This document shows positions 1 through 64,000 of a DNA stretch of 64,000 nucleotides, one piece after another. The first letter of the stretch is position 1. Each line of letters begins with the position of its first letter. A program made the translations under genes and the position numbers. The DNA comes from Dietzia sp. JS16-p6b (GTDB taxonomy: Bacteria; Actinomycetota; Actinomycetes; Mycobacteriales; Mycobacteriaceae): positions 2,514,001-2,578,000 of the forward strand of contig NZ_CP024869.1 in assembly GCF_003052165.1 (NCBI RefSeq), given 5' to 3'. The notes below the pieces were generated by a model, which was given only the letters and a program-made list of their open reading frames with translations, was not told where the DNA came from and did not search any database.

Positions 1-385
1 TGGAATTGCGGGTACCCAGGAGCGCGGACTGGGCGCGCAGGATCCGCACGCAGATCGAGTGGAACGTGGCCACCCACATCCGCTCGGCGTGGGAACCCAC
101 CAGGCCGGAGACCCGCTCCCGCATCTCCGCGGCGGCCTTGTTGGTGAACGTGATGGCGAGGATCTGCCCCGGGTGCGCGCCCCCCTCGGCCAGCAGGTAG
201 GCGATCCGCCTGGTCAGCACGCTGGTCTTACCCGAGCCCGCGCCGGCCACGATCAACAACGGGCCGCCGCGGTGCGTGACCGCGGCGACCTGCTGTGGGT
301 TGAGCCCGTCGAGGAGGGGCGAATCGACAGAGGTGCGGCTGGCTGGAGCTGAAACGCTGGCTGGAGCGGAGGCGGAGTGGGTCAT
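1..385 (-). CDS. pcrA: ATP-dependent DNA helicase UvrD/PcrA, N-terminal fragment
   Basis: Only the first 128 codons are present; the gene continues past the left edge. After a Ser/Ala-rich tail of about 25 residues the protein has the UvrD/PcrA Q-motif region (LNPQQ, residues 28-32), the Walker A motif AGAGSGKT (residues 47-54) and motif Ia ([11 protein letters not shown]), followed by the start of the next conserved block ([11 protein letters not shown]). This is the superfamily 1A 3'-5' helicase fold used in nucleotide excision repair and removal of recombination intermediates. The ATG at 385 is the only in-frame start before the conserved core. PcrA and UvrD1 cannot be told apart from this fragment. 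Confidence 0.9.
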
Positions 386-425
386 CGTGGTGTCCAATCT
401 ACCCACCCGCTCCGACAGCCCGATC

Positions 426-1862
426 TCAGCGCGGGCGGTCCCCCATGAACTCCTCGACCTGCGCTGCCGTCGCCGTCAGAGTCGGATCGTTGTCCAGGTA
501 GTGCTTCGTCTCGCGGACGATGAGACCGGAGAGGACCAGGAGTCCGATGAGGTTCGGGATGGCCATCAGGCCGTTCATCACGTCGGCGAAGTTCCACACA
601 ACCTCGAGCTCGACGACCGCACCCACGAACACCACGCACGTGAAGACCATCCGGTAGGGAATGACCCCCCCGGCGCCCACGAGTCGCTCGACACACCGCT
701 CGCCGTAGTACGACCAGCCGAGGATCGTCGAGAAGGCGAAGAACGCGATCGCCACCGCCACGAGCTTGTCGCCGTACGGCATCGCCTCGGCGAACGCGTC
801 GGCGGTCATGGTGCCGGCCGTGTCACTCCCCCGCTCCCACACCCCGGAGGTGACGATCACCAGGCCGGTGAAGGTGACGACGATGATGGTGTCGATGAAG
901 GTCTGGGTCATGGACACCAGGCCCTGACGGGTCGGGTGGGTGGTCTTGGCCGCGGCGGCCGCGATGGCCGCGGAGCCCATACCGGACTCGTTGGAGAAGA
1001 TGCCCCGCGCCACGCCCATCTGGATGGCGTACATGATCGCGGCACCGGCGAAGCCACCCACCGCGGACGTGCCGGTGAAGGCCTCGGTGAAGATCTGCCC
1101 GAACGCCCCGGGGATCGCGTCGGCGTTGAGCACAAGGACGACCATCCCGCCGAGCAGGTACAGCACGATCATCAGGGGGACGAACCCTGCCGTGACCCGG
1201 CCGATGGACTTGATGCCGCCGAGAAGGACCGCACCGGTGAGGACGAACAGGATCACGCCGGAGGCCACGACGGGGATGCCGAAGGAGTTGTCGAGCTGGG
1301 CCGCCACCGCGTTGCCCTGCGTCATGTTTCCGATGCCGAAGCTCGCCAGGACCGCGAACACCGCGAAGACGAGAGACAGGACGAGTCCCACCCGGGCGCC
1401 GGTCCGGCCGAACAGATCGGCGAATCCCCGGTGGAGGTAGTACTGCGGACCACCGGACTGCTCGCCACGGGCGTCGGTCACGCGGTACCGCACCCCCAGG
1501 AAGGCCTCCGAATACTTGGAGGCCATTCCCACGAGGGCGGTGACCCACATCCAGAAGAGCGCGCCGGGCCCGCCCAGGGAGATCGCCGTCGCGACACCGA
1601 CGATGTTGCCCACGCCGACCGTCGCGGCGAGCGCGGTGGTCAACGCCTGGTACTGGCTGATGTCACCCGCGCCGCCGTCGTCCCGGCGCCGGAGCAGCCC
1701 CAGGTTGAGCGCGGGGCCCAGTTTGCGGAACTGGATCGCGCGCAGCCTGATCGTGAGGAACAGGCCGGTGCCGAGCAGCAGCGGGATGAGGACGAATGGT
1801 CCCCAGATCACGGATCCGATGTCCGCGAGAAGCGTGTTCAAGTTGTCCACGGGCGGCAACAT
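426..1862 (-). CDS. sodium:alanine/glycine symporter (AGCS family)
   Basis: A 478-residue membrane protein that should take up alanine or glycine with sodium. The AGCS family signature region is clear in the first third ([20 protein letters not shown]), and about ten hydrophobic segments follow, including a conserved [13 protein letters not shown] stretch late in the protein. Length is typical for the family (450-540). The ATG at 1862 is 46 bases from the divergent chorismate mutase start, so both promoters share a very short region. No ribosome binding site is strong here. Substrate preference (Ala, Gly or D-amino acids) cannot be read from the sequence. Confidence 0.92.
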
Positions 1863-1908
1863 TAGACTGTCCTGAGGGTCCAGCGGAAGAGAGTGGGATG
1901 ATTACGAC

Positions 1909-2187
1909 ATGAACCCTGACCCCGCCGGCACGGACGATCCGTTGTCCGAGGCCCAGATCCAGGAGCTCCGTCTGGAGATCGACCGGTTGGACGCAGAGAT
2001 CCTGGACGCGATAGTCCGCCGCAGCGAGATATCCAAGCGCATCGGCCGCACGCGGATGAAGTCCGGCGGCACCAAGCTGGTCCACACCCGCGAACTCAAG
2101 GTCTACGAGCGCTTCTCTTCCCTCGGCCAGGAGGGGCAGACCCTCGCGGGGATGCTCCTGCGCCTGGGTCGCGGGCGACTGGGCTGA
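1909..2187 (+). CDS. chorismate mutase, AroQ class
   Basis: A 92-residue all-helical protein predicted to convert chorismate to prephenate for Phe/Tyr synthesis. The AroQ pattern is visible: a long first helix (LRLEIDRLDAEILDAIVRR) with the substrate-binding Arg, then SEISKRIGRTRMKSGGTKLVHTRE with the conserved Lys and Arg/Glu positions, and a short C-terminal helix ending [10 protein letters not shown] as in the intracellular mycobacterial/corynebacterial enzymes. It has no signal peptide, so it is the cytoplasmic type, which in this order often works in a complex with DAHP synthase. Its last 92 bases overlap the convergent gene on the other strand. Confidence 0.9.
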   Translation: MNPDPAGTDDPLSEAQIQELRLEIDRLDAEILDAIVRRSEISKRIGRTRMKSGGTKLVHTRELKVYERFSSLGQEGQTLAGMLLRLGRGRLG

Positions 2188-2845
2188 GACCCGGACCGAC
2201 GCGTCCGGCGGTGGAGGCGAACCCCAACCACGTGTGGTGGTTGTTCGCCCAGCACCAGCCCACCTTCGGGGCCCCCTTGCTCTCCCGACCGTCGCGGCCC
2301 GTCCCCCCGCTGATCCACAGTGCCGGGGTCCGGGCGTCCAGCGCTCCGTCGGCCTTGCGCCTGCGCGACCCGATGCACATGAAGCACCTGCCGGGTTCGA
2401 GCATCTCCGGCTGTTGGAGCAGCCAGCTCACCCCCTCGGAGATGGTCAGCGGAGTGCGCCCCCGCCGGGCGAACTCGGCGTGCGCGTCGGTCGGGGTCCA
2501 GCCCAGCATGTCGTCGTCACGTGTCACGTCATCGACCAGGTAGAGCGGGGCGTCCGGCACCCGGACGTCGTCGGTCGGTGTGAACTCGGCCAGGTCGGAC
2601 ATGTCGACCACGACGAAACCGGCCCTGCCCTCACGTCGCAGCAGGCTCACGAGTTGAGCGGTGGGAACGAACGAGGGGTGGACCGCCAGCACCGGCCTTC
2701 CCACGGCCACGTCGGCGGGGAGTGACGCGGCGTGCTCCCGCAGCCGCCCGGCAGTGATCCCGGCGAGCCCGGGCACGCCCAGCTCGACCAGTCGTTCCAC
2801 CTGGGCCGAGACGGAGGAGTCGGACGGAGGAGTCATGGGGGTCAC
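2096..2845 (-). CDS. conserved actinobacterial protein, DUF5701-like
   Basis: A 249-residue soluble protein of unknown function. The conserved body runs to about residue 212 and includes [41 protein letters not shown] and the end motif [20 protein letters not shown], which I associate with the DUF5701 group. The last 35 or so residues are low-complexity (Pro/Arg/Gly-rich) and read antisense through the 3' end of chorismate mutase. They look like read-through after loss of the native stop rather than selected protein. The listed start is a GTG; an ATG three codons later (2836) is equally likely, and neither has a clear ribosome binding site. Confidence 0.7.
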
Positions 2846-2941
2846 GTGTGTGGAACGGACAACGCGGCCCCCGTATTCCCGACTAGCCTCGCATACGGAC
2901 GGCGGGCGACCCCCGGGCGGCGAGACTGGGCAGGAGCGGTT

Positions 2942-4588
2942 ATGACGGACATCAGCACGACCCCGCAGTGGTCGGACATCGAGGGCCTCGTTCCGATGAT
3001 CGGTGGCGTGACCCTCCGCGAGTTGTTCGCCGCCGACCCGGAGCGGGGTCGCCGCATGACGGTCACCGCGGGCGACCTACACATCGATCTGTCCAAGCAC
3101 CTGGTCACCGACGAGGTCATGAGCGCGCTGACCGAGCTGGCCCACGCCGCCCGTCTGCCGGCGCAGCGGGCCGCGATGTTCCGGGGTGACCGGATCAACA
3201 CGACCGAGGACCGATCCGTCCTCCACACCGCGCTCCGTCTCCCCGCCGACGCCGAGCTCGTCGTCGACGGACGGGACGTGGTGGCCGACGTCCACGGGGT
3301 CCTCACCCGGATGGCCGATTTCGCCGAGCGGGTCCGCTCCGGCGAATGGACGGGGCACACGGGGGCGCGGATCGACACCGTGGTCAACATCGGCATCGGG
3401 GGCTCGGACCTCGGTCCCGTGATGGTCGACAGGGCCCTGCGCCACCTGCAGACCGCGGGCGTCCGCGCACGCTATGTCTCCAACGTGGACCCTGCGGACC
3501 TCTCGGACGTGCTCTCCGAGGTCGACCCCGCCACCACTCTCGTGGTTGTGGCCTCCAAGACCTTCACCACGCAGGAGACCATGGCCAACGCCCATGCCGC
3601 GCGCCGGCACTTCGTCGAGGCGCTCGGGTCACAGGACGCGATCGCGTCCCACTTCGTGGCGGTGTCTACCGCCACCGAGAAGGTGGCCGACTTCGGGATC
3701 GCGGCGGAGAACATGTTCGAGTTCTGGGACTGGGTCGGGGGCCGGTACTCGGTGTCGTCGGCGATCGGCCTGTCGGTGATGATCACGGTGGGACCGGCGG
3801 CATTCGTGGAGCTGCTCGAGGGCTTCCACACCATGGACCTGCACTTCGCGACCGAGGCACCCGAGCACAACGCGCCGGTCCTCATGGCCCTGCTCGGCAT
3901 CTGGTACACCTGCTTCCTCGGAGCCCAGTCCAAGGCCGTGATTCCCTACGCCCAAGGGCTTCTCCGCTTCCCCGCCTACCTGCAGCAGCTCACCATGGAG
4001 TCCCTCGGCAAGTCGGTCCGGCTCGACGGCTCCGACGTCTCCTACCCCACCGGTGAGGTCTACTGGGGCGAGCCCGGCACCAACGGCCAGCACGCCTTCT
4101 TCCAGCTCCTGCATCAGGGCACCCAGCTCGTCCCGGTGGACTTCATCGGTATCGCCCGCCCGGTGACGGACCTGCCCGCCGCGGACGGCGCCGGCTCGAT
4201 GCACGACATGCTCGTGGCCAACCTCTTCGCCCAGTCCCGCGTGCTGGCGTTCGGCAAGACCGAGGAGGAGGTGCTCGCGGAGGGGGTCGACCCCGAGCTC
4301 GCGCCCCACAAGGTCATGCCCGGCAACCGGCCGTCCACCACGATCCTCGCCCCGTCGCTCTCACCCGGGGTCCTCGGCCAGCTCATCGCGCTGTACGAAC
4401 ACGTGGTGTTCACCCAGGCCGCCGTGCTGGGCATCAACGCCTTCGACCAGTGGGGGGTCGAGCTGGGTAAGGCGCAGGCCGGCGAGCTCCTGCGGGCTCT
4501 GACCGCCGAGAGGCACCCGGGAGACGGTTTCGATTCCTCGACGGATTCTCTCGTGGAGATCTACCGCGAGGCCCGCGGTCGCCGCTGA
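2942..4588 (+). CDS. pgi: glucose-6-phosphate isomerase
   Basis: A 548-residue enzyme interconverting glucose-6-phosphate and fructose-6-phosphate. Visible family features are the sugar-isomerase domain start ([14 protein letters not shown]), the first phosphoglucose isomerase signature region around [16 protein letters not shown], the [13 protein letters not shown] stretch, and a C-terminal region ([10 protein letters not shown]) with the catalytic Lys. The reading frame is open for 70 codons upstream, but the ATG at 2942 is preceded by GCAGGAGCGG at good spacing and gives the family-standard N-terminus. The divergent gene starts at 2845, so the 96 bases between them should hold both promoters. 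Confidence 0.97.
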
Positions 4589-4653
4589 GTCGGCCCTCCT
4601 CGCCTACGAAGGGCTCGTAGCCGGGTGTCGTACCCCGGTGCGATCATTCCCGC

Positions 4654-5247
4654 ATGAGCACCGTCTACTGCACCGCCACCAGCCTCGACGGGTACATCGC
4701 CGACGACGAGGAGAGCCTCTCCTGGCTGTTCGCGACCTCCGGCGGGGCAGATCCCACAGGTGGCACACCGACCGAGCCCGACCCCGCGCTCCCCGCCCTC
4801 CACTTCGACCGCTTCTATTCCGGCGTCGGTTCACTCGTCTGCGGGGTCAACACGTTCGAGTGGGTGCGCCGCGACCTCACGAAGGACGGCCGACCGTTCG
4901 TCTGGCCCTACTCCGTGCCGAGCTGGGTCGTCACCCACCGCGATCTCGATCCCGTCGACGGAGTCGAGTTCGTCGCCGGTGACGTCGGCGATCTGCACCC
5001 CCTCCTGGTCGATGCCGCCGGCGGCGGGGATGTCTGGGTGGTCGGTGGTGGCGACCTCGCGGGCCAGTTCGCCGACCGGGGGTTGCTCGACCGGGTCTGG
5101 ATCCACCAGTGTCCGGTCGTCCTCGGTTCCGGGCGTCCCCTGCTGCCCCGCCGGCTCCGTCTTCGCCGCCGGCAGCTCGAGGCGCAGGGCCAGTTCACAG
5201 CGATGCTGTTCGACGTGGTGGGCCCCGAGGCGCTCCCCACCCGCTGA
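4654..5247 (+). CDS. dihydrofolate reductase family protein (RibD C-terminal fold)
   Basis: A 197-residue protein of the RibD C-terminal/YwjB-like branch of the dihydrofolate reductase fold. The N-terminus MSTVYCTATSLDGYIA is the usual start of these small reductases, and DVWVVGGGDLAGQF (residues 128-141) is the nucleotide-binding GGG loop. Such proteins reduce pteridine- or pyrimidine-like substrates with NADPH, but few have a defined role. It is not the housekeeping DHFR, which lies at 16.2 kb beside thyA. No partner gene is evident. Confidence 0.85.
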   Translation: MSTVYCTATSLDGYIADDEESLSWLFATSGGADPTGGTPTEPDPALPALHFDRFYSGVGSLVCGVNTFEWVRRDLTKDGRPFVWPYSVPSWVVTHRDLDPVDGVEFVAGDVGDLHPLLVDAAGGGDVWVVGGGDLAGQFADRGLLDRVWIHQCPVVLGSGRPLLPRRLRLRRRQLEAQGQFTAMLFDVVGPEALPTR

Positions 5248-5359
5248 CCGGGCCGCCTACCGGGCCGTACCGCTGACCTGCGTGCACGCCTGCGCTCTCG
5301 CCTGCCCGAGTCTCGGCGATGACCAGTCCACACCCCTTGAACATTCGAACCTGTGTGTG

Positions 5360-5365
5360 TAGTAT
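5360..5365 (+). promoter_or_regulatory. probable -10 box of the 13E12 gene
   Basis: TAGTAT matches the TANNNT pattern of actinobacterial housekeeping promoters and shares its last base with the LexA-like box that follows. A start of transcription near 5372 would fall inside the box, so repressor binding should block initiation. Confidence 0.45.
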
Positions 5366-5380
5366 CGAACATACATTCGA
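5365..5380 (+). promoter_or_regulatory. SOS (LexA) box
   Basis: TCGAAC-ATAC-ATTCGA matches the mycobacterial LexA consensus TCGAAC-N4-GTTCGA at 11 of 12 arm bases. A further TCGAAC half-site lies at 5345-5350. The box is 37 bases before the start codon of the 13E12/DUF222 HNH gene. Several 13E12 genes of Mycobacterium tuberculosis are known members of the LexA regulon, which makes the match meaningful here. Confidence 0.75.
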
Positions 5381-5417
5381 CAGGCGTCGGACACTCGATG
5401 GTGACGGGGGGTGCGGT

Positions 5418-7055
5418 ATGGACGGCGACGAGAACCCGTTCACGGGCAGCGCTTCCCTCGGCTCCTCCGGAGTCGATCCGCTGACCAGGTTGACCACCTC
5501 GGTTCGTGCCGGCTGGGAGGCGGAGAACCGGGCCGCTGCCCGGCGATTGTCGGCCTGCTACGACCTGCTGCTCGAGTGCCTGCGCCGCGACCACTCGGGC
5601 GCCGGCCCGGAGTCCCCGCCCGGCCACGCGGTGGTCGACCCGTTCGATGTGGCCACCGGGTACGTGGTGGCAGCGATGGCCGTCTCCACCCTGCGGGCCG
5701 AATCGATGGTCTCCTTCGCCGCGGACCTGCACCAGCGCTACCCCGCCGTCCTCGCAGCCCTGGCCTCAGGGCGCCTGGACCAGCGCGCCGCCGAACTGCT
5801 GGCCCGCCAGATGGCCACCGTCGATCCCTCGGTCCTCCCGCAGGTTCAACAGGACGTCGTCGACGACTACCTGGCCGCGATCGAGGCCGGCGAACGCCGC
5901 GGGGCGCGAGCGATTCGCGATGCGGTGGACGCGATCATCGCCCGACACGACGCCGACGGCATCCGCAGGCGCAAGGAGGACGCCAGCCGTGCCCGCGGAG
6001 TGCGCATCAACAAGGGCGCCGACGGCATGTCCACCGTGTCGGCCATCCTTGCCACCGAAGAGGCGGCGGTCCTCGCCGAGGCGATCGACCAGCGCGCTGC
6101 CGAACACGCCGCCGCCGAAGCCGCCGCAGCCGCCACCGAGGGGACCGGCCAGCCGGACCCGGACTACTACTACTCCAAGGCCGAACGCCGCGCGGACGCG
6201 CTGCTGTCACTCGTGTGTGGCGACAGCCCGCAGCCCGGCAGTTCGGACCATCCCGTGTCGCCGCTGCGACCCAAGGTCACCGTGATCGCTCCCGGCAACA
6301 CCGGCGCGGACAACCCCGGTGCCGACGGCGACGGGGTGCGGGTGGAGTTCACCCGGACGGGCGAGGCCGCGCTTCAGGCTCTGCTGGACATGCTGAACAT
6401 CAGCGACGGTGCCAGCGTCGAGAAGGTCGACCCCCGCATCGGTGCCGCCGACGACGCCGGCCGCGGCCTCAAGTACCGGCCCGGAGCCGAGTTGGCACGC
6501 CGCATCAGGCTGCGCGACGGAACCTGCCGCCACCCCGGGTGTGCGGTTCCAGCCGATGATTGTGACATCGATCATGTCCGACCGTTCGACCACGCCGACC
6601 CCGCCCGGGGCGGGCCGACCGAAGAGCACAACCTCATGTGTCTGTGTCGGCGTCACCACCGGTTCAAGACCTTCTCCGACTGGATCTACAACCTGGAGCC
6701 CGAGGGAGGTCTCACCGTCGTCACCCCCGATGGGGCGACCATGACGACCCGACCCTCCGGGCCGCTCGGGGCCTACCGCCGCGAGCAGGCCCGCGCGGAG
6801 TCCCAGGCCTGGAATAGGCAACAGCAGCGAAACCCGGACCCGACCACCACAGGCGGTGAAGCGCGGCCGGAGCCCACTTATTGGTCTCGCCGAGCGCTCC
6901 GCCTGAACGCCGAGCGCGCCCGCGCACATGGATCGGCGGACACCCGCTCTGGCGACCACGGTCGCTGGTGGCGGCGGAACGCGCCCGTGGTCAGCACGGT
7001 CGAGCACGAGGTCCGGGCCCTACTCGACGACCTCCTCAGCCCGCCGCCCTTCTAG
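5418..7055 (+). CDS. 13E12 repeat family protein: DUF222 plus HNH endonuclease domain
   Basis: A 545-residue protein with the two-part layout of the 13E12 family. An Ala/Arg-rich helical DUF222 region comes first (about residues 30-340). A zinc-type HNH nuclease follows at about residues 370-415, with CRHPGCAVP, then DCDIDHVRPF, GGPTEEHNLMCLCRRHH; the Cys pairs and the D-H, N, H residues of the site are all present. The basic C-terminal tail is variable. The family occurs in many copies in mycobacteria and relatives and has no agreed function, although DNA-damage control is recurrent. The ATG at 5418 is chosen because the LexA box lies in the longer open frame. Convergent with the SDR gene, leaving only 4 bases between them. 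Confidence 0.88.
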   Translation: MDGDENPFTGSASLGSSGVDPLTRLTTSVRAGWEAENRAAARRLSACYDLLLECLRRDHSGAGPESPPGHAVVDPFDVATGYVVAAMAVSTLRAESMVSFAADLHQRYPAVLAALASGRLDQRAAELLARQMATVDPSVLPQVQQDVVDDYLAAIEAGERRGARAIRDAVDAIIARHDADGIRRRKEDASRARGVRINKGADGMSTVSAILATEEAAVLAEAIDQRAAEHAAAEAAAAATEGTGQPDPDYYYSKAERRADALLSLVCGDSPQPGSSDHPVSPLRPKVTVIAPGNTGADNPGADGDGVRVEFTRTGEAALQALLDMLNISDGASVEKVDPRIGAADDAGRGLKYRPGAELARRIRLRDGTCRHPGCAVPADDCDIDHVRPFDHADPARGGPTEEHNLMCLCRRHHRFKTFSDWIYNLEPEGGLTVVTPDGATMTTRPSGPLGAYRREQARAESQAWNRQQQRNPDPTTTGGEARPEPTYWSRRALRLNAERARAHGSADTRSGDHGRWWRRNAPVVSTVEHEVRALLDDLLSPPPF

Positions 7056-7059
7056 CAGG

Positions 7060-7815
7060 TCAGACGAACCTGCGGCTGACCTTCTCCGGCAGGAGTGTCA
7101 ACAGGGGACCGATCGCCTTCCAGGGCTTGGCGGGGACGAGTGCCCGAGTGGGCTCGGCGTCGATCGTCCTGACCAGCGCGTCGACGCCCTCGTCGAATTC
7201 GGTCATCAGTGAGGTCTTGACCGAGCGGTTGATGTCGGTGCGGATGTACCCGGGGAGGATGTCGGTGACCTTGATGCGGCTGCCCGCGCTGTCGAGTTCG
7301 GCGTGCAGGCCCTGCGCCAGCGAGGACACGAACGCCTTGGTGGCGCCGTAGGTGTTCTGGGCCTTGGGCATACCGCGCAGGGAGCTCACGGACGAGATGA
7401 ACACCAGGTGCCCCTCACCCCTCTTGTTCATGAGCTCCATCGCGGCCTCGGCCTGGTTGAGGGTGCCGATCACGTTGACCATCGCGGTCTCGCGATTGGC
7501 GTGCGCCTTGCCGGTGCCGATGGACGCCCCCTTCCCGAGTCCGGCGTTGAGGACAAAGCGGTCGATGCCTCCGAGCTCCGCGTCGAGCTCACCGAACACC
7601 CGCTCCACCGCGTCGCCATCAGCCACGTCGAGTTCGCGGACCGCCACCGTGATCGAGGGGTTGGCGGCCACGAGCTCGGCGCGGAGCTCCTCGAGGCGGT
7701 CGAGGCGGCGGGCGCACAGCGCCAGGCTCTTGCCCTGCGCGGCCCAGCGACGGGCCATACCCTCGCCGAGACCCGCGCTGGCTCCGGTGATCAGAATCGT
7801 GTTGCGGTCGGTCAC
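7060..7815 (-). CDS. short-chain dehydrogenase/reductase
   Basis: A 251-residue classical SDR. The cofactor motif is TGASAGLGEG near the N-terminus, NAG is present (LNAGLGKG), and the catalytic Ser (FISSVSSLRG) and YGATK Tyr-Lys pair are intact. An Arg-rich loop (ALCARRLDRLEEL) after beta-2 favours NADPH. I chose the GTG at 7815: it is preceded by GGAGGAGAAC and overlaps the stop of the nei gene by GTGA, which implies translational coupling. An open extension of 17 codons upstream has no such signal. Substrate unknown. Confidence 0.88.
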   Translation of the reverse strand: MTDRNTILITGASAGLGEGMARRWAAQGKSLALCARRLDRLEELRAELVAANPSITVAVRELDVADGDAVERVFGELDAELGGIDRFVLNAGLGKGASIGTGKAHANRETAMVNVIGTLNQAEAAMELMNKRGEGHLVFISSVSSLRGMPKAQNTYGATKAFVSSLAQGLHAELDSAGSRIKVTDILPGYIRTDINRSVKTSLMTEFDEGVDALVRTIDAEPTRALVPAKPWKAIGPLLTLLPEKVSRRFV

Positions 7816-8687
7816 AGGTTCTCCTCCGTTGGCGATGGCCCCAGTGTGGCACGCCCCGGTTGGCACGACGGGCAGCGGTAGGCGATGCGATCGAGCGAAT
7901 CGCTCGGTTCATCGGGGTCGGCGAGACCACCCAGTCGGAACGTCTCCACCTGGGTCCCACACCTGCGGCAGGGTTTGCCGTCCCGCCCGTACACCCACAG
8001 CTCCCTCCCGCGGCGCGTGTCGCCGGTCGTGACCCGGACGGAGCGGTCGGCATTGGCGAGGAGCATCCGCCGGGCGAGGACCACCACCGCGCGCAGATCC
8101 GGCACCGCCTCGACGGGCTCTCTCGGGTCGAGGCCTCGCAGAAAGCAGAGCTCGGCGCGGTAGACGGTGCCGATCCCGGCGAGATTCCTCTGGTCCAACA
8201 GTGCCTCCCCGATCGTCCGGGTGGGCCGCTCACCGATTCGCCTGATCACCTCCGCGACGCTGGCGTCCGGGTCCCAGTCCCGCCCCAGGAGATCGGGGCC
8301 GAGGTGGTCGACCGCCCGATCGGCCTCGGACGGGTCCAGTGCGCGCAGCACTCCGAGTTCGGTACCCACCACCTCGACGTCACCCGCACGCAGAAGCAGC
8401 CGGACGGTGTGCGCGGGGAACCGCCACCGCTCTCCCGCACGATGGATGTGGATGCGGCCCTCCATCTTCAGGTGGATGTGCAGGGTGACCGGGTCCCGAC
8501 CCTGCGCGTCGGGGCCGACGACGACGAAGAGGTGCTTGCCGCGGGACCGGGCGGTGACCACGGCCCTGCCCCGCAGGTCCACCGCTGCGAATCGGGGAAC
8601 TCGCAGCTCGGACTTGTCGAGGGTCCGTCCGGCCAACGCCCGGTCGACCCGCCTGGCCGCCCTGTAAACGGAATCACCCTCTGGCAC
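7812..8687 (-). CDS. nei: Fpg/Nei family DNA glycosylase (endonuclease VIII type)
   Basis: A 291-residue base-excision repair enzyme that removes oxidised bases and nicks the AP site. The GTG start at 8687 gives the invariant N-terminus (M)PEGDS, whose Pro2 is the Schiff-base nucleophile and Glu3 the general acid; any longer start would bury them. A KMEGR Lys loop, the helix-two-turn-helix (GEALLDQRNLAGIGTVYRAE) and a C-terminal zinc finger (CRRC...CPSC) are present. In M. tuberculosis nei neighbours lhr; here a CDF gene lies between them. It is followed by the SDR gene with a 4-base overlap. Confidence 0.92.
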   Translation of the reverse strand: MPEGDSVYRAARRVDRALAGRTLDKSELRVPRFAAVDLRGRAVVTARSRGKHLFVVVGPDAQGRDPVTLHIHLKMEGRIHIHRAGERWRFPAHTVRLLLRAGDVEVVGTELGVLRALDPSEADRAVDHLGPDLLGRDWDPDASVAEVIRRIGERPTRTIGEALLDQRNLAGIGTVYRAELCFLRGLDPREPVEAVPDLRAVVVLARRMLLANADRSVRVTTGDTRRGRELWVYGRDGKPCRRCGTQVETFRLGGLADPDEPSDSLDRIAYRCPSCQPGRATLGPSPTEENL

Positions 8688-8775
8688 CGTCGACCCCTCT
8701 GTCCACTGTCTACTCTGTCCACCGTGTCTGCCCTGGCCGCTGTGCCCGCCCTGGCCGCTCTCCGAATCGCCGAGT

Positions 8776-9750
8776 TCACCATCCCAGAGCGCGGCACTCC
8801 ACGACGCCGGCGGTCTCGATCTGGACTGTCGCGTGCTCGATTCCGTGGGCTTCCCGCAGGACGCGCCGCGCCTCCTCAAGGATTCCGGCGTGCTGCGCCC
8901 CGGGGGCGATCACCAGGTGGACCGTCCCGACATCCATTCCGGAGGTCAGGGTCCACAGATGCAGGTCGTGCACCCCCTCCACGCCGGGCACCGACGCGAG
9001 TTCGGACTCCACCGCAGCGGGGTCGACCCCGGCGGGCGCGTGCTGGGCCAGCACCGCGACGACCTGTCGACCGAGGATCACCGCTCGGATGACGATGAAC
9101 GCGGCGATCGCCACGGCCACCACGAGATCCCACACGGTCGATCCGGTGGCCCGGATGAGCAGCGCGGCCGCGATCACCCCCACCGATCCGGCCGCGTCGG
9201 CCAGGACCTCGAGATACGCGCCGCGGACCGCGAGGCTCTCCGATGAACCGCTGCGCAGCAGGAGTAGCGAGACGACGTTGACGACCAGTCCCATCGCACC
9301 CACGATCAGCATGGTCCCGGTGGCGACGTGCGCGTCCGAACCCAACCGGCTGAACGCCTCGACCAGGACGTACACGCCCATTCCGCCCATGATGAGGACC
9401 GCGAGCGCGGAGGCGAAGATCTCCACCCGATAGTGGCCGAACGTCCGTCGGCCGGAGCGGTCCGGACGCGAAGCGATCACCGTGGCCGCGAGCACTGCGC
9501 CCAGCGCCACCACGTCCGCCCCCATGTGGCCGGCATCGGAGAGTAGCGCCAGGGAGCCGGAGATGACGCCGGCGATCAGCTCGACGACGAAGAACACCGA
9601 GGTCAGAGCAAAGGCGCACGCCAGCCTCACCCGGTAGCGAGCCCCGGCGTGGCCGGACGGTTGCGTGCTCACCGAGCCGTGCGTGTGGGCGGGGCCGTGC
9701 GCGTGGGCGGGGCCGCGGGTGTGGCTTCCGTGTGAGTGCCCTATCCCCAT
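8776..9750 (-). CDS. cation diffusion facilitator (Zn/Co/Cd efflux)
   Basis: A CDF exporter of the CzcD/ZitB type, 324 residues from the ATG at 9750. It has a His-rich N-terminus (GHSHGSH, HAHGPAHTHG), six hydrophobic segments, the first metal-site motif HMGAD in SDAGHMGADVVAL (H/D ligands), a second site in EVLADAAGSVGV, and a cytoplasmic C-terminal domain (VHDLHLWTLTSG). It should pump divalent metal out in exchange for protons. An open frame extends 12 codons upstream to an ATG at 9786, but that start lies inside a palindrome that looks like an operator, so 9750 is preferred. The 88-base gap to nei allows either one operon or a separate nei promoter. Confidence 0.92.
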   Translation of the reverse strand: MGIGHSHGSHTRGPAHAHGPAHTHGSVSTQPSGHAGARYRVRLACAFALTSVFFVVELIAGVISGSLALLSDAGHMGADVVALGAVLAATVIASRPDRSGRRTFGHYRVEIFASALAVLIMGGMGVYVLVEAFSRLGSDAHVATGTMLIVGAMGLVVNVVSLLLLRSGSSESLAVRGAYLEVLADAAGSVGVIAAALLIRATGSTVWDLVVAVAIAAFIVIRAVILGRQVVAVLAQHAPAGVDPAAVESELASVPGVEGVHDLHLWTLTSGMDVGTVHLVIAPGAQHAGILEEARRVLREAHGIEHATVQIETAGVVECRALGW

Positions 9751-9768
9751 TCCAACGCCCCTCTCTAT

Positions 9769-9788
9769 ATATGCATTGATGCGCATAT
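9769..9788 (-). promoter_or_regulatory. AT-rich palindrome, candidate ArsR/SmtB-type operator of the CDF gene
   Basis: ATATGC-N8-GCATAT with perfect 6-base arms lies 19-38 bases before the CDF start. AT-rich palindromes of this type are bound by SmtB/ArsR-family metal sensors (NmtR, KmtR, CzrA) in front of metal exporters. It stands out against the 70% G+C background. No such regulator gene is in the window. Confidence 0.5.
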
Positions 9789-9856
9789 CTTAACTCGTTG
9801 GCGTGGGTGACTCAATGGCCGAGGCGTGGGGCATCACCGCCGGGGGGCGGAGTGCC

Positions 9857-12800
9857 TCACCGCCGGATGCGCAACCCCTTCGGCGTCGCCCCGAAACCGG
9901 CGTTCTCGAAGGCGGCCGCGACGGGCGAGGTGTGGACGGGCTCGCCGGCGATGGTGGTGACGGTGAGTGGTCCCACGGCCCCCGACTTCACCGCTGCGGC
10001 CAGCGCGGACGCGGCGAGGGCCACCGCGCCCGCGCGGTCCTCGAGAATCAGGACGGTTCGGCCACCGCGCTCGACGAACAGGACACACAGTCCGTCGACC
10101 AGCACCACGAGAGCGCCTGTCTTCCGGCCCGGACGGTGACCCGATCCACCCTCCGGGGCCTGCGGCCAGGGCAGGGCGGCGCCATACGGATTGGCCGGGT
10201 CGGTGGCGGCGAGGACTCGCACTGCCGGCTCGTCGGTGCCGGAGGGCCAGTGGGCGTCGTCGGCCGTGTCGTCGTAGGAACGCAGGCGGTCGATGGTGTT
10301 GCCGGCGGCGAACTGGGCGGCACCCAGACCCTCGACGAAGTAGCCACGGCGACAGCGACCCGAGTCCTCCATCTGCGCCAGCACCTTGTAGACGGCGGCG
10401 AACCCGCCCGGGATCTCCTCCGCCTCGACCGCACCCCGTGTCACCACGCCGTGGCGCAGCAGGAGCGTCTCGGCCCATGCGTGGGCGCGCACAGTCGCGT
10501 CGGTGACCGGCTCCGGCACCAGCGACCAGCGACCGGCCACCACGGGAGGCGTCCGCGTGCCGGCGGCCATCGCGCCGTTCAACTGCGCCATGGAGGTCCG
10601 GCCCAGGCGGGCCCGACGTGGCCTGGCCGAGGACCGCGGTGAGCGGTGGGCGGTGCCCGACCCCGACGAGCCGCCACCGGACAGGACCGCCCGCAACGGC
10701 GAGAGGGTGTCGTTCGTGACCACGCCGTCCCACACCAGGTCCCAGAGGGCGTCGCGGACGACGGCCTCGGTGACGGCCGGTACGGTGGCGGCTGGTCCGG
10801 CAACCTCCGGGGCATCACCGGTCGACTCTTGTGCAGCCGCCTCTTTCACCGTGGTCACGATGTCCCGGAAGAACAGGGCCCCGCCGCGCAGTGACTCGAC
10901 CACCGCGATGTGAACCACGCCCTCCGGTTGCGGCCGGTCGAGTGGGAGGGTTGCTCCTGCGGAGTCCGCCGGGTGCAGGGAGACCCAGCCGTCTCGGGCC
11001 CCCGCTCGGCCCCGCCCGCTCCAGAGCACCTCTCCCCCGGCGAGCAGCTCGTCCAGCATCGCCGGGGAGTAGTCGCGGACTCTGGGCGCGAGGACGAGAG
11101 GCTCGAGCGCGGAGGCGGGCACCGCCAGCCCGTCGAGCTGCTCGACCACCGCGAGGACGCCGTCCACACCGGACTCGGAACCGGAACCGGAGCCGGAGCC
11201 CAGGCTCTGCCAGCCGGGCAGGAAGCGGGCCAGCGCGGTGTGCGACACCGGTTCGATCTGGCTGCGCAACGCGGCGAGCGAGCGCCGGCGGATGTGGCGC
11301 AACACCTCGGCGTCACACCACTCCGGTCCCGCGGCCCCCGGGCGGAACTCACCGGCCAGCAGAGTCCCGGCCGAGGTCAACCGCTCGAGCACGCCGCGCG
11401 CCACGGCCACACCCAGGCCGAAGCGCGCCGCCAGGGCATCCACCGTGAACGGGCCGTGGGTTCGCGCATAGCGGCGGACCAGTTCGCCGAGGGGATCGTC
11501 GGCGTCGCCGAGGAAAGCCGAGGAGACCCCGCGCGGCGGAGGCACGCCGAGCCCGTCGCGGAGCCTGGGCACATCCTCGACACCGGCCCACCAGGTGCGG
11601 CCGGCGTGCTCCACCGTGACGATCCGGGACGACGTGGCGAGCGTCGCCAGCCACCCCGGGACGGCCTCCGGCTCCGTGGACCGCTCGGCGATCTCCTCGA
11701 CGGTCAGTGGCCCGAGCAGGCGCAGCAGGTCGGCCACGGCCTCGGCGTCACGGGCCGCGCGCTCGGGCTCGAGGTGCTGTAGCCGCCGTTCGATCGAGTC
11801 CAGCACCTCCACGTCGAGCAGCTCGCGGAGTTCCACGCGTCCCAGGAGCTGGCCGAGGAGTGAGGGGTCGATCGCCAACGCCGCCGCCCGCTTCTCGGCG
11901 AGCGGCGAGTCCCCCTCGTAGAGGAACGCACCGACGTAGTCGAAGAGCAACGACTGCGCGAACGGCGACGCCGTCGGGGTGTCGATCTCCACGATCCGGA
12001 CCGTCCGCGAGTCGATCTCGCGCAGCAGACGTTCCAGCGCGGGGACGTCGTACACGTCCTGCAGACACTCACGGACCGCCTCGAGGATCATCGGGAAGTC
12101 CGGGTAGCGGCGTGCCACGTCGAGCAGCTGAGCCGACTTCTGCCGCTGCTGCCACAGCGGGGCCCGCCGCCCCGGGTCCAACCGGGGGAAGAGCAGCGCC
12201 CGCGCCGAACACTCGCGGAACCTGGACGCGAAGAGCGCGGACCCACCCACGTGGGTGGTGACCAGGTCCACGGCCTCCTCGGGACTGAGGGCGAACGTCT
12301 CGGCTCCCGGGCGGGCGCCCACCTCGCCGTCGTCGACGGTGTCCGGGACCCGCAGGATGATGCCGTCGTCGGACACCACCGGGACGGCGTCGAACCCGTG
12401 CGCGGCGGCGAGCCGCGCACGCACCGCCTCCGCCCACGGCCAGTGCACGCGGGCGCCGAACGGAGAGTGCAGAACGACGCGCCAGTCGCCCACCTCGTCC
12501 CGGAACCGCTCCACCACGAGGGTCGTGTCGCTGGGGAGGTGCCCCGTGGCCTCCCTCTGCTCGACGAGGTACCGCCGGAGATTGGCCACCGCGTTGACGT
12601 CGAGGCCGGCGGCGGCGAGGCGGGGGACCACCTCGTCGTCGGACCCGTGCCCCACCTCGCGCAGGAACCCGCCCAGGGCGCGGCCCAGCTCCGCAGGCCT
12701 TCCCTGGTCGTCCCCGAGCCAGAACGGCAGCCTTCCCGTCCCGCCGGGCGCGGGCGTGACCAGCACCCTGTCGTGCGTGATCTCCTCGACCCGCCAGCTC

Positions 12801-14545
12801 GAGGCCCCGAGGGCGAACACGTCGCCGACCCTCGACTCGTAGACCATCTCCTCGTCGAGCTCCCCGACCCGCGTCGCCTTCTCCCCCACCATGAACACGC
12901 CGAACAGTCCACGGTCGGGAATGGTGCCTCCCGAGGTGACGGCGAGGCGTTGCGCACCCGGTCGGCCGGTCAGCGTCCCGGCGTCGCGATCCCACACGAG
13001 GCGCGGCCGGAGTTCTGCGAAGTCCGCCGACGGGTACTTTCCCGCCAGCATGTCCAGCGTCGCGTCGAAGGCCGACCGGGGCAGTCCGGCGAACGGGGCG
13101 GTCCGCCGGACGGCGGCGAACCAGTCCTCCACATCGATCGACTCGAGTGCGCACGCGGCCACCGTCTGTTGCGCGAGGACGTCCAACGGATTGGTGATGA
13201 CCGACATGGCCTCGATCTGACCGGCGACCATCCTCTCCACGGTCACCGCGCTGTGGAGGAGATCGGCGCGGTGCTTGGGAAAGACCGCCGCACGGGAGAC
13301 CTCACCGACCTGGTGTCCGGCGCGGCCCACCCGCTGGAGTCCCGAGGCAACGGAGGGGGGCGACTCGACCTGCACGACCAGGTCCACCGCGCCCATGTCG
13401 ATCCCGAGCTCGAGGGACGACGTCGCCACCACCGCGCGCAACCGTCCCGACTTGAGGGCGTCCTCGATGAGCGCCCGGCGTTCCTTGGAGACCGACCCGT
13501 GGTGGGCCATGGCCAACTCCGCCGGCGCCCCGCGCGAGACCTCGGACGGCACCATGATCTGCGCGGGCGGGCGGGCGGGTGCGGGGGGCAGCGACCCCGG
13601 CTCGGTGTCCTCGGCGTGGATCTCGTTGAGCCGCGCGGTCAACCGCTCGGCCAGCCGCCGGGAGTTGACGAACACGATCGTCGAGCGGTGGGCGGCGATC
13701 AGGTCGACCACCTGCCGCTCGACGTGCGGCCAGATCGACCCCTCGCCCGGGGTCCCGGGCGGTGCCGTGACGTCCGTGCTCGCCGAGGACAGGTCCGTCA
13801 TGTCCTCCACGGGCACCCGGACCGTGAGCTCGAAGCGCTTGTCCGACCCGGGCGCGACGACGGTGACCGGCCTCTCGCCCGCGAGGAAGCGGGCCACCTC
13901 GGAGTGGGGGCGGACGGTGGCGGACAGGCCCACCCTCCGGGCCGGGGTGTCCAGCAGCTGGTCCAGTCGCTCGAGGCTCAGGGCGAGGTGGGCGCCGCGC
14001 TTGCTGGCGGCCACCGCGTGGATCTCGTCGATGATCACCGTGTCGACCGTGGCAAGTGTCTCCCGTGCCGCCGAGGTGAGCAGGAGGAACAGCGACTCGG
14101 GCGTGGTGACCAGCACGTGCGGTGGCCGGGAGCGTTGCCGGCGGCGCTCCTCCGGAGGGGTGTCGCCGGTGCGGATCCCCACCGTCACCTCCGCCGTCCG
14201 CACCCCCAGGGACGCGGCCTGACGGGCGATACCGGCCAGCGGCGCCCGGAGGTTGCGCTCGACGTCCACGGCCAGCGCCTTGAGCGGGGAGATGTAGAGG
14301 ACGCGCGTGCCGGGCGGGCGCTCAGCCGAGCCGTCGGCATCACCCCCGCCCCCCAACATCAGCCGGTCGAGCGAGTCGAGGAACGCCGACAGCGTCTTGC
14401 CCGACCCCGTCGGGGCCACGACGAGCGTGTGGGCGCCGCTCGCGAGGGAATCCCACGCCCCCTCCTGCGCCGGGGTGGGCCGGTCGAACGCCCCACGGAA
14501 CCACGAGGCCGTGGCCGGGTGGAACCGCTCCAGTGCGTCGGACAT
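9857..14545 (-). CDS. lhr: large ATP-dependent helicase Lhr
   Basis: A 1562-residue superfamily 2 helicase, the usual size for Lhr. The N-terminal core has Walker A APTGSGKT (residues 44-51), ISPLKALAVDVERNLR, VTTPESLFLLL, the DEIH box (173-176), then in RecA-2 SSLELGIDMGAVDLV and QRVGRAGHQ. A winged-helix and the Lhr-specific core follow, then the long C-terminal domain of bacterial Lhr. The family translocates 3'-5' on single-stranded DNA and unwinds RNA:DNA hybrids; it is DNA-damage induced in mycobacteria. The frame is open further upstream, but the ATG at 14545 gives the standard N-terminus and the extension runs antisense to cysQ. A low-complexity GSGSGSGSESG linker near 11.2 kb is a local oddity. 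Confidence 0.95.
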   Translation of the reverse strand: MSDALERFHPATASWFRGAFDRPTPAQEGAWDSLASGAHTLVVAPTGSGKTLSAFLDSLDRLMLGGGGDADGSAERPPGTRVLYISPLKALAVDVERNLRAPLAGIARQAASLGVRTAEVTVGIRTGDTPPEERRRQRSRPPHVLVTTPESLFLLLTSAARETLATVDTVIIDEIHAVAASKRGAHLALSLERLDQLLDTPARRVGLSATVRPHSEVARFLAGERPVTVVAPGSDKRFELTVRVPVEDMTDLSSASTDVTAPPGTPGEGSIWPHVERQVVDLIAAHRSTIVFVNSRRLAERLTARLNEIHAEDTEPGSLPPAPARPPAQIMVPSEVSRGAPAELAMAHHGSVSKERRALIEDALKSGRLRAVVATSSLELGIDMGAVDLVVQVESPPSVASGLQRVGRAGHQVGEVSRAAVFPKHRADLLHSAVTVERMVAGQIEAMSVITNPLDVLAQQTVAACALESIDVEDWFAAVRRTAPFAGLPRSAFDATLDMLAGKYPSADFAELRPRLVWDRDAGTLTGRPGAQRLAVTSGGTIPDRGLFGVFMVGEKATRVGELDEEMVYESRVGDVFALGASSWRVEEITHDRVLVTPAPGGTGRLPFWLGDDQGRPAELGRALGGFLREVGHGSDDEVVPRLAAAGLDVNAVANLRRYLVEQREATGHLPSDTTLVVERFRDEVGDWRVVLHSPFGARVHWPWAEAVRARLAAAHGFDAVPVVSDDGIILRVPDTVDDGEVGARPGAETFALSPEEAVDLVTTHVGGSALFASRFRECSARALLFPRLDPGRRAPLWQQRQKSAQLLDVARRYPDFPMILEAVRECLQDVYDVPALERLLREIDSRTVRIVEIDTPTASPFAQSLLFDYVGAFLYEGDSPLAEKRAAALAIDPSLLGQLLGRVELRELLDVEVLDSIERRLQHLEPERAARDAEAVADLLRLLGPLTVEEIAERSTEPEAVPGWLATLATSSRIVTVEHAGRTWWAGVEDVPRLRDGLGVPPPRGVSSAFLGDADDPLGELVRRYARTHGPFTVDALAARFGLGVAVARGVLERLTSAGTLLAGEFRPGAAGPEWCDAEVLRHIRRRSLAALRSQIEPVSHTALARFLPGWQSLGSGSGSGSESGVDGVLAVVEQLDGLAVPASALEPLVLAPRVRDYSPAMLDELLAGGEVLWSGRGRAGARDGWVSLHPADSAGATLPLDRPQPEGVVHIAVVESLRGGALFFRDIVTTVKEAAAQESTGDAPEVAGPAATVPAVTEAVVRDALWDLVWDGVVTNDTLSPLRAVLSGGGSSGSGTAHRSPRSSARPRRARLGRTSMAQLNGAMAAGTRTPPVVAGRWSLVPEPVTDATVRAHAWAETLLLRHGVVTRGAVEAEEIPGGFAAVYKVLAQMEDSGRCRRGYFVEGLGAAQFAAGNTIDRLRSYDDTADDAHWPSGTDEPAVRVLAATDPANPYGAALPWPQAPEGGSGHRPGRKTGALVVLVDGLCVLFVERGGRTVLILEDRAGAVALAASALAAAVKSGAVGPLTVTTIAGEPVHTSPVAAAFENAGFGATPKGLRIRR

Positions 14546-14599
14546 GAACTCATGATGTCCCACGACTACGACACCGTCCCGATCACCGCCCCTCCTCCG

Positions 14600-14605
14600 T
14601 AGAGT
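14600..14605 (+). promoter_or_regulatory. -10 box for a leaderless cysQ transcript
   Basis: TAGAGT fits TANNNT and is separated by 7 bases from the ATG at 14613. Transcription would therefore start at or next to the A of the start codon. There is no ribosome binding site upstream, as expected for leaderless mRNA. Confidence 0.5.
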
Positions 14606-14612
14606 GTCTGCC

Positions 14613-15373
14613 ATGCACAGCGACAGCACGCGTGATCTCGACGACGATGACCTCGCCTGCTTCCTCGCCACGGGGATAGGGGACATCGTCCGGGGCACGC
14701 GCGCCGGAGGGCTGCTCCGCGGACGATCGCTGGCCCGTGTCGCCAACGAGGTCGCGCAGAACTGGACCGACGAGGTGCTGGCCGTGCACCGTCCGGACGA
14801 CGGCACCCTCTCCGAAGGGGTGTCCGACGACCTGAGCAGGTTGGACAAGTCCCGGGTCTGGATCATCGACGTGATCGACGGCACCAAGGAGTTCTCCACC
14901 GGCCGATCCGACTGGTCGGTCCACGTCGCGCTCGTCGTCGACGGGTACCCCACCGTCGCCTCGGTGGGACTGCCCGACTCGGGCCGAGTGTTCCGTTCGG
15001 ACCAGGTCGACTACGTGGACGGCCCCCCTCGGGGACCATGGTCATCAGCCGCAACAACCCCCCGCCCGGGGCGCTCCAGGTCGCTGACGCGGTCGGTCTG
15101 CAGGTGCGTCCCATGGGTTCCGCCGGGGCCAAGATGCTCTCGGTTCTGCTGGGCGACGCGGACGCCTATCTTCACGCCGGCGGTCAGGACGAGTGGGACC
15201 AGGCCGCGCCGGTGGGCGTCGCCCTGGCCGCGGGGCTGCACGCCTCGCGCCTCGACGGGACGCCCATCCGGTTCAACAAGCCCGACACGCACTCCCCGGA
15301 CGTGCTGATCTGCCGCCCCGAGCTCACCGAGAAGATCCTGGCCGCCCAGGCCGCGCAAGCGACTCGAACGTAG
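14613..15373 (+). pseudogene. cysQ: 3'(2'),5'-bisphosphate nucleotidase CysQ, frameshifted
   Basis: Two frames together encode one inositol-monophosphatase-fold protein of about 253 residues. The first half has the Mg-site motif IIDVIDGTKEFSTGRSDWSVHVAL typical of CysQ, which hydrolyses PAP/PAPS in sulfate assimilation. After about 15030 this frame turns into Arg/Ser-rich nonsense. The real sequence continues one frame over from MVISRNNPP, through MGSAGAKMLSVLLG and the second motif GGQDEWDQAAPVGVALAAGLH, to the stop at 15373. A single missing base, most simply a seventh C in the C6 run near 15021-15027, would restore one intact frame. It may be a true mutation or a sequencing error in a homopolymer. 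Confidence 0.82.
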
Positions 15374-15376
15374 ACT
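15371..15376 (+). promoter_or_regulatory. thyA: -10 box for a leaderless thyA transcript
   Basis: TAGACT is followed by exactly 7 bases and then the ATG of thyA at 15384. The same geometry occurs before cysQ and before the siderophore-interacting protein gene. It overlaps the stop codon of cysQ (15371-15373), so thyA can be transcribed on its own. Confidence 0.5.
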
Positions 15377-15383
15377 GCCGGTC

Positions 15384-16184
15384 ATGACCGTCCCCACCCC
15401 GTACGAGGACCTTCTCCGACTCGTCCTGGAGCACGGCAGCCCCAAGTCCGACCGCACGGGGACCGGCACCCGCAGCCTGTTCGGCCACCAACTGCGCTAT
15501 GACCTGGCGGCGGGGTTCCCTCTGATCACCACCAAGCGCGTCCACTTCAAGTCGGTGGCCTACGAACTGCTGTGGTTCCTGCGCGGGGACTCCAACGTCG
15601 GCTGGTTGCGCGAGAACGGCGTGAGCATCTGGGACGAGTGGGCCGACGAGCGCGGCGAGCTCGGACCCGTCTACGGCGTTCAGTGGCGGTCCTGGCCCAC
15701 CCCCGACGGGCGGCACGTCGACCAGATCGCGGCGTCGGTGGACCTCCTGCGCTCCGACCCGGATTCCCGTCGGAACATCGTCTCCGCGTGGAACGTGGGC
15801 GAGCTGTCGGACATGGCGCTACCGCCGTGCCACCTGCTGTTCCAGTTCTACGTGGCCGACGGCAGGCTGAGCTGCCAGCTCTACCAGCGCAGCGCCGATC
15901 TCTTCCTGGGCGTCCCGTTCAACATCGCCTCCTACTCGCTGCTCACCCACATGGTGGCCCAGCAGGTCGGACTGGAGGTGGGCGAGTTCATCTGGACCGG
16001 TGGCGACTGCCACATCTACGACAACCACGTCGAGCAGGTGCGGACCCAGCTGGCCCGCGAGGCCTTCCCCTACCCGGAGCTTCGCCTGCGGCGGGCCGAC
16101 TCGATCTTCGACTATCGCTTCGAGGACTTCGACGTGGTCGGGTACGAGCACCACCCGGGCATCAAGGCCCCGGTCGCGGTCTGA
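15384..16184 (+). CDS. thyA: thymidylate synthase
   Basis: A 266-residue folate-dependent enzyme methylating dUMP to dTMP. The nucleophile is Cys149 in [12 protein letters not shown], and [19 protein letters not shown] and [12 protein letters not shown] are the classic substrate and cofactor segments. Length matches E. coli-type ThyA. It is followed after 17 bases by dihydrofolate reductase, which recycles the dihydrofolate made in the reaction, the same thyA-dfrA order as in mycobacteria. Confidence 0.98.
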
Positions 16185-16201
16185 GCGCGGCGGAGGCGAC
16201 C

Positions 16202-16714
16202 GTGCCGGTGCGGATGGTGTGGGCGCAGGCCCGCGGCGGGGTGATCGGCGACGGCCGGGACATGCCCTGGTACGTCCCGGAGGATCTCGCGTTCTTCAAG
16301 CAGACCACCGCGGGCCTGCCGGTGGTGATGGGTCGGGCCACCTGGGAGTCGTTGCCGGAGCGGTTCCGGCCCCTGCCCGGCCGGCGCAACATCGTCTGCA
16401 CCCGGGACGCCGAGTGGGCGGCCAGCGGGGCCGAGCGCGCATTGTCGGTGGCCGAGGCGCTGGCGTCGGCCGGACCCGACGCCGTCGTCATGGGCGGCGG
16501 ACAGATCTACGCCGCGGCGCTCGTCGCGGCGGACGAGTGCCTGGTCACCGAGATCGACGCGGACGCCCCGGGGACCGTCCTCGCCCCGGAGCTGGACGGG
16601 ACCTGGGAGCGGGTCGAGGTGGGCGACTGGATCACCGACCCGCGTAGTCGCGTCGAGGGCTACGACGACGAGGTCCGGCACCGTCACACGGTGTGGCGCC
16701 GTCGGCAGGGGTGA
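16202..16714 (+). CDS. folA: dihydrofolate reductase
   Basis: A 170-residue NADPH-dependent reductase regenerating tetrahydrofolate. Visible motifs are WAQARGGVIGDGRDMPW (residues 7-23) with the active-site Asp/Trp region, PEDLAFFKQTTAGLPVVMGRATWESLP, and VVMGGGQIYAAAL. The GTG at 16202 is chosen because GCGGAGGCG lies just upstream; an ATG at codon 5 is the alternative. It forms an operon with thyA, whose dTMP synthesis consumes the methylene-tetrahydrofolate pool. Confidence 0.95.
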   Translation: MPVRMVWAQARGGVIGDGRDMPWYVPEDLAFFKQTTAGLPVVMGRATWESLPERFRPLPGRRNIVCTRDAEWAASGAERALSVAEALASAGPDAVVMGGGQIYAAALVAADECLVTEIDADAPGTVLAPELDGTWERVEVGDWITDPRSRVEGYDDEVRHRHTVWRRRQG

Positions 16715-16729
16715 GCCCTCGGCGCGACG

Positions 16730-17344
16730 CTAGAACCACTTCCAGGTCTTGGGGATCCGCTCCCCCGCGGCGAGGATCTTGATCTTCACGCCGGCCATGA
16801 AGCCGTTGATCTCGAAGTCCAGGTGGGGGCCCCCACGGACGTCGTAGCGGCCCTCGTCGATCTTGAGCTCGGACCACGTCCGGTTGCCGGTCACCGCGAC
16901 CGAGACACCCGGGGGGAGCAGGATCTTGGCGTTGGCAGCCCACAGATCGAGCTTGATGTGCGTGCGTGGGCGGTCGACCACCGCCTCACGGGCGTCGAGG
17001 AAGATCTCACCCATCCAGGACGTCAGCCGGTAGTCATCCGGGAGGGACCACCGGCCCTCCCGCTTGAGCGTGTCGAAGACCGAGGTCCTCTTCTGACTCT
17101 CGTCCACGGTGATCGCCCCTGTCGGCCGGGTGGCCGGCGGCTGCGCCGAGGTCGGGGGCGGCCCGGCGGCGCTGTGCATCGGCAGCCCGCTCAGGGCCGC
17201 CTCCAACTCGGAGGGGCAGGTGGCGGACCAGATGCGGGCGGCCCGGTCCGAGAACTCGGCGAGGGACAACTCCCCCCGGCCCACCATCGCCTCCAGTCTC
17301 TGCTGGGCGAGGGCCCGGGGATCGGTGTGCGGCTCCTGGGTCAT
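16730..17344 (-). CDS. DUF1707 domain protein with LiaF-like C-terminus
   Basis: A 204-residue protein. Residues 7-55 form a DUF1707 domain (DPRALAQQRLEAMVGRGELSLAEFSDR), which is common at the N-terminus of actinobacterial proteins. After a Pro-rich linker the C-terminal half (RTSVFDTLKREGRWSLPDDYRLTSWMGEIFLDAREAVV onward, with LLPPGVSVAVTG) resembles the beta-helical cell-wall-active LiaF/DUF2154 domain. There is no transmembrane segment. Role unknown; related proteins take part in envelope-stress signalling. It stands alone, convergent with dfrA. Confidence 0.8.
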   Translation of the reverse strand: MTQEPHTDPRALAQQRLEAMVGRGELSLAEFSDRAARIWSATCPSELEAALSGLPMHSAAGPPPTSAQPPATRPTGAITVDESQKRTSVFDTLKREGRWSLPDDYRLTSWMGEIFLDAREAVVDRPRTHIKLDLWAANAKILLPPGVSVAVTGNRTWSELKIDEGRYDVRGGPHLDFEINGFMAGVKIKILAAGERIPKTWKWF

Positions 17345-17357
17345 GCCCCAAGGCTAC

Positions 17358-17744
17358 TCAGCGGGTCAGGTCCTTCATCATCGACCGCATCTGCGCGGAC
17401 AACTCGTCCGCCATGTCCTGAAGGCCACCAGAGATGACCTGCGCCAGCAGCGCCGGGTTCTGCGCCTCGATGACGCAGCCCCCGGATGACTCACGGACCA
17501 CGACGTTGCAGGGCAGCATCAGCGCGACCTCCTTGCTCACGTCGAACGCCTCGCCCGCGAACCCGGGATTGCAGGCGCCGAGGATCAGGACGCGCTCGAT
17601 GTCCTTGTCGATCTTCTTCTTGAGGGTCGCGGTGAGGTCGATCTCGTGGAGGATCCCGAAGCCGCGGTCGGCGAGCGCCTCGCGGGTGGCCTCCACCGCC
17701 TCGTCGAACCCCATCGCCGTGTACGTACCGATTCCGACGTCCAT
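17358..17744 (-). CDS. DUF302 domain protein
   Basis: A 128-residue DUF302 protein: MDVGIGTYTAMGFDEAVEATREALADRGFGILHEIDL, then VLILGACNPGFAGEAFDVSKEVALMLPCNVVVRES. DUF302 proteins are small alpha/beta dimers often encoded with sulfur or persulfide genes. Here it directly follows the CstR-like repressor gene on the same strand (72 bases apart) and is probably in its operon. Two Cys residues (CNPG and LPCN) are conserved family positions. The ATG at 17744 is preceded by GTGAGGAC; the longer open frame to 17801 lacks a signal. Confidence 0.83.
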   Translation of the reverse strand: MDVGIGTYTAMGFDEAVEATREALADRGFGILHEIDLTATLKKKIDKDIERVLILGACNPGFAGEAFDVSKEVALMLPCNVVVRESSGGCVIEAQNPALLAQVISGGLQDMADELSAQMRSMMKDLTR

Positions 17745-17816
17745 GTCGTAGTCCTCACGTCTGTGGTCGGGTGTCTGCGGGTGCCGGGGCCAGCATCCCA
17801 CGGTCTCTGGCCGCGG

Positions 17817-18083
17817 TCAGGCGAGCGAGAGGAAGAGTTTCTCCAATTCGGCGACCGTGATGCCGTCCTCACCGGACTCGCCGTCGGCGGCCAGGCACTC
17901 CTGGATGTTGGTGCTGATGATCTTGAATCCGGCACGGTCCAGCGCCTTGGAGACCGCGGCCAACTGCGTGACGACATCCTTGCAGGGACGCTCCTGCTCG
18001 ACCATGTCGATCACCGCGTTCAGTTGCCCCCGCGCCCGGCGCAGGCGGTTGAGCACCTGGGTCCTCGCCTCGTCGTCAGCCAT
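17817..18083 (-). CDS. CsoR/DUF156-family repressor, CstR-like
   Basis: An 88-residue four-helix repressor of the CsoR/RcnR/CstR family. The N-terminus (LNRLRRARGQLNAVIDMVEQERPC) is canonical. Copper-sensing CsoR uses a Cys-His-Cys site; here the aligned residues are Cys34, Asn59 and Cys63 (TNIQEC). The His ligand is thus missing while both Cys remain, the pattern of the persulfide-sensing CstR branch. I therefore infer a thiol/persulfide sensor rather than a copper sensor. A palindrome of the expected operator type lies 50 bases upstream, and a near-identical one precedes the thioredoxin gene at 19.9 kb. The DUF302 gene follows. Confidence 0.87.
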   Translation of the reverse strand: MADDEARTQVLNRLRRARGQLNAVIDMVEQERPCKDVVTQLAAVSKALDRAGFKIISTNIQECLAADGESGEDGITVAELEKLFLSLA

Positions 18084-18132
18084 ACCAGGCCCTCCTGCTC
18101 TCTCGCGGATGCGTGTCGATCCACGGCCCATT

Positions 18133-18148
18133 GTACCCATGGGGGTAT
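18133..18148 (-). promoter_or_regulatory. CsoR/CstR-type operator upstream of the repressor gene
   Basis: GTACCC-ATGG-GGGTAT is an inverted repeat with five paired bases per arm around a 4-base centre, the TACCC-N4-GGGTA pattern bound by CsoR/CstR family tetramers. It sits about 50 bases before the repressor gene, implying autoregulation. Compare the copy at 19964-19979. Confidence 0.7.
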
Positions 18149-18173
18149 TTCTGTCCAGTCCGGGATACGGCGA

Positions 18174-18211
18174 GGGCCCCGGCCCACCTCTGCCGAGGGG
18201 AACCGGGGCCC
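18174..18211 (-). terminator. hairpin terminator after the alcohol dehydrogenase gene
   Basis: GGGCCCCGG (18174-18182) and CCGGGGCCC (18203-18211) form a perfect 9-bp stem just past the stop codon of the alcohol dehydrogenase. There is no U-tract, which is common in high-GC actinobacteria. It separates the dehydrogenase unit from the repressor promoter. Confidence 0.5.
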
Positions 18212-18223
18212 GGGCCGAGGCGA

Positions 18224-19345
18224 TCAGTCGTCGTGGACGATGATCCCGCGGACCATGCCCTGTCCACCCGACTCCATGATCTCGTACCCCTCGTTGACCT
18301 GGTCGAGCGTGAAGCGGTGGGTGATCAGCTCGTCGAGCTTCAGTTGCTTCTCGTCCCACAGCCGCAGAATGTTGGGGATGTCGTGGAAGGCGTTGGCCGA
18401 GCCGAACAACGATCCCTTGATGACCTTCTCGTACTGCGAGACGAACAACCCCGTGAGGTTGATGGACTGGTTGTCGAGTCCGCCCATCGAGGTCAGGACC
18501 ACGACCCCACGCTTGCCCACCATGTCGGTGGCGTCGGCGGTCACCTTCGCATCGGCCACACCGATCGTGATGATGGCCTTCTCCGCCATGGCGCCCCAGG
18601 TCAGGCCCGGCAACTCGGCCTTGGCCTGCTCCACGTCTGTGTAGACGTGGGTCGCACCGAACTCCTGGGCCTTGGCCAGCTTCGACTCGTCGGTGTCGAT
18701 GGCGAGGATGAATCGCGCCCCGGCGTGCTTCGCGCCCTGGATCGCGTTGATGCCGATGCCACCGATGCCGAAGACCACCACGGTGTCCCCGGCCCGGACA
18801 TCGGCCGAGTAGACGGCGGATCCCCAGCCGGTGGTGACGCCGCAGCCCACGAGCGCCGCGACCTCGAAGGGGATCCAGTCCTGGACCTTGACCACCGAGT
18901 TCATGTTGGCGACGGTGTACTGCGAGAACGTGCCGAGGGTGCACATCGCACCCGCGGTCTCACCGTTGGCGAGGGCGAACGGGTAGCGGCCGTCGGCCAT
19001 CTCGCCGATGGTGCCGTTGAGTCCGCCGTCGCACAGGTTGGTCATGCCGCGGGCGCAGGCCGAGCACTTGCCGCAGGCCGGGATGAACGAACCCACCACG
19101 TGGTCGCCGGGCTGGACGTGGGTCACGCCCTCCCCGACCGCCTCGACGACGCCCGCACCCTCGTGCCCGCCGACGATCGGAAGACGCCCGGGCAGGTCAC
19201 CACTGGTGATGTGGAGGTCGGAATGGCACAGGCCGGCGACCTTCCACTTGACGAGCACCTCGCCGAAATTGGGACCGTCGAGCTCGGCCTCGACGATCTC
19301 GAACGGCTTGCCCAGCTCGCGGGCGATGGCGGCCTTGGTCTTCAT
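18224..19345 (-). CDS. NDMA-dependent (mycofactocin-type) alcohol dehydrogenase
   Basis: A 373-residue zinc-type medium-chain alcohol dehydrogenase. Catalytic zinc ligands are in GLCHSDLH and GGHEGAGVVEAVGEGV. The structural-zinc loop is CGKCSACARGMTNLC, and the nucleotide fold VVVFGIGGIGINAIQGAKHAGA is followed by LAIDTDESKLAKA. The overall sequence fits the Rxyl_3153/TIGR03989 family. Its NAD stays tightly bound and needs an external acceptor, and the family co-occurs with mycofactocin genes. Its place 1.6 kb from mftG supports that link. A good GGAGGGAGTCG precedes the ATG. Two KstR-like palindromes lie 40-105 bases upstream. Confidence 0.9.
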   Translation of the reverse strand: MKTKAAIARELGKPFEIVEAELDGPNFGEVLVKWKVAGLCHSDLHITSGDLPGRLPIVGGHEGAGVVEAVGEGVTHVQPGDHVVGSFIPACGKCSACARGMTNLCDGGLNGTIGEMADGRYPFALANGETAGAMCTLGTFSQYTVANMNSVVKVQDWIPFEVAALVGCGVTTGWGSAVYSADVRAGDTVVVFGIGGIGINAIQGAKHAGARFILAIDTDESKLAKAQEFGATHVYTDVEQAKAELPGLTWGAMAEKAIITIGVADAKVTADATDMVGKRGVVVLTSMGGLDNQSINLTGLFVSQYEKVIKGSLFGSANAFHDIPNILRLWDEKQLKLDELITHRFTLDQVNEGYEIMESGGQGMVRGIIVHDD

Positions 19346-19383
19346 TCGACTCCCTCCGGGCGCGACGGGGGGATCCCGCCACT

Positions 19384-19396
19384 GGAACGTGTTCTC
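19384..19396 (-). promoter_or_regulatory. KstR-like palindrome, copy 1
   Basis: The core GGAACGTGTTCTC lies about 40 bases before the alcohol dehydrogenase start. The shared core AAC-GT-GTT fits the TnnAACnnGTTnnA motif of KstR-type TetR regulators. Confidence 0.55.
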
Positions 19397-19436
19397 ATCA
19401 CGATATCCGCATTACTGGCGCGGAGCTCGCTGATTC

Positions 19437-19450
19437 GAGAACGTGTTCTT
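19437..19450 (-). promoter_or_regulatory. KstR-like palindrome, copy 2
   Basis: GAGAACGTGTTCTT contains AGAAC-GT-GTTCT with perfect 5-base arms. It is 52 bases from copy 1 (about five helical turns), so both could be bound on the same DNA face upstream of the alcohol dehydrogenase. Confidence 0.55.
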
Positions 19451-19479
19451 GCTTTGCGCCCGGACGGACGTGGCCGGAC

Positions 19480-19863
19480 TCAGGCCCGGGCGTCGCCCTG
19501 CTGTGCCTGCGCCTCTTCGACGGCCTTGCGGACCTCGTCCATGTCGAGACCCTTGATCTGCTCGACCAGGTCGTCGAGCGCCTGCTCAGGGATCGCGCCG
19601 GAATGACGGAACACGGCGATGCCCTCACGGAACGCCATGAGGGTGGGGATCGACTGGATCTGGAGCATGGCGCCAAGCTGCTGCTCCGCGTCGGTGTCGA
19701 CCTTCGCGAAGACGAGCTCGGGGTTCTTGCCGGAGACCTTCTCGAACACCGGCCCGAAAGCCTTGCACGGGCCGCACCACTCGGCCCAGAAGTCCACCAG
19801 GACGATGTCGTTGTCGGTGACGGTCTTCTCGAAGTCGGCGGTCGTGATGTCGACGGTGGTCAT
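19480..19863 (-). CDS. trxA: thioredoxin
   Basis: A 127-residue thioredoxin. Residues 1-108 are the classic fold with the redox site WCGPC (Cys30, Cys33), then FEKVSGKNPELVFAKVDTD and cis-Pro in IQSIPTLMAFREG. The C-terminal tail of about 20 residues is helical and charged (DEVRKAVEEAQAQQGD). AGGAGGGCAATCGT precedes the ATG. An ATACCC-N4-GGGTAT palindrome lies about 100 bases upstream, the same type as before the CstR-like repressor gene. This suggests the thioredoxin is induced by the same thiol or sulfide signal. Confidence 0.93.
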   Translation of the reverse strand: MTTVDITTADFEKTVTDNDIVLVDFWAEWCGPCKAFGPVFEKVSGKNPELVFAKVDTDAEQQLGAMLQIQSIPTLMAFREGIAVFRHSGAIPEQALDDLVEQIKGLDMDEVRKAVEEAQAQQGDARA

Positions 19864-19963
19864 ACGATTGCCCTCCTAGCGGGACGGGGCGACTCTCGTC
19901 CCGTCGTCTCTCGTCGCCAGCCTACGGACAGCCCGCGCCGACGACGACCTTCTCGCACGAACC

Positions 19964-19979
19964 ATACCCATGCGGGTAT
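19964..19979 (-). promoter_or_regulatory. CsoR/CstR-type operator upstream of thioredoxin
   Basis: ATACCC-ATGC-GGGTAT is a perfect inverted repeat with 6-base arms. It differs at only two positions from the copy before the CstR-like repressor gene at 18133-18148. The pair defines a candidate two-promoter regulon. Confidence 0.7.
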
Positions 19980-20019
19980 TCACGGCCGTGCAGTGTGGAA
20001 CAACGCCGCCCGATCGGGG

Positions 20020-20940
20020 TTATTCCCCGGACGCCCCCTGCCGGGGCGGGGAGCCGAGGATCTCCGCGAGGAACCACTCGAGTTGGTCGAGGAACACGGC
20101 GTTGTCGTCACCGGCCACCATGTGGCCCGCGTCCGCGACCTCGTGCGTGTAGGCGTGCGGGAGATGTCGCAGCAGGTGGGCCACCGACTCGTCACTGACG
20201 ATGTCGGAACGCGACCCCCGGATGAGCATGGTCGGTTCGGACACGTGGGGCACGATCCCCTCGAAGTAGTCGTTTCCGATCTCGGCGTTGTCACCGGTGG
20301 CGCCCGCGACGAAACGTGGGTCCCAGTGCCAGTACCAGCGGCCGTCGTCCTTCTGTCGGAGGTTCTTGCGCAGGCCGTCGAGGTTCGATGGACGACGACG
20401 ATTCGGTTGATAGGAGGCGATCGCGTCCGCGGCCTCCTCGAGGTCCGCGAACCCGTCGAGACCGGAACGCATGAACTCCCCGATCCGCTCCACACCCTCC
20501 GCCTCGATCCTCGGGGTGACGTCCACCAGCACCAGCGCCCGGGCGACGGGCTTGCCCGTCCCCAGCGCCAACAGCCCGGTCAACCCGCCCAGCGAGGCCC
20601 CGACGAGCACCGGCAGCCGGTCGGTGAAGCGTGCGGCCACGATCAGTTCCAGGTCGTCGACCATGCGGTGGATGTCGTAGTCCCCGTCGTCCGCCCAGTC
20701 GCTGTCCCCGTGACCGCGCGCGTCCATCGTCGTCACCCGGTACCCCTCGGTCGCCAGACGCCGGGCGGCGCGGTTCCACGAGTTCCGGGTCTGCGCTCCG
20801 CCGTGCAGCATGAGGATCTCGTCGACCGGATCGGCTCCACCGGACGGCTCCCACACGTCGCCGACGAGCATCCCGGCCGCTCCGGCGACCGTGAACGACC
20901 GGGGCTCGACGGTCTCGATCTCCAACTCGCTACTCGTCAT
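20020..20940 (-). CDS. alpha/beta hydrolase
   Basis: A 306-residue alpha/beta hydrolase. The oxyanion loop is MLHGGAQTRNSW, the nucleophile is Ser116 in VGASLGGLTG, and the catalytic His is in VADAGHMVAGDDN near residue 275. TMDARGHGDSDWADDGDYD is the usual strand-4 region. It may act on an ester or acyl substrate; none is evident from sequence. It lies 57 bases after mftG, with a KstR-like palindrome between them, so it may be transcribed separately from the mft operon and together with the alcohol dehydrogenase regulon. Confidence 0.88.
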   Translation of the reverse strand: MTSSELEIETVEPRSFTVAGAAGMLVGDVWEPSGGADPVDEILMLHGGAQTRNSWNRAARRLATEGYRVTTMDARGHGDSDWADDGDYDIHRMVDDLELIVAARFTDRLPVLVGASLGGLTGLLALGTGKPVARALVLVDVTPRIEAEGVERIGEFMRSGLDGFADLEEAADAIASYQPNRRRPSNLDGLRKNLRQKDDGRWYWHWDPRFVAGATGDNAEIGNDYFEGIVPHVSEPTMLIRGSRSDIVSDESVAHLLRHLPHAYTHEVADAGHMVAGDDNAVFLDQLEWFLAEILGSPPRQGASGE

Positions 20941-20975
20941 GTTGACCCTTCCGCCCGCACCCCCACCGCTGCGGT

Positions 20976-20989
20976 GGAACGTGTTCTCG
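20976..20989 (-). promoter_or_regulatory. KstR-like palindrome, copy 3
   Basis: GGAACGTGTTCTCG repeats the 12 bases GGAACGTGTTCT seen at copy 1. It lies 36 bases before the hydrolase start and 9 bases past the mftG stop codon. Confidence 0.55.
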
Positions 20990-20997
20990 TATCGGTT

Positions 20998-22338
20998 CTA
21001 CCACGAGTCCCGGTGGACCACTCGCGCGGCGAGGTCCTCGGCCACCGCGAGAACCGACAGGTAGGGGCCGCACCGCGGCAGTGTCGGGAACACCGAGGCG
21101 TCGGCCACCCGCAGCCCCTCGCACCCCAGGACCCGGCCGGAGTCGTCCACGACCTCGCCGATCCGCGCCGACCCCGCGAGGTGCTGGGAGGTGGACCGGA
21201 TCGGATCCGGCCGCGGCGCGCCATCCGGGATCCCCAGTCCGTCCGCGACCGCCCCGGCGGCGTGCTCCAGAGCGGCGGCGTCGAGGGGGTCGTCGGCCAG
21301 CACCACGTGAGGACCGCTGTCCGCGGTGCTCCCACCTCGGATCCGGCCCCGACCCACGGGGTTCATCAGCGCCACCCCGATCCGGTGCGGCTGGGATTCC
21401 AGTCCCGGGATCACCCGGTGCATCGGAACCGAGTAGGGCCGCACCTCGATCTCCACGGGGCCCTTCGGCCCGGGCAGAGTCAACCGCGCCACGTGGGTGA
21501 GCAGCGGCGGCGGGACGAGCGGGTCTCCCCTCCCCGCACCCGCCTCTCCGCGAACCCGGTCGGTCGGCAGGTCCAGTAGGACCTCCGGGTGCTCCTGCGT
21601 GCTCTGCCCGACCGGGTGGCCGGTCTCCGGCCCGATCCCCGAGGCCAGCAGGAGGAGGGCCGTCCCGATCGTCCCCGCGCACAGGATCACCTCCCGGGCG
21701 GCGATCTCGTCGTCGTCGTCGAGCACCACTCCGGCGCACCGACCCCCGGGGCGACCACCGGCCCACACGAGTTCCCGGACCGCCGAGCCCGTCACCACCC
21801 GCACCCCCGCGCCGGCGGGATCCCAGGCGTCGAACGCGGTGACCCGCCGCCCGTCCCGCCGCGCCTGGGCGATGGCGGACATCCTGCCGGGGAACGCCGC
21901 GGCCACCCGCGCGGCGACAGGTCCGGCAGGGGCGAGCCGCGGGCGCAGACGTTCGGTCGCCCGCGCCAACCCCACCGCGTACCGGCGGGGCCAGTCCGCA
22001 CCCCACCGGGCGAGGTCGGAGGGGCGCGCCGGGGTGCAGTACCCGCCGTTGACCGCGCCCGACCCCCCGAGGGTCCGCCCCCGGGGCAGTTCCAGGTCGG
22101 CGCGCCCGGGCCGGCCGTCCCCGCGCACGGCGTTCCCCGGTTCTGCGCGGTACCGCGTGACCACCCGCGACCCGGGACCGATGTCGAGCACCCCCGCGCG
22201 AGTGGTCGCGCGCTCCGCTCCCGCCTCGAGAAGGACCACGTCCCTGCCCGCCTCCGCCAGGCGACGGGCCATCACGCACCCGGCCGGCCCCGAACCCACC
22301 ACCACCACGTCCGCGGCGTGCCCGCCGGAGGGCCTCAT
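20998..22338 (-). CDS. mftG: mycofactocin system GMC oxidoreductase MftG
   Basis: A 446-residue flavoprotein of the GMC family. The FAD motif VVVVGSGPAGCVMARRLAEAG is near the N-terminus, GRTLGGSGAVNGGY is the GMC signature 1 region, and the C-terminus has the second FAD segment LRVADASVFPTLPRCGPYLSVLAVAE. In mycobacteria MftG is proposed to pass electrons from reduced mycofactocin towards the respiratory chain. Its ATG overlaps the mftF stop by ATGA. It is shorter than typical GMC oxidases (500 or more residues) but usual for MftG. Confidence 0.92.
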   Translation of the reverse strand: MRPSGGHAADVVVVGSGPAGCVMARRLAEAGRDVVLLEAGAERATTRAGVLDIGPGSRVVTRYRAEPGNAVRGDGRPGRADLELPRGRTLGGSGAVNGGYCTPARPSDLARWGADWPRRYAVGLARATERLRPRLAPAGPVAARVAAAFPGRMSAIAQARRDGRRVTAFDAWDPAGAGVRVVTGSAVRELVWAGGRPGGRCAGVVLDDDDEIAAREVILCAGTIGTALLLLASGIGPETGHPVGQSTQEHPEVLLDLPTDRVRGEAGAGRGDPLVPPPLLTHVARLTLPGPKGPVEIEVRPYSVPMHRVIPGLESQPHRIGVALMNPVGRGRIRGGSTADSGPHVVLADDPLDAAALEHAAGAVADGLGIPDGAPRPDPIRSTSQHLAGSARIGEVVDDSGRVLGCEGLRVADASVFPTLPRCGPYLSVLAVAEDLAARVVHRDSW

Positions 22339-23810
22339 CGCTTCAGCTCCGGCCGCAGGGCGGCGAGCGATCGGACCGCCCACGCCGAACGCCACACCCC
22401 GACGCCGTAGGCCAGGTCGTCGAGCCGGTGCAGGATCACGTGTCCGAGCGGTTCGTCCACCGGCATCCGGCCCGGCTCGCGGGCGGCCCACCAGTGCCAC
22501 AGCCCCTCGGACACCGCCGCCAACGCGACCCGCCGACGCAGGCCCCGAGCCACGGGCGAGCGCGAGCGGGCCGTCGCGACCAGGGCGAGGGCGGCCAGCG
22601 GCCAGTAGGGACGCAGCAGTGCCTCGGGGAGCTGCCGGATCGACGCGACCGATCCGCGCGACACCACCTCGGCGGCGGCCCTGCCGTCGCCGGTCAACGC
22701 CCGGGTCCGGCCCCACGCCCGGATCCACGCGCCGGCCGCCACGAGGAGTCCGGCGGGGGTCCCGCTCCAGAATCCCAGGGCCACCGCGAGCGACCAGGGT
22801 GCCGCCACGGCGGGGGCGACGGCCGCCCCGTGCCGGTCCGCGAGCGGGGCCGCTCCGGTGCCGTAGAACGCGCGCCGCTGCAGCAACGGGGCCAGTGCGG
22901 TGCGGTGCCGGTGGGCGACCCGCGAGGCCGGTTCGTAGCGGATCAGTCCACCCGCCCGGTCGGTACGCCAGCACAGGTCCACGTCCTCGGCCACGCGGAG
23001 CCGCTCGTCGAACGGGCCGGGCCCCGCGCCGCCCGGCACCGGGGGCAGCCGGTCGGGACGCACGGCCAGAGCCGCGCTGGGCACGTAGGCCACGCGGGTG
23101 CGCGGTCTGACGCGGGCCGGTTCGTGCCCCATGTCCAGCGCGGAGCGGGCGGTCTCGTAACCACGGACCCAGAACCTCCCCGGGACGGCCGCCACGATCC
23201 GTGGGGCGACGGCCGCCACGCGCGGATCGTCGAGGTGTCGCAGCAGGGGCCCGAGCCACCCCGGCTGCGGGAGCACGTCGGCGTCCAGGTAGACCACCAC
23301 CTCGGCGCCCTGCGACACCGCCACGGCGGTGCCTGTGTTGCGCGCCGCCGCCGGGCCGCGCGCGTGCTCGTGGCGCACCACGCGGACCGCGGCGGAGGGT
23401 GTGGCCTGGGTGGTGGCCTGGGTAGTGGCCTGGGCAACCGTCGAACCATCGTCGACGACGACGACCCGCATGCCTCTCGCGAGTTCGGATGCCAGGGAGT
23501 CCAGAACCGCGGCGACTCCGGCCGCGTCGTCGTGGACGGGGATCACCACGGCGATGGTCGAGAGCTCCCGTGTGTCGGGCCCGCCGACGTCGGGGTGGGC
23601 CATACCGCGGTCGGTGAGGGCACGCGCCAACGCGGCACCGGCGGCGGTCCCGGTGGGCACCGCGTCGCCGTCGAGCAGAACCGCCACCCGTGGCGCCGGG
23701 GTGACCAGGGTGACCGGATCGCCGCCGAGGATCCGCGTCGTGCCCCCGCGGTGAAGGACCCGGGTGCGCCGGTCCAGGACGACACGCCGGGCGTCGTCCG
23801 GGGCGGTCAC
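22335..23810 (-). CDS. mftF: mycofactocin glycosyltransferase MftF
   Basis: A 491-residue family 2 glycosyltransferase that adds the oligoglucan chain to premycofactocin. After an N-terminal domain with a PqqD-like start, the GT-A fold begins at VVIPVHDDAAGVAAVLDSL, with VVVVDDGS, then ARNTGTAVA, the DXD-like VVYLDADVLPQPGW, and RVAEDVDLCWR. The C-terminal third has hydrophobic segments consistent with membrane association. A 12-base repeat (near 23401-23436) encodes QATTQATTQAT in a loop after VVDDGST, absent from the core fold. The GTG start overlaps the mftE stop by GTGA. Confidence 0.92.
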   Translation of the reverse strand: MTAPDDARRVVLDRRTRVLHRGGTTRILGGDPVTLVTPAPRVAVLLDGDAVPTGTAAGAALARALTDRGMAHPDVGGPDTRELSTIAVVIPVHDDAAGVAAVLDSLASELARGMRVVVVDDGSTVAQATTQATTQATPSAAVRVVRHEHARGPAAARNTGTAVAVSQGAEVVVYLDADVLPQPGWLGPLLRHLDDPRVAAVAPRIVAAVPGRFWVRGYETARSALDMGHEPARVRPRTRVAYVPSAALAVRPDRLPPVPGGAGPGPFDERLRVAEDVDLCWRTDRAGGLIRYEPASRVAHRHRTALAPLLQRRAFYGTGAAPLADRHGAAVAPAVAAPWSLAVALGFWSGTPAGLLVAAGAWIRAWGRTRALTGDGRAAAEVVSRGSVASIRQLPEALLRPYWPLAALALVATARSRSPVARGLRRRVALAAVSEGLWHWWAAREPGRMPVDEPLGHVILHRLDDLAYGVGVWRSAWAVRSLAALRPELKR

Positions 23811-24448
23811 CGCAGCATCCCGTCGGCGTCGCCGGGCGCCCAGCGTGCGATGCGCCCCCGGGCGTCGGCGACCAGCTCGTCCCACAGTCGGCGTCCCTCG
23901 GAGGCGGTGGCCGTGGTGGGGTCGCCGAGCACCCCGGACGGGCTCACCGCGCCCACCCCCCCATCGCGCAACGTGGGCAGGATCTCCGGCAGGGGCCGGG
24001 TGCATCCGGGGGCCGCGCGGTCCATGCGGACCAGCTCGGGGTGAAGGTGCAGCATGAGCGAGGTCTCGGCGTGTCCCGCATGGGTGTCGGAGGGGTCCAC
24101 GGACGTCCGGCACGGCAGCCACGCGGCGTCGCGGCCCTCACCGCGCAGCAGCGGGATCGCCCGTCGCAGCGCGTCGACGTTGCCACCGTGGCCGTTGACC
24201 ACGAGGAACCCGGGCGTGTGGACGGACGCCGACCTCCCGATCTCGACCAGCGCCTGCGCCAGGACCTCCGTGCCCATGGACACCGTGCCGGGGAACGACT
24301 GGTGCTCCCCGCTCGCGCCGAACGCGAGGGCGGGGAGCACGTGGACGCCGTCGCCCGCGAGGGCCTGCGCGGCCGAGGTGGCCAGCAGCGTGTCCGTCTG
24401 GGTGGGCAGGTGCGCGCCGTGCTGCTCGGTGGCACCGAGCGGCAGCAC
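23807..24448 (-). CDS. mftE: mycofactocin maturation creatininase-like peptidase MftE
   Basis: A creatininase-fold metallopeptidase that frees the Val-Tyr derived core from the MftC-modified precursor. Metal-site motifs are GATEQHGAHLPTQTDT and VVNGHGGNVDALR, with HAGHAETSLMLHLHPELV further on. The first ordinary start codon is the GTG at 24448, giving 213 residues, short for the family. Upstream the same frame reads sensibly as LTIDPGLTIEPGLA back to a CTG at 24490, whose last two bases begin the stop codon of the SDR gene. That makes the same CTGA coupling seen elsewhere in this operon, so a CTG start (227 residues) is a real possibility. Confidence 0.85.
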   Translation of the reverse strand: MLPLGATEQHGAHLPTQTDTLLATSAAQALAGDGVHVLPALAFGASGEHQSFPGTVSMGTEVLAQALVEIGRSASVHTPGFLVVNGHGGNVDALRRAIPLLRGEGRDAAWLPCRTSVDPSDTHAGHAETSLMLHLHPELVRMDRAAPGCTRPLPEILPTLRDGGVGAVSPSGVLGDPTTATASEGRRLWDELVADARGRIARWAPGDADGMLR

Positions 24449-24454
24449 AGCCAG

Positions 24455-24490
24455 ACCGGGCTCGATGGTCAGGCCGGGATCGATGGTCAG
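24455..24490 (-). repeat. two tandem 18-base units at the 5' end of mftE
   Basis: Two units CTGACCATCGA(T/G)CCCGG(C/T) run in tandem and are followed by a third CTG. The first unit contains the stop codon of the SDR gene. The duplication may have displaced or multiplied the original start of mftE. Confidence 0.7.
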
Positions 24491-25302
24491 ACCTTGATCG
24501 CGCCCATGTCGACGGTGAAGGTCGACGCGGTGATGGTGCGGGAGGCGTCCGAGGCGAGGAACAACACCGAGTCGGAGATGTCGTCCGTGGTGGCCATCCC
24601 CATCCCCAGGATCGGCGTGAAGTGCGGGAGGAACTGGGGCATGTTGGTGAACACGTCGTGGGCCGCGGGGTCGTCGGCACCCATGGGGGTCAGCACACCG
24701 TAGGGGTGGATCGTGTTGACCCGGATCCGGTGCTCGCCGAGTTCCTTGGCCGCGGTCTGCGCGAGACCCACCACCCCGTACTTGGACGCCGAGTACGGCG
24801 ACTGGACCGGCATGGCCTTGAGTCCCGCAACGGAACTCACCAGGACGATCGACCCGCCGTTGTCCGCGGCGAGCATGTGCGGGATGGTGGCCTTGAGGGT
24901 CTTCCAGTACCCCGTGAGGTTGACGTCGATCGTGTCCTGCCACTGCTGCTCGTCGATCTCCCAGACCTTGCCCCAGTTGCAGATTCCCGCGTTGGCGATC
25001 ACCACGTCCAGGCGGCCGCCGAAATGATCGACCCCGCGGGCGACCAGGTCCTGCTGAAACGCCAGATCGCGGACGTCGCCGACCTCGGCGAGGATCTCCC
25101 CGCCCTCGGCACGGACCTTCTCGACCGTCTGCGCGAGGTCCTCCTCGGTGGCCGCCTTGTACCCGACGTACTCGGACGGGGATGCGCACAGGTCCAGCCC
25201 GATGATGTTCGCCCCCTCCCGGGCGAAGCGGATGGCGTGCTTGCGGCCCTGGCCGCGCGCGATGCCGGTGATGTAGACGACCTTGCCGTCGAACTCTCCC
25301 AT
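24487..25302 (-). CDS. mycofactocin-coupled SDR family oxidoreductase
   Basis: A 271-residue SDR with TGIARGQGRKHAIRFAREGANIIGLDLCA at the N-terminus, an extended insert before VIANAGICNWG, and catalytic VLVSSVAGLKAMPVQSPYSASKYG. Both the RGQGR cofactor loop and the DLCASPSEYVGYKAAT insertion fit the mycofactocin-associated SDR family (TIGR03971), which holds NAD(H) without releasing it and needs mycofactocin as acceptor. Location between mftD and mftE, inside the biosynthetic operon, is strong context. The ATG at 25302 follows AAGAAGGAATCGCAGTCC. The alcohol or carveol-like substrate is not predictable. Confidence 0.92.
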   Translation of the reverse strand: MGEFDGKVVYITGIARGQGRKHAIRFAREGANIIGLDLCASPSEYVGYKAATEEDLAQTVEKVRAEGGEILAEVGDVRDLAFQQDLVARGVDHFGGRLDVVIANAGICNWGKVWEIDEQQWQDTIDVNLTGYWKTLKATIPHMLAADNGGSIVLVSSVAGLKAMPVQSPYSASKYGVVGLAQTAAKELGEHRIRVNTIHPYGVLTPMGADDPAAHDVFTNMPQFLPHFTPILGMGMATTDDISDSVLFLASDASRTITASTFTVDMGAIKV

Positions 25303-25363
25303 GGACTGCGATTCCTTCTTCTCTACAGACGTAACGGGGTGGTCCGGACGGGCCGCCCCCTGG

Positions 25364-26587
25364 TCACTCTCCCAGGCGACGCATGAACCCATCGGGGATC
25401 ACGTAGTCGTCCCTGCTCAGCTCGGAGATCGAGGACTTGCTCAGACCGATGAGGCTGGAGTCCAGGCCCGAGCGCAGGATGTCCAGGACGTTCTCGACGC
25501 CGGCCTGCCCGTTGGCGCCGAGGCCCCACAGGTAGGCGCGGCCGATCATCACGGCGCGGGCGCCCAGGGCGAGCGCCTTGGCCACGTCGGAACCGCGTCG
25601 GATCCCACCGTCCATCAGTACCTCGACCCGGCCGTCGACGGCGTCGACGATCGGCGCGAGGCAGCGGATCGAGGCCGGGGTGCCGTCGAGGTTGTTGCCG
25701 CCGTGGTTGGAGACCGAGATGGCGCTGACGCCAGCGTCGACCGCGCGCCGGGCGTCGTCGATGCGGGTGATGCCCTTGAGCATGACCGGCCCGTCGTAGT
25801 TGTCCACCACCCACGCGATGTCGTCCCACGTCGCGGGAGGAGTGCCCATCCACTCGCCGTAGGCCCCGAAGAATGTCGGACCCATCTCCCCCTGGTGCAC
25901 GAGATTCGGCGTGGTGAGGTCGGGGAAACGCTTGTTGGTCACCACGTCGCGCGCCCACTCGGCGGCCCAGCGCGGACGCACCGCGATCTCCGGGGCCAGG
26001 GTGAGCATCGCCCTGGCGTCGAGCTTCTCCGGGATGGTCGGGCTACCCCAGTCGCGCCCCATGGAGAACGACCAGTCGGTGGTGAGGATGACGCCCGCCG
26101 CGCCCGCGGCCTTGGCCCGCTCCAGTCGCTCGAGAACCTTCTCCTTGCCGCCGAGCCAGTACACCTGGAAGAACGTCTGCGGATTCGCGGCGATGACCTC
26201 CTCGATCGGCTTGGAGGCGAAGGAACTCAGTCCCATCGCGGTGCCGCGGGCGGCAGCCGCGCGGGCCACGTCGACCTCACCGTCCGGGGTCACGGCCTGG
26301 ACGCCGGTGGGCGAGATCATCACCGGGAGGCTGATCGGTTGGCCCATGACCGTGGTGGCCATGTCCCGCTCGGCCTTGGCTCCGATCACGTGCGGCTTGG
26401 GACCCAGTTCGGCGAAGGCGGCCGTGTTGTCGTCGATCGTCACGCCCTGCTCGCTGCCGGCCACCAGCGCCATGTAGACGCTCCGGGGCAGCTTCTTCTT
26501 GGCGCGGCGCTGGGCCTCGGCGACCGATTCGAACCAGGGGTTGGTGCGCCAGGGGTTGGCCTCGGCGATCTTGGACAGGCGTGACAC
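25364..26587 (-). CDS. mftD: mycofactocin FMN-dependent dehydrogenase MftD
   Basis: A 407-residue FMN enzyme of the alpha-hydroxyacid dehydrogenase (lactate dehydrogenase) family. The sequence PWFESVAEAQRRAKKKLPRSVYMALVAGSE is the characteristic MftD start, and VSNHGGNNLDGTPASIRCLAPIVDAV with MDGGIRRGSDVAKALALGARAVMIGR is the FMN phosphate-binding and active-site part. MftD oxidatively deaminates the AHDP intermediate to give redox-active premycofactocin. It starts with GTG, with AAGGAG about 10 bases upstream, 51 bases after mftC. Confidence 0.94.
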   Translation of the reverse strand: MSRLSKIAEANPWRTNPWFESVAEAQRRAKKKLPRSVYMALVAGSEQGVTIDDNTAAFAELGPKPHVIGAKAERDMATTVMGQPISLPVMISPTGVQAVTPDGEVDVARAAAARGTAMGLSSFASKPIEEVIAANPQTFFQVYWLGGKEKVLERLERAKAAGAAGVILTTDWSFSMGRDWGSPTIPEKLDARAMLTLAPEIAVRPRWAAEWARDVVTNKRFPDLTTPNLVHQGEMGPTFFGAYGEWMGTPPATWDDIAWVVDNYDGPVMLKGITRIDDARRAVDAGVSAISVSNHGGNNLDGTPASIRCLAPIVDAVDGRVEVLMDGGIRRGSDVAKALALGARAVMIGRAYLWGLGANGQAGVENVLDILRSGLDSSLIGLSKSSISELSRDDYVIPDGFMRRLGE

Positions 26588-26638
26588 GGGAAGGGCTCCT
26601 TAGGGAGGCGGTCGGTGGGGGCGGGTCGGCCGGTCCGG

Positions 26639-27889
26639 TCAGACCGGGGACTCGTCGCACAGGCTGGTGGGCCTGCGCGGAGGGGTGGTGATGAGGGTCA
26701 GTGGGACCGGGCCGGTGGGCTGCTTGCGCGCTGCCAGGCCCTTGACCCGGGAGTGGTCCTGTGACGGGGAGGGGATGGAGCGCTCGGCCGCGAGCAGCCC
26801 CTCGCCGTACCCCTGGACGCACTCCGGGTCCGGCCCGTCCATGGGCAGGCCGGTGAAGAACTTGGCCGCCATGCACCCACCGCGGCAGCTGTCGTAGAAG
26901 TTGCAGGACGCACACGCGCCGGCGGACTGGGGCTCGCGCAGCTCGCGGAAGAGTTCCGAGGTCTGCCAGACGCTCTCGAAGCCGCCGTCGGAGACGATGT
27001 TGCCGGCGAGGAACTCCTCGTGGATCGCGAACGGGCAGGCGTAGACGTCCCCGATAGGGTCGATGAGGCACACCACGCGGCCCGCGCCGCAGAGGTTCAG
27101 CCCGGGCAGCGAGCCCTGTCCGTCGCCGAAGGCCGACAGGTGGAAGAAGCTGTCACCGGTCAGGACGTTGGAGCCGTGCTCGACCAGCCAGTCGTAGAGG
27201 TCCTTCTGCTGCTCGGGCAGCGGGTGGAGGTCGTCCCAGACGTCGGCTCCGCGGCCGGAGGGACGCAGGCGGGTGATGCGCAGGGTCGCGTCGTAGCGGT
27301 CCGCCAGCGCCTTGAACTCGTCCAGCTGGGTGACGTTCTCGCGGGTGACCACCACGGAGATCTTGGCGTCGGTGAACCCGGCGTTCTTGAGGTTCTCCAG
27401 GGCCCGGACGGCCATGTCGAACGAGCCCGGGCCGCGGACCGCGTCGTTGACCTCGGCCGTGGCGCCGTCCAGGGAGATCTGCACGTCGACGTAGTCGCTC
27501 GCGGCCAGGCGCTGCGCCACGGCCTCGTCGATGCGCACGCCGTTGGTCGAGAACTTCACGCCCACCTGGTGGCTGGTGGCGTAGTCGACGAGTTCCCAGA
27601 AGTCGGGGCGGACGGTGGGCTCGCCACCGCCGATGTTGACGTAGAAGACCTGCATCCGCTGCAGCTCGTCGATGATCGATTTGCACTGCTCGGTACTCAG
27701 TTCCCGGGGGTCGCGCTTGCCCGACGAGCTCAGGCAGTGCACGCACGCCAGGTTGCAGGCGTAGGTGAGCTCCCAGGTCAGGCAGATGGGGGCGTCGAGG
27801 CCACGCTCGAACTGGTCCACCAGGCGGCCGACGGGAGCGGGGGCCGTGCTCGTCGAGGGGGCGTCCGGGCGGCTGAGGGTGCTGGTCAT
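26639..27889 (-). CDS. mftC: mycofactocin radical SAM maturase MftC
   Basis: A 416-residue radical SAM/SPASM enzyme. The 4Fe-4S SAM motif is CNLACVHC (Cys45, Cys49, Cys52). The C-terminal SPASM domain supplies further cluster ligands (CGAGRVVCLIDPIGDVYACPFAI, then CASCNFYDSCRGGC and a final Cys). MftC decarboxylates the C-terminal Tyr of MftA and then forms the C-C bond to Val. The ATG at 27889 overlaps the mftB stop by ATGA, which decides between several upstream starts. Confidence 0.96.
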   Translation of the reverse strand: MTSTLSRPDAPSTSTAPAPVGRLVDQFERGLDAPICLTWELTYACNLACVHCLSSSGKRDPRELSTEQCKSIIDELQRMQVFYVNIGGGEPTVRPDFWELVDYATSHQVGVKFSTNGVRIDEAVAQRLAASDYVDVQISLDGATAEVNDAVRGPGSFDMAVRALENLKNAGFTDAKISVVVTRENVTQLDEFKALADRYDATLRITRLRPSGRGADVWDDLHPLPEQQKDLYDWLVEHGSNVLTGDSFFHLSAFGDGQGSLPGLNLCGAGRVVCLIDPIGDVYACPFAIHEEFLAGNIVSDGGFESVWQTSELFRELREPQSAGACASCNFYDSCRGGCMAAKFFTGLPMDGPDPECVQGYGEGLLAAERSIPSPSQDHSRVKGLAARKQPTGPVPLTLITTPPRRPTSLCDESPV

Positions 27890-28212
27890 GGGGTCTCCTC
27901 GATCATGCGCGAGGCGGCGAGCTGGCCGAGCGCGTGCAGGTACAGGCGGGCGGTCGCGGGGTCGTCGATCGACACCCCGACGGCAGCACACGCCTCGCGG
28001 GCGGTGGGGTGATCGGCGAGGGCGCGGACCACCTCGACGATGGTCGGCGACTTGAGAAAGCTGAGCTTGCGGGTGTGGAAGTGGTAGAGCAGAGCCCCGA
28101 ACGGCTCGGGACGAAGGGCCACTCCGGGGTGCAGGCGCCAGCCGGCGTCGAGGTCGAAGGCCGCGGGCGCGGCGTCCTGTCCGGCGCCGGCCGGCGCTGC
28201 TGCCGAGGTCAT
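27886..28212 (-). CDS. mftB: mycofactocin peptide chaperone MftB
   Basis: A 108-residue RRE (PqqD-like) protein that binds the MftA peptide and presents it to MftC. WRLHPGVALRPEPFGALLYHFHTRKLSFLKSP is the family hallmark, with a winged-helix core behind an Ala-rich N-terminal tail of about 20 residues. It begins one base after the mftA stop codon and overlaps mftC by 4 bases. Confidence 0.95.
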   Translation of the reverse strand: MTSAAAPAGAGQDAAPAAFDLDAGWRLHPGVALRPEPFGALLYHFHTRKLSFLKSPTIVEVVRALADHPTAREACAAVGVSIDDPATARLYLHALGQLAASRMIEETP

Positions 28213-28213
28213 C

Positions 28214-28300
28214 TCAGTAGACCCCGCACATGCCGTCGATCGAGACCTCCTCGATGAGGGCCTCCTCCAGCACTACCTCGGTGTTCTGGGCGTTGTCCAC
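28214..28300 (-). CDS. mftA: mycofactocin precursor peptide MftA
   Basis: A 28-residue precursor from a GTG at 28300, ending in IDGMCGVY. The C-terminal Val-Tyr pair is the part turned into the cofactor, and the DGMCGVY tail is nearly invariant in the family. The acidic middle (EVVLEEALIEEV) is the recognition segment bound by MftB. AGAGGAA lies 6-12 bases upstream of the GTG. It is the first gene of the operon and is separated from mftB by a single base. Confidence 0.95.
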   Translation of the reverse strand: MDNAQNTEVVLEEALIEEVSIDGMCGVY

Positions 28301-28325
28301 GGCGATTCCTCTCGTCAGCGGGTTG

Positions 28326-28348
28326 GGTGACTCACCGCACACGGTGAG
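28326..28348 (-). promoter_or_regulatory. hairpins in the mftA leader
   Basis: CTCACCG-CACA-CGGTGAG (28331-28348) is a perfect 7-bp hairpin. The partly overlapping GGTGACTCACC (28326-28336) is a perfect 11-base palindrome. CTCACC can pair in either structure. The element is 26-48 bases before the mftA start, at the expected 5' end of the mRNA; it could be an operator or an RNA element. Confidence 0.5.
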
Positions 28349-28354
28349 ACCTGC

Positions 28355-28360
28355 ATCATA
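28355..28360 (-). promoter_or_regulatory. -10 box of the mft operon
   Basis: TATGAT on the minus strand lies directly downstream of the MftR-like palindrome. A transcription start about 7 bases later would give a leader of nearly 50 bases before the mftA GTG. Confidence 0.5.
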
Positions 28361-28377
28361 TTGACACCTAGTGCCAA
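28361..28377. promoter_or_regulatory. candidate MftR operator between mftA and mftR
   Basis: TTGACAC-CTA-GTGCCAA is a 17-base inverted repeat with one mismatch between 7-base arms. It lies between the divergent mftA and mftR genes, touching the mft -10 box, so a bound TetR protein would block the operon. It is also placed to autoregulate mftR. Confidence 0.6.
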
Positions 28378-28436
28378 ATGCAATGGTCTGCGCACAACCC
28401 GTCCCCGGGATGCCTCTAGGCTTGGCGATCATGGGA

Positions 28437-28487
28437 ATGACTGAGCCACGGGGATGACGGAGCCACGGGGATGACGGAGCCGAACGA
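28437..28487 (+). repeat. 17-base tandem repeat carrying three ATG codons at the mftR start
   Basis: Two full units (ATGACTGAGCCACGGGG and ATGACGGAGCCACGGGG) and a partial third put an ATG at 28437, 28454 and 28471. Because 17 is not a multiple of three, each is in a different frame, and only the ATG at 28471 opens mftR. The GGGG of each unit precedes the next ATG. Confidence 0.8.
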
Positions 28488-29061
28488 CAGTCGCGCGCCC
28501 GGACGGCGACCGTCCACGACGCGAGCCTCGATCGTGACCGTGGCGCTCAGGCTCTTCGACCGCCAGGGATACGAGGCGACCAGTGTCGACGAGATCGCCG
28601 AGGCCGCCCACATCTCCCGGCGGACGCTGTTTCGCTACTTCCCCGGCAAGGCCGCGATCGCGTGGGGCGAGTTCGACATCCAGATGGACGGGATGCGTCG
28701 CCAGCTCGCCCGGATCCCGGCCGCCACCCCGCTGAGGGACGCGCTCGCGGACGCCCTGGTCACCTTCAACACCTTCCCGGACTCCGAGACGCAGGTGCAC
28801 CGCCTGCGGATGGGACTACTGCTCGGGGTCGACGAACTCCAGGCCCACTCGACGCTCATGTACGCGGACTGGCGTAGCGCCGTGGCCGAGTTCGTCGCCG
28901 CGCGCCGCGGGGAGTCGGTGCACGACCTCATCCCCGCCGCCACCGCCCACGCCGCCCTGGGGATCGCCCTCTCGGCCTACCGCCGCTGGGTCGACGAACC
29001 CGAGGCGGATCAGGCGCGGTTGCACGAGCTGCTCCGCCAGGGCACGCGCATCCTGGCCTGA
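28471..29061 (+). CDS. mftR: mycofactocin regulator MftR (TetR family)
   Basis: A 196-residue TetR regulator. The HTH is clear: ASIVTVALRLFDRQGYEATSVDEIAEAAHISRRTLFRYFPGKAAIAWGEFD (residues 22-72). The ligand domain has RRQLARIPAATPLRDALADALVTFN, typical of MftR. Mycobacterial MftR represses the mft operon and is released by long-chain acyl-CoA. It is divergent from mftA with a palindrome between them. The start at 28471 is the only one of three repeated ATGs in this frame. Confidence 0.9.
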   Translation: MTEPNDSRAPGRRPSTTRASIVTVALRLFDRQGYEATSVDEIAEAAHISRRTLFRYFPGKAAIAWGEFDIQMDGMRRQLARIPAATPLRDALADALVTFNTFPDSETQVHRLRMGLLLGVDELQAHSTLMYADWRSAVAEFVAARRGESVHDLIPAATAHAALGIALSAYRRWVDEPEADQARLHELLRQGTRILA

Positions 29062-29132
29062 ACCGGAATGATCCGGCGGCTGATCCGGCGGCCCGCACCA
29101 CCGCGAACCTACCGGGGAGTAACATCGGGGCG

Positions 29133-29639
29133 GTGACCGACACCGCGCCCTCCGCCTCCGCACCCACCCCGACGTTCCGCCTGTGGCAGAAGGCGACCCG
29201 CCTCCCGCTGGGCTCGCGCCTGTTCAGCGCGGCCGTGAGCCTCAAGGCGCCCTACTTCCGGACCGTCCTGCCGCACGTGGTGGAGCTGCGCCCCGGCCGG
29301 TGCGTCGTCCGCGGCCCCGGCTGGTGGGGCAACCGCAACCACATCGGCACCTTCCACGTGATCGCGGCGTGCAACCTGGCCGAGATGGCGATGGGCATGC
29401 TCGCCGAGGCCACCGTGCCGGCCACCCACCGCTGGATCCCCGTGGGGATGAACGTGCGCTACCCGGCCAAGTCGACCGGCGGCATGACGGTCACGGCCGA
29501 ATGGACCGACATCCCCGATTTCGCGGCTTTCACCAGCGGCCGGGACGTCGAGGTCCCCCTGCGCTTCGTCGACGACGCCGGCGTGGAGCCCGTGGTCGGG
29601 ACCATCACCATCCGGGTCTCCCCCAAGAAGAAGTCCTGA
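29133..29639 (+). CDS. DUF4442 hotdog-fold protein, thioesterase-like
   Basis: A 168-residue protein with a GTG start. VVRGPGWWGNRNHIGTFHVIAACNLAEMAMGML is the DUF4442/hotdog core with its conserved N-H-GT-H pattern, like PaaI-type acyl-CoA thioesterases; WIPVGMNVRYPAKSTGGMTVTAEW is the following strand pair. Location just after mftR could mean it acts on the acyl-CoA pool MftR senses, but that is speculation. No signal peptide. Confidence 0.8.
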   Translation: MTDTAPSASAPTPTFRLWQKATRLPLGSRLFSAAVSLKAPYFRTVLPHVVELRPGRCVVRGPGWWGNRNHIGTFHVIAACNLAEMAMGMLAEATVPATHRWIPVGMNVRYPAKSTGGMTVTAEWTDIPDFAAFTSGRDVEVPLRFVDDAGVEPVVGTITIRVSPKKKS

Positions 29640-29673
29640 CGACGACCTGCCACGAGGCGGGCCGGTCCGCGGG

Positions 29674-30540
29674 TCAGTCCCGCGTGCGGGCGTCGAAGGC
29701 CTTGACGGCGATCGGCGCGATGATCACCGTCAGACCGACGATCCACAGCAGCGAGGCCAGCACCGGGTGCTGCAACGGCAGCGCGGCGTCCGGCCCCACG
29801 GCCGGTGCGTTGCCCCAGAGCTCACGCATCGCCTGGACGACCGAGGCCAGCGGGTTCCACTCGGCGACCGGACGCAGCCACACCGGCATCGACTCCGGCG
29901 GCGCGAAGGTGTTGGCGAGGAACGTGATGGGGAAGATCGTCGTGAACATGACGCCGTTGACCGACTCGATGGTCTTGAGGCGGGAACCCACGACGATGCC
30001 GATCCAGATCATGACGAAGCCGAAGCCCAGCAGGATGAGGTAACCCAGCACCGCGTCGACGAGCCCGCTCCGGATCCGCCAGCCCACGATGAGACCCGTC
30101 AGCGACATCACCACCACGCCGATTGAGGAGTGGATGAGACTCGAGGCGCTGCGCGCGATGAGGATCGACGCCCGCTGGATGGGCAGCGACCGGAAGCGGT
30201 CGATGATCCCCTTGTTGAGGTCGTTGCACAGGCCGGAGGCCACGACGAACGAGGAGAACGCCATGGTCTGCGCCATGATCCCCGGGAGCAGCCACTCGCG
30301 GTAGTTCACACCGCCGGCCACGGCGATCGCCCCGCCGAAGACGTAGGCGAACAGCAGCACGAACATCACCGGCTGGATGGTGACATCCGCCAGGTTCTCG
30401 GGCTGGCGGCGGATGTGGAAGAGGTTGCGGCGCACCAGCGCGGAGATCTGGCGGCTCAGCGGCGGCCCGTCGGGGCGGTCCGGCATCGCGAACCGCTCAT
30501 GGGTGGCCGAGGTGTGGGCGGGGTCGGCGACGGTGCTCAT
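29674..30540 (-). CDS. ABC-2 type exporter permease, DrrB-like
   Basis: A 288-residue permease with six hydrophobic segments and the ABC-2 pattern of daunorubicin-type DrrB proteins: VRRNLFHIRRQPENLADVTIQPVMFVLLFAYVFGG, then LLPGIMAQTMAFSS, and IIDRFRSLPIQRASILIARSASSLIHS (the cytoplasmic EAA-like loop). The ATG overlaps the stop of the ATPase gene (ATGA), so both are made together. The substrate, a lipid or hydrophobic drug, cannot be stated. Confidence 0.9.
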   Translation of the reverse strand: MSTVADPAHTSATHERFAMPDRPDGPPLSRQISALVRRNLFHIRRQPENLADVTIQPVMFVLLFAYVFGGAIAVAGGVNYREWLLPGIMAQTMAFSSFVVASGLCNDLNKGIIDRFRSLPIQRASILIARSASSLIHSSIGVVVMSLTGLIVGWRIRSGLVDAVLGYLILLGFGFVMIWIGIVVGSRLKTIESVNGVMFTTIFPITFLANTFAPPESMPVWLRPVAEWNPLASVVQAMRELWGNAPAVGPDAALPLQHPVLASLLWIVGLTVIIAPIAVKAFDARTRD

Positions 30541-31553
30541 ACCCGGTTCTCCTGTTCGATGGTGTCGGCGTCCGCGGTGTCAGGCGAGCTCTCCGGGTCC
30601 TCGGCCCTCCGGCCGGTGAGGGACAGGAAGACGTCGTCCAGACTGGGGCGCTGGAGGCCGATGTCGTCGAGCTCGATCCCGGCCTCGGTGAAGGCGGCGG
30701 CGATCCCCGCCAGCGCCGAGACGCCCTCCGACGGCGCGGTGAGCCGGCGTGCGTCGCGGTCGACGTGCAGTTCCCCGATCCTTCCGTCGAGGACCCGCAC
30801 GGCCTCGTCCACGTCATCTGGTCGCGAGACGGTGATGACCAGGCTGGCGGCACCGGACCGGTCCTTGAGCTGCAACGGTGTGCCCTCGGCGATCACCCTG
30901 CCGTGGTCGATCACGATCACCCGATCGGCCAGTTGATCGGCCTCGTCGAGGTACTGGGTGGTGAGCAGCAGCGTCGTGCCGTCCCGGACCAGGTCACGCA
31001 GCACGTCCCAGAGTTCGTTGCGCGACCGGGGGTCGAGCCCGGTGGTGGGCTCGTCGAGGAACAGCACGGGCGGGGCCGCGACGAGGCTGGCGGCCAGGTC
31101 GAGCCGGCGCCGCATGCCCCCCGAGTAGCTCTTGGCCACCCTGGTCGCGGCGTCGCTCAGTGAGAACTTCTCCAGCAACTCGTCGGCGCGCGACTTCACC
31201 CTCTTCTTGGGCAGCCCGTACAGGTCCCCGATCAGACGGAGGTTCTCGCGCCCGGTGAGCAACTCGTCGACGGTGGCCGCCTGTGCGGTCAACCCCATGG
31301 CCTTGCGCACATCGGCGGGCGCGGTCGTCACGTCGTGGCCGGCGACCCGCGCGGTGCCCGAGGTGGGCGGGCTCAGCGTGGTCATCATGCGGATGGTGGT
31401 GGTCTTACCGGATCCGTTGGGACCCAGCAGTCCCAGGACCGTTCCGGGGGGCACGGTAAAGGAGATGTCATCGACGGCGGTGAAGTCGCCGAACTTCTTG
31501 ACGAGGTGTTCCGCCTCGATCGCGGGGGCGTCGGACGGTGGTGGGGTACTCAC
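30537..31553 (-). CDS. ABC exporter ATP-binding protein, DrrA-like
   Basis: A 338-residue daunorubicin-resistance type ATPase. Walker A GPNGSGKTT, signature YSGGMRRRLDLAAS, Walker B VLFLDEPTTGLD and the switch His (LLLTTQYLDEADQLADR) are intact. The C-terminal DUF4162-like extension (IELDDIGLQRPSLDDVFLSLTGR) is usual for DrrA. The GTG at 31553 is taken as start; an ATG 12 codons earlier is possible. It pairs with the DrrB-like permease. Confidence 0.9.
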   Translation of the reverse strand: MSTPPPSDAPAIEAEHLVKKFGDFTAVDDISFTVPPGTVLGLLGPNGSGKTTTIRMMTTLSPPTSGTARVAGHDVTTAPADVRKAMGLTAQAATVDELLTGRENLRLIGDLYGLPKKRVKSRADELLEKFSLSDAATRVAKSYSGGMRRRLDLAASLVAAPPVLFLDEPTTGLDPRSRNELWDVLRDLVRDGTTLLLTTQYLDEADQLADRVIVIDHGRVIAEGTPLQLKDRSGAASLVITVSRPDDVDEAVRVLDGRIGELHVDRDARRLTAPSEGVSALAGIAAAFTEAGIELDDIGLQRPSLDDVFLSLTGRRAEDPESSPDTADADTIEQENRV

Positions 31554-31655
31554 CCGCCACAGCGTGCCGCGCTCACAGGGGGTAGTCAAGACACGCGTCC
31601 ATTAATGCGGACAGGAAGCGTCCTGAGTGCCCGCCGGCCGCCGTCGCCGCGGCGT

Positions 31656-32651
31656 TCAGTCCCGGACCGCGTCGGCGATGCGGGGCACCAGGGTGTCGAG
31701 AGCGTACGAGATCGACAGTGGGGTGTTGACGGAGATGGCCTGGCGTTCTGTCGAGGTCAGGGTCAGGAGCTCTGCGGAGAATCGACCGAACAACTGGTTG
31801 TACTCGGTCGGGACGAAGTTCTGGTCGTCGGTGAGGAACAGGACCACGTCGCCGTCGAGCATCGCCACCTCTTCGGACGCCACCTGCACGCTGAAACTGG
31901 ACCCGTCGTCCCGGGCTGCGATCGACTCGGGTAGCCGCATCCCGATGGTCTCGATGAACTCCCCGCGCCCGTCCCTGTTCTGGAACCCGTAGTACGTGCC
32001 CGGGTCGGAGACGAGCACCGCGGTCCCGGTCTTGCCCTCCAGCTGCGGGTACCGGGCCGTGGTCTAAGCGATGTGCTCCTCCAGCTCGGTGAGCAGCTGC
32101 TCCCCCTCCTCGACCCGGCCCAGAGCCCGGGCGATCTGCCGGGTCGCGGGCGCACGATTCACCTGCCACACGTTCGTCCCCGCCGGTCGGGCGACCGTGG
32201 GCGCGATCGAGGACAGCCTCGAGTACTGCTCGTCGTCCGTACCGCCCTGCACATCGATGATCAGATCCGGTTCCAGCGACGCGATCCTCTCGTAGTCCGG
32301 TTCGCTGGCGCTACCGAGGTCCACCGCGTCGATCTCACCGGCCGCGTCCCGGGCCCAGGGCTGCAGTCCCGGATAATCCGCGCTACGCGCGTAGCCGACC
32401 GGGTTGACGCCGAGGGCGATCGCGTTGTCGACATCGCCCCATCCGAGGGTCACCACCCGCTGGGGCTCGGACTCGATCGTGGTCTCCCCGAACTCGTGCT
32501 CGACCGTCACCGGGAACGCAGACCCGTCGCCGTCGGAACCGGGGTTCCCACCGCCGGCGGTGGGCGCGTCGCCCGGACTACAGGCGGACAGTCCGACGGC
32601 GAGGGTGGTGGCGAGCAGGGCACCGACGGTGCGGCGCAGTGTCGTTCTCAT
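31656..32651 (-). pseudogene. iron-siderophore ABC transporter substrate-binding lipoprotein, amber-interrupted
   Basis: The gene should encode a 331-residue binding protein. It begins with a lipoprotein signal ending LSAC (Cys near residue 24) and the FecB/FhuD-type fold start RVVTLGWGDVDNAIALGVNPVGYA. Codon 196 (32064-32066) is TAG, in the helix after QLLTELEEHIA. The same frame then continues without any shift through YPQLEGKTGTAVLVSDPG to DTLVPRIADAVRD and a normal stop at 31656. One base change (for example from GAG or AAG) explains the break. The first start overlaps the ATPase stop by ATGA. The truncated form would lack the C-terminal lobe, so uptake by this system is probably lost unless the codon is read through or is a sequencing error. 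Confidence 0.85.
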
Positions 32652-33478
32652 AGTGTGCGGGTCTCCTTCTGCGTGTGGATCGTTCTCTGTCGTCGGTCAC
32701 GTCCGAGTGGGATGACCTGGGGTGTTCCCGCGACGGGGTCGGGGACCACGCGGCACCGCAGCCCGAAGACCTCGTGGACGAGCTCCTCCGTGAGGATCTC
32801 CTCGGGGGCACCGGTGGCCATCACCCTCCCCTCTCGCATCGCGATCAGGTGGGTGGCGTAGCGGGCCGCCTGGTTGAGGTCGTGGAGCACCGCGACCAGG
32901 GTTCTGCCCTGGTGGTGCAGGTCGGTGAACATCTCCATGAGCTCGATCTGGTGGGCGATGTCCAGGAACGTGGTGGGCTCGTCCAGCAACAGCAGCGGGG
33001 TCTGCTGCGCGAGCACCAGGGCGACCCAGACGCGTTGACGCTGTCCGCCGGAGAGCTCGTCCACCAGGCGCGCGGACAGCTCGGTGGTCTCCGTTGCGGC
33101 CAGTGCGGCCGCGACGGCCTCCTCGTCCGCGGTCGACCACTGGCGCAGGAACCCCTGATAGGGGTTGCGACCGCGGGCCACCAGCTCGGCGACGGTGATC
33201 CCGTCGGGCGCGAGCGAACTCTGTGGCAGCAGCCCCAGGCGCCGCCCGACCTCCTTGGCCTTGTAGGAGCTGATGTCGCGTCCGTCCAGGATCACCTGAC
33301 CCCTGGCGGGCGCGAGCAGCCGTGACAGGGCGCGGAGCAGAGTGGACTTGCCGCAGGCGTTCGGGCCGATGATGACCGTGAACGAGTCCTCGGGGACGGA
33401 GACCGACAACCCCTCGGAGATGACCCGTGTGTCGTATCCGACCGTGATGTCCTCGGCGCGCAACGGAGGCAGGCTCAT
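32648..33478 (-). CDS. iron-siderophore ABC transporter ATP-binding protein
   Basis: A 276-residue FepC/FecE-type ATPase. Walker A GPNACGKST (note Ala-Cys in place of the usual Gly-Ser/Gly-Cys), Q-loop LLPQSSLAPDGITVAELVARGRNPYQ, signature LSGGQRQRVWVAL, Walker B LLLLDEPTTFLD, and switch LVAVLHDLNQAARYA. The family-specific ARGRNPYQ after the Q-loop marks it as a siderophore importer. Coupled by 4-base overlaps to the permease upstream and the binding-protein gene downstream. Confidence 0.95.
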   Translation of the reverse strand: MSLPPLRAEDITVGYDTRVISEGLSVSVPEDSFTVIIGPNACGKSTLLRALSRLLAPARGQVILDGRDISSYKAKEVGRRLGLLPQSSLAPDGITVAELVARGRNPYQGFLRQWSTADEEAVAAALAATETTELSARLVDELSGGQRQRVWVALVLAQQTPLLLLDEPTTFLDIAHQIELMEMFTDLHHQGRTLVAVLHDLNQAARYATHLIAMREGRVMATGAPEEILTEELVHEVFGLRCRVVPDPVAGTPQVIPLGRDRRQRTIHTQKETRTL

Positions 33479-34545
33479 GGGAGCTTCCTTATCTCGTGAA
33501 TCAGTAGCCAGGTCAGATACGTTCCGCCGATGACGAAGGTCACCACCCCCACCGGCAGCGTCTGAGGTAGCGCGTGCTGGGCGACCAGGTCAGAGGCCAG
33601 CAGCAGGACGGCCCCGACGACCGCGGACGGCCAGAGGGTGATCCCGGGCGTGCGGGCGAGACGGCGGGCGACCTGCGGCGCGGCCAGGGCGATGAACGAG
33701 ATGGGTCCGGCGGCGGCGGTGACGGCGGCCGTCAGCGCGACGCCCACGATGATGAGACCCAGTCGCGAGGGTTCGACCCGGATGCCGATGGCTCTCGCCG
33801 CGTCGTCGCCGAGCTGCATCTGCTGCATCGGCCGAGCCAGCAGTCCGAGGGCCAGTATGAGCACCATCACGACCGCGGTGGCCACACCCGTCTGTTCCCA
33901 GGTGATCCCGTTCAGCGACCCGGCACCCCACACCGCGGCGCTCATCGCGACCTCGAGTTGGGCACGCAACAGCAGCCAGCTGTTGAATGCCGTGAGCATG
34001 GCCGAGACCCCGATGCCGACGATGATGAACCGAAATCCGGTGATCCCGCCCCGGTACGCCAGCAAGTAGACCACCGCGGCGGTGGCCACGCCACCCACCA
34101 GCGCCCCTGAGGCCACCTGGGTGTAGCCACCCCCGAGGACGATGAGCACGACGATCGCCCCGGTGTACGAGCCCGTGGCGAACCCGATGACGTCAGGACT
34201 CGCCAACGGGTTGCGGGTCACGGACTGGAACACCGCGCCGGAGGCGCCGAGGGCCGCGCCGAACACGACGGCGGCCAGCACGCGTGGGGCCCGCCACTCC
34301 AGCACCACGGTCCGGGCGAAGGTCCCGTCAGTACCGGTCAGCACGTCGACCAGTCGGCCGAGGTCGACGGCGTAGCTACCGACCGTCAGGCCGACCACCG
34401 CACCGACGCCCAGCAGGACCGCGAGGGCGGCGCAGACGAGGAGGGCCCGGAGGGGGAACCGGACGGAGACACCGTGACGCCGCCACTGCACCTGCCGTGC
34501 CCCGAAGTCCACCCGCGAGGCTCCGCTGGCGATGTCGCTGCTCAT
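33475..34545 (-). CDS. iron-siderophore ABC transporter permease (FecCD family)
   Basis: A 356-residue BtuC/FecCD permease with about ten membrane segments. WRAPRVLAAVVFGAALGASGAVFQSVTRNPLASPDVIGFATGS is the diagnostic region after TM2, and LAAPQVARRLARTPG is the ATPase-coupling loop. A basic N-terminal tail precedes TM1. It forms the heterodimeric channel with the next gene; both overlap neighbours by 4 bases. Confidence 0.95.
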   Translation of the reverse strand: MSSDIASGASRVDFGARQVQWRRHGVSVRFPLRALLVCAALAVLLGVGAVVGLTVGSYAVDLGRLVDVLTGTDGTFARTVVLEWRAPRVLAAVVFGAALGASGAVFQSVTRNPLASPDVIGFATGSYTGAIVVLIVLGGGYTQVASGALVGGVATAAVVYLLAYRGGITGFRFIIVGIGVSAMLTAFNSWLLLRAQLEVAMSAAVWGAGSLNGITWEQTGVATAVVMVLILALGLLARPMQQMQLGDDAARAIGIRVEPSRLGLIIVGVALTAAVTAAAGPISFIALAAPQVARRLARTPGITLWPSAVVGAVLLLASDLVAQHALPQTLPVGVVTFVIGGTYLTWLLIHEIRKLP

Positions 34546-35615
34546 AGCCCGCTCGCCTTCTTGCGTCGGATCAGGGCGATCAGGACAGGCGCGCCGACGA
34601 ATGCGGTGACGATCCCGACGGGCATTTCACCGGGACGGATCACCAGGCGACCGAGGACGTCCGAGACGATCACGAGGATCGGCCCCATCACCACCGAGTA
34701 GGCGATGATCCAGCGCTGCTCCGGCCCGGTGATCCACCGGGCGATGTGCGGAACCATCAACCCCACGAACAGAAGGGGGCCGGCGATCGCCGTCGCTCCT
34801 CCGGCGAGCAGCGTCACCGCGACGACCACCATGGTCCGGGTGAGCGCGACCCGGGTCCCCAGGGATGTCGCGAGATCGTCGCCGAGGGCGATCGCGTTGA
34901 GCGCTGTCGCCGCGCCCACGGCCAGCAGCACTCCGAGGATCAGGAACGGCAGCACCGGAAGCAGCACGTCATAGCCGCGGCCGGCGATCGACCCGGCGTT
35001 CCAGTGCCGCATCTGGTCGAACGCCCCCGGGTCCACCAGAGTCATGCCCAGGGTGATTCCGGAGAGCACCGCGCCGAGAGCCACGCCCGCGAGCGTCAAC
35101 CGCACCGGGTCCGCCGGGCCCCGGCCGGCCGATCCGACCAGGTACACCCCCACCGTGACCACCAGGGCCCCGAGGAACGCGAACCACACATACCCGGTGA
35201 TCGAGGACACCCCGAAGACCGCGACGCCCAGTGCGACGAAGAACGCCGCCCCGGCGTTCACCCCCAGAATTCCCGGGTCGGCGAGCGGATTACGCGTCAA
35301 CGCCTGGATGAGCGCACCCGACACCGCGAGCCCGGCACCGACCGCGAGGCCGGTCAGCGTCCGCGGCAGCCGCATCTCCCACACGATGAAGTGCTCGTCG
35401 ATCGCGAGATCGTGGTACCGGAACGCCTCCAGCACCGTGGACAGCGGGATGTCCTTGGACCCGACCGCCACGCTGACCAGTACGGCGACCGCCAGCACCG
35501 CCAGGAGGACGATGAGTCCGGCCGAGCGTCGGGTGGTGGTGCCCGCCACTGCCCGAGGGGGGACGGTCCGGGAGCGGGTGGGCACGCCGGTGCCCCGCGA
35601 ATCGGTGGTCGTCAT
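34542..35615 (-). CDS. iron-siderophore ABC transporter permease (FecCD family)
   Basis: A 357-residue FecCD permease, second half of the channel. [45 protein letters not shown] is the family signature, and FVGLMVPHIARWITGPEQRW is the coupling helix. Starts one base after the SIP gene stop. The two permeases are clearly diverged paralogues, as is usual for siderophore importers. Confidence 0.95.
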   Translation of the reverse strand: MTTTDSRGTGVPTRSRTVPPRAVAGTTTRRSAGLIVLLAVLAVAVLVSVAVGSKDIPLSTVLEAFRYHDLAIDEHFIVWEMRLPRTLTGLAVGAGLAVSGALIQALTRNPLADPGILGVNAGAAFFVALGVAVFGVSSITGYVWFAFLGALVVTVGVYLVGSAGRGPADPVRLTLAGVALGAVLSGITLGMTLVDPGAFDQMRHWNAGSIAGRGYDVLLPVLPFLILGVLLAVGAATALNAIALGDDLATSLGTRVALTRTMVVVAVTLLAGGATAIAGPLLFVGLMVPHIARWITGPEQRWIIAYSVVMGPILVIVSDVLGRLVIRPGEMPVGIVTAFVGAPVLIALIRRKKASGL

Positions 35616-35616
35616 G

Positions 35617-36564
35617 TCAGGTGCGTGCCTCGCCCTGACGCCAGTAGCCGCTGAACGTGATCAGTTCCTTCGCCACCCCGCCCTGCGCGATGAGGAAGCG
35701 GCGCGCCTCCTGCACGAGCGAGGCCTCCGCGCAGATCCACGCGTAGCTGATCTCTCCCGGCGCGACACCGTCGAGGACACGGGGGATCGACAGCCCAGGT
35801 GGGCCCCCGTCTCTCACGTGCCAGTGCACGGTGGCTCCTGTGGCGATCGGGTGGATGTCGGAGTCGTGGTCCACCTCGATGTGTGCCGTGGCCTGGCTCC
35901 CGAGAGCCGCGACGCCGGGGGCCGGCTCCGGGGAGGTGAGTATCGACGACAGCGCGGGAAGGGCGGTCACATCGGCGAAGAACACCTGGCGCCCTGACGG
36001 GTCAGTGGGGCTGTACAGGCCGTTGCCCTCGACGAAACCGGCGACGTCCCCGGGAGTGACGGTGGCGGCCCAGCGGCCGCCCGGGCCGCTCGCCGCGTGG
36101 TCGTGGTCGCTGTGGTCGCTGTAGTCGCCGTGGAGCACGATGTCGACATCGACCTCACCGTCGTCCGGACGGTGGGCGCGGACGGTGTACCACCGCAGCT
36201 CGGGCCGGCATCGGTCACCGATCAGGTCCGCCACTCCTCGAGGTGACGATCCGACCAGGCCGTCAGCGGGAAGGTCGAGCCCTGCCGGGCCGGGGATCAG
36301 CAGTGCGAAGAAGTCATCCGGGCGCAGGAGCTCATAGTCGGTGAGCTGAGGCGCGTGGAGGGTGATCCGGCGCATCCGCGGGGTCAGCGACACCGCCGCC
36401 GTGACCGTGACGGTGAAAGCCCGATAGCTGCCGCGCGGCTCGGGGCGAGGTGCGCGGCTCGGTGGTGAGACCGCTCCCATCACTCGGCCGGCCTCTCGTC
36501 GAACGCTGCGCTCACGGCGGCGTGGGGCCGAGCATGGGTGATCATCGTGCGCCTCCGTCCTCAT
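35617..36564 (-). CDS. siderophore-interacting protein (FAD/NAD(P)H ferric reductase)
   Basis: A SIP/ViuB-type flavoprotein that reduces iron in imported ferri-siderophores. The FAD domain has LTPRMRRITLHAPQL and the RWYTVRAH motif; the NAD(P)H domain (DUF4166-like SIP C-terminus) ends with ISYAWICAEASLVQEARRFLIAQGGVAKELITFSGYWRQGEA, the diagnostic YW-G end. 315 residues from the ATG at 36564, which is placed 7 bases after a -10 box as expected for a leaderless mRNA; an ATG at 36480 (287 residues) also covers the whole domain. First gene of the five-gene iron operon, behind an IdeR-like box. Confidence 0.93.
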   Translation of the reverse strand: MRTEAHDDHPCSAPRRRERSVRREAGRVMGAVSPPSRAPRPEPRGSYRAFTVTVTAAVSLTPRMRRITLHAPQLTDYELLRPDDFFALLIPGPAGLDLPADGLVGSSPRGVADLIGDRCRPELRWYTVRAHRPDDGEVDVDIVLHGDYSDHSDHDHAASGPGGRWAATVTPGDVAGFVEGNGLYSPTDPSGRQVFFADVTALPALSSILTSPEPAPGVAALGSQATAHIEVDHDSDIHPIATGATVHWHVRDGGPPGLSIPRVLDGVAPGEISYAWICAEASLVQEARRFLIAQGGVAKELITFSGYWRQGEART

Positions 36565-36571
36565 CCGGCTG

Positions 36572-36577
36572 AATATA
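36572..36577 (-). promoter_or_regulatory. -10 box of the siderophore operon, leaderless
   Basis: TATATT on the minus strand is followed by 7 bases and the ATG at 36564. It overlaps the IdeR-like box at 36575-36593, so the repressor would cover the promoter. Confidence 0.5.
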
Positions 36578-36593
36578 GGTCAGCCTATCCTTA
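36575..36593 (-). promoter_or_regulatory. IdeR/DtxR iron box
   Basis: TAAGGATAGGCTGACCTAT matches the 19-base IdeR/DtxR consensus TTAGGTTAGGCTAACCTAA at 15 positions. It directly precedes the siderophore uptake operon and overlaps its -10 box. Iron-loaded IdeR would repress; low iron would release it. Confidence 0.75.
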
Positions 36594-36736
36594 CCCAGCG
36601 GGCCCGGGGTCACGCCCCCTGGCACCGCTTCCCGCGTGGTATCTCGCATCGACCCCGGCGTATCGTGGGGAGGTTGCCGCGAGACCCGCCCGTCCCGCGT
36701 TGATCCGTTCCCCCGAGCAAAGGATGACCGGTACCG

Positions 36737-37567
36737 ATGAGCCCCATGTCGACCATCCCGCCCACGATCGCCCGTTCGTGGTTGCTCCTGCCGGCAGACA
36801 AGTCCGAGCGCTTCGACGCGGCCGCGGACTCCGAGATGGACGTCGTGGTCCTGGACGTCGAGGACGGGTGCCGCCAGTCGGAGAAGGAGCGTGCCCGTCG
36901 CGAGGTCCGCCAGTGGCTCGAGGCCGGCAATCACGCGTGGGTCCGGATCAACGACGTCCGCTCCCCCGAGTGGGAGAAGGACCTCATGGCGCTGGGCCAC
37001 TGCCCCGGTCTGGACGGGGTGATGTTGGCCAAGACGGAGAACCCGGAGCACGTCTCGCTCACCGCCGCCCGGCTGGCCCCCGACACCCCGATCGTCGCGC
37101 TGGTCGAGTCCGCCGACGGTCTGGCCGCCGCCACGGAGATCGCCAAGACCGACCAGGTGGTGCGCCTGGCCTTCGGCATCGGCGACTACCGCCGCGACAC
37201 CGGCATCGGCTCCTCGCAGATCGCCCTGGCCTACACCCGGTCGCAGTTCGTCGTGTCCAGCAGGGTCGCCCGGGTGGCCCCGCCGATCGACGGTCCCACC
37301 ATCTCCAATGACACCCAGGTCCTCATGGACGCCGCCGAGCACGCGGTCGAGATGGGCATGACCGGCAAGCTGTGCCTGCGGGTGGACCAGGCCCCGTACA
37401 TCAACGAGGTGCTGTCCCCCTCGGCCGCCGACGTCTCCTGGGCCGGGTCCGTGATCGACGAGCTGGGCCCCGGGGGCGAGCGGTGCCGCGACGGCGCGGA
37501 CCTGCCGCGGCTGGCCCGCGCGCAGAAGATCGCGCACCTCGCGCAGGCGTACGCCGTCGTGCGCTGA
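36737..37567 (+). CDS. HpcH/HpaI aldolase family protein (CitE-like)
   Basis: A 276-residue TIM-barrel lyase related to the beta subunit of citrate lyase. SWLLLPADKSERFDAAADSEMDVVVLDVEDGCRQSEKERAR includes the acidic Mg-binding pair (DVED), WVRIND is the substrate Arg strand, and ALVESADGLAAATEI with LAFGIGDYRRDTGI are later barrel motifs. Stand-alone CitE-like proteins cleave malyl- or citramalyl-CoA type substrates. No CitD or CitF is present. Divergent from the iron operon; 172 bases lie between the two starts. Confidence 0.88.
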   Translation: MSPMSTIPPTIARSWLLLPADKSERFDAAADSEMDVVVLDVEDGCRQSEKERARREVRQWLEAGNHAWVRINDVRSPEWEKDLMALGHCPGLDGVMLAKTENPEHVSLTAARLAPDTPIVALVESADGLAAATEIAKTDQVVRLAFGIGDYRRDTGIGSSQIALAYTRSQFVVSSRVARVAPPIDGPTISNDTQVLMDAAEHAVEMGMTGKLCLRVDQAPYINEVLSPSAADVSWAGSVIDELGPGGERCRDGADLPRLARAQKIAHLAQAYAVVR

Positions 37568-37572
37568 CCCGC

Positions 37573-37620
37573 CTCAGGGGGTAGATCAGCTCAGGGGTAG
37601 ATCAGTTCAGGGGTGACTCG
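37573..37620. repeat. three tandem 16-17 base units between convergent genes
   Basis: CTCAGGGGGTAGATCAG, CTCAGGGGTAGATCAG and a degenerate third (TTCAGGGGTGACTCG) fill nearly the whole gap between the lyase and rhodanese stop codons. No hairpin is evident. Confidence 0.75.
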
Positions 37621-37622
37621 AC

Positions 37623-38510
37623 TCAGCGGGGCGAGTCGCCGGTGACCAGCGGCAGGTCCGGATCGCCGGCCCACGCGTTCATGGAGCCGTCGTACACCGC
37701 GACGTCGTCGCGGCCGACGAGTGCCAGGGCGTGCGCGACCCCGGTCGCCGCGATGCCGCCGCCGCAGTAGGTCACGACGGTCCGGTCGTCGTCGAGCAGG
37801 CCCGCGGCCTCGAACTCGCGGCGCAGCTCCTCGGTCGGGCGGAGAGTGCCGGTCTCGGGGTCGCGGAGCGTAAAGACCGGCAGGTTGATGCTGCCGGGGA
37901 TGTGGCCGCGGCGGGCGTAGGTGTCCACCTCGCCGCGGTAGGTGGCCTCGTCCAGGACGTTGACAAGGACTGTCCGCCCGTCGTCGAGCGCGTCGGCGAC
38001 CTCCCGGGTGGAGCGGAACAGCTCGGGGCGGCGCGTGCCGGTGAAGGTGCGCGGGGTGAGGTCGGGGAACACGTCGGTCACCTCGTAGCCGGCGGCCTTC
38101 CAGGCGGGCAGCCCGCCGTCGAGCACCGTGACGTTCTCGAAGCCCTCGTAGCGCAGGTTCCACCAGAAGCGGGTGGCCCAGAAGCCGTCGTGCTGGTCGT
38201 AGACGACCACGGTCGCGCCGTCGCCGATGCCGAGGGCGCCGGCGGCCGCGGCGAACCGCTCGTGGTCCGGCGCGGTGAAGGGCTGGGGGGCGTCCGGGTC
38301 GGCGAAGTCCACCATCAGGTCGGCGAACACGGCGCCCGGGATGTGCTCGAGGCGGTAGGTCTCGGCCCCGGACGTCAGAACGGCAGGGCCGTCGGTGGGC
38401 ACGCGGAGGTGGGCGGTGGCGTCGACGACGACGAGGTCGGCGTCGTCGAGGTGCTGGTGCAGCCATTCGGGGCTGACGGTGAGGGTCGGGTGCGGTGTCG
38501 TGGCGGTCAT
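37623..38510 (-). CDS. thiosulfate/3-mercaptopyruvate sulfurtransferase (tandem rhodanese)
   Basis: A 295-residue two-domain rhodanese. The first, inactive domain includes HIPGAVFADLMVDFAD and GDGATVVVYDQHDGFWATRFWW; the second has the linker and RRGHIPGSINLPVF and the active loop VVTYCGGGIAAT with Cys249. It moves sulfane sulfur from a donor to thiols or cyanide. The loop CGGGIAAT matches actinobacterial SseA-type enzymes. Not linked to the CstR-like genes, though it could serve the same persulfide pathway. Confidence 0.93.
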   Translation of the reverse strand: MTATTPHPTLTVSPEWLHQHLDDADLVVVDATAHLRVPTDGPAVLTSGAETYRLEHIPGAVFADLMVDFADPDAPQPFTAPDHERFAAAAGALGIGDGATVVVYDQHDGFWATRFWWNLRYEGFENVTVLDGGLPAWKAAGYEVTDVFPDLTPRTFTGTRRPELFRSTREVADALDDGRTVLVNVLDEATYRGEVDTYARRGHIPGSINLPVFTLRDPETGTLRPTEELRREFEAAGLLDDDRTVVTYCGGGIAATGVAHALALVGRDDVAVYDGSMNAWAGDPDLPLVTGDSPR

Positions 38511-38625
38511 GGCGCTCCTTTGGTGAGGGGTCGACCGCCGAGGGTAGGCGGACGCACTCCGGCCGGGGCGGTGAGTGCCCCCGGCCGGAGTAAGTGCGAT
38601 GCGTCGCCGGATTACTGCGTCGGTG

Positions 38626-39984
38626 TCAGTGGACCCGCTGGAGGCGGACGTTGACGAACTCGCCGAGGCCCCAGCGTCCGAGCTCCCGGCCGTAGCCCGA
38701 GCGCTTGACGCCGCCGAAAGGCAGGCCGGCCATGGTGGTGCCGTGCTCGTTGACGTAGGCCATACCCACCTCGAGCCGCTCGGCCACCTCGGAGGCCTTG
38801 TCGGTGTCGGTCCCCCAGACCGAGCCGGACAGTCCGAAGGGGGTGTCGTTGGCGATCCGGACGGCTTCGTCGAGGGAGTCGTAGCCGTAGACCATGGCCA
38901 CGGGGCCGAAGATCTCCTCGGTGTAGGCGTCCATCTCCGGGGTGATGCCGGTGAGGACGGTGGGCTCCATGAACGCGCCCGGGCGGTCGATCGCGCGGCC
39001 CCCGGTCACGAGGGTCGCACCCTGTTCGACGGCGCGCTCGACCTGTTCGACCACCCCGTCGCGGGCGTCCTCCGAGGACAGGGGCCCGAGCGCGGTCCCC
39101 TCGTCGGCCGCGGGGCCGACCTTCGTCCCCTCGTACAGGTCGCGGAGCTTGCCCACGAACTCGTCCTTCATGTCTTCGGGCACGAACATCCGCTTGGGTG
39201 AGTTGCAGGCCTGCCCGCAGTTCGACAGGCGGGCCTTGCCGACGGTCTCGACCAGCTCGTCGAGGTCGTCGGTGTCCAGGACGATGAGCGGGTCCGAGCC
39301 ACCCAGTTCCAGCACGCTGGTGGTGAGGTTCTCCCCCGCCACCTTGGCCACGGCGGCGCCGGCGCCCTCGCTGCCGGTGAGCGAGACGCCCTTGATCCTG
39401 GGGTCGGCGATCATCTCGGCGACCGTGTCGCTGGAGGCGTAGACGTTGACGTACGCGTCCTCCGGAAGCCCGGCCGCGCGCTGCACCTTCTCGATGGCCG
39501 CGGACGAGCGCGCGCAGATGCTGGCGTGCTTGAGCACGATGGTGTTGCCCAGCAGCAGGTTGGGGGCCGCGAACCGGGCCACCTGGTAGTAGGGGTAGTT
39601 CCACGGCATCACGCCGACCAGGGGCCCGACCGGCTCGTGGGTCACGCGGTTGAGGCGAGCCCCGGGCACGTCCAACGTCTCGGGCTCCAGCAGCTCGGGG
39701 CCGTGCTCGCCGTACCAGCGGTAGATCGAGGCGGCGAGCTGGACCTCTCCCTGCGCCTGGTCGGGGAGCTTGCCCATCTCGGTCGTGATGGCCTTGGCCA
39801 ACTCCTCGGTGTGCTCCTCGAACGCGTCCGCGATGGCCAGGAGGATCCTCGCCCGCTCCGCGACGTCGGTGGCGCGCCAGGAGTCGAAGCCAGTGGTGAC
39901 GGTGGACAGGATCCCGTCGACGTCGTCGGTCTGGTCGTACTCGCTGTCGGTCGTCCCGGTCGACGGATCGTGGGTGACGTACAT
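38626..39984 (-). CDS. NAD(P)-dependent aldehyde dehydrogenase (succinate-semialdehyde type)
   Basis: A 452-residue aldehyde dehydrogenase. PVGPLVGVMPWNYPYYQVARFAAPNLLLGNTIVLKHA is the cofactor region, SLTGSEGAGAAVAKVAG the Rossmann turn, VLELGGSDP holds the general-base Glu, and SNCGQACNSPKR the catalytic Cys. The closest family is succinate-semialdehyde dehydrogenase (GabD type), but substrate is not certain. The ATG at 39984 follows GGGAGGACCCAT; the frame is open for 73 more codons upstream without support. Followed by 115 bases, then the rhodanese. Confidence 0.92.
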   Translation of the reverse strand: MYVTHDPSTGTTDSEYDQTDDVDGILSTVTTGFDSWRATDVAERARILLAIADAFEEHTEELAKAITTEMGKLPDQAQGEVQLAASIYRWYGEHGPELLEPETLDVPGARLNRVTHEPVGPLVGVMPWNYPYYQVARFAAPNLLLGNTIVLKHASICARSSAAIEKVQRAAGLPEDAYVNVYASSDTVAEMIADPRIKGVSLTGSEGAGAAVAKVAGENLTTSVLELGGSDPLIVLDTDDLDELVETVGKARLSNCGQACNSPKRMFVPEDMKDEFVGKLRDLYEGTKVGPAADEGTALGPLSSEDARDGVVEQVERAVEQGATLVTGGRAIDRPGAFMEPTVLTGITPEMDAYTEEIFGPVAMVYGYDSLDEAVRIANDTPFGLSGSVWGTDTDKASEVAERLEVGMAYVNEHGTTMAGLPFGGVKRSGYGRELGRWGLGEFVNVRLQRVH

Positions 39985-40195
39985 ATGGGTCCTCCCGTGG
40001 TTCGCGTCCGCCGGGTGATCGACCCGGCTCTGCTCGCGACGGTAGGCCAGCCTTGCCTCGCCTGCATCCGGTCGGGAACCCCGTCCAGGGCTGTGCCACC
40101 CGGGTAGCGATTCGGCGATGGACGCGAGTATGGTCCCGGGCAAGGTGGCCCCGCGCCCGACGGCTTCGCTCGTCGGCTCCTCTAGTGCGTGGGGT

Positions 40196-41113
40196 ATGTC
40201 CATGAGCTACGGCAGCGCCGTTCACACCGCCGACGGGGACTTCATCGTCGGATCCATTCTCTCGGGCGCTGCACCATGGCTTTCGCTCTCGTCCGAAACC
40301 ACTCTGGAATACGCCTTGTTCGGGGGAAACAGCCCGTTTGCCAACTGGGTGGGAAACGAACTGCGGGAGTGGGAGCTATTCCCTACGCCGGAGTCGCTCT
40401 TCCTCACCGACGATCTCGGCGAGAGAATCCGGACCTGGTCAGATGAGTTACACAGATGCCAGGAAGCGCGGTTTAGCGGAATGCCCGGACCTGACGACTC
40501 GGAAATGGTGGAGGTGGCGCTTGAGGGGCTCACGCTCTGTGGGTTTATCAGGAATGAGATCCCTTATTATTATGTGGGTTCCACGTTCTTCGACGCGCTC
40601 CCTGAGCCTGTGAGAGAGCAGGTCGAAGATCGCGTCCCTGACTGGAGGGGATATCGAAAGATCGACGGCAAGAGGGACGTGTTCGATCGGCAGGCCATGC
40701 CGTTCCAGCCGTTCGGTAGCAGCCAGATGCCGCCCGAGCTGTCCACGATGTCGGCCGCGATCATGGCGAACGTCGATCGTTACGGTGGCCGAGTTGTGGA
40801 CCCGGGCGGAGACCTCTGGGCCGAATTGGACGCCTGGCAGGCCCGATATGAGGACAGCTTCCTCGGCCTCCCCGAACAGCGGGGTCGAACGCCACGATGG
40901 CGGCCCGGGTTCGACCGCCTTGGCTGGATGGCCGAAGGCCTCGCCCTACAACAGAAGTCCCACAACGCGCTGGAAGGCGTGCAGCTGGCCTGTGGAGCGG
41001 CCTACCTCGCAATGTCGAAGGACGAGTGGGATTCGATGCTCGCCGTCTACCTCAAGAACACTTCCGAAGTGCCAGGCCGAGCGGGCCCATCCACTTTCGC
41101 GGGGGCGCGATGA
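40196..41113 (+). CDS. hypothetical protein of lower G+C, no recognised family
   Basis: An open frame of 305 codons from ATG 40196 (26 more codons are open upstream). I recognise no domain. It has no signal peptide or membrane segment and many aromatic residues (for example NEIPYYYVGSTFF, EWELFPTPESLFLTDD). A central run RVPDWRGYRKIDGKRDVFDRQAMPF is basic. Codon use differs from every neighbour: it uses TAT, TTA and ATT freely, as in the TATTATTATG stretch near 40564. This suggests recent transfer. It lies where the ESX-4 flank in mycobacteria carries rplM-rpsI. Could be a toxin, effector or phage-derived gene; nothing in the sequence decides. Confidence 0.6.
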   Translation: MSMSYGSAVHTADGDFIVGSILSGAAPWLSLSSETTLEYALFGGNSPFANWVGNELREWELFPTPESLFLTDDLGERIRTWSDELHRCQEARFSGMPGPDDSEMVEVALEGLTLCGFIRNEIPYYYVGSTFFDALPEPVREQVEDRVPDWRGYRKIDGKRDVFDRQAMPFQPFGSSQMPPELSTMSAAIMANVDRYGGRVVDPGGDLWAELDAWQARYEDSFLGLPEQRGRTPRWRPGFDRLGWMAEGLALQQKSHNALEGVQLACGAAYLAMSKDEWDSMLAVYLKNTSEVPGRAGPSTFAGAR

Positions 41114-41320
41114 CACGACCCCCTCATGCTGTTACAGGCGCAAGAACGGTGTGCTGCACGTGGGGCGTCGATGATCCCCGCCTGATCTCCCGATCACCGC
41201 CCGGAAAAGGCCGCCGACCCCGGTCACCGGACACTCGGCTACCGGGGCCCACGAACCGCAGGGCGGCGGCCCGCCAGGACTCGATCATTCAGACCGCGAT
41301 CGTCATACCCGCCGCGCGGG

Positions 41321-41614
41321 TCAACCCCACCCCTGGGCGGCGCGGCGGTCGGCATCGGCCATTCCCTGGTTGCCCTGACTCGCTGCCCGCGAGATCTCCG
41401 CGAGCATCGCCTGAAGAGCTGCCGCCGCCTGGTCCCAGTCGTTCTGGTGGGCGTGGTAGGCGACGGCGGCGTCGCCCTCCCATTCGGCGACGAGCGGCGC
41501 GAGGTATGTCTTGAGGTCATCGAGGGTGGTCCGCAACGCGGTGGAGGCCGAGCCGACCTGGCCGACCAACGCCTCGATCGGGCCGTGGTTGTAGGTGATC
41601 TGTCCTGAGGTCAT
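41321..41614 (-). CDS. WXG100 family type VII secretion target (EsxT-like)
   Basis: A 97-residue WXG100 protein. The Trp-Glu-Gly motif is residues 45-47 in LVAEWEGDAAVAYHAHQNDWDQAAAAL, flanked by two predicted helices of the hairpin. A YxxxD/E secretion tail is not obvious at the C-terminus. It is last in the eccC-led run, 29 bases after the second WXG100 gene, with which it should form a heterodimer. The following 207 bases up to the orphan gene contain nothing I can assign. Confidence 0.92.
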   Translation of the reverse strand: MTSGQITYNHGPIEALVGQVGSASTALRTTLDDLKTYLAPLVAEWEGDAAVAYHAHQNDWDQAAAALQAMLAEISRAASQGNQGMADADRRAAQGWG

Positions 41615-41643
41615 GAGTATTCTCCCGATTCGAGGATGGGTGG

Positions 41644-41964
41644 TCAGATGTTCAGAGGCCCGGAGGCGCCGATTCTGCTGATGGCCTGCGCGGAGTCCTG
41701 ATCAGCGGCGTCGAACGAGGTGCTGTTGACCCGCATAGTCTCCGAGATGCCCGCCAGGGCGGAGTTGAGCTTGGCGCTCTGCTGCTGCCACTCCGTCATG
41801 ATGGTGGCGAACCGCGCCTGCGCCGCACCCCGCCACACAGATCCCCCGAGCTGCGACACCGAGTCCCGGACGTTCCCGAGTAGTCGATCGATCTCCATGT
41901 TGACCTCGTCGACCCGCCTGGCCGCGGTGTCCATGGTCCCGATGTGGGTGTTGAAACCGGCCAT
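41644..41964 (-). CDS. WXG100 family type VII secretion target (EsxU-like)
   Basis: A 106-residue WXG100 protein with Trp44-Arg-Gly46 in LGGSVWRGAAQARFATIMTEW. Helix 1 is MDTAARRVDEVNMEIDRLLGNVRDSV; helix 2 continues to ISETM. In mycobacterial ESX-4 the pair is EsxU-EsxT, in this order after the Rv3446c homologue, as here. Predicted heterodimer partner of the 97-residue protein that follows. Confidence 0.92.
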   Translation of the reverse strand: MAGFNTHIGTMDTAARRVDEVNMEIDRLLGNVRDSVSQLGGSVWRGAAQARFATIMTEWQQQSAKLNSALAGISETMRVNSTSFDAADQDSAQAISRIGASGPLNI

Positions 41965-42069
41965 CTCGTCCTCCCCTTGTCGTCCTGCGGCCCCCTCGTG
42001 GGTCCGTCACAGTGTTCGACGCCGCTGCGACCGCGTTCGGTTCCCTCCTCATCGCCGGCCCGAGCAGCC

Positions 42070-42888
42070 TCAGACATCCTCGTGCAGTCGCAGTGCCGCC
42101 TCGACCGGAGCGGTCTCCGGCACGACGAAGGACAGCAATCGGGCCTGATCGCAGGCGTCCACCACTCGCTCGCAGTTGCGTCCACGAGCCAGAACCTCAG
42201 TCGAACCGGTGCCCGCCTCACGCCTCGCCCGTCGGAGGGCGGTCACCGCATCGATCACACGGGAGACCTCGTCGTCGCGCATCGAATCCCGGCGCGGGTC
42301 CCAGCGGTGGACGAGGGCCCGGTCGATCAGGGTCAGTTCCCCGCGTGTGCGTTCCACGAGACTCACCATGGTCCGGGCCTCGGATGCCTCCACGCACACG
42401 GCCCAGCGGGCTGACGAGGAGGGCAGAGCGTCGGCGGTCACCAGTGCGGAGCGGACGATCCGCGGAGCCACCCCCAGCCCCTCCGCCGCGGCGGCCAGCC
42501 GAGCGGATCGGGTGTTGCCCCACTCACTGGGAACGAGGAGCACCACCCCGTCGCCCTCCCCCGCCCCGCCCCACCGGAGTGCCCTGGAGACGGGCGCCGC
42601 CAGGAGTTCGTCCACGGGAACGGAGAGGCCCGCCACCTCGGTGCGATCGCGGTGGGTGCTCGCCACCGGATCGAGCAGACACCGGTCCGGGTGGCTAAGA
42701 GCGAGGGAGTCGACACGATCGGAACACTCGATCCGATCGCCCCCCGGGGGCAACGCTGTCCCGTAGACACCGGCGAGTACCGAGGTCGGCGTGACCGACG
42801 GGGAGAGGACGGTCGACGCCGACGCCGACGCCACCGCGAGTCCGGAGCACGAGAGGTCGACCGCGAGGCTCACTGCTACCCGGGTCAT
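42070..42888 (-). CDS. type VII secretion-associated protein, Rv3446c family
   Basis: A 272-residue protein with MTRVAVSLAVDLSCSGLAVASAS at the start and an actin/HSP70-like look (GVVLLVPSEWGNTRSARLAAAAEGLGV; VCVEASEARTMVSLVER), as in the TIGR03931 family found only in ESX-4 loci. Function unknown; a regulatory or assembly ATPase-like role has been suggested by fold only. Its ATG overlaps the eccC stop (ATGA), and the first esx gene starts 105 bases later. Confidence 0.85.
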   Translation of the reverse strand: MTRVAVSLAVDLSCSGLAVASASASTVLSPSVTPTSVLAGVYGTALPPGGDRIECSDRVDSLALSHPDRCLLDPVASTHRDRTEVAGLSVPVDELLAAPVSRALRWGGAGEGDGVVLLVPSEWGNTRSARLAAAAEGLGVAPRIVRSALVTADALPSSSARWAVCVEASEARTMVSLVERTRGELTLIDRALVHRWDPRRDSMRDDEVSRVIDAVTALRRARREAGTGSTEVLARGRNCERVVDACDQARLLSFVVPETAPVEAALRLHEDV

Positions 42889-45800
42889 GGCAACGCCAGT
42901 GCGGTCTGCACCAGATGGACACCGCCGCTCCGGGTGACGAACCTGCCCCGACCCGCCGGCATGGGCGTGGGACGAACCCCACCGAGAAGCGGCCCCTCCT
43001 CCCTGCTCCCGGACATGATGATGCCGCCGCCGCCTAGATCCCGGATCCTCCCGACGAAGGGGTCGTACAGGGCCCGAGACGAACCAGCACACCGCCGCGC
43101 GAGTACGACGCAGAACCCGATGTCGCGGGCGTGCGGGAGAAAGCGGGCCAGTGGGGTCAGCGGGTTTCCCGCACCCGTGACGACGAGATCGAGGTCGTCG
43201 ACGACGAGGTGGATTCGAGGACCGTCCCACCACGACCGCGAACGGAGTTCCTCTGGAGTGACCTCCGCCCCGGGCATCCGCTGCTCGAGGATCTCCACGA
43301 GGTGCTCGACCATAGGCGCCAGCGCGGTCTCGGTGGCGGCGTACCCGGCGAGGTGGTCGCCCTCGACCTCGCCGAGCATGGTGCGCCGATAGTCGACCAC
43401 GATGATCTTCGCCGACTGCGCGGTGTTGCCGGAGATCAGTCCCCGGGTGAGGGCTCGTAGCACGGAGGTCTTGCCACACTCCGAATCACCCAGCACCAAC
43501 ATCAGCGGATCGGCGTCCAGATCGGCGTAGACGACCTTCAGGTCGGATTCGTCCACCCCGAGTGGCACGCGTGAACGGGTACCGTCCGGTCCCGGTCGTG
43601 CCAGGCTCGCGAGCTGGCCGTACGGCAGGGTTTCCGGGAGCATCCTGACCGGCGCCGCGGTGACCGGACCCGCGAGTTCGCGCCACCGCTGCGCCAGATG
43701 CCGGGAGGCCGAGGCGGTGGCGTCGGCGATGCCCCCCGGGTCGACGAGCCCGTCGAGTCTGGGTTGGAAGATGAGCATGTGGTGTCGGTCCCGGGTCAGA
43801 CCCCGTCCGGGGGAGGCGGGAACGGTCACCGCCGCGCGGCGGTCGATCATCGAATCCGTGGGATCGCCCAACCGGAGTTCGACACGCGTGCCGAGCGCGT
43901 CCCGCAGCGCCGGCCGGAGGTCGGCCCACCGGGCTGCCGACAGGACCACATGGACACCGTATGCAAGACCGTCCGCCGCGAGCCCCAGCACGACCTGCTC
44001 GAGATCCTCGACCTCCGTCCTGAACGCCTGCCAACCGTCGATCACCAACATGATGTCGGGGTACTCGGCGACTGATCGGCCATCACGCTGGACGAGTCTG
44101 CGGCGGGCCTGGTCGATCGAGGTCAGGCCCTGGTCACGGAAGACCGCTTCCCGCCGCTTGAGTTCGGCGTCGACCTCCGCGACCGTACGGCGAACCTTCT
44201 CGTCCTCGCCGCGCCGGGCGACTCCTCCGACGTGAGGGAGCGGGGAGATCGACTGGAGGGCCCCGCCACCGAGGTCCACGACGTAGACCGAGAGCCTGTC
44301 GGGCCCGGTCGTCGCCGCGGCGGCCAGGACCAGGGTGCACAAGGCGGTCGACTTGCCCGACCTCGTCCCGCCCACCACCGCCACGTTGCCGTCCGCCCCG
44401 GAGAGATCCACGGACCAGATGGCTCGGCGCTGCTCGAAGGGCAGGTCGACCTCCGCGAGAGGAAAGCTCCAACTCGGCGGGTCGGCGTCATCCGGGACCA
44501 TCGGTTCTCTGCCGACCGCCGAGTCGAGGGCGGCTCCGGCACCCAGTGGCGCGAGCCAGACCTCGTGCGCGGGTCGCCCGTGGCCGGACAGCCGACCGAC
44601 GAGAACGTCGAGCAGACTCGAGCCCTCCTCCTGATCGTCCCGACCGGCGTGATCGGCCGGGCCCCCTCGATCGGAGACGGAGTCGCTGGCCGGAGGGACG
44701 GGAGCGGCCACCGGCATGAACCAGGACGTGAATTGTCGCACCGTGGCACGGGCGACCGGTGCCGCGACGGACGCCCCCTCCCGCCGACGATCCTCCTGGT
44801 AAGGGCCCGAGACATAGGCGGCGTCGAAGCGCACCGGATCACCGGAATCGACCTTGAGGAAGCCAGCGCCCGGCGTGGCGGGCAGGTGATACGCATCGGT
44901 CACGCCGAGAACCGTGCGGGACTCCGTCGCGGAGAACGTCTTGAGTGCGATCCGGTAGGACAAGTGACTGTCGAGACCCCGCAGCCGCCCCTCTTCGAGC
45001 CGTTGCGACGCCAACAGGAGGTGGATGTGCAGACTGCGACCGAGCCTTCCGATGGTGAGGAACAACTCCGCGAACTCCGGCTTGGAGGACAAGAGTTCGG
45101 AGAACTCGTCGACGACGATCACCAACGCGGGCAACGGGTCCAGCTGGGCACCCCTCGCCCGCGCCGCCTCGTAGTCCCCGACCCCCGCGTAGTTGCCGGC
45201 CGCGCGGAGCACCTCCTGGCGCCTGTTGAGTTCCCCCTCGAGCGCGTCCCGCATCCGGTCGACCATGGTGATCTCGGCCTGAAGATTGGTGATCACGGCA
45301 GCCACATGAGACAACGACTCGAGTCCCAGGAACGTGGCCCCGCCCTTGAAGTCCACCAGGACCAGGTTGAGCGCGTCCGGGTCGTGGGTGGCGACGAGAC
45401 CCAGGACGAGAGTGCGGAGGAACTCGGACTTGCCGGAGCCCGTCGCGCCTATACACAGTCCGTGCGGTCCCATCCCGCCATGCGCGGCCTCTTTGAGGTC
45501 CAACTCCACCGGCGCACCATCCGGGCTCACACCCACCGGGACGCGCAATCGATCACGTCCACCTCGTCGACGCCATGCCACCGCCGGATCGACCCTGGCC
45601 GCCGACCCGATCCCCAACAGGTCCGGTAGGCCCGGGACGCGCCTCATCGACGTGGAGCCGTCCGCGTTGGTCACGGTATCCGCGGGCCGGTATCGAGCGA
45701 GTGCCATGGCGAGTCGCTCCGCTTCCGGAAGGCTCATGGCGTCCGCGCGCGCGACCAACTCCTGCCCGGACTCGGTCCGCACCGAGGCGCCGCCGTCATC

Positions 45801-46904
45801 GTGGACCCGGACACACAGCCCGAGCCTCGTCGCGAGGTCGCGTAACTGACCGGCGCGACTCCCGGAGACCTCCAGGACGGTCACGCCGTCCAACCCGTCC
45901 TCCGCGACCAGACGCTCCGCGCCGTTGACACCCACACCGTCCACCACGACCACGAGATGAGGCTCCCCCGGCCGAGGCGTCGCGCCCGCCCCGAAGGACG
46001 GTCGGGCCGCGATCTCCTCGGCCAGCATCGCCTCGACACCGGCGAGGGAGAACTCGGTCAGTCGTACCCGTCCGCCGCCGTCCGTGTACGTCGGATGTGC
46101 GTGGTGCGGTAGCCACTTGAGCCACTCCCAGGCTCGACGTGCCTGCCCCTCGCTCGCGGCTACCGCGATGCGGACCCGGTCGGGCCCGTGGGTCACGGCG
46201 AGGCCCGCCAGCGCGGCCCGGGCAGCGGCGCGCACCACGTCGACATCGCCGTCCAGGGAGACGACGGCGAAGGCCCGCAGCTCCACTGCGACCGGCAAGC
46301 CGTCCACCACCGAGTGGACTCTGGCGAAACGCCTCATAGCCACCACCGAGACCGGTTCGAGGTCGTCCACCGGACCGGTGTCGGGCGCGGACAGTCTCGT
46401 CGCCAGCGACTGTCGTCCGGGACCCAGACGTGCAGTGAGGTAGTCGGCATCGCCCTCCTCCCGCTCCCACATCCGTGGGGTCCCCACCAGCGCGGGCAGT
46501 CCTGCCGGGTCCGGGTGCCTCCACAACGCGGCCCGCCGTTGCGCGGCCGCGATCTCGCGGACTTCTTCCCGGGTCTGCCCCAGGTACCGCAGGTAGTCCT
46601 TGCGCAGTTCGTCAGTCTCGCCGGTCTTGTTGCCGCCGGACAGGGTTCCGGCGAGCATGCCGACGGCGGACACGGCCATCATGACCGGGAAGAGAATGAA
46701 CATCGGGTTGCGCATCATCCCTGTCCGCAGCATCACGACCACCATGCCGGCCACGGCGACGACCAGGATGATCGGGAGCACGATCTGGACGAGGGGCCGG
46801 GGAGTGGGCCGGGGCAATCCTGGCGGGGCCTGCAACTCGAGCTCGCCGGTCGGCACCACCGGGGGCTCGACTCGCTCGCCACGGGTGAAGACCACGTCGC
46901 CCAT
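42885..46904 (-). CDS. eccC: type VII secretion ATPase EccC (ESX-4)
   Basis: A 1339-residue FtsK/SpoIIIE motor. Two hydrophobic segments lie at about residues 35-90 (PLVQIVLPIILVVAVAGMVVVML; MFILFPVMMAVSAVGMLAGTL), followed by three ATPase domains with P-loops GATGSGKS (about 490), GGTRSGKS (about 848) and GDSECGKT (about 1145). All three keep the Lys, so this is the single-chain EccC form. The ATG at 46904 follows GGGAGGAGGG; an in-frame TTG 47 codons upstream adds only a His/Gly-rich repeat (HQAGHQAGHQHG) and has no binding site. It drives export of the Esx pair. Confidence 0.95.
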   Translation of the reverse strand: MGDVVFTRGERVEPPVVPTGELELQAPPGLPRPTPRPLVQIVLPIILVVAVAGMVVVMLRTGMMRNPMFILFPVMMAVSAVGMLAGTLSGGNKTGETDELRKDYLRYLGQTREEVREIAAAQRRAALWRHPDPAGLPALVGTPRMWEREEGDADYLTARLGPGRQSLATRLSAPDTGPVDDLEPVSVVAMRRFARVHSVVDGLPVAVELRAFAVVSLDGDVDVVRAAARAALAGLAVTHGPDRVRIAVAASEGQARRAWEWLKWLPHHAHPTYTDGGGRVRLTEFSLAGVEAMLAEEIAARPSFGAGATPRPGEPHLVVVVDGVGVNGAERLVAEDGLDGVTVLEVSGSRAGQLRDLATRLGLCVRVHDDGGASVRTESGQELVARADAMSLPEAERLAMALARYRPADTVTNADGSTSMRRVPGLPDLLGIGSAARVDPAVAWRRRGGRDRLRVPVGVSPDGAPVELDLKEAAHGGMGPHGLCIGATGSGKSEFLRTLVLGLVATHDPDALNLVLVDFKGGATFLGLESLSHVAAVITNLQAEITMVDRMRDALEGELNRRQEVLRAAGNYAGVGDYEAARARGAQLDPLPALVIVVDEFSELLSSKPEFAELFLTIGRLGRSLHIHLLLASQRLEEGRLRGLDSHLSYRIALKTFSATESRTVLGVTDAYHLPATPGAGFLKVDSGDPVRFDAAYVSGPYQEDRRREGASVAAPVARATVRQFTSWFMPVAAPVPPASDSVSDRGGPADHAGRDDQEEGSSLLDVLVGRLSGHGRPAHEVWLAPLGAGAALDSAVGREPMVPDDADPPSWSFPLAEVDLPFEQRRAIWSVDLSGADGNVAVVGGTRSGKSTALCTLVLAAAATTGPDRLSVYVVDLGGGALQSISPLPHVGGVARRGEDEKVRRTVAEVDAELKRREAVFRDQGLTSIDQARRRLVQRDGRSVAEYPDIMLVIDGWQAFRTEVEDLEQVVLGLAADGLAYGVHVVLSAARWADLRPALRDALGTRVELRLGDPTDSMIDRRAAVTVPASPGRGLTRDRHHMLIFQPRLDGLVDPGGIADATASASRHLAQRWRELAGPVTAAPVRMLPETLPYGQLASLARPGPDGTRSRVPLGVDESDLKVVYADLDADPLMLVLGDSECGKTSVLRALTRGLISGNTAQSAKIIVVDYRRTMLGEVEGDHLAGYAATETALAPMVEHLVEILEQRMPGAEVTPEELRSRSWWDGPRIHLVVDDLDLVVTGAGNPLTPLARFLPHARDIGFCVVLARRCAGSSRALYDPFVGRIRDLGGGGIIMSGSREEGPLLGGVRPTPMPAGRGRFVTRSGGVHLVQTALALP

Positions 46905-47151
46905 CCGCGCCCTCCTCCCGTGCTGATGCCCCGCTTGGTGCCCCGCCTGATGCCCGCCGTCGTGTCCTCCGGCCGGTTCCAGACCGGCCGGCCCCCACCC
47001 GGTCCCGGAGGAGGGCCCCCCACGAGTACGCCCCGCATTCGACAATGGTCGCCGTGTCGAAGCGCGATGTTAGGGCAGTTCACGTCGCGACGGGGACCTC
47101 AACCCACCGGGAGGACAGTGTCGGTGAGTCGGACGAGTGGAGGATTCTGGG

Positions 47152-48690
47152 GTGACGGGACAGAACGAGCTCCGGGCGGTGGCGTCCGGCGTCGAACCGC
47201 TGGACCAACGTCGGGTGTCGATCGTGTGCCGCACCACCCGTGTCGACCTGAGTTTGCCGGCCCACCTGGAACTCGTCGCCGTGATCCCAGAGGTCGTCGA
47301 CCTGGTCCGGGATCGGATAAGGGCGGCCGCGGGACCCGCCTCGCACGTGGACGTGGACTCCGAGATGGGCGGCAGCGCGAACGGGTCATGGCAGCTCTCC
47401 AGGCTGGCGGGCGGGCCGCTGGCCATCTCCGAGACACTCGCCCAACAGCGCGTGCACGACGGCGAGATCCTCGTGCTTGACCACCGGCCCGTGCCCACAC
47501 CGGCACCGCTGTTCGACGACGTTCTCCAGGGGCTGACCGATCCCGACGTCGCACGCTCCCGAATCTGGGGACGCCGCGACGCCGTCGCAACAGCCACCGC
47601 GGCGATCGCCGTGGCCGCGGCGGCCGCTGCCACCGCGCTCGTCACGCAGTGGCGGCACACCGACGGGATCCTGACCCCTCTGGTCGCGGCGCTGTTCGCC
47701 GCGGTCGGACTCGCGACGGTCCTCACCCTGCGGCGGTTCGATGCCCCCGGGTCGACTCACGCCGTGGCAGCGGCCGCCACGATCGGGTTCACGGTGATCG
47801 CGGCAGGCACCATCGGTGCGGCCCCGGTCGGAGCGGGGAGTGTGGTGGGTGGCCTGACCGCGGGATCCGTGGTCGCGGGTCTGTTGCGGTGCACCGTCTT
47901 CCGCCCGGCTCCCGGTCGGTCATACGGTCTCGCGGCGGGATACCTGGCCCTGACGCTGGTGACGGCCGTGGGGGCGATCTCCGCGACGGTCGCCGCGTAC
48001 ACCACCGTGCCGGTGCACGCCATCGGGGCCGGTGTGGTTCTCCTGGGCCTGCTCATCCTCACTGCCGCACCCGGCGTTTCGGTCTCGGCGGCCCGCATCC
48101 CGATCCCAGCGGTCCCGGCTCCCGGGGAGGACATCGATGTCGGCGAACTCGGCCACGTCGGTCGCGACGTGAACACGGGGCATCCCGACGATCTGCGGAG
48201 ACACGCACCCCTCCCCACACCGGCAGCGCTCAGGCATCGCTTCCTCACCTGTCGCTCGTGGCTCACCGGCCTGCTGTCCGCTGGGGGCGCCGCATGCACG
48301 GCCGGCGCGCTGATCGCGTTGAGCGGCACCGGTGGATCCCCCGGATGGTCCGCTCCTCTGGCACTGGCGGTGATCGTGATGTTGGTGCTTCGCGGGCTGG
48401 GTTACTCCGATCGGGTCCATACCACTGTGCTTCTGGGGTCGGCTCTGGCCCTGGCGGCCGGTGTACTGATCGGGGCGGCGTTCACGCATACCTCGCCGAT
48501 CGGAGTCGTCGTCCCCGCCGCTGCCGCGTTCGCCGCTGCTGTCGCCATCGCGGTGACGGCGCTCCCGCAGGTGGAGCTCTCCCCCGCCGTGCTGCGTGCG
48601 GTCGGGACGATCGAGGTGCTGGTGATCTGCATGATGGTTCCGCTCGCGGTCGGGGCCATGGACGTCTATTCGACCGTCCGTCAGCGATGA
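47152..48690 (+). CDS. eccD: type VII secretion integral membrane protein EccD (ESX-4)
   Basis: A 512-residue protein. The N-terminal ubiquitin-like domain (RVSIVCRTTRVDLSLPAHLELVAVIPEVVDLV) is followed by about eleven hydrophobic helices, as in EccD, which forms the bulk of the translocon membrane part. GTG at 47152 follows GGAGGATTC at good spacing; a GTG five codons earlier is open. Divergent from eccC across 247 bases, overlapping mycP by ATGA. Confidence 0.93.
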   Translation: MTGQNELRAVASGVEPLDQRRVSIVCRTTRVDLSLPAHLELVAVIPEVVDLVRDRIRAAAGPASHVDVDSEMGGSANGSWQLSRLAGGPLAISETLAQQRVHDGEILVLDHRPVPTPAPLFDDVLQGLTDPDVARSRIWGRRDAVATATAAIAVAAAAAATALVTQWRHTDGILTPLVAALFAAVGLATVLTLRRFDAPGSTHAVAAAATIGFTVIAAGTIGAAPVGAGSVVGGLTAGSVVAGLLRCTVFRPAPGRSYGLAAGYLALTLVTAVGAISATVAAYTTVPVHAIGAGVVLLGLLILTAAPGVSVSAARIPIPAVPAPGEDIDVGELGHVGRDVNTGHPDDLRRHAPLPTPAALRHRFLTCRSWLTGLLSAGGAACTAGALIALSGTGGSPGWSAPLALAVIVMLVLRGLGYSDRVHTTVLLGSALALAAGVLIGAAFTHTSPIGVVVPAAAAFAAAVAIAVTALPQVELSPAVLRAVGTIEVLVICMMVPLAVGAMDVYSTVRQR

Positions 48691-50075
48691 GACCGGTCGT
48701 CGCGCTCTCCCTCGCCACCACCGTGGCGATGCTGACCGCCCTCGGCGCGGGCGGTCCGTCAGCGGTCGCTCTCGAACGCCCCTCCATCGACGGCCCCCTG
48801 CCGGAGGTCGGCCCTATCGATCCCGTCGCCGCGGAGCCCGGTTCGTTGCGGTTCGGCGGTCCCTGCCGCACGACCGCCGCGGTCCTCGATCCGTCCGCCC
48901 CTCCCCCCTCCGCGACATCCGCCGACCTCAGCGCGGCCTGGATTCACGGAAGGGGCGAAGGGCAGGTGGTCGCCGTCATCGATACCGGTGTCAACCCGGG
49001 CCCCCGGCTACCACGCGTCCGTGGTGCGGGTGACCTCGCGCCCGGCCGGGACGGCACCGAGGACTGCGATGCGCACGGCACACTCGTCGCCGGGGTGCTG
49101 GCCGCGATCGAGGACGACTCGGGACACTCCGGCGTCGCCCCGGGCGTCGAGATCGTCTCCATCCGGCAGTCGAGCAGTGTCCTGAGAACCACTGAACGTT
49201 CATCCGACGACTCCGTGGTCGGATCAGGTGTCGGCACGCTGACGTCCCTCGCCAGGGCGATCCGCGCGGCTGTCGACGCGGGCGCGGGCGTGATCAACAT
49301 CTCTGAGGTCGCCTGCGTTCCCGCCGGCACCCCGCTGGCCGACGAGACGCTCGGCGGGGCGATTCGCTACGCCGCCGTCGATCACGACGTCGTCCTGGTG
49401 GCGGCTGCGGGAAACGTCGGCCAGACCTGCGGAGACCAGAACCCCGATTCCCCCGACCCCACACGAGCCGGTGATGACGGCTGGGACGACGCGCTCACGG
49501 TGGCGGTACCCGCCTGGTACGACGATCACGTGCTGGCCGTGGGCGGCGTGGGACCGGACGGGGCCGCCGCGGACTTCTCACTCCGGGGCCCGTGGGTCGA
49601 TGTCGCGGCCCCTGCGGTGGACCTACGCTCGGTCGGTGCGGACGGCGCGGGGGTGTCGGACCTCGTCGTGGACGGGGACGGAACCCGTTCCTCCATCAGT
49701 GGGACGAGCTTCGCCGCTCCGTTCGTGGCCGGCACCGCCGCCCTCGTCCGGCAGGCATATCCGGGTCTCACCGCCCGACAGGTGATCGCGCGGATCAAGA
49801 GCACCGCGATCCCCGCCGCCGGCGGCCGCGATTTCGCGGTGGGCCACGGGGTGGTAGACCCGGTGGCGGCGGTCACCGGGGTCCGTCGGTCCGGTCGTCC
49901 GGTGCCCGCGTCGACGACCATCGCCGCACCACCCCCGGACCCGCGGCACACCGGCGCGGGCGCGGGTGCGATCGTCGCGGCCGGGTCACTCACCGTCGGG
50001 GGTGCCATCCTGGTCGTGGTCGCTCTGACCCGAACCCGAAGCCTCCGCCACCACGACCACCGGCCCGGGTGCTGA
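48687..50075 (+). CDS. mycP: type VII secretion mycosin protease MycP (ESX-4)
   Basis: A 462-residue subtilisin-like protease. The signal peptide is residues 1-29, then the catalytic Asp99 (VIDTG), His130 (DAHGT) and Ser341 (GTSFAAP), with AAAGN as the oxyanion Asn. The C-terminus has a single membrane helix (AGAIVAAGSLTVGGAILVVVAL) and a short basic tail. Mycosins dock on the periplasmic face of the ESX core and are needed for its stability as well as processing. Partner genes eccD and eccE are on the same strand. Confidence 0.95.
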   Translation: MRPVVALSLATTVAMLTALGAGGPSAVALERPSIDGPLPEVGPIDPVAAEPGSLRFGGPCRTTAAVLDPSAPPPSATSADLSAAWIHGRGEGQVVAVIDTGVNPGPRLPRVRGAGDLAPGRDGTEDCDAHGTLVAGVLAAIEDDSGHSGVAPGVEIVSIRQSSSVLRTTERSSDDSVVGSGVGTLTSLARAIRAAVDAGAGVINISEVACVPAGTPLADETLGGAIRYAAVDHDVVLVAAAGNVGQTCGDQNPDSPDPTRAGDDGWDDALTVAVPAWYDDHVLAVGGVGPDGAAADFSLRGPWVDVAAPAVDLRSVGADGAGVSDLVVDGDGTRSSISGTSFAAPFVAGTAALVRQAYPGLTARQVIARIKSTAIPAAGGRDFAVGHGVVDPVAAVTGVRRSGRPVPASTTIAAPPPDPRHTGAGAGAIVAAGSLTVGGAILVVVALTRTRSLRHHDHRPGC

Positions 50076-50134
50076 GAGTCACGCCCGAGCGGACACCCTC
50101 ACCGGATCCGCGCGCCGTCGTACCGCGTTAGCGA

Positions 50135-51586
50135 TCACCCCACCGGGCCCGAGGCCTCGTCCACGACGGAGTGGAGGTCGTGACCATCCCGGCTGACCAG
50201 AGCGGAACGGCGATCCAACCTCGGGCCGGCGGGGAGTCTGTCGATGATCGCCCCGTCCACCGGAACCGGGGCGCCACCCACCCCGAGCACTGCAGCGGTT
50301 TCCTGATCCGGGACGTCGAACCGTACCCCCGCGTCGGTGACGATCGTCGTGACCGCGCCACGAGTGGACGTGCCACGCCCGATCGCCGTCACGAGCATCC
50401 CTCCGCCCGGGATCCCGACGACGTCGACAGCCGGCCCACCACCGTCCGCGCCGGCCATCGTCCGGGCCTCGGACTCCGAGGGGGCCGGGGCGCCGGCGAC
50501 AACGGTCATCCGACGGGCCGCGGTCCCCTCCCTGCCGGAGTCCCGGACGCACAACACCGGGGAATCGCTGGTCGCGAGCACCGTCGGACGATCCGCGGGA
50601 AAGGCGTCGACGTCCAACGCGACCGATCGCGGAACGCCCATCCGGTCGGGCTCGACAGCCTCGACCGGCCCCACGGTCGAGGTGGAACGGATGACATCGG
50701 CCACCACCGGACCGACCTCCTGGACACCATCCGCCAACGCCACATAAGTCGCCCTACCCGAGGCCGTGTCCACGGTGAACACCTGCCCGATCCGCAGGGA
50801 GTCCAAACCGTAGTCCACGGGTCTGCCAGCCATCTCGATCTGCGGTCGCACCACCGGGTCGACCTCCGGCAGCGGGTCGATCAACGCGGCGGTGACCGGT
50901 CGCGGTGCGATGCCGTCCAGTCCGAGGATCGACAGGAGGTCACCGTCCGCCAGGTCGATCCTCGACCGGGTGCCGTTCCTCAGTAACCACCCCCTGCCGT
51001 CCTGGTCCGCCAGGACGATCTCGTCGCGCGAGGTCTCGCGACCGGGCCCCACCGCTCCGTCACGGGCCACCACGCTGGTCGAGACGATCCGGGGGAGACC
51101 TCGGTCGGCGTCGGCGACCTCGTCGCACACCGTCCACGAGACGGCCGCCACCCCGCCCGCATCGCGGGGCGCCGGCAACGCGGACGGTGCTCCCGGGATG
51201 CCCACCAGGCCACCCCGCCGGGTCCCTGCGATATCCGAGTCCCGCACCGTTGTCGGTTCCGCGGGCTGGCCGGTCACCAGACGGGCCGAGGCGAGATTGA
51301 ACACCGGGTGGACCGTGTCGCCGGCGCGGACATACATCTGGCCGGACTCCCGGCCCACCATGATCACCGCGCGTTCCACGTCGGGCATCGGATCGAGCAG
51401 AGCCAGGACCGCGGCACCGACGCAGCCGAGAACGGCGGCGGCCACACCGACCGCGAACCCTGTCGACTGGCGACGCAGTGGGTCATGAAGCATCCGGACG
51501 TCCCGGACGACCACCGCGAGACGGGCCCGGCGAGACAGGAATCGGTGTCCATCCACCTGGGCCCTGGTGGTCGGCTTCAGCGGCAC
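50135..51586 (-). CDS. eccB: type VII secretion protein EccB (ESX-4)
   Basis: A 483-residue protein: cytoplasmic N-terminus PLKPTTRAQVDGHRFLSRRARLAVVVRDVRMLHDPLRRQ (the EccB signature), a single membrane helix (VGVAAAVLGCVGAAVLALL), and a large periplasmic domain with the repeated R1-R4 fold and two Cys (WTVCDEVAD; VLCVRDSG) that should form the conserved disulfide. The GTG at 51586 follows GGAAGGGA; the longer frame is antisense to eccE. Convergent with mycP, 59 bases apart. Confidence 0.94.
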   Translation of the reverse strand: MPLKPTTRAQVDGHRFLSRRARLAVVVRDVRMLHDPLRRQSTGFAVGVAAAVLGCVGAAVLALLDPMPDVERAVIMVGRESGQMYVRAGDTVHPVFNLASARLVTGQPAEPTTVRDSDIAGTRRGGLVGIPGAPSALPAPRDAGGVAAVSWTVCDEVADADRGLPRIVSTSVVARDGAVGPGRETSRDEIVLADQDGRGWLLRNGTRSRIDLADGDLLSILGLDGIAPRPVTAALIDPLPEVDPVVRPQIEMAGRPVDYGLDSLRIGQVFTVDTASGRATYVALADGVQEVGPVVADVIRSTSTVGPVEAVEPDRMGVPRSVALDVDAFPADRPTVLATSDSPVLCVRDSGREGTAARRMTVVAGAPAPSESEARTMAGADGGGPAVDVVGIPGGGMLVTAIGRGTSTRGAVTTIVTDAGVRFDVPDQETAAVLGVGGAPVPVDGAIIDRLPAGPRLDRRSALVSRDGHDLHSVVDEASGPVG

Positions 51587-51719
51587 GGACCGGTCCCTTC
51601 CACGATTGTGACGCCCCGCGGCGGCGGGTTCCGGGGGTAGGGTACGCCACGGTCCCGGCCCGGTGGCCGGGCTTCCCGGGCGGCCTTCCACGCCCTCGAC
51701 CAGGCCTGGAGGAGGACCG

Positions 51720-53357
51720 ATGATCACCCTTCGCGCATTTGCCGCGGTCGTGGTCGTCCTCGTCTCCTCGGCCGCGCTCGCGGTGATCTGCCCTCCGCAG
51801 TGGCAACCCTGGATACAGTTCGGCGTCGCCACTCTGGTCGCCGGTACGGTCACGGTCCGTCGTCGAGGACGACCGCTCTCGGTCCGCGGCCCTCGCTCGC
51901 GCCGTCTCCCCGTGGACGTCGTGGACCTCGTCTCCCCCGACTTCTCACTGGTCGGCTGCGTCGAGGGTCACCGGGTGGTGACGACAGGAGTCGAGATCTC
52001 CGCCGGTGCCCTCCTGACCACAGAGGTCGGCCGCGATGACCCGGCCGACTTCCGGGGAGTACGGCTCCCGCTGAGCGCTGTCGCACGCCAGCTGGATCAG
52101 GGCGGGGTGTCGCTCGAGGGGATCGACGTCGTGGTCCACGGACGGCGAGCCGCATCGGGTCCCGACGGCGACGTGTATGGCTCGCTCGTCGGTCCGCTGC
52201 CGCTGATCTCACACCGGCGCGTCCACCTCCTCCTCAGGTTCGACGTCTCCGAGTTGGCGTTGGCCTGCCAGGACGGCGCGGGGCGGGGCTCCCTCGCGAG
52301 TCTCATCACGGGGGCCACCGAGCGCCTGCGCCGATCACTGGTCCACCACGGCGTCCCGTGCCGGGTGTTCGACGCCACCGAGCTCGCCGAACGGTTCCTC
52401 GAGGCAGAGGTCGAGCCCACGGAAGGAACGGCATTCGTGGTCCGCCCCGGTGCCGGCCCGCGTGAAGTCGTGGACGCCCTCACCTCGGTGCGAGCGTCGG
52501 CGATCACCGAGGTGCTCCGACTCCGACGCGTGCCGGGACGCCACGACGTGGTCGACACGGTATCGAGCGTGTGGCTCGCGGGACTCACCCCGGGCGCGCT
52601 GCCCCCGTGTGCGGACTCATGCCATCCCCTGCCGACTCCGCGCGTGCTTCCCATCCCGGGTGAAGAACTCCCCGATGCGGTCGCCGGATCTCTCGTCCGA
52701 CGGCGTCTCGACCACCTCGACGAGCTCGCTCCACCCGCCCACGGGTGCGGTCAGATCCTCGGCGCGACACGGGCGGGCGACGCGGCCGCCGTCCAGCTGG
52801 CCGGGCCCCACCTGCGCTCGGTGCTCCTCGCGGCCGGCTCCGCCGTGTGCCGCCAGGTGGCCTTCCGCGCGGTGGCGGCGGGATACCGGGTCGCAGTGGT
52901 CACAGACGTCCCGGACCGCTGGCGATCACTGTCGGCGATCGCCGACGAGACCAGGTACCGGATCGTTGCCGCTGACGCCTCTGATGTGGGCACACCGGTG
53001 GACGCGGTGTTCTGGGACGTCGACGGTGCCCTCAGTGAGGGTCGGATCGACGCACTAGCCGGACCCGGTGGTCCTGACGTGACGCCACCGACCGTGATCC
53101 GGGTCGACGCCGACTGGGACCTGTCCTCGACCGGCGGGGCGACGACGTCGAACCCGCCCGACCTGGTGCTCGACGGCCGGATACCGGGATGGATCTCCGT
53201 GGAACCCCGTTCCGGGCCCACCCGGCGGGTGTCCGTGGTGACCGGCCCGGGCGAAGACGCCTTCGTCGGCACCGTACCGGGGCCGGGCCAGAGTCAGGCC
53301 CCGGGCGATCTCACACCCTCAGGTGCTGAACCTTCCGCCAGCCCGGATCGTCGGTGA
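51720..53357 (+). CDS. eccE: type VII secretion protein EccE (ESX-4)
   Basis: A 545-residue protein. Two membrane segments at the N-terminus (AAVVVVLVSSAALAVICPP; WIQFGVATLVAGTVTV) are followed by the EccE domain, including LPVDVVDLVSPDFSLVGCVEGHRVVTTGVEISAGAL and LLLRFDVSELALACQ. ATG 51720 is preceded by GGAGGAGGACCG. EccE is missing from the ESX-4 of M. tuberculosis but present in the longer form found in Nocardia and M. abscessus, which are secretion-competent. Its last 47 bases overlap the convergent DUF695-like gene. Confidence 0.88.
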   Translation: MITLRAFAAVVVVLVSSAALAVICPPQWQPWIQFGVATLVAGTVTVRRRGRPLSVRGPRSRRLPVDVVDLVSPDFSLVGCVEGHRVVTTGVEISAGALLTTEVGRDDPADFRGVRLPLSAVARQLDQGGVSLEGIDVVVHGRRAASGPDGDVYGSLVGPLPLISHRRVHLLLRFDVSELALACQDGAGRGSLASLITGATERLRRSLVHHGVPCRVFDATELAERFLEAEVEPTEGTAFVVRPGAGPREVVDALTSVRASAITEVLRLRRVPGRHDVVDTVSSVWLAGLTPGALPPCADSCHPLPTPRVLPIPGEELPDAVAGSLVRRRLDHLDELAPPAHGCGQILGATRAGDAAAVQLAGPHLRSVLLAAGSAVCRQVAFRAVAAGYRVAVVTDVPDRWRSLSAIADETRYRIVAADASDVGTPVDAVFWDVDGALSEGRIDALAGPGGPDVTPPTVIRVDADWDLSSTGGATTSNPPDLVLDGRIPGWISVEPRSGPTRRVSVVTGPGEDAFVGTVPGPGQSQAPGDLTPSGAEPSASPDRR

Positions 53358-54396
53358 CCGTCAGGGTCACCTCGCCCTGGTCCCAGCCGGAGCAGGCCAC
53401 GCGCAGCTGCTCGTGCGCGGGGGTGGTGGAGTCCACGTAGAAGTGCAGGAGCCGGCGGCCGTTGCAGCTCTCGGCGCCCACGCACTCGCCTGTGCCCTCC
53501 AGACGGTCGACCAGGTGGTCCTCGAGGTCCCGCAGCCCGGGCAGTGAGCCCGACCCCGGCAGCCCGCAGTCCTCGACATCCGTATAGGGCACGTGGACGG
53601 CGACGTGCCGGTCGAACTCCGGTGCCGAGAGCGCCACCAGGGGCACGCGCACCACGGCGACCATCGGACCCTGCGAGGTGTCGCCGTGCAGGATCTGCCA
53701 GGCCGGCTCCCCCGCCTCGTCGGTGTTCTCCTGCTCGATCTCCCGCAAGATGCCGGGCAGCGCGTACAGCGACACCGCATCGTCCCCCGGGGCCGTGGCG
53801 TTGGAGCGGATCGTGCCCACCCACGTCTCCACCGCGGCCTCGCCGCACATCGCGTCGAGCAACAGGTAGGCGGCGATCGAGGGATCGGATCCCACCAGTC
53901 CGGCGAACCCGGGATGGTGGACGGTCACGTCGGCCCGGGAGAGCCCCACGTCCACCACCACCTCCGCCTCGTCGAACCCCAGCCGCCGGTCGCGGAAGTG
54001 CATGGCGCGCCCGGGGACCGGGTCACGCAGGTCGGCGAATGTCCACTCGGAATCGTCGGGCGGGGCCTGGGCGAGCCAGCGGCGCGCCACCCCGCGCAGT
54101 TCCGGCACCCCGGCCGCGGTGACGGTCAGCCGGTGCGGATCACCCTCGGATGCGGGGACGAACTCCCACGAGAGACCGGGATCGATGGCCTCGATGAGCG
54201 AGGTGATCTCCGGGACCACCCGGCGGGCGTTCCCCGACTCGATCGCGGCGGTCGTACGACGACACCCGCCCTCGGACCACCACCGCCAGAAGGTGGCCAC
54301 GGCCCGCTCCGAACGCAGCCTGGCGGTCTCGATGCGGACGCCGGACAGGTCCATCGACCTGGAGAGTTGTCGGGGTCGTGCCGCGCCGATCGCCAT
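53311..54396 (-). CDS. DUF695-like conserved protein
   Basis: A 361-residue soluble protein that I assign to the DUF695 group because of a C-terminal half with RHVAVHVPYTDVEDCGLPGSGSLPGLRDLEDHLVDRLEG and HFYVDSTTPAHEQLRVACSGWDQGEVTLTVTDDPGW. The N-terminal half (ATFWRWWSEGGCRRTTAAIESGN) has the conserved helical start. Function unknown. ACGGAGGGAGAACGG precedes the ATG. Its end overlaps the end of eccE. Confidence 0.75.
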   Translation of the reverse strand: MAIGAARPRQLSRSMDLSGVRIETARLRSERAVATFWRWWSEGGCRRTTAAIESGNARRVVPEITSLIEAIDPGLSWEFVPASEGDPHRLTVTAAGVPELRGVARRWLAQAPPDDSEWTFADLRDPVPGRAMHFRDRRLGFDEAEVVVDVGLSRADVTVHHPGFAGLVGSDPSIAAYLLLDAMCGEAAVETWVGTIRSNATAPGDDAVSLYALPGILREIEQENTDEAGEPAWQILHGDTSQGPMVAVVRVPLVALSAPEFDRHVAVHVPYTDVEDCGLPGSGSLPGLRDLEDHLVDRLEGTGECVGAESCNGRRLLHFYVDSTTPAHEQLRVACSGWDQGEVTLTVTDDPGWRKVQHLRV

Positions 54397-54573
54397 CCGT
54401 TCTCCCTCCGTCCGTCACGGTCCGTCCGCCTCGTCTGAATCCAGTATCCGGATATCGCGCCTCTCGTGCCCGGAAGCGGCACACCCGGGACCGGATTCGG
54501 GCCGAGCGTGCGGGTCGGCTGGCCGACCGCACAACGGGTGCGCGAGCGCGCCCACACTGGAAGAGTCTCGGGT

Positions 54574-55662
54574 ATGTCCACGCCCCACGGATCCCCCGAC
54601 GCCCCCGCCGGCCCGCGCGTCCTCGTCATCGGTGCGACCGGCTACATCGGCTCCCGGCTCGTCCCCCGACTGCTCGCCGACGGTGCCCGCGTCTCTGTCC
54701 TGGCGCGCACCCCCTCCCGGCTCGACGACGTGCCGTGGCGGGACCAGGTGGCCATCCACGAGGGCGGGCTGGCGGACGAGGTCGCGTTGACCGAGGCGCT
54801 CGCCGGCGTCGATGTGGCCTGCCACCTCGTCCACTCGATGGGCCACACCGCGGACTTCGAGAAGGAGGAACGCGAGACCACCGAGATCTTCGTCCGGGCC
54901 GTCGAGGCCGCCGGGGTGGGGCGCATCGTGCACCTGTCCGGGCTGCACCCGGAGGGCGAGACGGACCTGTCGACGCACCTGCGCTCGCGCGTCGAGGTGG
55001 GGCGGATCATGCTGGCCTCGTCCGTGCCGGCGCTGGTGATCCAGGCCGGGGTCGTGATCGGCTCGGGGTCCGCGTCCTTCGAGATGATCCGGCATCTGAC
55101 CACCCGGCTCCCCGGCATGGTCACCCCGAAGTGGGTGAGCAACCGGATCCAGCCGATCGCCGTCCGGGACGTGGTCCACTACCTCGCCGCCGCCACCACG
55201 GTTCCCCTCGAGGGCGAGCTCGCCGACGGCCGCGTGATCGACGTGGGCTCCCCCGACGTGCTGACCTACGGGCAGATGATGCAGATCTACGCCGAGGAGG
55301 CCGGGCTGCACCGCCGGCTCATGGTCCCCGTCCCCGTACTGACCCCCAAGCTGTCCTCGCTGTGGATGGGTCTGGTCACCCCGCTCGAGACCGGCCTGGC
55401 CCGGCCGCTGGTGGAATCGCTGCGCTGCGAGGCGATCGTCCTCAACGACGACGCCGACGAGGTGCTCGGCGCCCCGCCCGGCGGCCGCACGAGCTATCGG
55501 CAGGCCCTGCGCGAGGCCCTGCGCGTGCCCCACGGCCCCGCCCGGCCCGCGCTGTGGCCCGCGGCCGACCCACTCGGCGACCCGGCCCGGCTGCTGCCCA
55601 GCGACGCCGACTGGGCGGGGGTGCGCCCGCCCGCCGTGTGGCACGCCCGCACGGGGAAGTAG
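54574..55662 (+). CDS. NAD(P)-binding protein, atypical SDR/NmrA type
   Basis: A 362-residue atypical SDR. RVLVIGATGYIGSRLVPRLLADGARVSVLARTPSRL is the GXXGXXG dinucleotide site with an Arg favouring NADP; HLVHSMGHTADF and RIVHLSGLHPEGE are the next strands. No YxxxK is apparent, so it may be a sensor or a reductase of the NmrA-like branch. The open frame extends to 54466, but the ATG at 54574 gives the right N-terminus. Confidence 0.82.
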   Translation: MSTPHGSPDAPAGPRVLVIGATGYIGSRLVPRLLADGARVSVLARTPSRLDDVPWRDQVAIHEGGLADEVALTEALAGVDVACHLVHSMGHTADFEKEERETTEIFVRAVEAAGVGRIVHLSGLHPEGETDLSTHLRSRVEVGRIMLASSVPALVIQAGVVIGSGSASFEMIRHLTTRLPGMVTPKWVSNRIQPIAVRDVVHYLAAATTVPLEGELADGRVIDVGSPDVLTYGQMMQIYAEEAGLHRRLMVPVPVLTPKLSSLWMGLVTPLETGLARPLVESLRCEAIVLNDDADEVLGAPPGGRTSYRQALREALRVPHGPARPALWPAADPLGDPARLLPSDADWAGVRPPAVWHARTGK

Positions 55663-55705
55663 AGACCGGCGCCATGGGCACCGCGGGCGAGGGACACGGG
55701 CGAGC

Positions 55706-56443
55706 ATGACCGAGGGCAGAATCGACCCCATGCCTGAGCCCGCGCCCACCACCCTGCTCGGCCGCTACCGGCACGCCTTCCGCACCGGCGAGATGGAGAC
55801 CGCGCCGGTGCCGCCCACGCGCCGGCGCCTCGTCGTCGTCGTCATCACCCTGGTCGTGGGCACGGCCGTCAGCGCCTGGGCGCTGCGGATCCCACCCGGC
55901 GACACCATGTTCTATCCGGCCACCGCCCTGCTCGCGGCGGTGTGGCTGGTGGGGGCCTTCGCCTCCGGCCCGATCCGGGTGGGATGCGAGCCCTACCGCC
56001 CGGGCCGACCGATCCTGTCCTCGGTCCTCGCCGCCACGGCCCTGGCCCTCGTGTTCTGTGTGGGGGCGGTGGTGGTGGCGCAGATCGAACCGCTCCGCGA
56101 GCCCGTCGAGGCGCTGCTCGCCCACGCCACCGTGGGCAACCTGGCGTTGGTGGCCCTGCTCACGGCCGTCAACGGCGCCGCCGAGGAGTGTTTCCACCGC
56201 GGCGCGGTGTACTCGGCCACCTCGCGCATCCACCCGATCCTGGTGACCACGCTGATCTACGGCGCCGTCACGGCCGCCGCGGGCATCCCGCTGCTCGTGG
56301 TCGCCGCGCTCGTGCTGGGTCTGGTCACCGCGGTGCAGCGGCGGTGCACCGGCGGGGTGCTGGGGCCCATCGTCACCCACGTGGTCTGGTCGATGGTCAT
56401 GCTGTTCGCACTCTCGCCGATCTTCGACGCCGCGAGCGGGTAG
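55706..56443 (+). CDS. CPBP family intramembrane metalloprotease
   Basis: A 245-residue membrane protein with about six helices. The CPBP/Abi motif 1 is AAEECFHRGAVYSATSR (the EExxxR pair), and motif 2 is a His in PIVTHVVWSMVML. Bacterial members are abortive-phage or self-immunity proteases of unknown substrates. The ATG at 55706 lies 41 bases after the previous stop; an ATG at 55730 is an alternative. Confidence 0.85.
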   Translation: MTEGRIDPMPEPAPTTLLGRYRHAFRTGEMETAPVPPTRRRLVVVVITLVVGTAVSAWALRIPPGDTMFYPATALLAAVWLVGAFASGPIRVGCEPYRPGRPILSSVLAATALALVFCVGAVVVAQIEPLREPVEALLAHATVGNLALVALLTAVNGAAEECFHRGAVYSATSRIHPILVTTLIYGAVTAAAGIPLLVVAALVLGLVTAVQRRCTGGVLGPIVTHVVWSMVMLFALSPIFDAASG

Positions 56444-56447
56444 CCGA

Positions 56448-57374
56448 CTACCCCCCGCAGCACTCCGCCCCGGCCCCCGGGCCGCGATCCGGGCCGGGGC
56501 GCACCTCACGGGTGGTGAGGTTCCTGGCCGCGAGGTCGACATCCGCCGGGTAGTCCACCCCCACCAGCGACAGGCCGCACGCGGGCGCCACGGGCACCGC
56601 CGACGACCGCTGCCTCTCGTCCAGCAGCCCGGTGATCCACTCCTGGCCGCGCCGGCCCTCCCCCACGGCCATCACCGCGCCCACCAGGCTGCGCACCATG
56701 GACCAGCAGAACGCGTCGGCGCTCACCGACGCGGTCCACACCTCGGCCGCCCCGGGCGCGTCAGGCCCGCGCGGATCCGGCTCGGCGCGCCAGTCGAAGC
56801 GCTGCAACTCCCGGATCGTCGTGGCGCCCTCCCGGCGACGACAGAACGCCGCGAAGTCGTGCAGGCCCAGCAGTCGCGAGGAGGCCTCACGCACCGCGTC
56901 CAGGTCCGCCGTCCGTGTCCAGGCCGCGGTGTCGCGGGCGCGGGTCGGCTCGGGCCCCCACGGCGCGGTGGTGAGCCGGTACTCGTAGTGGCGGCGCAGC
57001 GCCGAGAAGCGGGCGTCGAAGTCCGCGGGCGCCCACCGGGCGTGCATCACCGCGATGTCGGGGGGCAGGAGCCTGGCGAGTCTGCGCACCAGAGCCTCGG
57101 GGCGCCCGTCGAACGACCGCTGATCCAGCCACGCCGGGTCCACGTCGAGGTGGCACACCTGGGCCCGGGCGTGGACCCCGGCGTCGGTGCGGCCGGCGAC
57201 CGTCAGGGTCACCGGGTGGCGCAACACGGTCCCGAGCTGCTCCTCCAGGACCCCGCACACCGTGCGCAGGCCGGGCTGCCGGGCCCACCCGGAGAAGTCG
57301 GTGCCGTCGTAGGCCACGTCCAGGCGGATCCGGCGGGTGGATGTGTCGGCCGCGAACTCCGACGGGGTGATCAT
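56448..57374 (-). CDS. truA: tRNA pseudouridine(38-40) synthase TruA
   Basis: A 308-residue TruA. Asp64 in [16 protein letters not shown] is the catalytic nucleophile; [21 protein letters not shown] is the usual start and [23 protein letters not shown] the C-terminal motif. Modifies uridines in the tRNA anticodon arm. In related genomes it directly follows rplQ; here three plus-strand genes and a terminator separate them. Confidence 0.95.
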
Positions 57375-57421
57375 GACCGTCGACGCTAGTCCACCGGCCC
57401 CGGCCGTGGCAGGCTCGGGTC

Positions 57422-57958
57422 ATGCCGCGCCCGACCACCAAGACCGCACTGCTCGAGGCGGCCGCCGGGGAGTACGAGCGGCTGCACCTCGCCCTCGACC
57501 GGTTCGACCCCGTGGTACTGGCCGACGTCACCTGGGAGGCGGAGATCGAGGACACCTCCCGGCACCCGCGGGACGTGCTCACCCACATCCACGCCTGGCA
57601 GCTCATGGCCCTGGGCTGGGCGGAGACGGGGGACGCCGGCGGTACGCCCGCGATCCCCGGTGAGGGGCGCACCTGGCGCGAGACCCCGGCGATCAACGCC
57701 GAGATCCGCGAGCGCTACCTGGGCACCTCGTACGCCGACGCCGTCGACCTGCTCGCCGGCAGCCACGCCCGGTGCCTCGCCGTGATCTCCTCGCACTCCG
57801 ACGAGGACCTCTTCACCCGGGGCCGCCACGCCTGGACCGGGAGCACCACGCTCGGTGCCTACCTCGTCTCCGCCACCTCGAGCCACTACGTGTGGGGGTG
57901 CAAGACCCTCCGTCGGATCCGGCGCGCGCTGCCGGCGCGCGTGATCTCGGGGACATGA
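57422..57958 (+). CDS. ClbS/DfsB family four-helix bundle protein
   Basis: A 178-residue protein of the DinB-like ClbS/DfsB group: MPRPTTKTALLEAAAGEYERLHLALDRF, then DVLTHIHAWQLMALGW with a conserved His, and TRGRHAWTGSTTLGAYLVSATSSHYVWGCKTLRRI at the end. ClbS itself protects against colibactin; most members have no known role. Overlaps the next gene by ATGA, so it is made with the toroid-type protein. Confidence 0.85.
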   Translation: MPRPTTKTALLEAAAGEYERLHLALDRFDPVVLADVTWEAEIEDTSRHPRDVLTHIHAWQLMALGWAETGDAGGTPAIPGEGRTWRETPAINAEIRERYLGTSYADAVDLLAGSHARCLAVISSHSDEDLFTRGRHAWTGSTTLGAYLVSATSSHYVWGCKTLRRIRRALPARVISGT

Positions 57959-58884
57959 GCGGCCACCCCGACGTGCTGCCGTGGCTGCGGGCGGCCGACC
58001 CGTCGTCCGCGTACCTCGCCGCCCGCGACCTGGAGGACCGTGACGACCCGGTGCTGCGGTCCGCTATCGCGGACTCCGGGGTGGGCGCGGCGCTGCTCGG
58101 GTACCGGCGTTCGGACGGGCACTGGGGATCCGGCTTCGCCCTGCCCCAGTGGACCAGCACGCACGACACGGTGCTCGAACTCGCCGGGCTGGGGCTGGAC
58201 CCCGGCGACCCCCGCGCGACCTCGTCCGTGCGGATGGTCCTGGAGGCGCCACGGTGCGCCGACGGCGGCCTCCGCGTGAGCCCGACCGCCCACCGCAGCG
58301 ACGTGTGCATCAACGGTATGGCGCTGACCTACTGCAGCCGATTCGGCGCGCAGACGCCTCTGTTGGCCGGGCTGATCGACGCGATCCTCGCCGAGCGCAT
58401 GGCCGACGGCGGGTTCAACTGCCGGAGCACGCGGTCGGGGGCCACGCATTCCTCCGTGCACAGCACCACGAGCGTGATTGAGGGGTTCACCGCCTATCTC
58501 TCGGCCGGGCACGCGTACCGCGCCGACGAGGTCGCCGGGGCCCGCGCGGAGGCCATCGAGTTCCTGCTGGTCCACAGGCTGTTCCGCAGCCACCGGACCG
58601 GCCAGGTGATCCGCCCGGAGTTCACCCGGCTCCACCATCCCGCGCGGTGGCGATTCGACGTCCTGCGGGGCCTCGACGCCGTCACCGCGGCCGGTGTCGT
58701 CGCCGACGAGCGGCTCTCCGACGGTCTCGACGTGCTCCGCCGGCGGCGTCGCGCCGACGGACGGTGGGCCGGCGCCCGCGGGTATCCCGGCGCCACCCAC
58801 GTGGAGTACCCGGCATCCCGCGAGCCGAACCCGTGGATCACGGTCATCGCGCTGCGGATCCTGCGGAGGGTCGGGGTGGACTGA
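57955..58884 (+). CDS. terpenoid cyclase/prenyltransferase alpha-alpha toroid-like protein
   Basis: A 309-residue soluble protein with repeats reminiscent of squalene-cyclase/prenyltransferase alpha6-alpha6 barrels: DGHWGSGFALPQW, DGGLRVSPTAHRSDVCINGM, DGGFNCRSTRSGATHSSVHSTTSVIEGFTAYL and DGRWAGARGYPG. The DXDD cyclase acid is not evident, so it may be a binding or unrelated hydrolytic toroid. Four Cys are spread over repeat loops. Its ATG overlaps the DfsB stop. No function can be stated. Confidence 0.65.
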   Translation: MSGHPDVLPWLRAADPSSAYLAARDLEDRDDPVLRSAIADSGVGAALLGYRRSDGHWGSGFALPQWTSTHDTVLELAGLGLDPGDPRATSSVRMVLEAPRCADGGLRVSPTAHRSDVCINGMALTYCSRFGAQTPLLAGLIDAILAERMADGGFNCRSTRSGATHSSVHSTTSVIEGFTAYLSAGHAYRADEVAGARAEAIEFLLVHRLFRSHRTGQVIRPEFTRLHHPARWRFDVLRGLDAVTAAGVVADERLSDGLDVLRRRRRADGRWAGARGYPGATHVEYPASREPNPWITVIALRILRRVGVD

Positions 58885-58919
58885 GAACGCGGAGAGCGGA
58901 ACTCGTCCAGGATGGTGGT

Positions 58920-59819
58920 ATGCAGTCTCCCCGCCTCGCGGCCCCCGTCGCCGTCCTCGCCACCGCCCTCGCCGCCGCCTCCGCCCTGGGGGCCTGCGCC
59001 GCCGACGACGAGGGGGCCGCGGACGGTCCACCAACGGCCGTCACCGAACTCGACCCCGACGCCGGCCCGACCTACGCCCGCTACGTGGCCCTGGGCGACT
59101 CGTTCGCCGCCCTCGGCGCCACGGACACCCCCACCAGCGGGCCCGACCGGTGCCTGCGGTCCACCGCGAACTACGCGTCTCTCCTCGCCGAGCGCCGGGA
59201 CGTGGGAGAACTCGTCGACGTGACGTGTGGTGGCGCGGAGACGACCGACATGACCGAACCCCAGATCCCTGAGACGCCGCCCCAGTTCGACGCACTGACC
59301 CCCGACACGGACCTGGTCACGCTGTCGATCGGCGGGAACGACATCGGATTCGGCGCGATGGTGGGCTGCATCGTCCAGACCCCACGGGCGGAGACCGGGG
59401 CGCCGTGCCGCGACCGGCTCGAGGACGCGGTGACCGATCAACTCGACGCGCTCGGCGACCGGCTGGACCGGGTGTACGAAGGGATCCGCGACCGCTCCCC
59501 CGACGCGCGGGTCGTCACCACCGCCTACCTGCCGCTGGTCCCCGACGACGGCGGGTGCGAGTTCGTCTCCGGGATGAGCCCCGGGGACGTCACGTGGACA
59601 CGCCACGTGACCGAGCGGATCAACATGATCGTGGCGGACGCCGCCGATCGGGCGGGCGCGGACGTGGTGCTGCCCGAGGACGCCGCCGAACGGAGCGCGT
59701 GCGCGCCCGCCGCGGAGCGGTACACCGACTTCACCGGGCAGGAGACCCGGTCGCATCCCATGCACCCGACGCAGGCGGGGCACGTGGCGATGGCGGAGGC
59801 CGTCGGCGCGGTGCTGTGA
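58920..59819 (+). CDS. secreted SGNH/GDSL hydrolase lipoprotein
   Basis: A 299-residue esterase-like protein. An N-terminal signal with lipobox LGAC puts Cys26 at the membrane. SGNH block I is ALGDSFAALG (Ser61), block III LSIGGNDIGFG, and block V HPTQAGH (His282). Cys pairs in DRCLRST, VTCGGAE, VGCIVQ, PCRD, GGCEF and SACAP suggest disulfides. Similar actinobacterial proteins are lipid or polysaccharide esterases. It follows the toroid-type protein after 35 bases. Confidence 0.9.
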   Translation: MQSPRLAAPVAVLATALAAASALGACAADDEGAADGPPTAVTELDPDAGPTYARYVALGDSFAALGATDTPTSGPDRCLRSTANYASLLAERRDVGELVDVTCGGAETTDMTEPQIPETPPQFDALTPDTDLVTLSIGGNDIGFGAMVGCIVQTPRAETGAPCRDRLEDAVTDQLDALGDRLDRVYEGIRDRSPDARVVTTAYLPLVPDDGGCEFVSGMSPGDVTWTRHVTERINMIVADAADRAGADVVLPEDAAERSACAPAAERYTDFTGQETRSHPMHPTQAGHVAMAEAVGAVL

Positions 59820-59821
59820 GC

Positions 59822-59866
59822 GACGGGGCTCTGAACGACGGGGCTCTGGACGGCGGGGCTCTGGAC
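59822..59866 (+). repeat. three tandem 15-base units before the terminator
   Basis: GACGGGGCTCTGAAC, GACGGGGCTCTGGAC and GGCGGGGCTCTGGAC follow directly on the SGNH gene stop codon. The period is 15 bases with one or two changes each. Confidence 0.8.
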
Positions 59867-59870
59867 GACA

Positions 59871-59911
59871 AGGGGCCCCGCCCTCCGCATGACGCGGCGG
59901 GCGGGGCCCCT
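59871..59911. terminator. bidirectional hairpin terminator
   Basis: AGGGGCCCCGCCC (59871-59883) pairs perfectly with GGGCGGGGCCCCT (59899-59911), and CCGC/GCGG pair inside the loop. It lies between the converging SGNH and ribosomal-protein operons and can end both. Flanks lack a U-tract on one side. Confidence 0.8.
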
Positions 59912-59946
59912 CACACCGGATCCGGGACGGATCGGCCCTCGATGAC

Positions 59947-60543
59947 TCAGGCCTTGTCGGTGTCCTCGCTGGTGGCGTGGGTCGTGTCCTCGGACACGGC
60001 GTCGGCGGTCTCCTCGGCGGTGTCCACGTCGGCGTCGTCCGCGGCCTCAACCTGATCGGCGATCGGGCTGTTGGCCTCGGCCTCGGCGGTCACCTCGTCC
60101 GTGGTCTCCTCGGCGGGCTCCGCCGGGCCCGCGGCCTTCTTGGAGGCGGCGGCACGGGTGGCACGGGAGGCCTCGGCGGAGGCGAGCTCCTCGGTGACGA
60201 GCGCGATCATCGCCATGGGCGCGTTGTCGCCCTTGCGGTTCTCGAGCTTGACGATCCGGGTGTAGCCGCCGTCGCGGTTCGCGACCCGGGGGCCGATCTC
60301 GGCGAACAGCTTGTGCAGGACGTCCTTGTCGCGGATGACCTTGGCGGCCTCACGACGGTCGGCCAGCGTGCCACGACGGGCCTTGGTGATGAGCTTCTCC
60401 GCGTACGGACGAAGCAGCTTCGCCTTGGTCTCCGTGGTGCGGATCGCATCGTGCTCGAACAGCTGGGTGGCCAGGTTCGAGAGGATGAGCCGCTGGTGGG
60501 AAGCGGATCCGCCGAGGCGGGCGCCCTTCTTGGGCTTGGGCAT
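59947..60543 (-). CDS. rplQ: 50S ribosomal protein L17
   Basis: L17 of 198 residues. The usual L17 core ends near residue 115 ([23 protein letters not shown]); the remaining 80 residues are an acidic, Ala-rich tail ([29 protein letters not shown]), as in other corynebacteria-like genomes. Starts [21 protein letters not shown]. Last gene of the rpsM-rpsK-rpsD-rpoA-rplQ block. Confidence 0.97.
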
Positions 60544-60577
60544 CAGATTCTCCTAGGAATGGTGTGCTGAGAGCTCG

Positions 60578-61612
60578 TCAGAGCTGCTCGGTCTCGGCGT
60601 AATCCTCGCCACCCTCGTCGGTCCACGTGCCGGTCTCGGCGTCGTAACCGGCGACCGAGGCGGGATCGAACCCGGGGGGCGCATCCTTGAGCGACAGGCC
60701 GAGCTCCACGAGCTTGACCTTGACCTCGTCGATCGACTTCTGACCGAAGTTGCGGATGTCGAGCAGGTCGGACTCACTGCGCGCCACGAGCTCGCCCACG
60801 GTGTGGACTCCCTCTCGCTTGAGGCAGTTGTAGGACCGGACGGACAGGTCCAGGTCGTCGATCGGCATGCCGTAGGCGGCGATGTGATCGGCCTCGGCCG
60901 GGCTGGGCCCGATCTCGATGCCCTCGGCCTCGTCGTTGAGCTCCCGCGCCAGGCCGAAGAGCTCGACCAGGGTCTTGCCGGCGGACGCCAGGGCGTCACG
61001 CGCGGTGATCGAGTTCTTGGTCTCGACGTCGAGGACCAGGCGGTCGAAGTCCGTGCGCTGGTGCACACGGGTGGCCTCGACCTTGTAGGTCACCTTGAGC
61101 ACGGGCGAGTAGATCGAGTCGACCGGGATGCGGCCGATCTCGTGTCCCGCGTCCTTGTTGAGCCCGGCGGGGACGTACCCGCGACCGCGCTCGACGACCA
61201 GCTCGATCTCCAGGCGCCCCTTCTCGTTGAGGGTGGCGATGTGCAGGTCCGGGTTGTGCACCTCGACGCCCGCGGGCGGGACGATGTCGCCGGCGGTGAC
61301 GGCGCCCGGACCCTGCTTCTTGAGGTACATGGTGACCGGCTCGTCCTCGACGGACGAGACGACGAGGCCCTTGAGGTTCAGGATGATGTCGGTGACATCC
61401 TCCTTGACGCCCGGCACGGTGGTGAACTCGTGCAGGACACCCTCGATACGGATGCTGGTCACGGCCGCGCCCGGGATGGACGACAGCAGCGTGCGACGCA
61501 GCGAGTTCCCGATGGTGTAGCCGAAACCGGGCTCGAGGGGCTCGAGCACGAACCGCGAACGGTTCTCGGAGACGACCTCCTCGGTGAGTGTGGGCCGCTG
61601 GGAGATGAGCAT
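60578..61612 (-). CDS. rpoA: DNA-directed RNA polymerase subunit alpha
   Basis: RpoA, 344 residues. Dimer domain [41 protein letters not shown] and, after a linker, the alpha-CTD with [46 protein letters not shown]. The acidic tail (AETEQL) is common in actinobacteria. Confidence 0.98.
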
Positions 61613-61718
61613 GTGCTACCTCTTTCGATTCTCGGCGTCCGCTATTTGACGCCGTAGTAACCCACCGTCGCCGGGAGGGCCGCGATGTGCGGCCCTCCCG
61701 GCGACGAGGGAGGACGGA

Positions 61719-62324
61719 TCACTTCGAGTAGAGCTCGACGATCAACTGCTCCTGCAGCGGCACGTCGATCTGCGCGCGCTCGGGGAGCTGGTGGACGAGG
61801 ATGCGGAGCGTCGTGGGGACGACCTGCAGCCACGCCGGGACGGGACGCTCGCCGAGGCTCTCCTGGGCGATCTCGAACCAGTCCATCTTGGTGGACTTGG
61901 GACGGACGTCGATGATGTCGTACTGCGAGACCCGGTAGCTCGGGATGGTCACCTTCTGGTCGTTGACCCGGAAGTGGCCGTGGTTCACGAGCTGGCGTGC
62001 CTGGCGACGCGTCTGCGCGAGACCCGCGCGGTACACGACGTTGTCCAGACGCGACTCGAGGATCTGGAGGAGGTTCTCACCGGTCTTACCGCCGCGGCGG
62101 TTGGCCTCCTCGTAGTAGCGACGGAACTGCTTCTCCATCACGCCGTAGGTGAAGCGGGCCTTCTGCTTCTCCTGCAGCTGCGTGCGGTACTCGGACTCCT
62201 TGATCCGCGCGCGGCCGTGGTGGCCGGGCGGGAAGGGCCGACGTTCGAATGCGGTGTCCCCACCGACGAGGTCCACGCCCAGACGGCGGGACTTGCGGGT
62301 GACGGGGCCGGTGTAACGTGCCAT
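61719..62324 (-). CDS. rpsD: 30S ribosomal protein S4
   Basis: S4 of 201 residues, MARYTGPVTRKSRRLGVDLVGGD at the start and the S4 RNA-binding domain ESRLDNVVYRAGLAQTRRQARQLVNHGHFRVNDQKV. A 106-base gap precedes rpoA. Confidence 0.98.
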   Translation of the reverse strand: MARYTGPVTRKSRRLGVDLVGGDTAFERRPFPPGHHGRARIKESEYRTQLQEKQKARFTYGVMEKQFRRYYEEANRRGGKTGENLLQILESRLDNVVYRAGLAQTRRQARQLVNHGHFRVNDQKVTIPSYRVSQYDIIDVRPKSTKMDWFEIAQESLGERPVPAWLQVVPTTLRILVHQLPERAQIDVPLQEQLIVELYSK

Positions 62325-62346
62325 GGTTCTCTACGTTCCTTCCGGC

Positions 62347-62754
62347 TCAGACTCGACGCCGCTTGGGCGGACGACAGCCGTTGTGGGGCTGGGGGGTGAC
62401 ATCGGAGATCGTGCCCACCTCGAGGCCTGCGGCCTGGAGTGAACGGATCGCGGTCTCACGACCCGAACCCGGGCCCTTGACAAAGACGTCGACCTTCTTC
62501 ATGCCGTGCTCCTGCGCCTTGCGGGCCGCGTTCTCGGCGGCGAGCTGAGCGGCGAAGGGCGTCGACTTGCGCGAGCCCTTGAACCCGACGTGGCCCGAGG
62601 ACGCCCAGGCCAGAACGGCACCGGACGGATCGGTGATCGAGACGATCGTGTTGTTGAACGTGCTCTTGATGTGGGCCTGGCCGTGAGCGACGTTCTTCTT
62701 CTCCCTGCGACGGCCCGTCTTCTTGGGGCCCGCAGCGCGTGACTTGGGGGGCAT
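62347..62754 (-). CDS. rpsK: 30S ribosomal protein S11
   Basis: S11 of 135 residues: [30 protein letters not shown] and the conserved end [12 protein letters not shown]. Its ATG shares one base with the rpsM stop. Confidence 0.98.
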
Positions 62755-63122
62755 TACTTCTTCTTTCCGGCGACGGTCTTCTTCGGGCCCTTACGGGACC
62801 GGGCGTTGGTCTTGGTGCGCTGTCCGCGGACGGGCAGACCCCGGCGGTGGCGGATGCCCTGGTAGCTGCCGATCTCGATCTTCCGGCGGATATCGCCCTG
62901 GATCTCACGGCGGAGGTCACCCTCGACCTTGTAGTTGCCTTCGATGTCGTCACGAAGGACGGTCAGCTGCTCGTCGGTGAGATCCTTGGTGCGCAGGTCC
63001 GGGCTGATCCCGGTCCGCTCGAGGATCTCGACGGCCCGCGTGCGACCGATGCCGAAAATGTAGGTGAGCGCGATCTCCATACGCTTGTCGCGTGGGAGAT
63101 CGACGCCGGCAAGACGTGCCAT
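62754..63122 (-). CDS. rpsM: 30S ribosomal protein S13
   Basis: S13 of 122 residues: [34 protein letters not shown], and [28 protein letters not shown] at the end. No rpmJ lies between it and infA, unlike in mycobacteria. Confidence 0.98.
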
Positions 63123-63290
63123 GTGGCGTTTCTCTTTCGTCGTGCGGTAGGTCTGCTCCCCGACCGTCCCCGCTGGCGCATGGTCATCTCACGATGAGCA
63201 TCCGTCCGGGGCCCTGGCCTCCGCATCCAGGGGTGTGGTACCCGCCTCGCCGACGATGCGGGAAGCGGCTGGTACGGGGAGTTGAGCGAT

Positions 63291-63512
63291 TTACTTGTAG
63301 CGGTAGACGATCCGACCGCGGGTGAGGTCGTACGGCGACAGCTCGACGACCACGCGGTCCTCGGGAAGGATGCGGATGTAGTGCTGCCGCATCTTCCCAC
63401 TGATGTGCGCCAGGACCTTGTGTCCGTTCTCGAGCTCGACGCGGAACATTGCGTTCGGCAACGGCTCGACAACCCGGCCCTCGACCTCGATGGCTCCGTC
63501 TTTCTTTGCCAT
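63291..63512 (-). CDS. infA: translation initiation factor IF-1
   Basis: IF-1 of 73 residues: [73 protein letters not shown] reads as the whole OB-fold protein. The ATG at 63512 gives the universal MAKKD start. The 168 bases before rpsM have no rpmJ and may hold a second promoter. Confidence 0.98.
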
Positions 63513-63588
63513 GCTGGTAACGGTCCTCCACGATTCCCCGGATGTCATCTACCGGATTCTGGTGCACTGGTGGGCACACCGACGTATA

Positions 63589-63618
63589 AGCCTACGTCAG
63601 TGCGCGGTGCAGTGCCAA
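63589..63618 (-). promoter_or_regulatory. infA: candidate promoter of infA
   Basis: TTGGCA (63613-63618) and TAGGCT (63589-63594) on the minus strand are 18 bases apart and fit housekeeping -35 and TANNNT -10 boxes. Transcription would start about 70 bases before infA. Confidence 0.4.
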
Positions 63619-63625
63619 TCGGCGG

Positions 63626-64000
63626 TCATCCGTAGCAGGCGCGTCCCGCCGGGACCCCGTCGAACCGTTCCTGCAGCCAGTTCATCGCCGCCGGCAGCTT
63701 CTCCACCGCGCCGAGGAGATGCTCGGGCGCCAGGCCCGGCTCCCAGGTCAGCGGGGTCCCCTCGCGGCAGTAGCGCGCAGCGGTCTCCTCCGCGTCCCAG
63801 AAGGGCACCAGCGGGTCGGTCCGGGAATGCCACATGAACACCGGCACGCGGGGGGCGACCGGCGACAGTCGCACGCTGTTCTCGGCGAACGCGCGCATCA
63901 GACCCTCCTCGGCGACCAGGTCTCCCCCCTGCAGGACCAGCGGCACGGAGCGGAACGCGCCGAAGAACAGCAGGGAGGCCGTGCACCGCCCCTTCATCTG
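63626..64000 (-). CDS. secretory lipase (LIP) family protein, C-terminal fragment
   Basis: The last 124 codons of a gene entering from the right edge. VPVFMWHSRTDPLVPFWDAEETAARYCREG has the late Asp of an alpha/beta hydrolase triad and EPGLAPEHLLGAVEKLPAAMNWLQERFDG the His region, followed by a conserved Cys near the end; the pattern fits the secretory lipase family (LIP) of actinobacteria, which are exported triacylglycerol lipases. The start and any signal peptide are outside the window. Confidence 0.8.
   Translation of the reverse strand, partial: QMKGRCTASLLFFGAFRSVPLVLQGGDLVAEEGLMRAFAENSVRLSPVAPRVPVFMWHSRTDPLVPFWDAEETAARYCREGTPLTWEPGLAPEHLLGAVEKLPAAMNWLQERFDGVPAGRACYG

Follow-up and report, generated by a model that had tools for sequence, protein, structure and literature searches.

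CstR of Staphylococcus aureus is a dithiol persulfide sensor of the CsoR family and controls enzymes of sulfur transfer and oxidation. The repressor considered here, from Dietzia, is of the same dithiol CsoR-family type though from a different phylum. Its closest tested relative is ScCsoR (SCO0620) of Streptomyces coelicolor which, in the available part of its description, controls itself and a persulfide dioxygenase (PDO), binds ATACC-n6-GGTAT before the gene for the latter, and is released by polysulfide via Cys37 and Cys66 (PMC7533328). The 16-bp site of ScCsoR is there termed highly similar to those that a copper CsoR and RicR bind. The same source, which like the available part of PMC10318464 mentions CstR, reports that the tri- and tetrasulfide links formed in CstR do not arise in ScCsoR, and because of this the chemistry of the Dietzia repressor may also differ from that of CstR. 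In the same portion of PMC7533328 the word ‘thioredoxin’ occurs once, in the introduction, and ‘DUF302’ does not occur. Two other systems are pertinent, again as far as the available parts of their sources go. TTHA1953 of Thermus thermophilus, distinct from that cell’s copper CsoR, is a CsoR-family repressor of dispersed sulfur genes, as in Dietzia, though it has its own operator, TACNNTACNNNNGTANNGTA, and its targets are those of sulfur oxidation (Sox) (PMC10318464). The SUL module of the Arthrobacter plasmids pA8H1, pA40H2 and pA58H2, with a CsoR-family regulator, a putative sulfur dioxygenase, two rhodaneses, TauE, DUF302 and a small hypothetical protein, shares kinds of gene with Dietzia, though it is described as a gene cluster, without operator or regulation (PMC6305408).

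The Dietzia repressor gene, cstR, lies at 17817–18083 on the minus strand of the window, i.e., the whole 64,000-nt stretch of DNA that was analysed, and in a profile search its 88 amino acid product scores 84.5 bits against the CsoR/RcnR family PF02583, whose curated cut-off is 22.8. Cys34, Asn59 and Cys63 are indeed the residues that a sequence-only reading had assigned to it: both cysteines of the CsoR site are there without a histidine ligand, the pattern of CstR, and the Cys-His-Cys copper ligands of CsoR and RicR are absent, Asn59 replacing the histidine. As in ScCsoR, the two cysteines are 29 residues apart (34/63 here, 37/66 there); since this tested relative also has the same 16-bp operator type and a PDO target, the regulator belongs to a known kind (PMC7533328, available part). 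An actinomycete persulfide-sensing CsoR-like repressor with such an operator has thus been reported before. Among the best 80 of 247 relatives, a set with kinship in it (14 are Dietzia or very near), Cys34 and Cys63 are each present in all 80, while position 59 is Gly in 58, Asn in 20, Arg in two and His in none. Asn59 thus loses the role of defining persulfide-sensor residue that had been given to it, Gly being commoner, but the CstR-like, non-copper character proposed at the outset is backed by sequence comparison, and the repressor very likely senses reactive sulfur. Could it nevertheless be a copper sensor of the CsoR or RicR type that has shed its histidine and still induces copper-detoxifying thiol proteins? 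RicR is its top NCBIfam match (E 1.2e-09), yet at 38.6 bits it is far under the cut-off of 175, and the lack of the histidine ligand throughout those 80 relatives does not favour the idea, to which we return below.

The second gene after cstR, at 17358–17744 on the minus strand (the ATG at 17744 being our choice of start), encodes a DUF302 protein with 72 bits against PF03625, for which the cut-off is 23. Its cysteines are nearly invariant, that of GACNP being found in 62 of 62 sequences, the window’s included, and that of LPCNV in 61. On the same strand, at 19480–19863, is the gene (trx) for a thioredoxin with a WCGPC active site and a C-terminal extension (TIGR01068, 106.1 bits against 96.8). 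Both predicted operators are at the coordinates, and with the sequence, first ascribed to them. The one for cstR-DUF302, GTACCC-ATGG-GGGTAT (18133–18148), is of 16 bp with an N4 spacer and lies 49 bases upstream of the start codon, and by our own reading its outer bases may form part of a -10-like TACAAT; that for trx, ATACCC-ATGC-GGGTAT (19964–19979), is a perfect 16-bp palindrome lying 100 bases upstream of the trx start codon. Twelve of 14 named Dietzia-type loci keep 11 of the 12 half-site bases of the cstR operator, the remaining two keeping 10 and 9. Of the 13 named Dietzia loci in which trx occurs, two have lost its operator and the other 11 have it at an unchanged distance, with 11 or 12 of the 12 bases matching, and comparison of sequences in this way supports the proposal that matching operators link DUF302 and thioredoxin.

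The palindrome had been noticed nowhere else, and for the window this stands: 18133 and 19964 are its only exact sites, and the other matches carry two mismatches, the total of seven with up to two mismatches not being rare by chance (shuffle mean 3.38; 9 of 100 shuffles reach seven). For the genome it does not stand. A search of all 3.72 Mb gives five exact occurrences of RTACCC-N4-GGGTAY, against one for a reversed-pattern control, and the supposed two-promoter regulon gives way accordingly to a larger one. The five sites are 47–106 bp before the start codons of cstR-DUF302, trx, a gene for a PDO-rhodanese fusion and two small-protein paralogues, and the last three are about 190–890 kb from the pair in the window. 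With up to two mismatches there are 44 sites against 13 for the control, characterisation having been confined to the five exact ones. The repressor thus appears, from these sites, to control five scattered promoters via one short motif, and a local guess becomes a predicted whole-genome regulon. While the ScCsoR circuit comprises PDO, rhodanese, sulfite transporter and regulator (PMC7533328, available part), the five dispersed promoters of Dietzia include those of trx, DUF302 and two small proteins.

How well is this set kept in the genus? Among 17 Dietzia genomes (G000–G016), 48 of 54 ATACCC-N4-GGGTAT sites lie 0–200 bp upstream of a PDO, small-protein, trx or cstR gene, and six have none of these gene kinds nearby. 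Since the kinds of gene to look for beyond the window were taken from the sites of the genome under study, G000, that genome is no independent test; without it the count is 44 of 50. For sites with one G/C end it is 11 of 12 (10 of 11 without G000), and for GTACCC-N4-GGGTAC none of nine. One genome, G007, lacks the exact site despite having cstR, PDO, trx and the small protein, and has a loose site, ATACCCCCCTAGGTAT, before PDO. Among the best 80 of 247 relatives, which are not independent, an N4 palindrome occurs within 200 bp upstream of cstR in 56, against two in the downstream control; spacers of N2, N3, N5, N6 and N7 occur there in none, and 23 of the 80 have no exact site within 350 bp upstream of cstR. 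The predicted operator precedes PDO-rhodanese in this and other Dietzia, and in all 17 distinct Dietzia PDO contexts it is itself the spacer of a putative TTGnnn-17 bp-TAnnnT promoter, against 0.11 expected with shuffled flanks, under a rule that was set after the contexts had been viewed. Elsewhere that rule holds for 0 of 11 trx, 0 of 16 cstR and eight of 22 small-protein contexts. Dietzia also has another type of CstR, whose gene and that of PDO are divergent in at least eight of the 12 genomes that carry it, and as some Dietzia have both types sharing one motif, either protein may bind a given site outside G000.

The sole other CsoR-family gene of the genome encodes a C-H-C CsoR and adjoins a copA-like ORF. 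In the genus the copper-CsoR operators have an N5 spacer in 15 of 15 cases, 13 with full CCC/GGG half-sites and two with an imperfect half-site; the repressor at 17817–18083 has neither such an operator, its own being N4, nor the copA neighbour. We infer that one base of spacer keeps the two sensors apart, so that within Dietzia there would be a readable code in one protein family and one cell, a spacer of N4 marking sulfur and one of N5 copper. As far as the literature was searched the difference is new. Because the available part of PMC7533328 likens the sulfur operator to copper CsoR and RicR sites, the split may be confined to some lineages. That same likeness is a point for the copper alternative, as are the Cys-rich small proteins, which would then be metallothioneins. 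However, the same cell already holds a copper-type CsoR with its own N5 operator, a PDO-rhodanese is among the targets, and relatives of the repressor adjoin TauE, DsrE and an SQR-like gene, so that a copper sensor is very unlikely.

A gene for an NDMA-dependent (mycofactocin-type) alcohol dehydrogenase (18224–19345, minus strand; TIGR03989, over its cut-off) separates trx from cstR and shares their strand, and MftC, MftD, MftF and MftR are also encoded in the window, confirming the neighbours first named: DUF302, thioredoxin and mycofactocin genes. The N4 palindrome closest upstream of the dehydrogenase gene is the trx operator, 618 bases off. Two GAACGTGTTC palindromes precede it (19385–19448, starting at 19385 and 19439) and a third, at 20977, precedes a hydrolase gene; with up to one mismatch there are 12 matches, three of them exact, against 2.99 expected, a number that 0 of 100 shuffles reach. 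These palindromes probably serve a regulator other than CstR, under which the dehydrogenase would probably fall, and since it has palindromes of its own 17358–19979 need not be one unit, though read-through from trx may occur. A formaldehyde sensor of the FrmR type, tied to the dehydrogenase and mycofactocin genes, would account for the position of the dehydrogenase between the two operators and for a match to the FrmR model (E 1.8e-08), but that match is of 34.7 bits against a cut-off of 133, the dehydrogenase bears the other palindromes, and the other three operator-marked genes encode sulfur or cysteine proteins distant from mft. Such a sensor is extremely unlikely. In this genome the same distances and palindromes lend no support to a special tie to mycofactocin, and the neighbourhood is probably incidental.

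It is highly probable, judging from sites and gene content, that a CstR-type repressor, released by persulfide or polysulfide, governs the five dispersed units via RTACCC-N4-GGGTAT. Binding by CstR, the signal and the reaction of each protein are what we infer in the following scheme. CstR would repress by binding the 16-bp site over or near the core promoter and, when persulfide or polysulfide rises, modification of Cys34, with Cys63, would cause it to leave the DNA. Derepression would then yield extra repressor with the DUF302 dithiol protein, a thioredoxin able to reduce persulfides to sulfide, the PDO-rhodanese fusion oxidising persulfides to sulfite, and the two small proteins, whose conserved Cys and His would suit metal or sulfane sulfur. 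Might the signal instead be disulfide or NO stress, sensed by a general thiol-oxidation or electrophile sensor? The dithiol site and the thioredoxin would fit, as would an Rv2466c-like mycothiol-dependent protein (PF22234) encoded between cstR and the small-protein gene of one relative, L050, but the PDO-rhodanese, TauE, DsrE and SQR-like partners suggest sulfane sulfur and the answer of ScCsoR is to polysulfide (PMC7533328, available part), making that signal very unlikely indeed. For the persulfide-released repressor, the sensor itself is of a known kind and, as far as searched, novelty is limited to the spacer difference and to the operator-marked members, i.e., DUF302 and the small family, with trx in Dietzia. 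The main use is as a candidate list for persulfide handling in actinobacteria: part of the apparent regulon is without known function, and DUF302 and the unnamed Cys/His family gain a concrete setting.

The small proteins, 44–53 aa, are two Cys/His paralogues whose genes each follow an exact site in this genome. Against a threshold of 0.01 they find no usable family in Pfam (best E 0.17 and 0.18), nothing and E 0.1 in NCBIfam, and among PDB profiles a cerato-platanin-like protein at E 0.027. Their pattern is MC-x4-C-x2-C-x7-C-x2-H-x13-C, and C2, C7, C10, C18, H21 and C35 are invariant in 19 sequences that were not picked by pattern. We tentatively suggest, holding it somewhat less probable than its contrary, that this is an unnamed actinobacterial family which handles sulfane sulfur directly and forms with DUF302 a persulfide-relay module; the small protein, e.g., as a zinc-thiolate carrier or sink, would take persulfide sulfur and pass it to the dioxygenase or to thioredoxin. 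Such a module, if real, is absent from the descriptions of CstR systems examined. Family members of roughly 40–65 aa are present in 64 of 396 actinobacterial genomes, and in the PLSDB record of pA8H1 one that is missing from the gene table lies between the regulator and the MBL-fold gene.

Read in minus-strand order, the region 17358-19979 begins with a predicted operator (19964-19979) and continues with the genes for a thioredoxin (trx; 19480-19863, minus) and an NDMA-dependent alcohol dehydrogenase (18224-19345, minus), a second predicted operator (18133-18148), the CsoR-family repressor gene cstR (17817-18083, minus) and, last, the gene for a DUF302 protein (17358-17744, minus). Both palindromes, and Cys34, Asn59 and Cys63 in the window repressor, are as the sequence-only reading had them. 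At 22-29 kb are mycofactocin genes (MftF, MftD, MftC, MftR and a mycofactocin-coupled SDR, each above its NCBIfam cut-off). The further remark that no other copies were noticed holds for exact sites within the window but not for the whole genome, G000, a single contig of 3.72 Mb. It has five exact RTACCC-N4-GGGTAY sites, N4 being the spacer between the CCC and GGG half-sites, against one for a reversed-pattern control, and three of them are outside the window; the CstR-like regulon proposed earlier was right in kind and, with two promoters, too narrow. Two of these three precede paralogous small Cys/His proteins of 53 and 44 aa, and the other precedes a 464-aa metallo-beta-lactamase and two-rhodanese protein, read as a persulfide dioxygenase-rhodanese (PDO) of the CstB kind. 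When up to two mismatches are allowed there are 44 places in G000 vs 13 for the control. Two single-mismatch sites are at G000:C1:1770007 and 2714322 (surrounding DNA, L092 and L093).

How might such a repressor work? The sensor itself belongs to an already known kind; the new part is the contents of the regulon and the N4/N5 division of spacers. For S. coelicolor ScCsoR, modification via Cys37/Cys66 and binding to a 16-bp palindrome, similar to the one here, before its own PDO are reported in PMC7533328, and the role given here to Cys34/Cys63 is modelled on that cysteine pair. By this analogy, reduced CstR would occupy the target promoters and persulfide would modify Cys34, assisted by Cys63, a modification that we regard as likely. 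Thioredoxins are described as reducing persulfides (PMC6196236; PMC9952706). A dithiol role is plausible for DUF302 since its two cysteines are nearly invariant (62/62 and 61/62 sequences) and are also present in two solved relatives without assigned function, 1j3m and 1q9u.

For the small protein, Pfam, NCBIfam and PDB profile searches gave no usable family match, and its AlphaFold2 model is of middling confidence. Among 19 sequences gathered by similarity alone, C2, C7, C10, T14, W15, G17, C18, G19, H21, V25, V29 and C35 are invariant. It is in all 23 Dietzia genomes and, in a sample of 396 genomes of the phylum, in 64, a count that is possibly low, at most 16 first-look candidates being scored per genome. 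With CsoR-family matches to the window repressor counted down to E 8.6e-14, 29 of the 64 have one within 5 kb of the small protein and 45 have one anywhere, leaving 19 with none among the matches listed. The small protein is also on 69 plasmid records. All four stretches viewed from these have TauE, rhodanese and MBL-fold genes, with DUF302 in three, trxA in two and DsrE in two; three have a 'metal-sensitive' (CsoR-type) regulator, and that of R. erythropolis has no regulator annotation.

Exact RTACCC-N4-GGGTAY sites are present in 22 of the 23 Dietzia genomes, totalling 111 vs 19 for the reversed pattern. Targets were assigned for 75 listed sites of G000-G016 (including three of the nine from G016). 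There, 48 of 54 ATACCC-N4-GGGTAT sites are 0-200 bp before the target gene kinds (small protein 19, PDO 12, trx 12, PDO with divergent cstR 4, cstR 1), 11 of 12 sites with one G/C end precede cstR, and none of nine GTACCC-N4-GGGTAC sites precedes a target kind. As those kinds were learned from G000, a recount left it out; the 15 other genomes give 44/50 and 10/11 of the listed sites for the first two classes. The mixed end is accounted for by the operator's outermost bases at cstR, which in our reading belong to a -10-like TACACT or TACAAT. Two observations count against such a code: 2 of 13 named loci have lost the trx site, and G007 (L273-L275), with all the genes, has no exact N4 site and a loose one before PDO only. 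G007 is thereby well suited to asking whether the operator code decays or drifts.

The operator before PDO forms the spacer of the promoter, with TTGnnn-17 bp-TAnnnT in 17/17 distinct contexts (0.11 expected from shuffled flanks), a rule fixed after the contexts had been seen; it holds at 8 of 22 small-protein contexts (0.12 expected) and in none of 11 for trx or 16 for cstR. On these counts, the support for steric repression is good at PDO and lower at trx. In the cstR leaders of 10 of 14 named loci (L013, L014, L016, L018-L024), a weaker second copy (e.g. GGACCCACGGGGGTCT) stands 31-32 bp downstream from the operator; none was seen in the window.

By our own classification of the matches listed, window-type CstR (75-100% identical) is in 18 of the 23 Dietzia genomes and a second type (56-62% identical) in 12; every genome has at least one, and seven have both. 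Second-type cstR is divergent from PDO in at least eight of its 12 genomes (G004, G005, G007, G010, G011, G016, G021 and G022). G000 has the first type only, yet an N4 site before PDO, and therefore the window repressor probably acts there in trans.

The one other CsoR-family gene in G000 (L091:4065-4352, on a stretch from that genome) is C-H-C, adjoins an ORF read from its sequence as a copA-like P-type ATPase, and is preceded by GTACC-CCCCTAG-GGTAC, an N5 spacer. TACC-N7-GGTA, equal to N5 when the half-sites are CCC/GGG, is within 150 bp upstream of copper csoR in all 15 Dietzia genomes surveyed (14 fetched and G000), and N3, N4 and N6 forms are in none of these intervals. The half-sites are full in 13 and one base off in L279 and L284; the G022 copper gene is only 58% identical to G000 csoR. 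Of five RTACC-N7-GGTAY matches in G000 (control 4), just that of csoR has full CCC/GGG half-sites.

The best 80 of 247 relatives from one scan of named genomes all keep both cysteines, with Gly (58), Asn (20) or Arg (2) at the His-ligand position. Within 200 bp upstream, 56 of these 80 have an N4 palindrome, against 2 in the downstream control, and N2, N3, N5, N6 and N7 spacers occur upstream of none; 23 have no N4 palindrome within 350 bp upstream. Genes near these relatives code, among others, for DUF302, PDO-like proteins, thioredoxin and the small protein. In a Mycobacterium locus, L050, cstR is followed by genes for an Rv2466c-like protein, then the small protein, then an SQR/FCSD-like flavoprotein whose match to the SQR model is below cut-off.

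Some other genes adjoin predicted operators. One for an MmpL-like transporter (L008:2660-5164, minus), a candidate further target, is divergent from PDO across an operator at 5296, an arrangement seen in six Dietzia genomes (L008, L179, L202, L214, L218, L228), and similar genes are at predicted operators in Nocardia loci L026, L027 and L030. Divergent ORFs flanking N4 palindromes at G003:C23 (L187) and G006:C99 (L196), one judged by reading to be methyltransferase-like, are possible extra targets. A separate palindrome, GAACGTGTTC, is exact at 19385-19394 and 19439-19448, before the NDMA-dependent alcohol dehydrogenase, and at 20977-20986, before an alpha/beta hydrolase; with at most one mismatch it has 12 matches in the window vs 2.99 expected, and is perhaps a candidate TetR-type operator.
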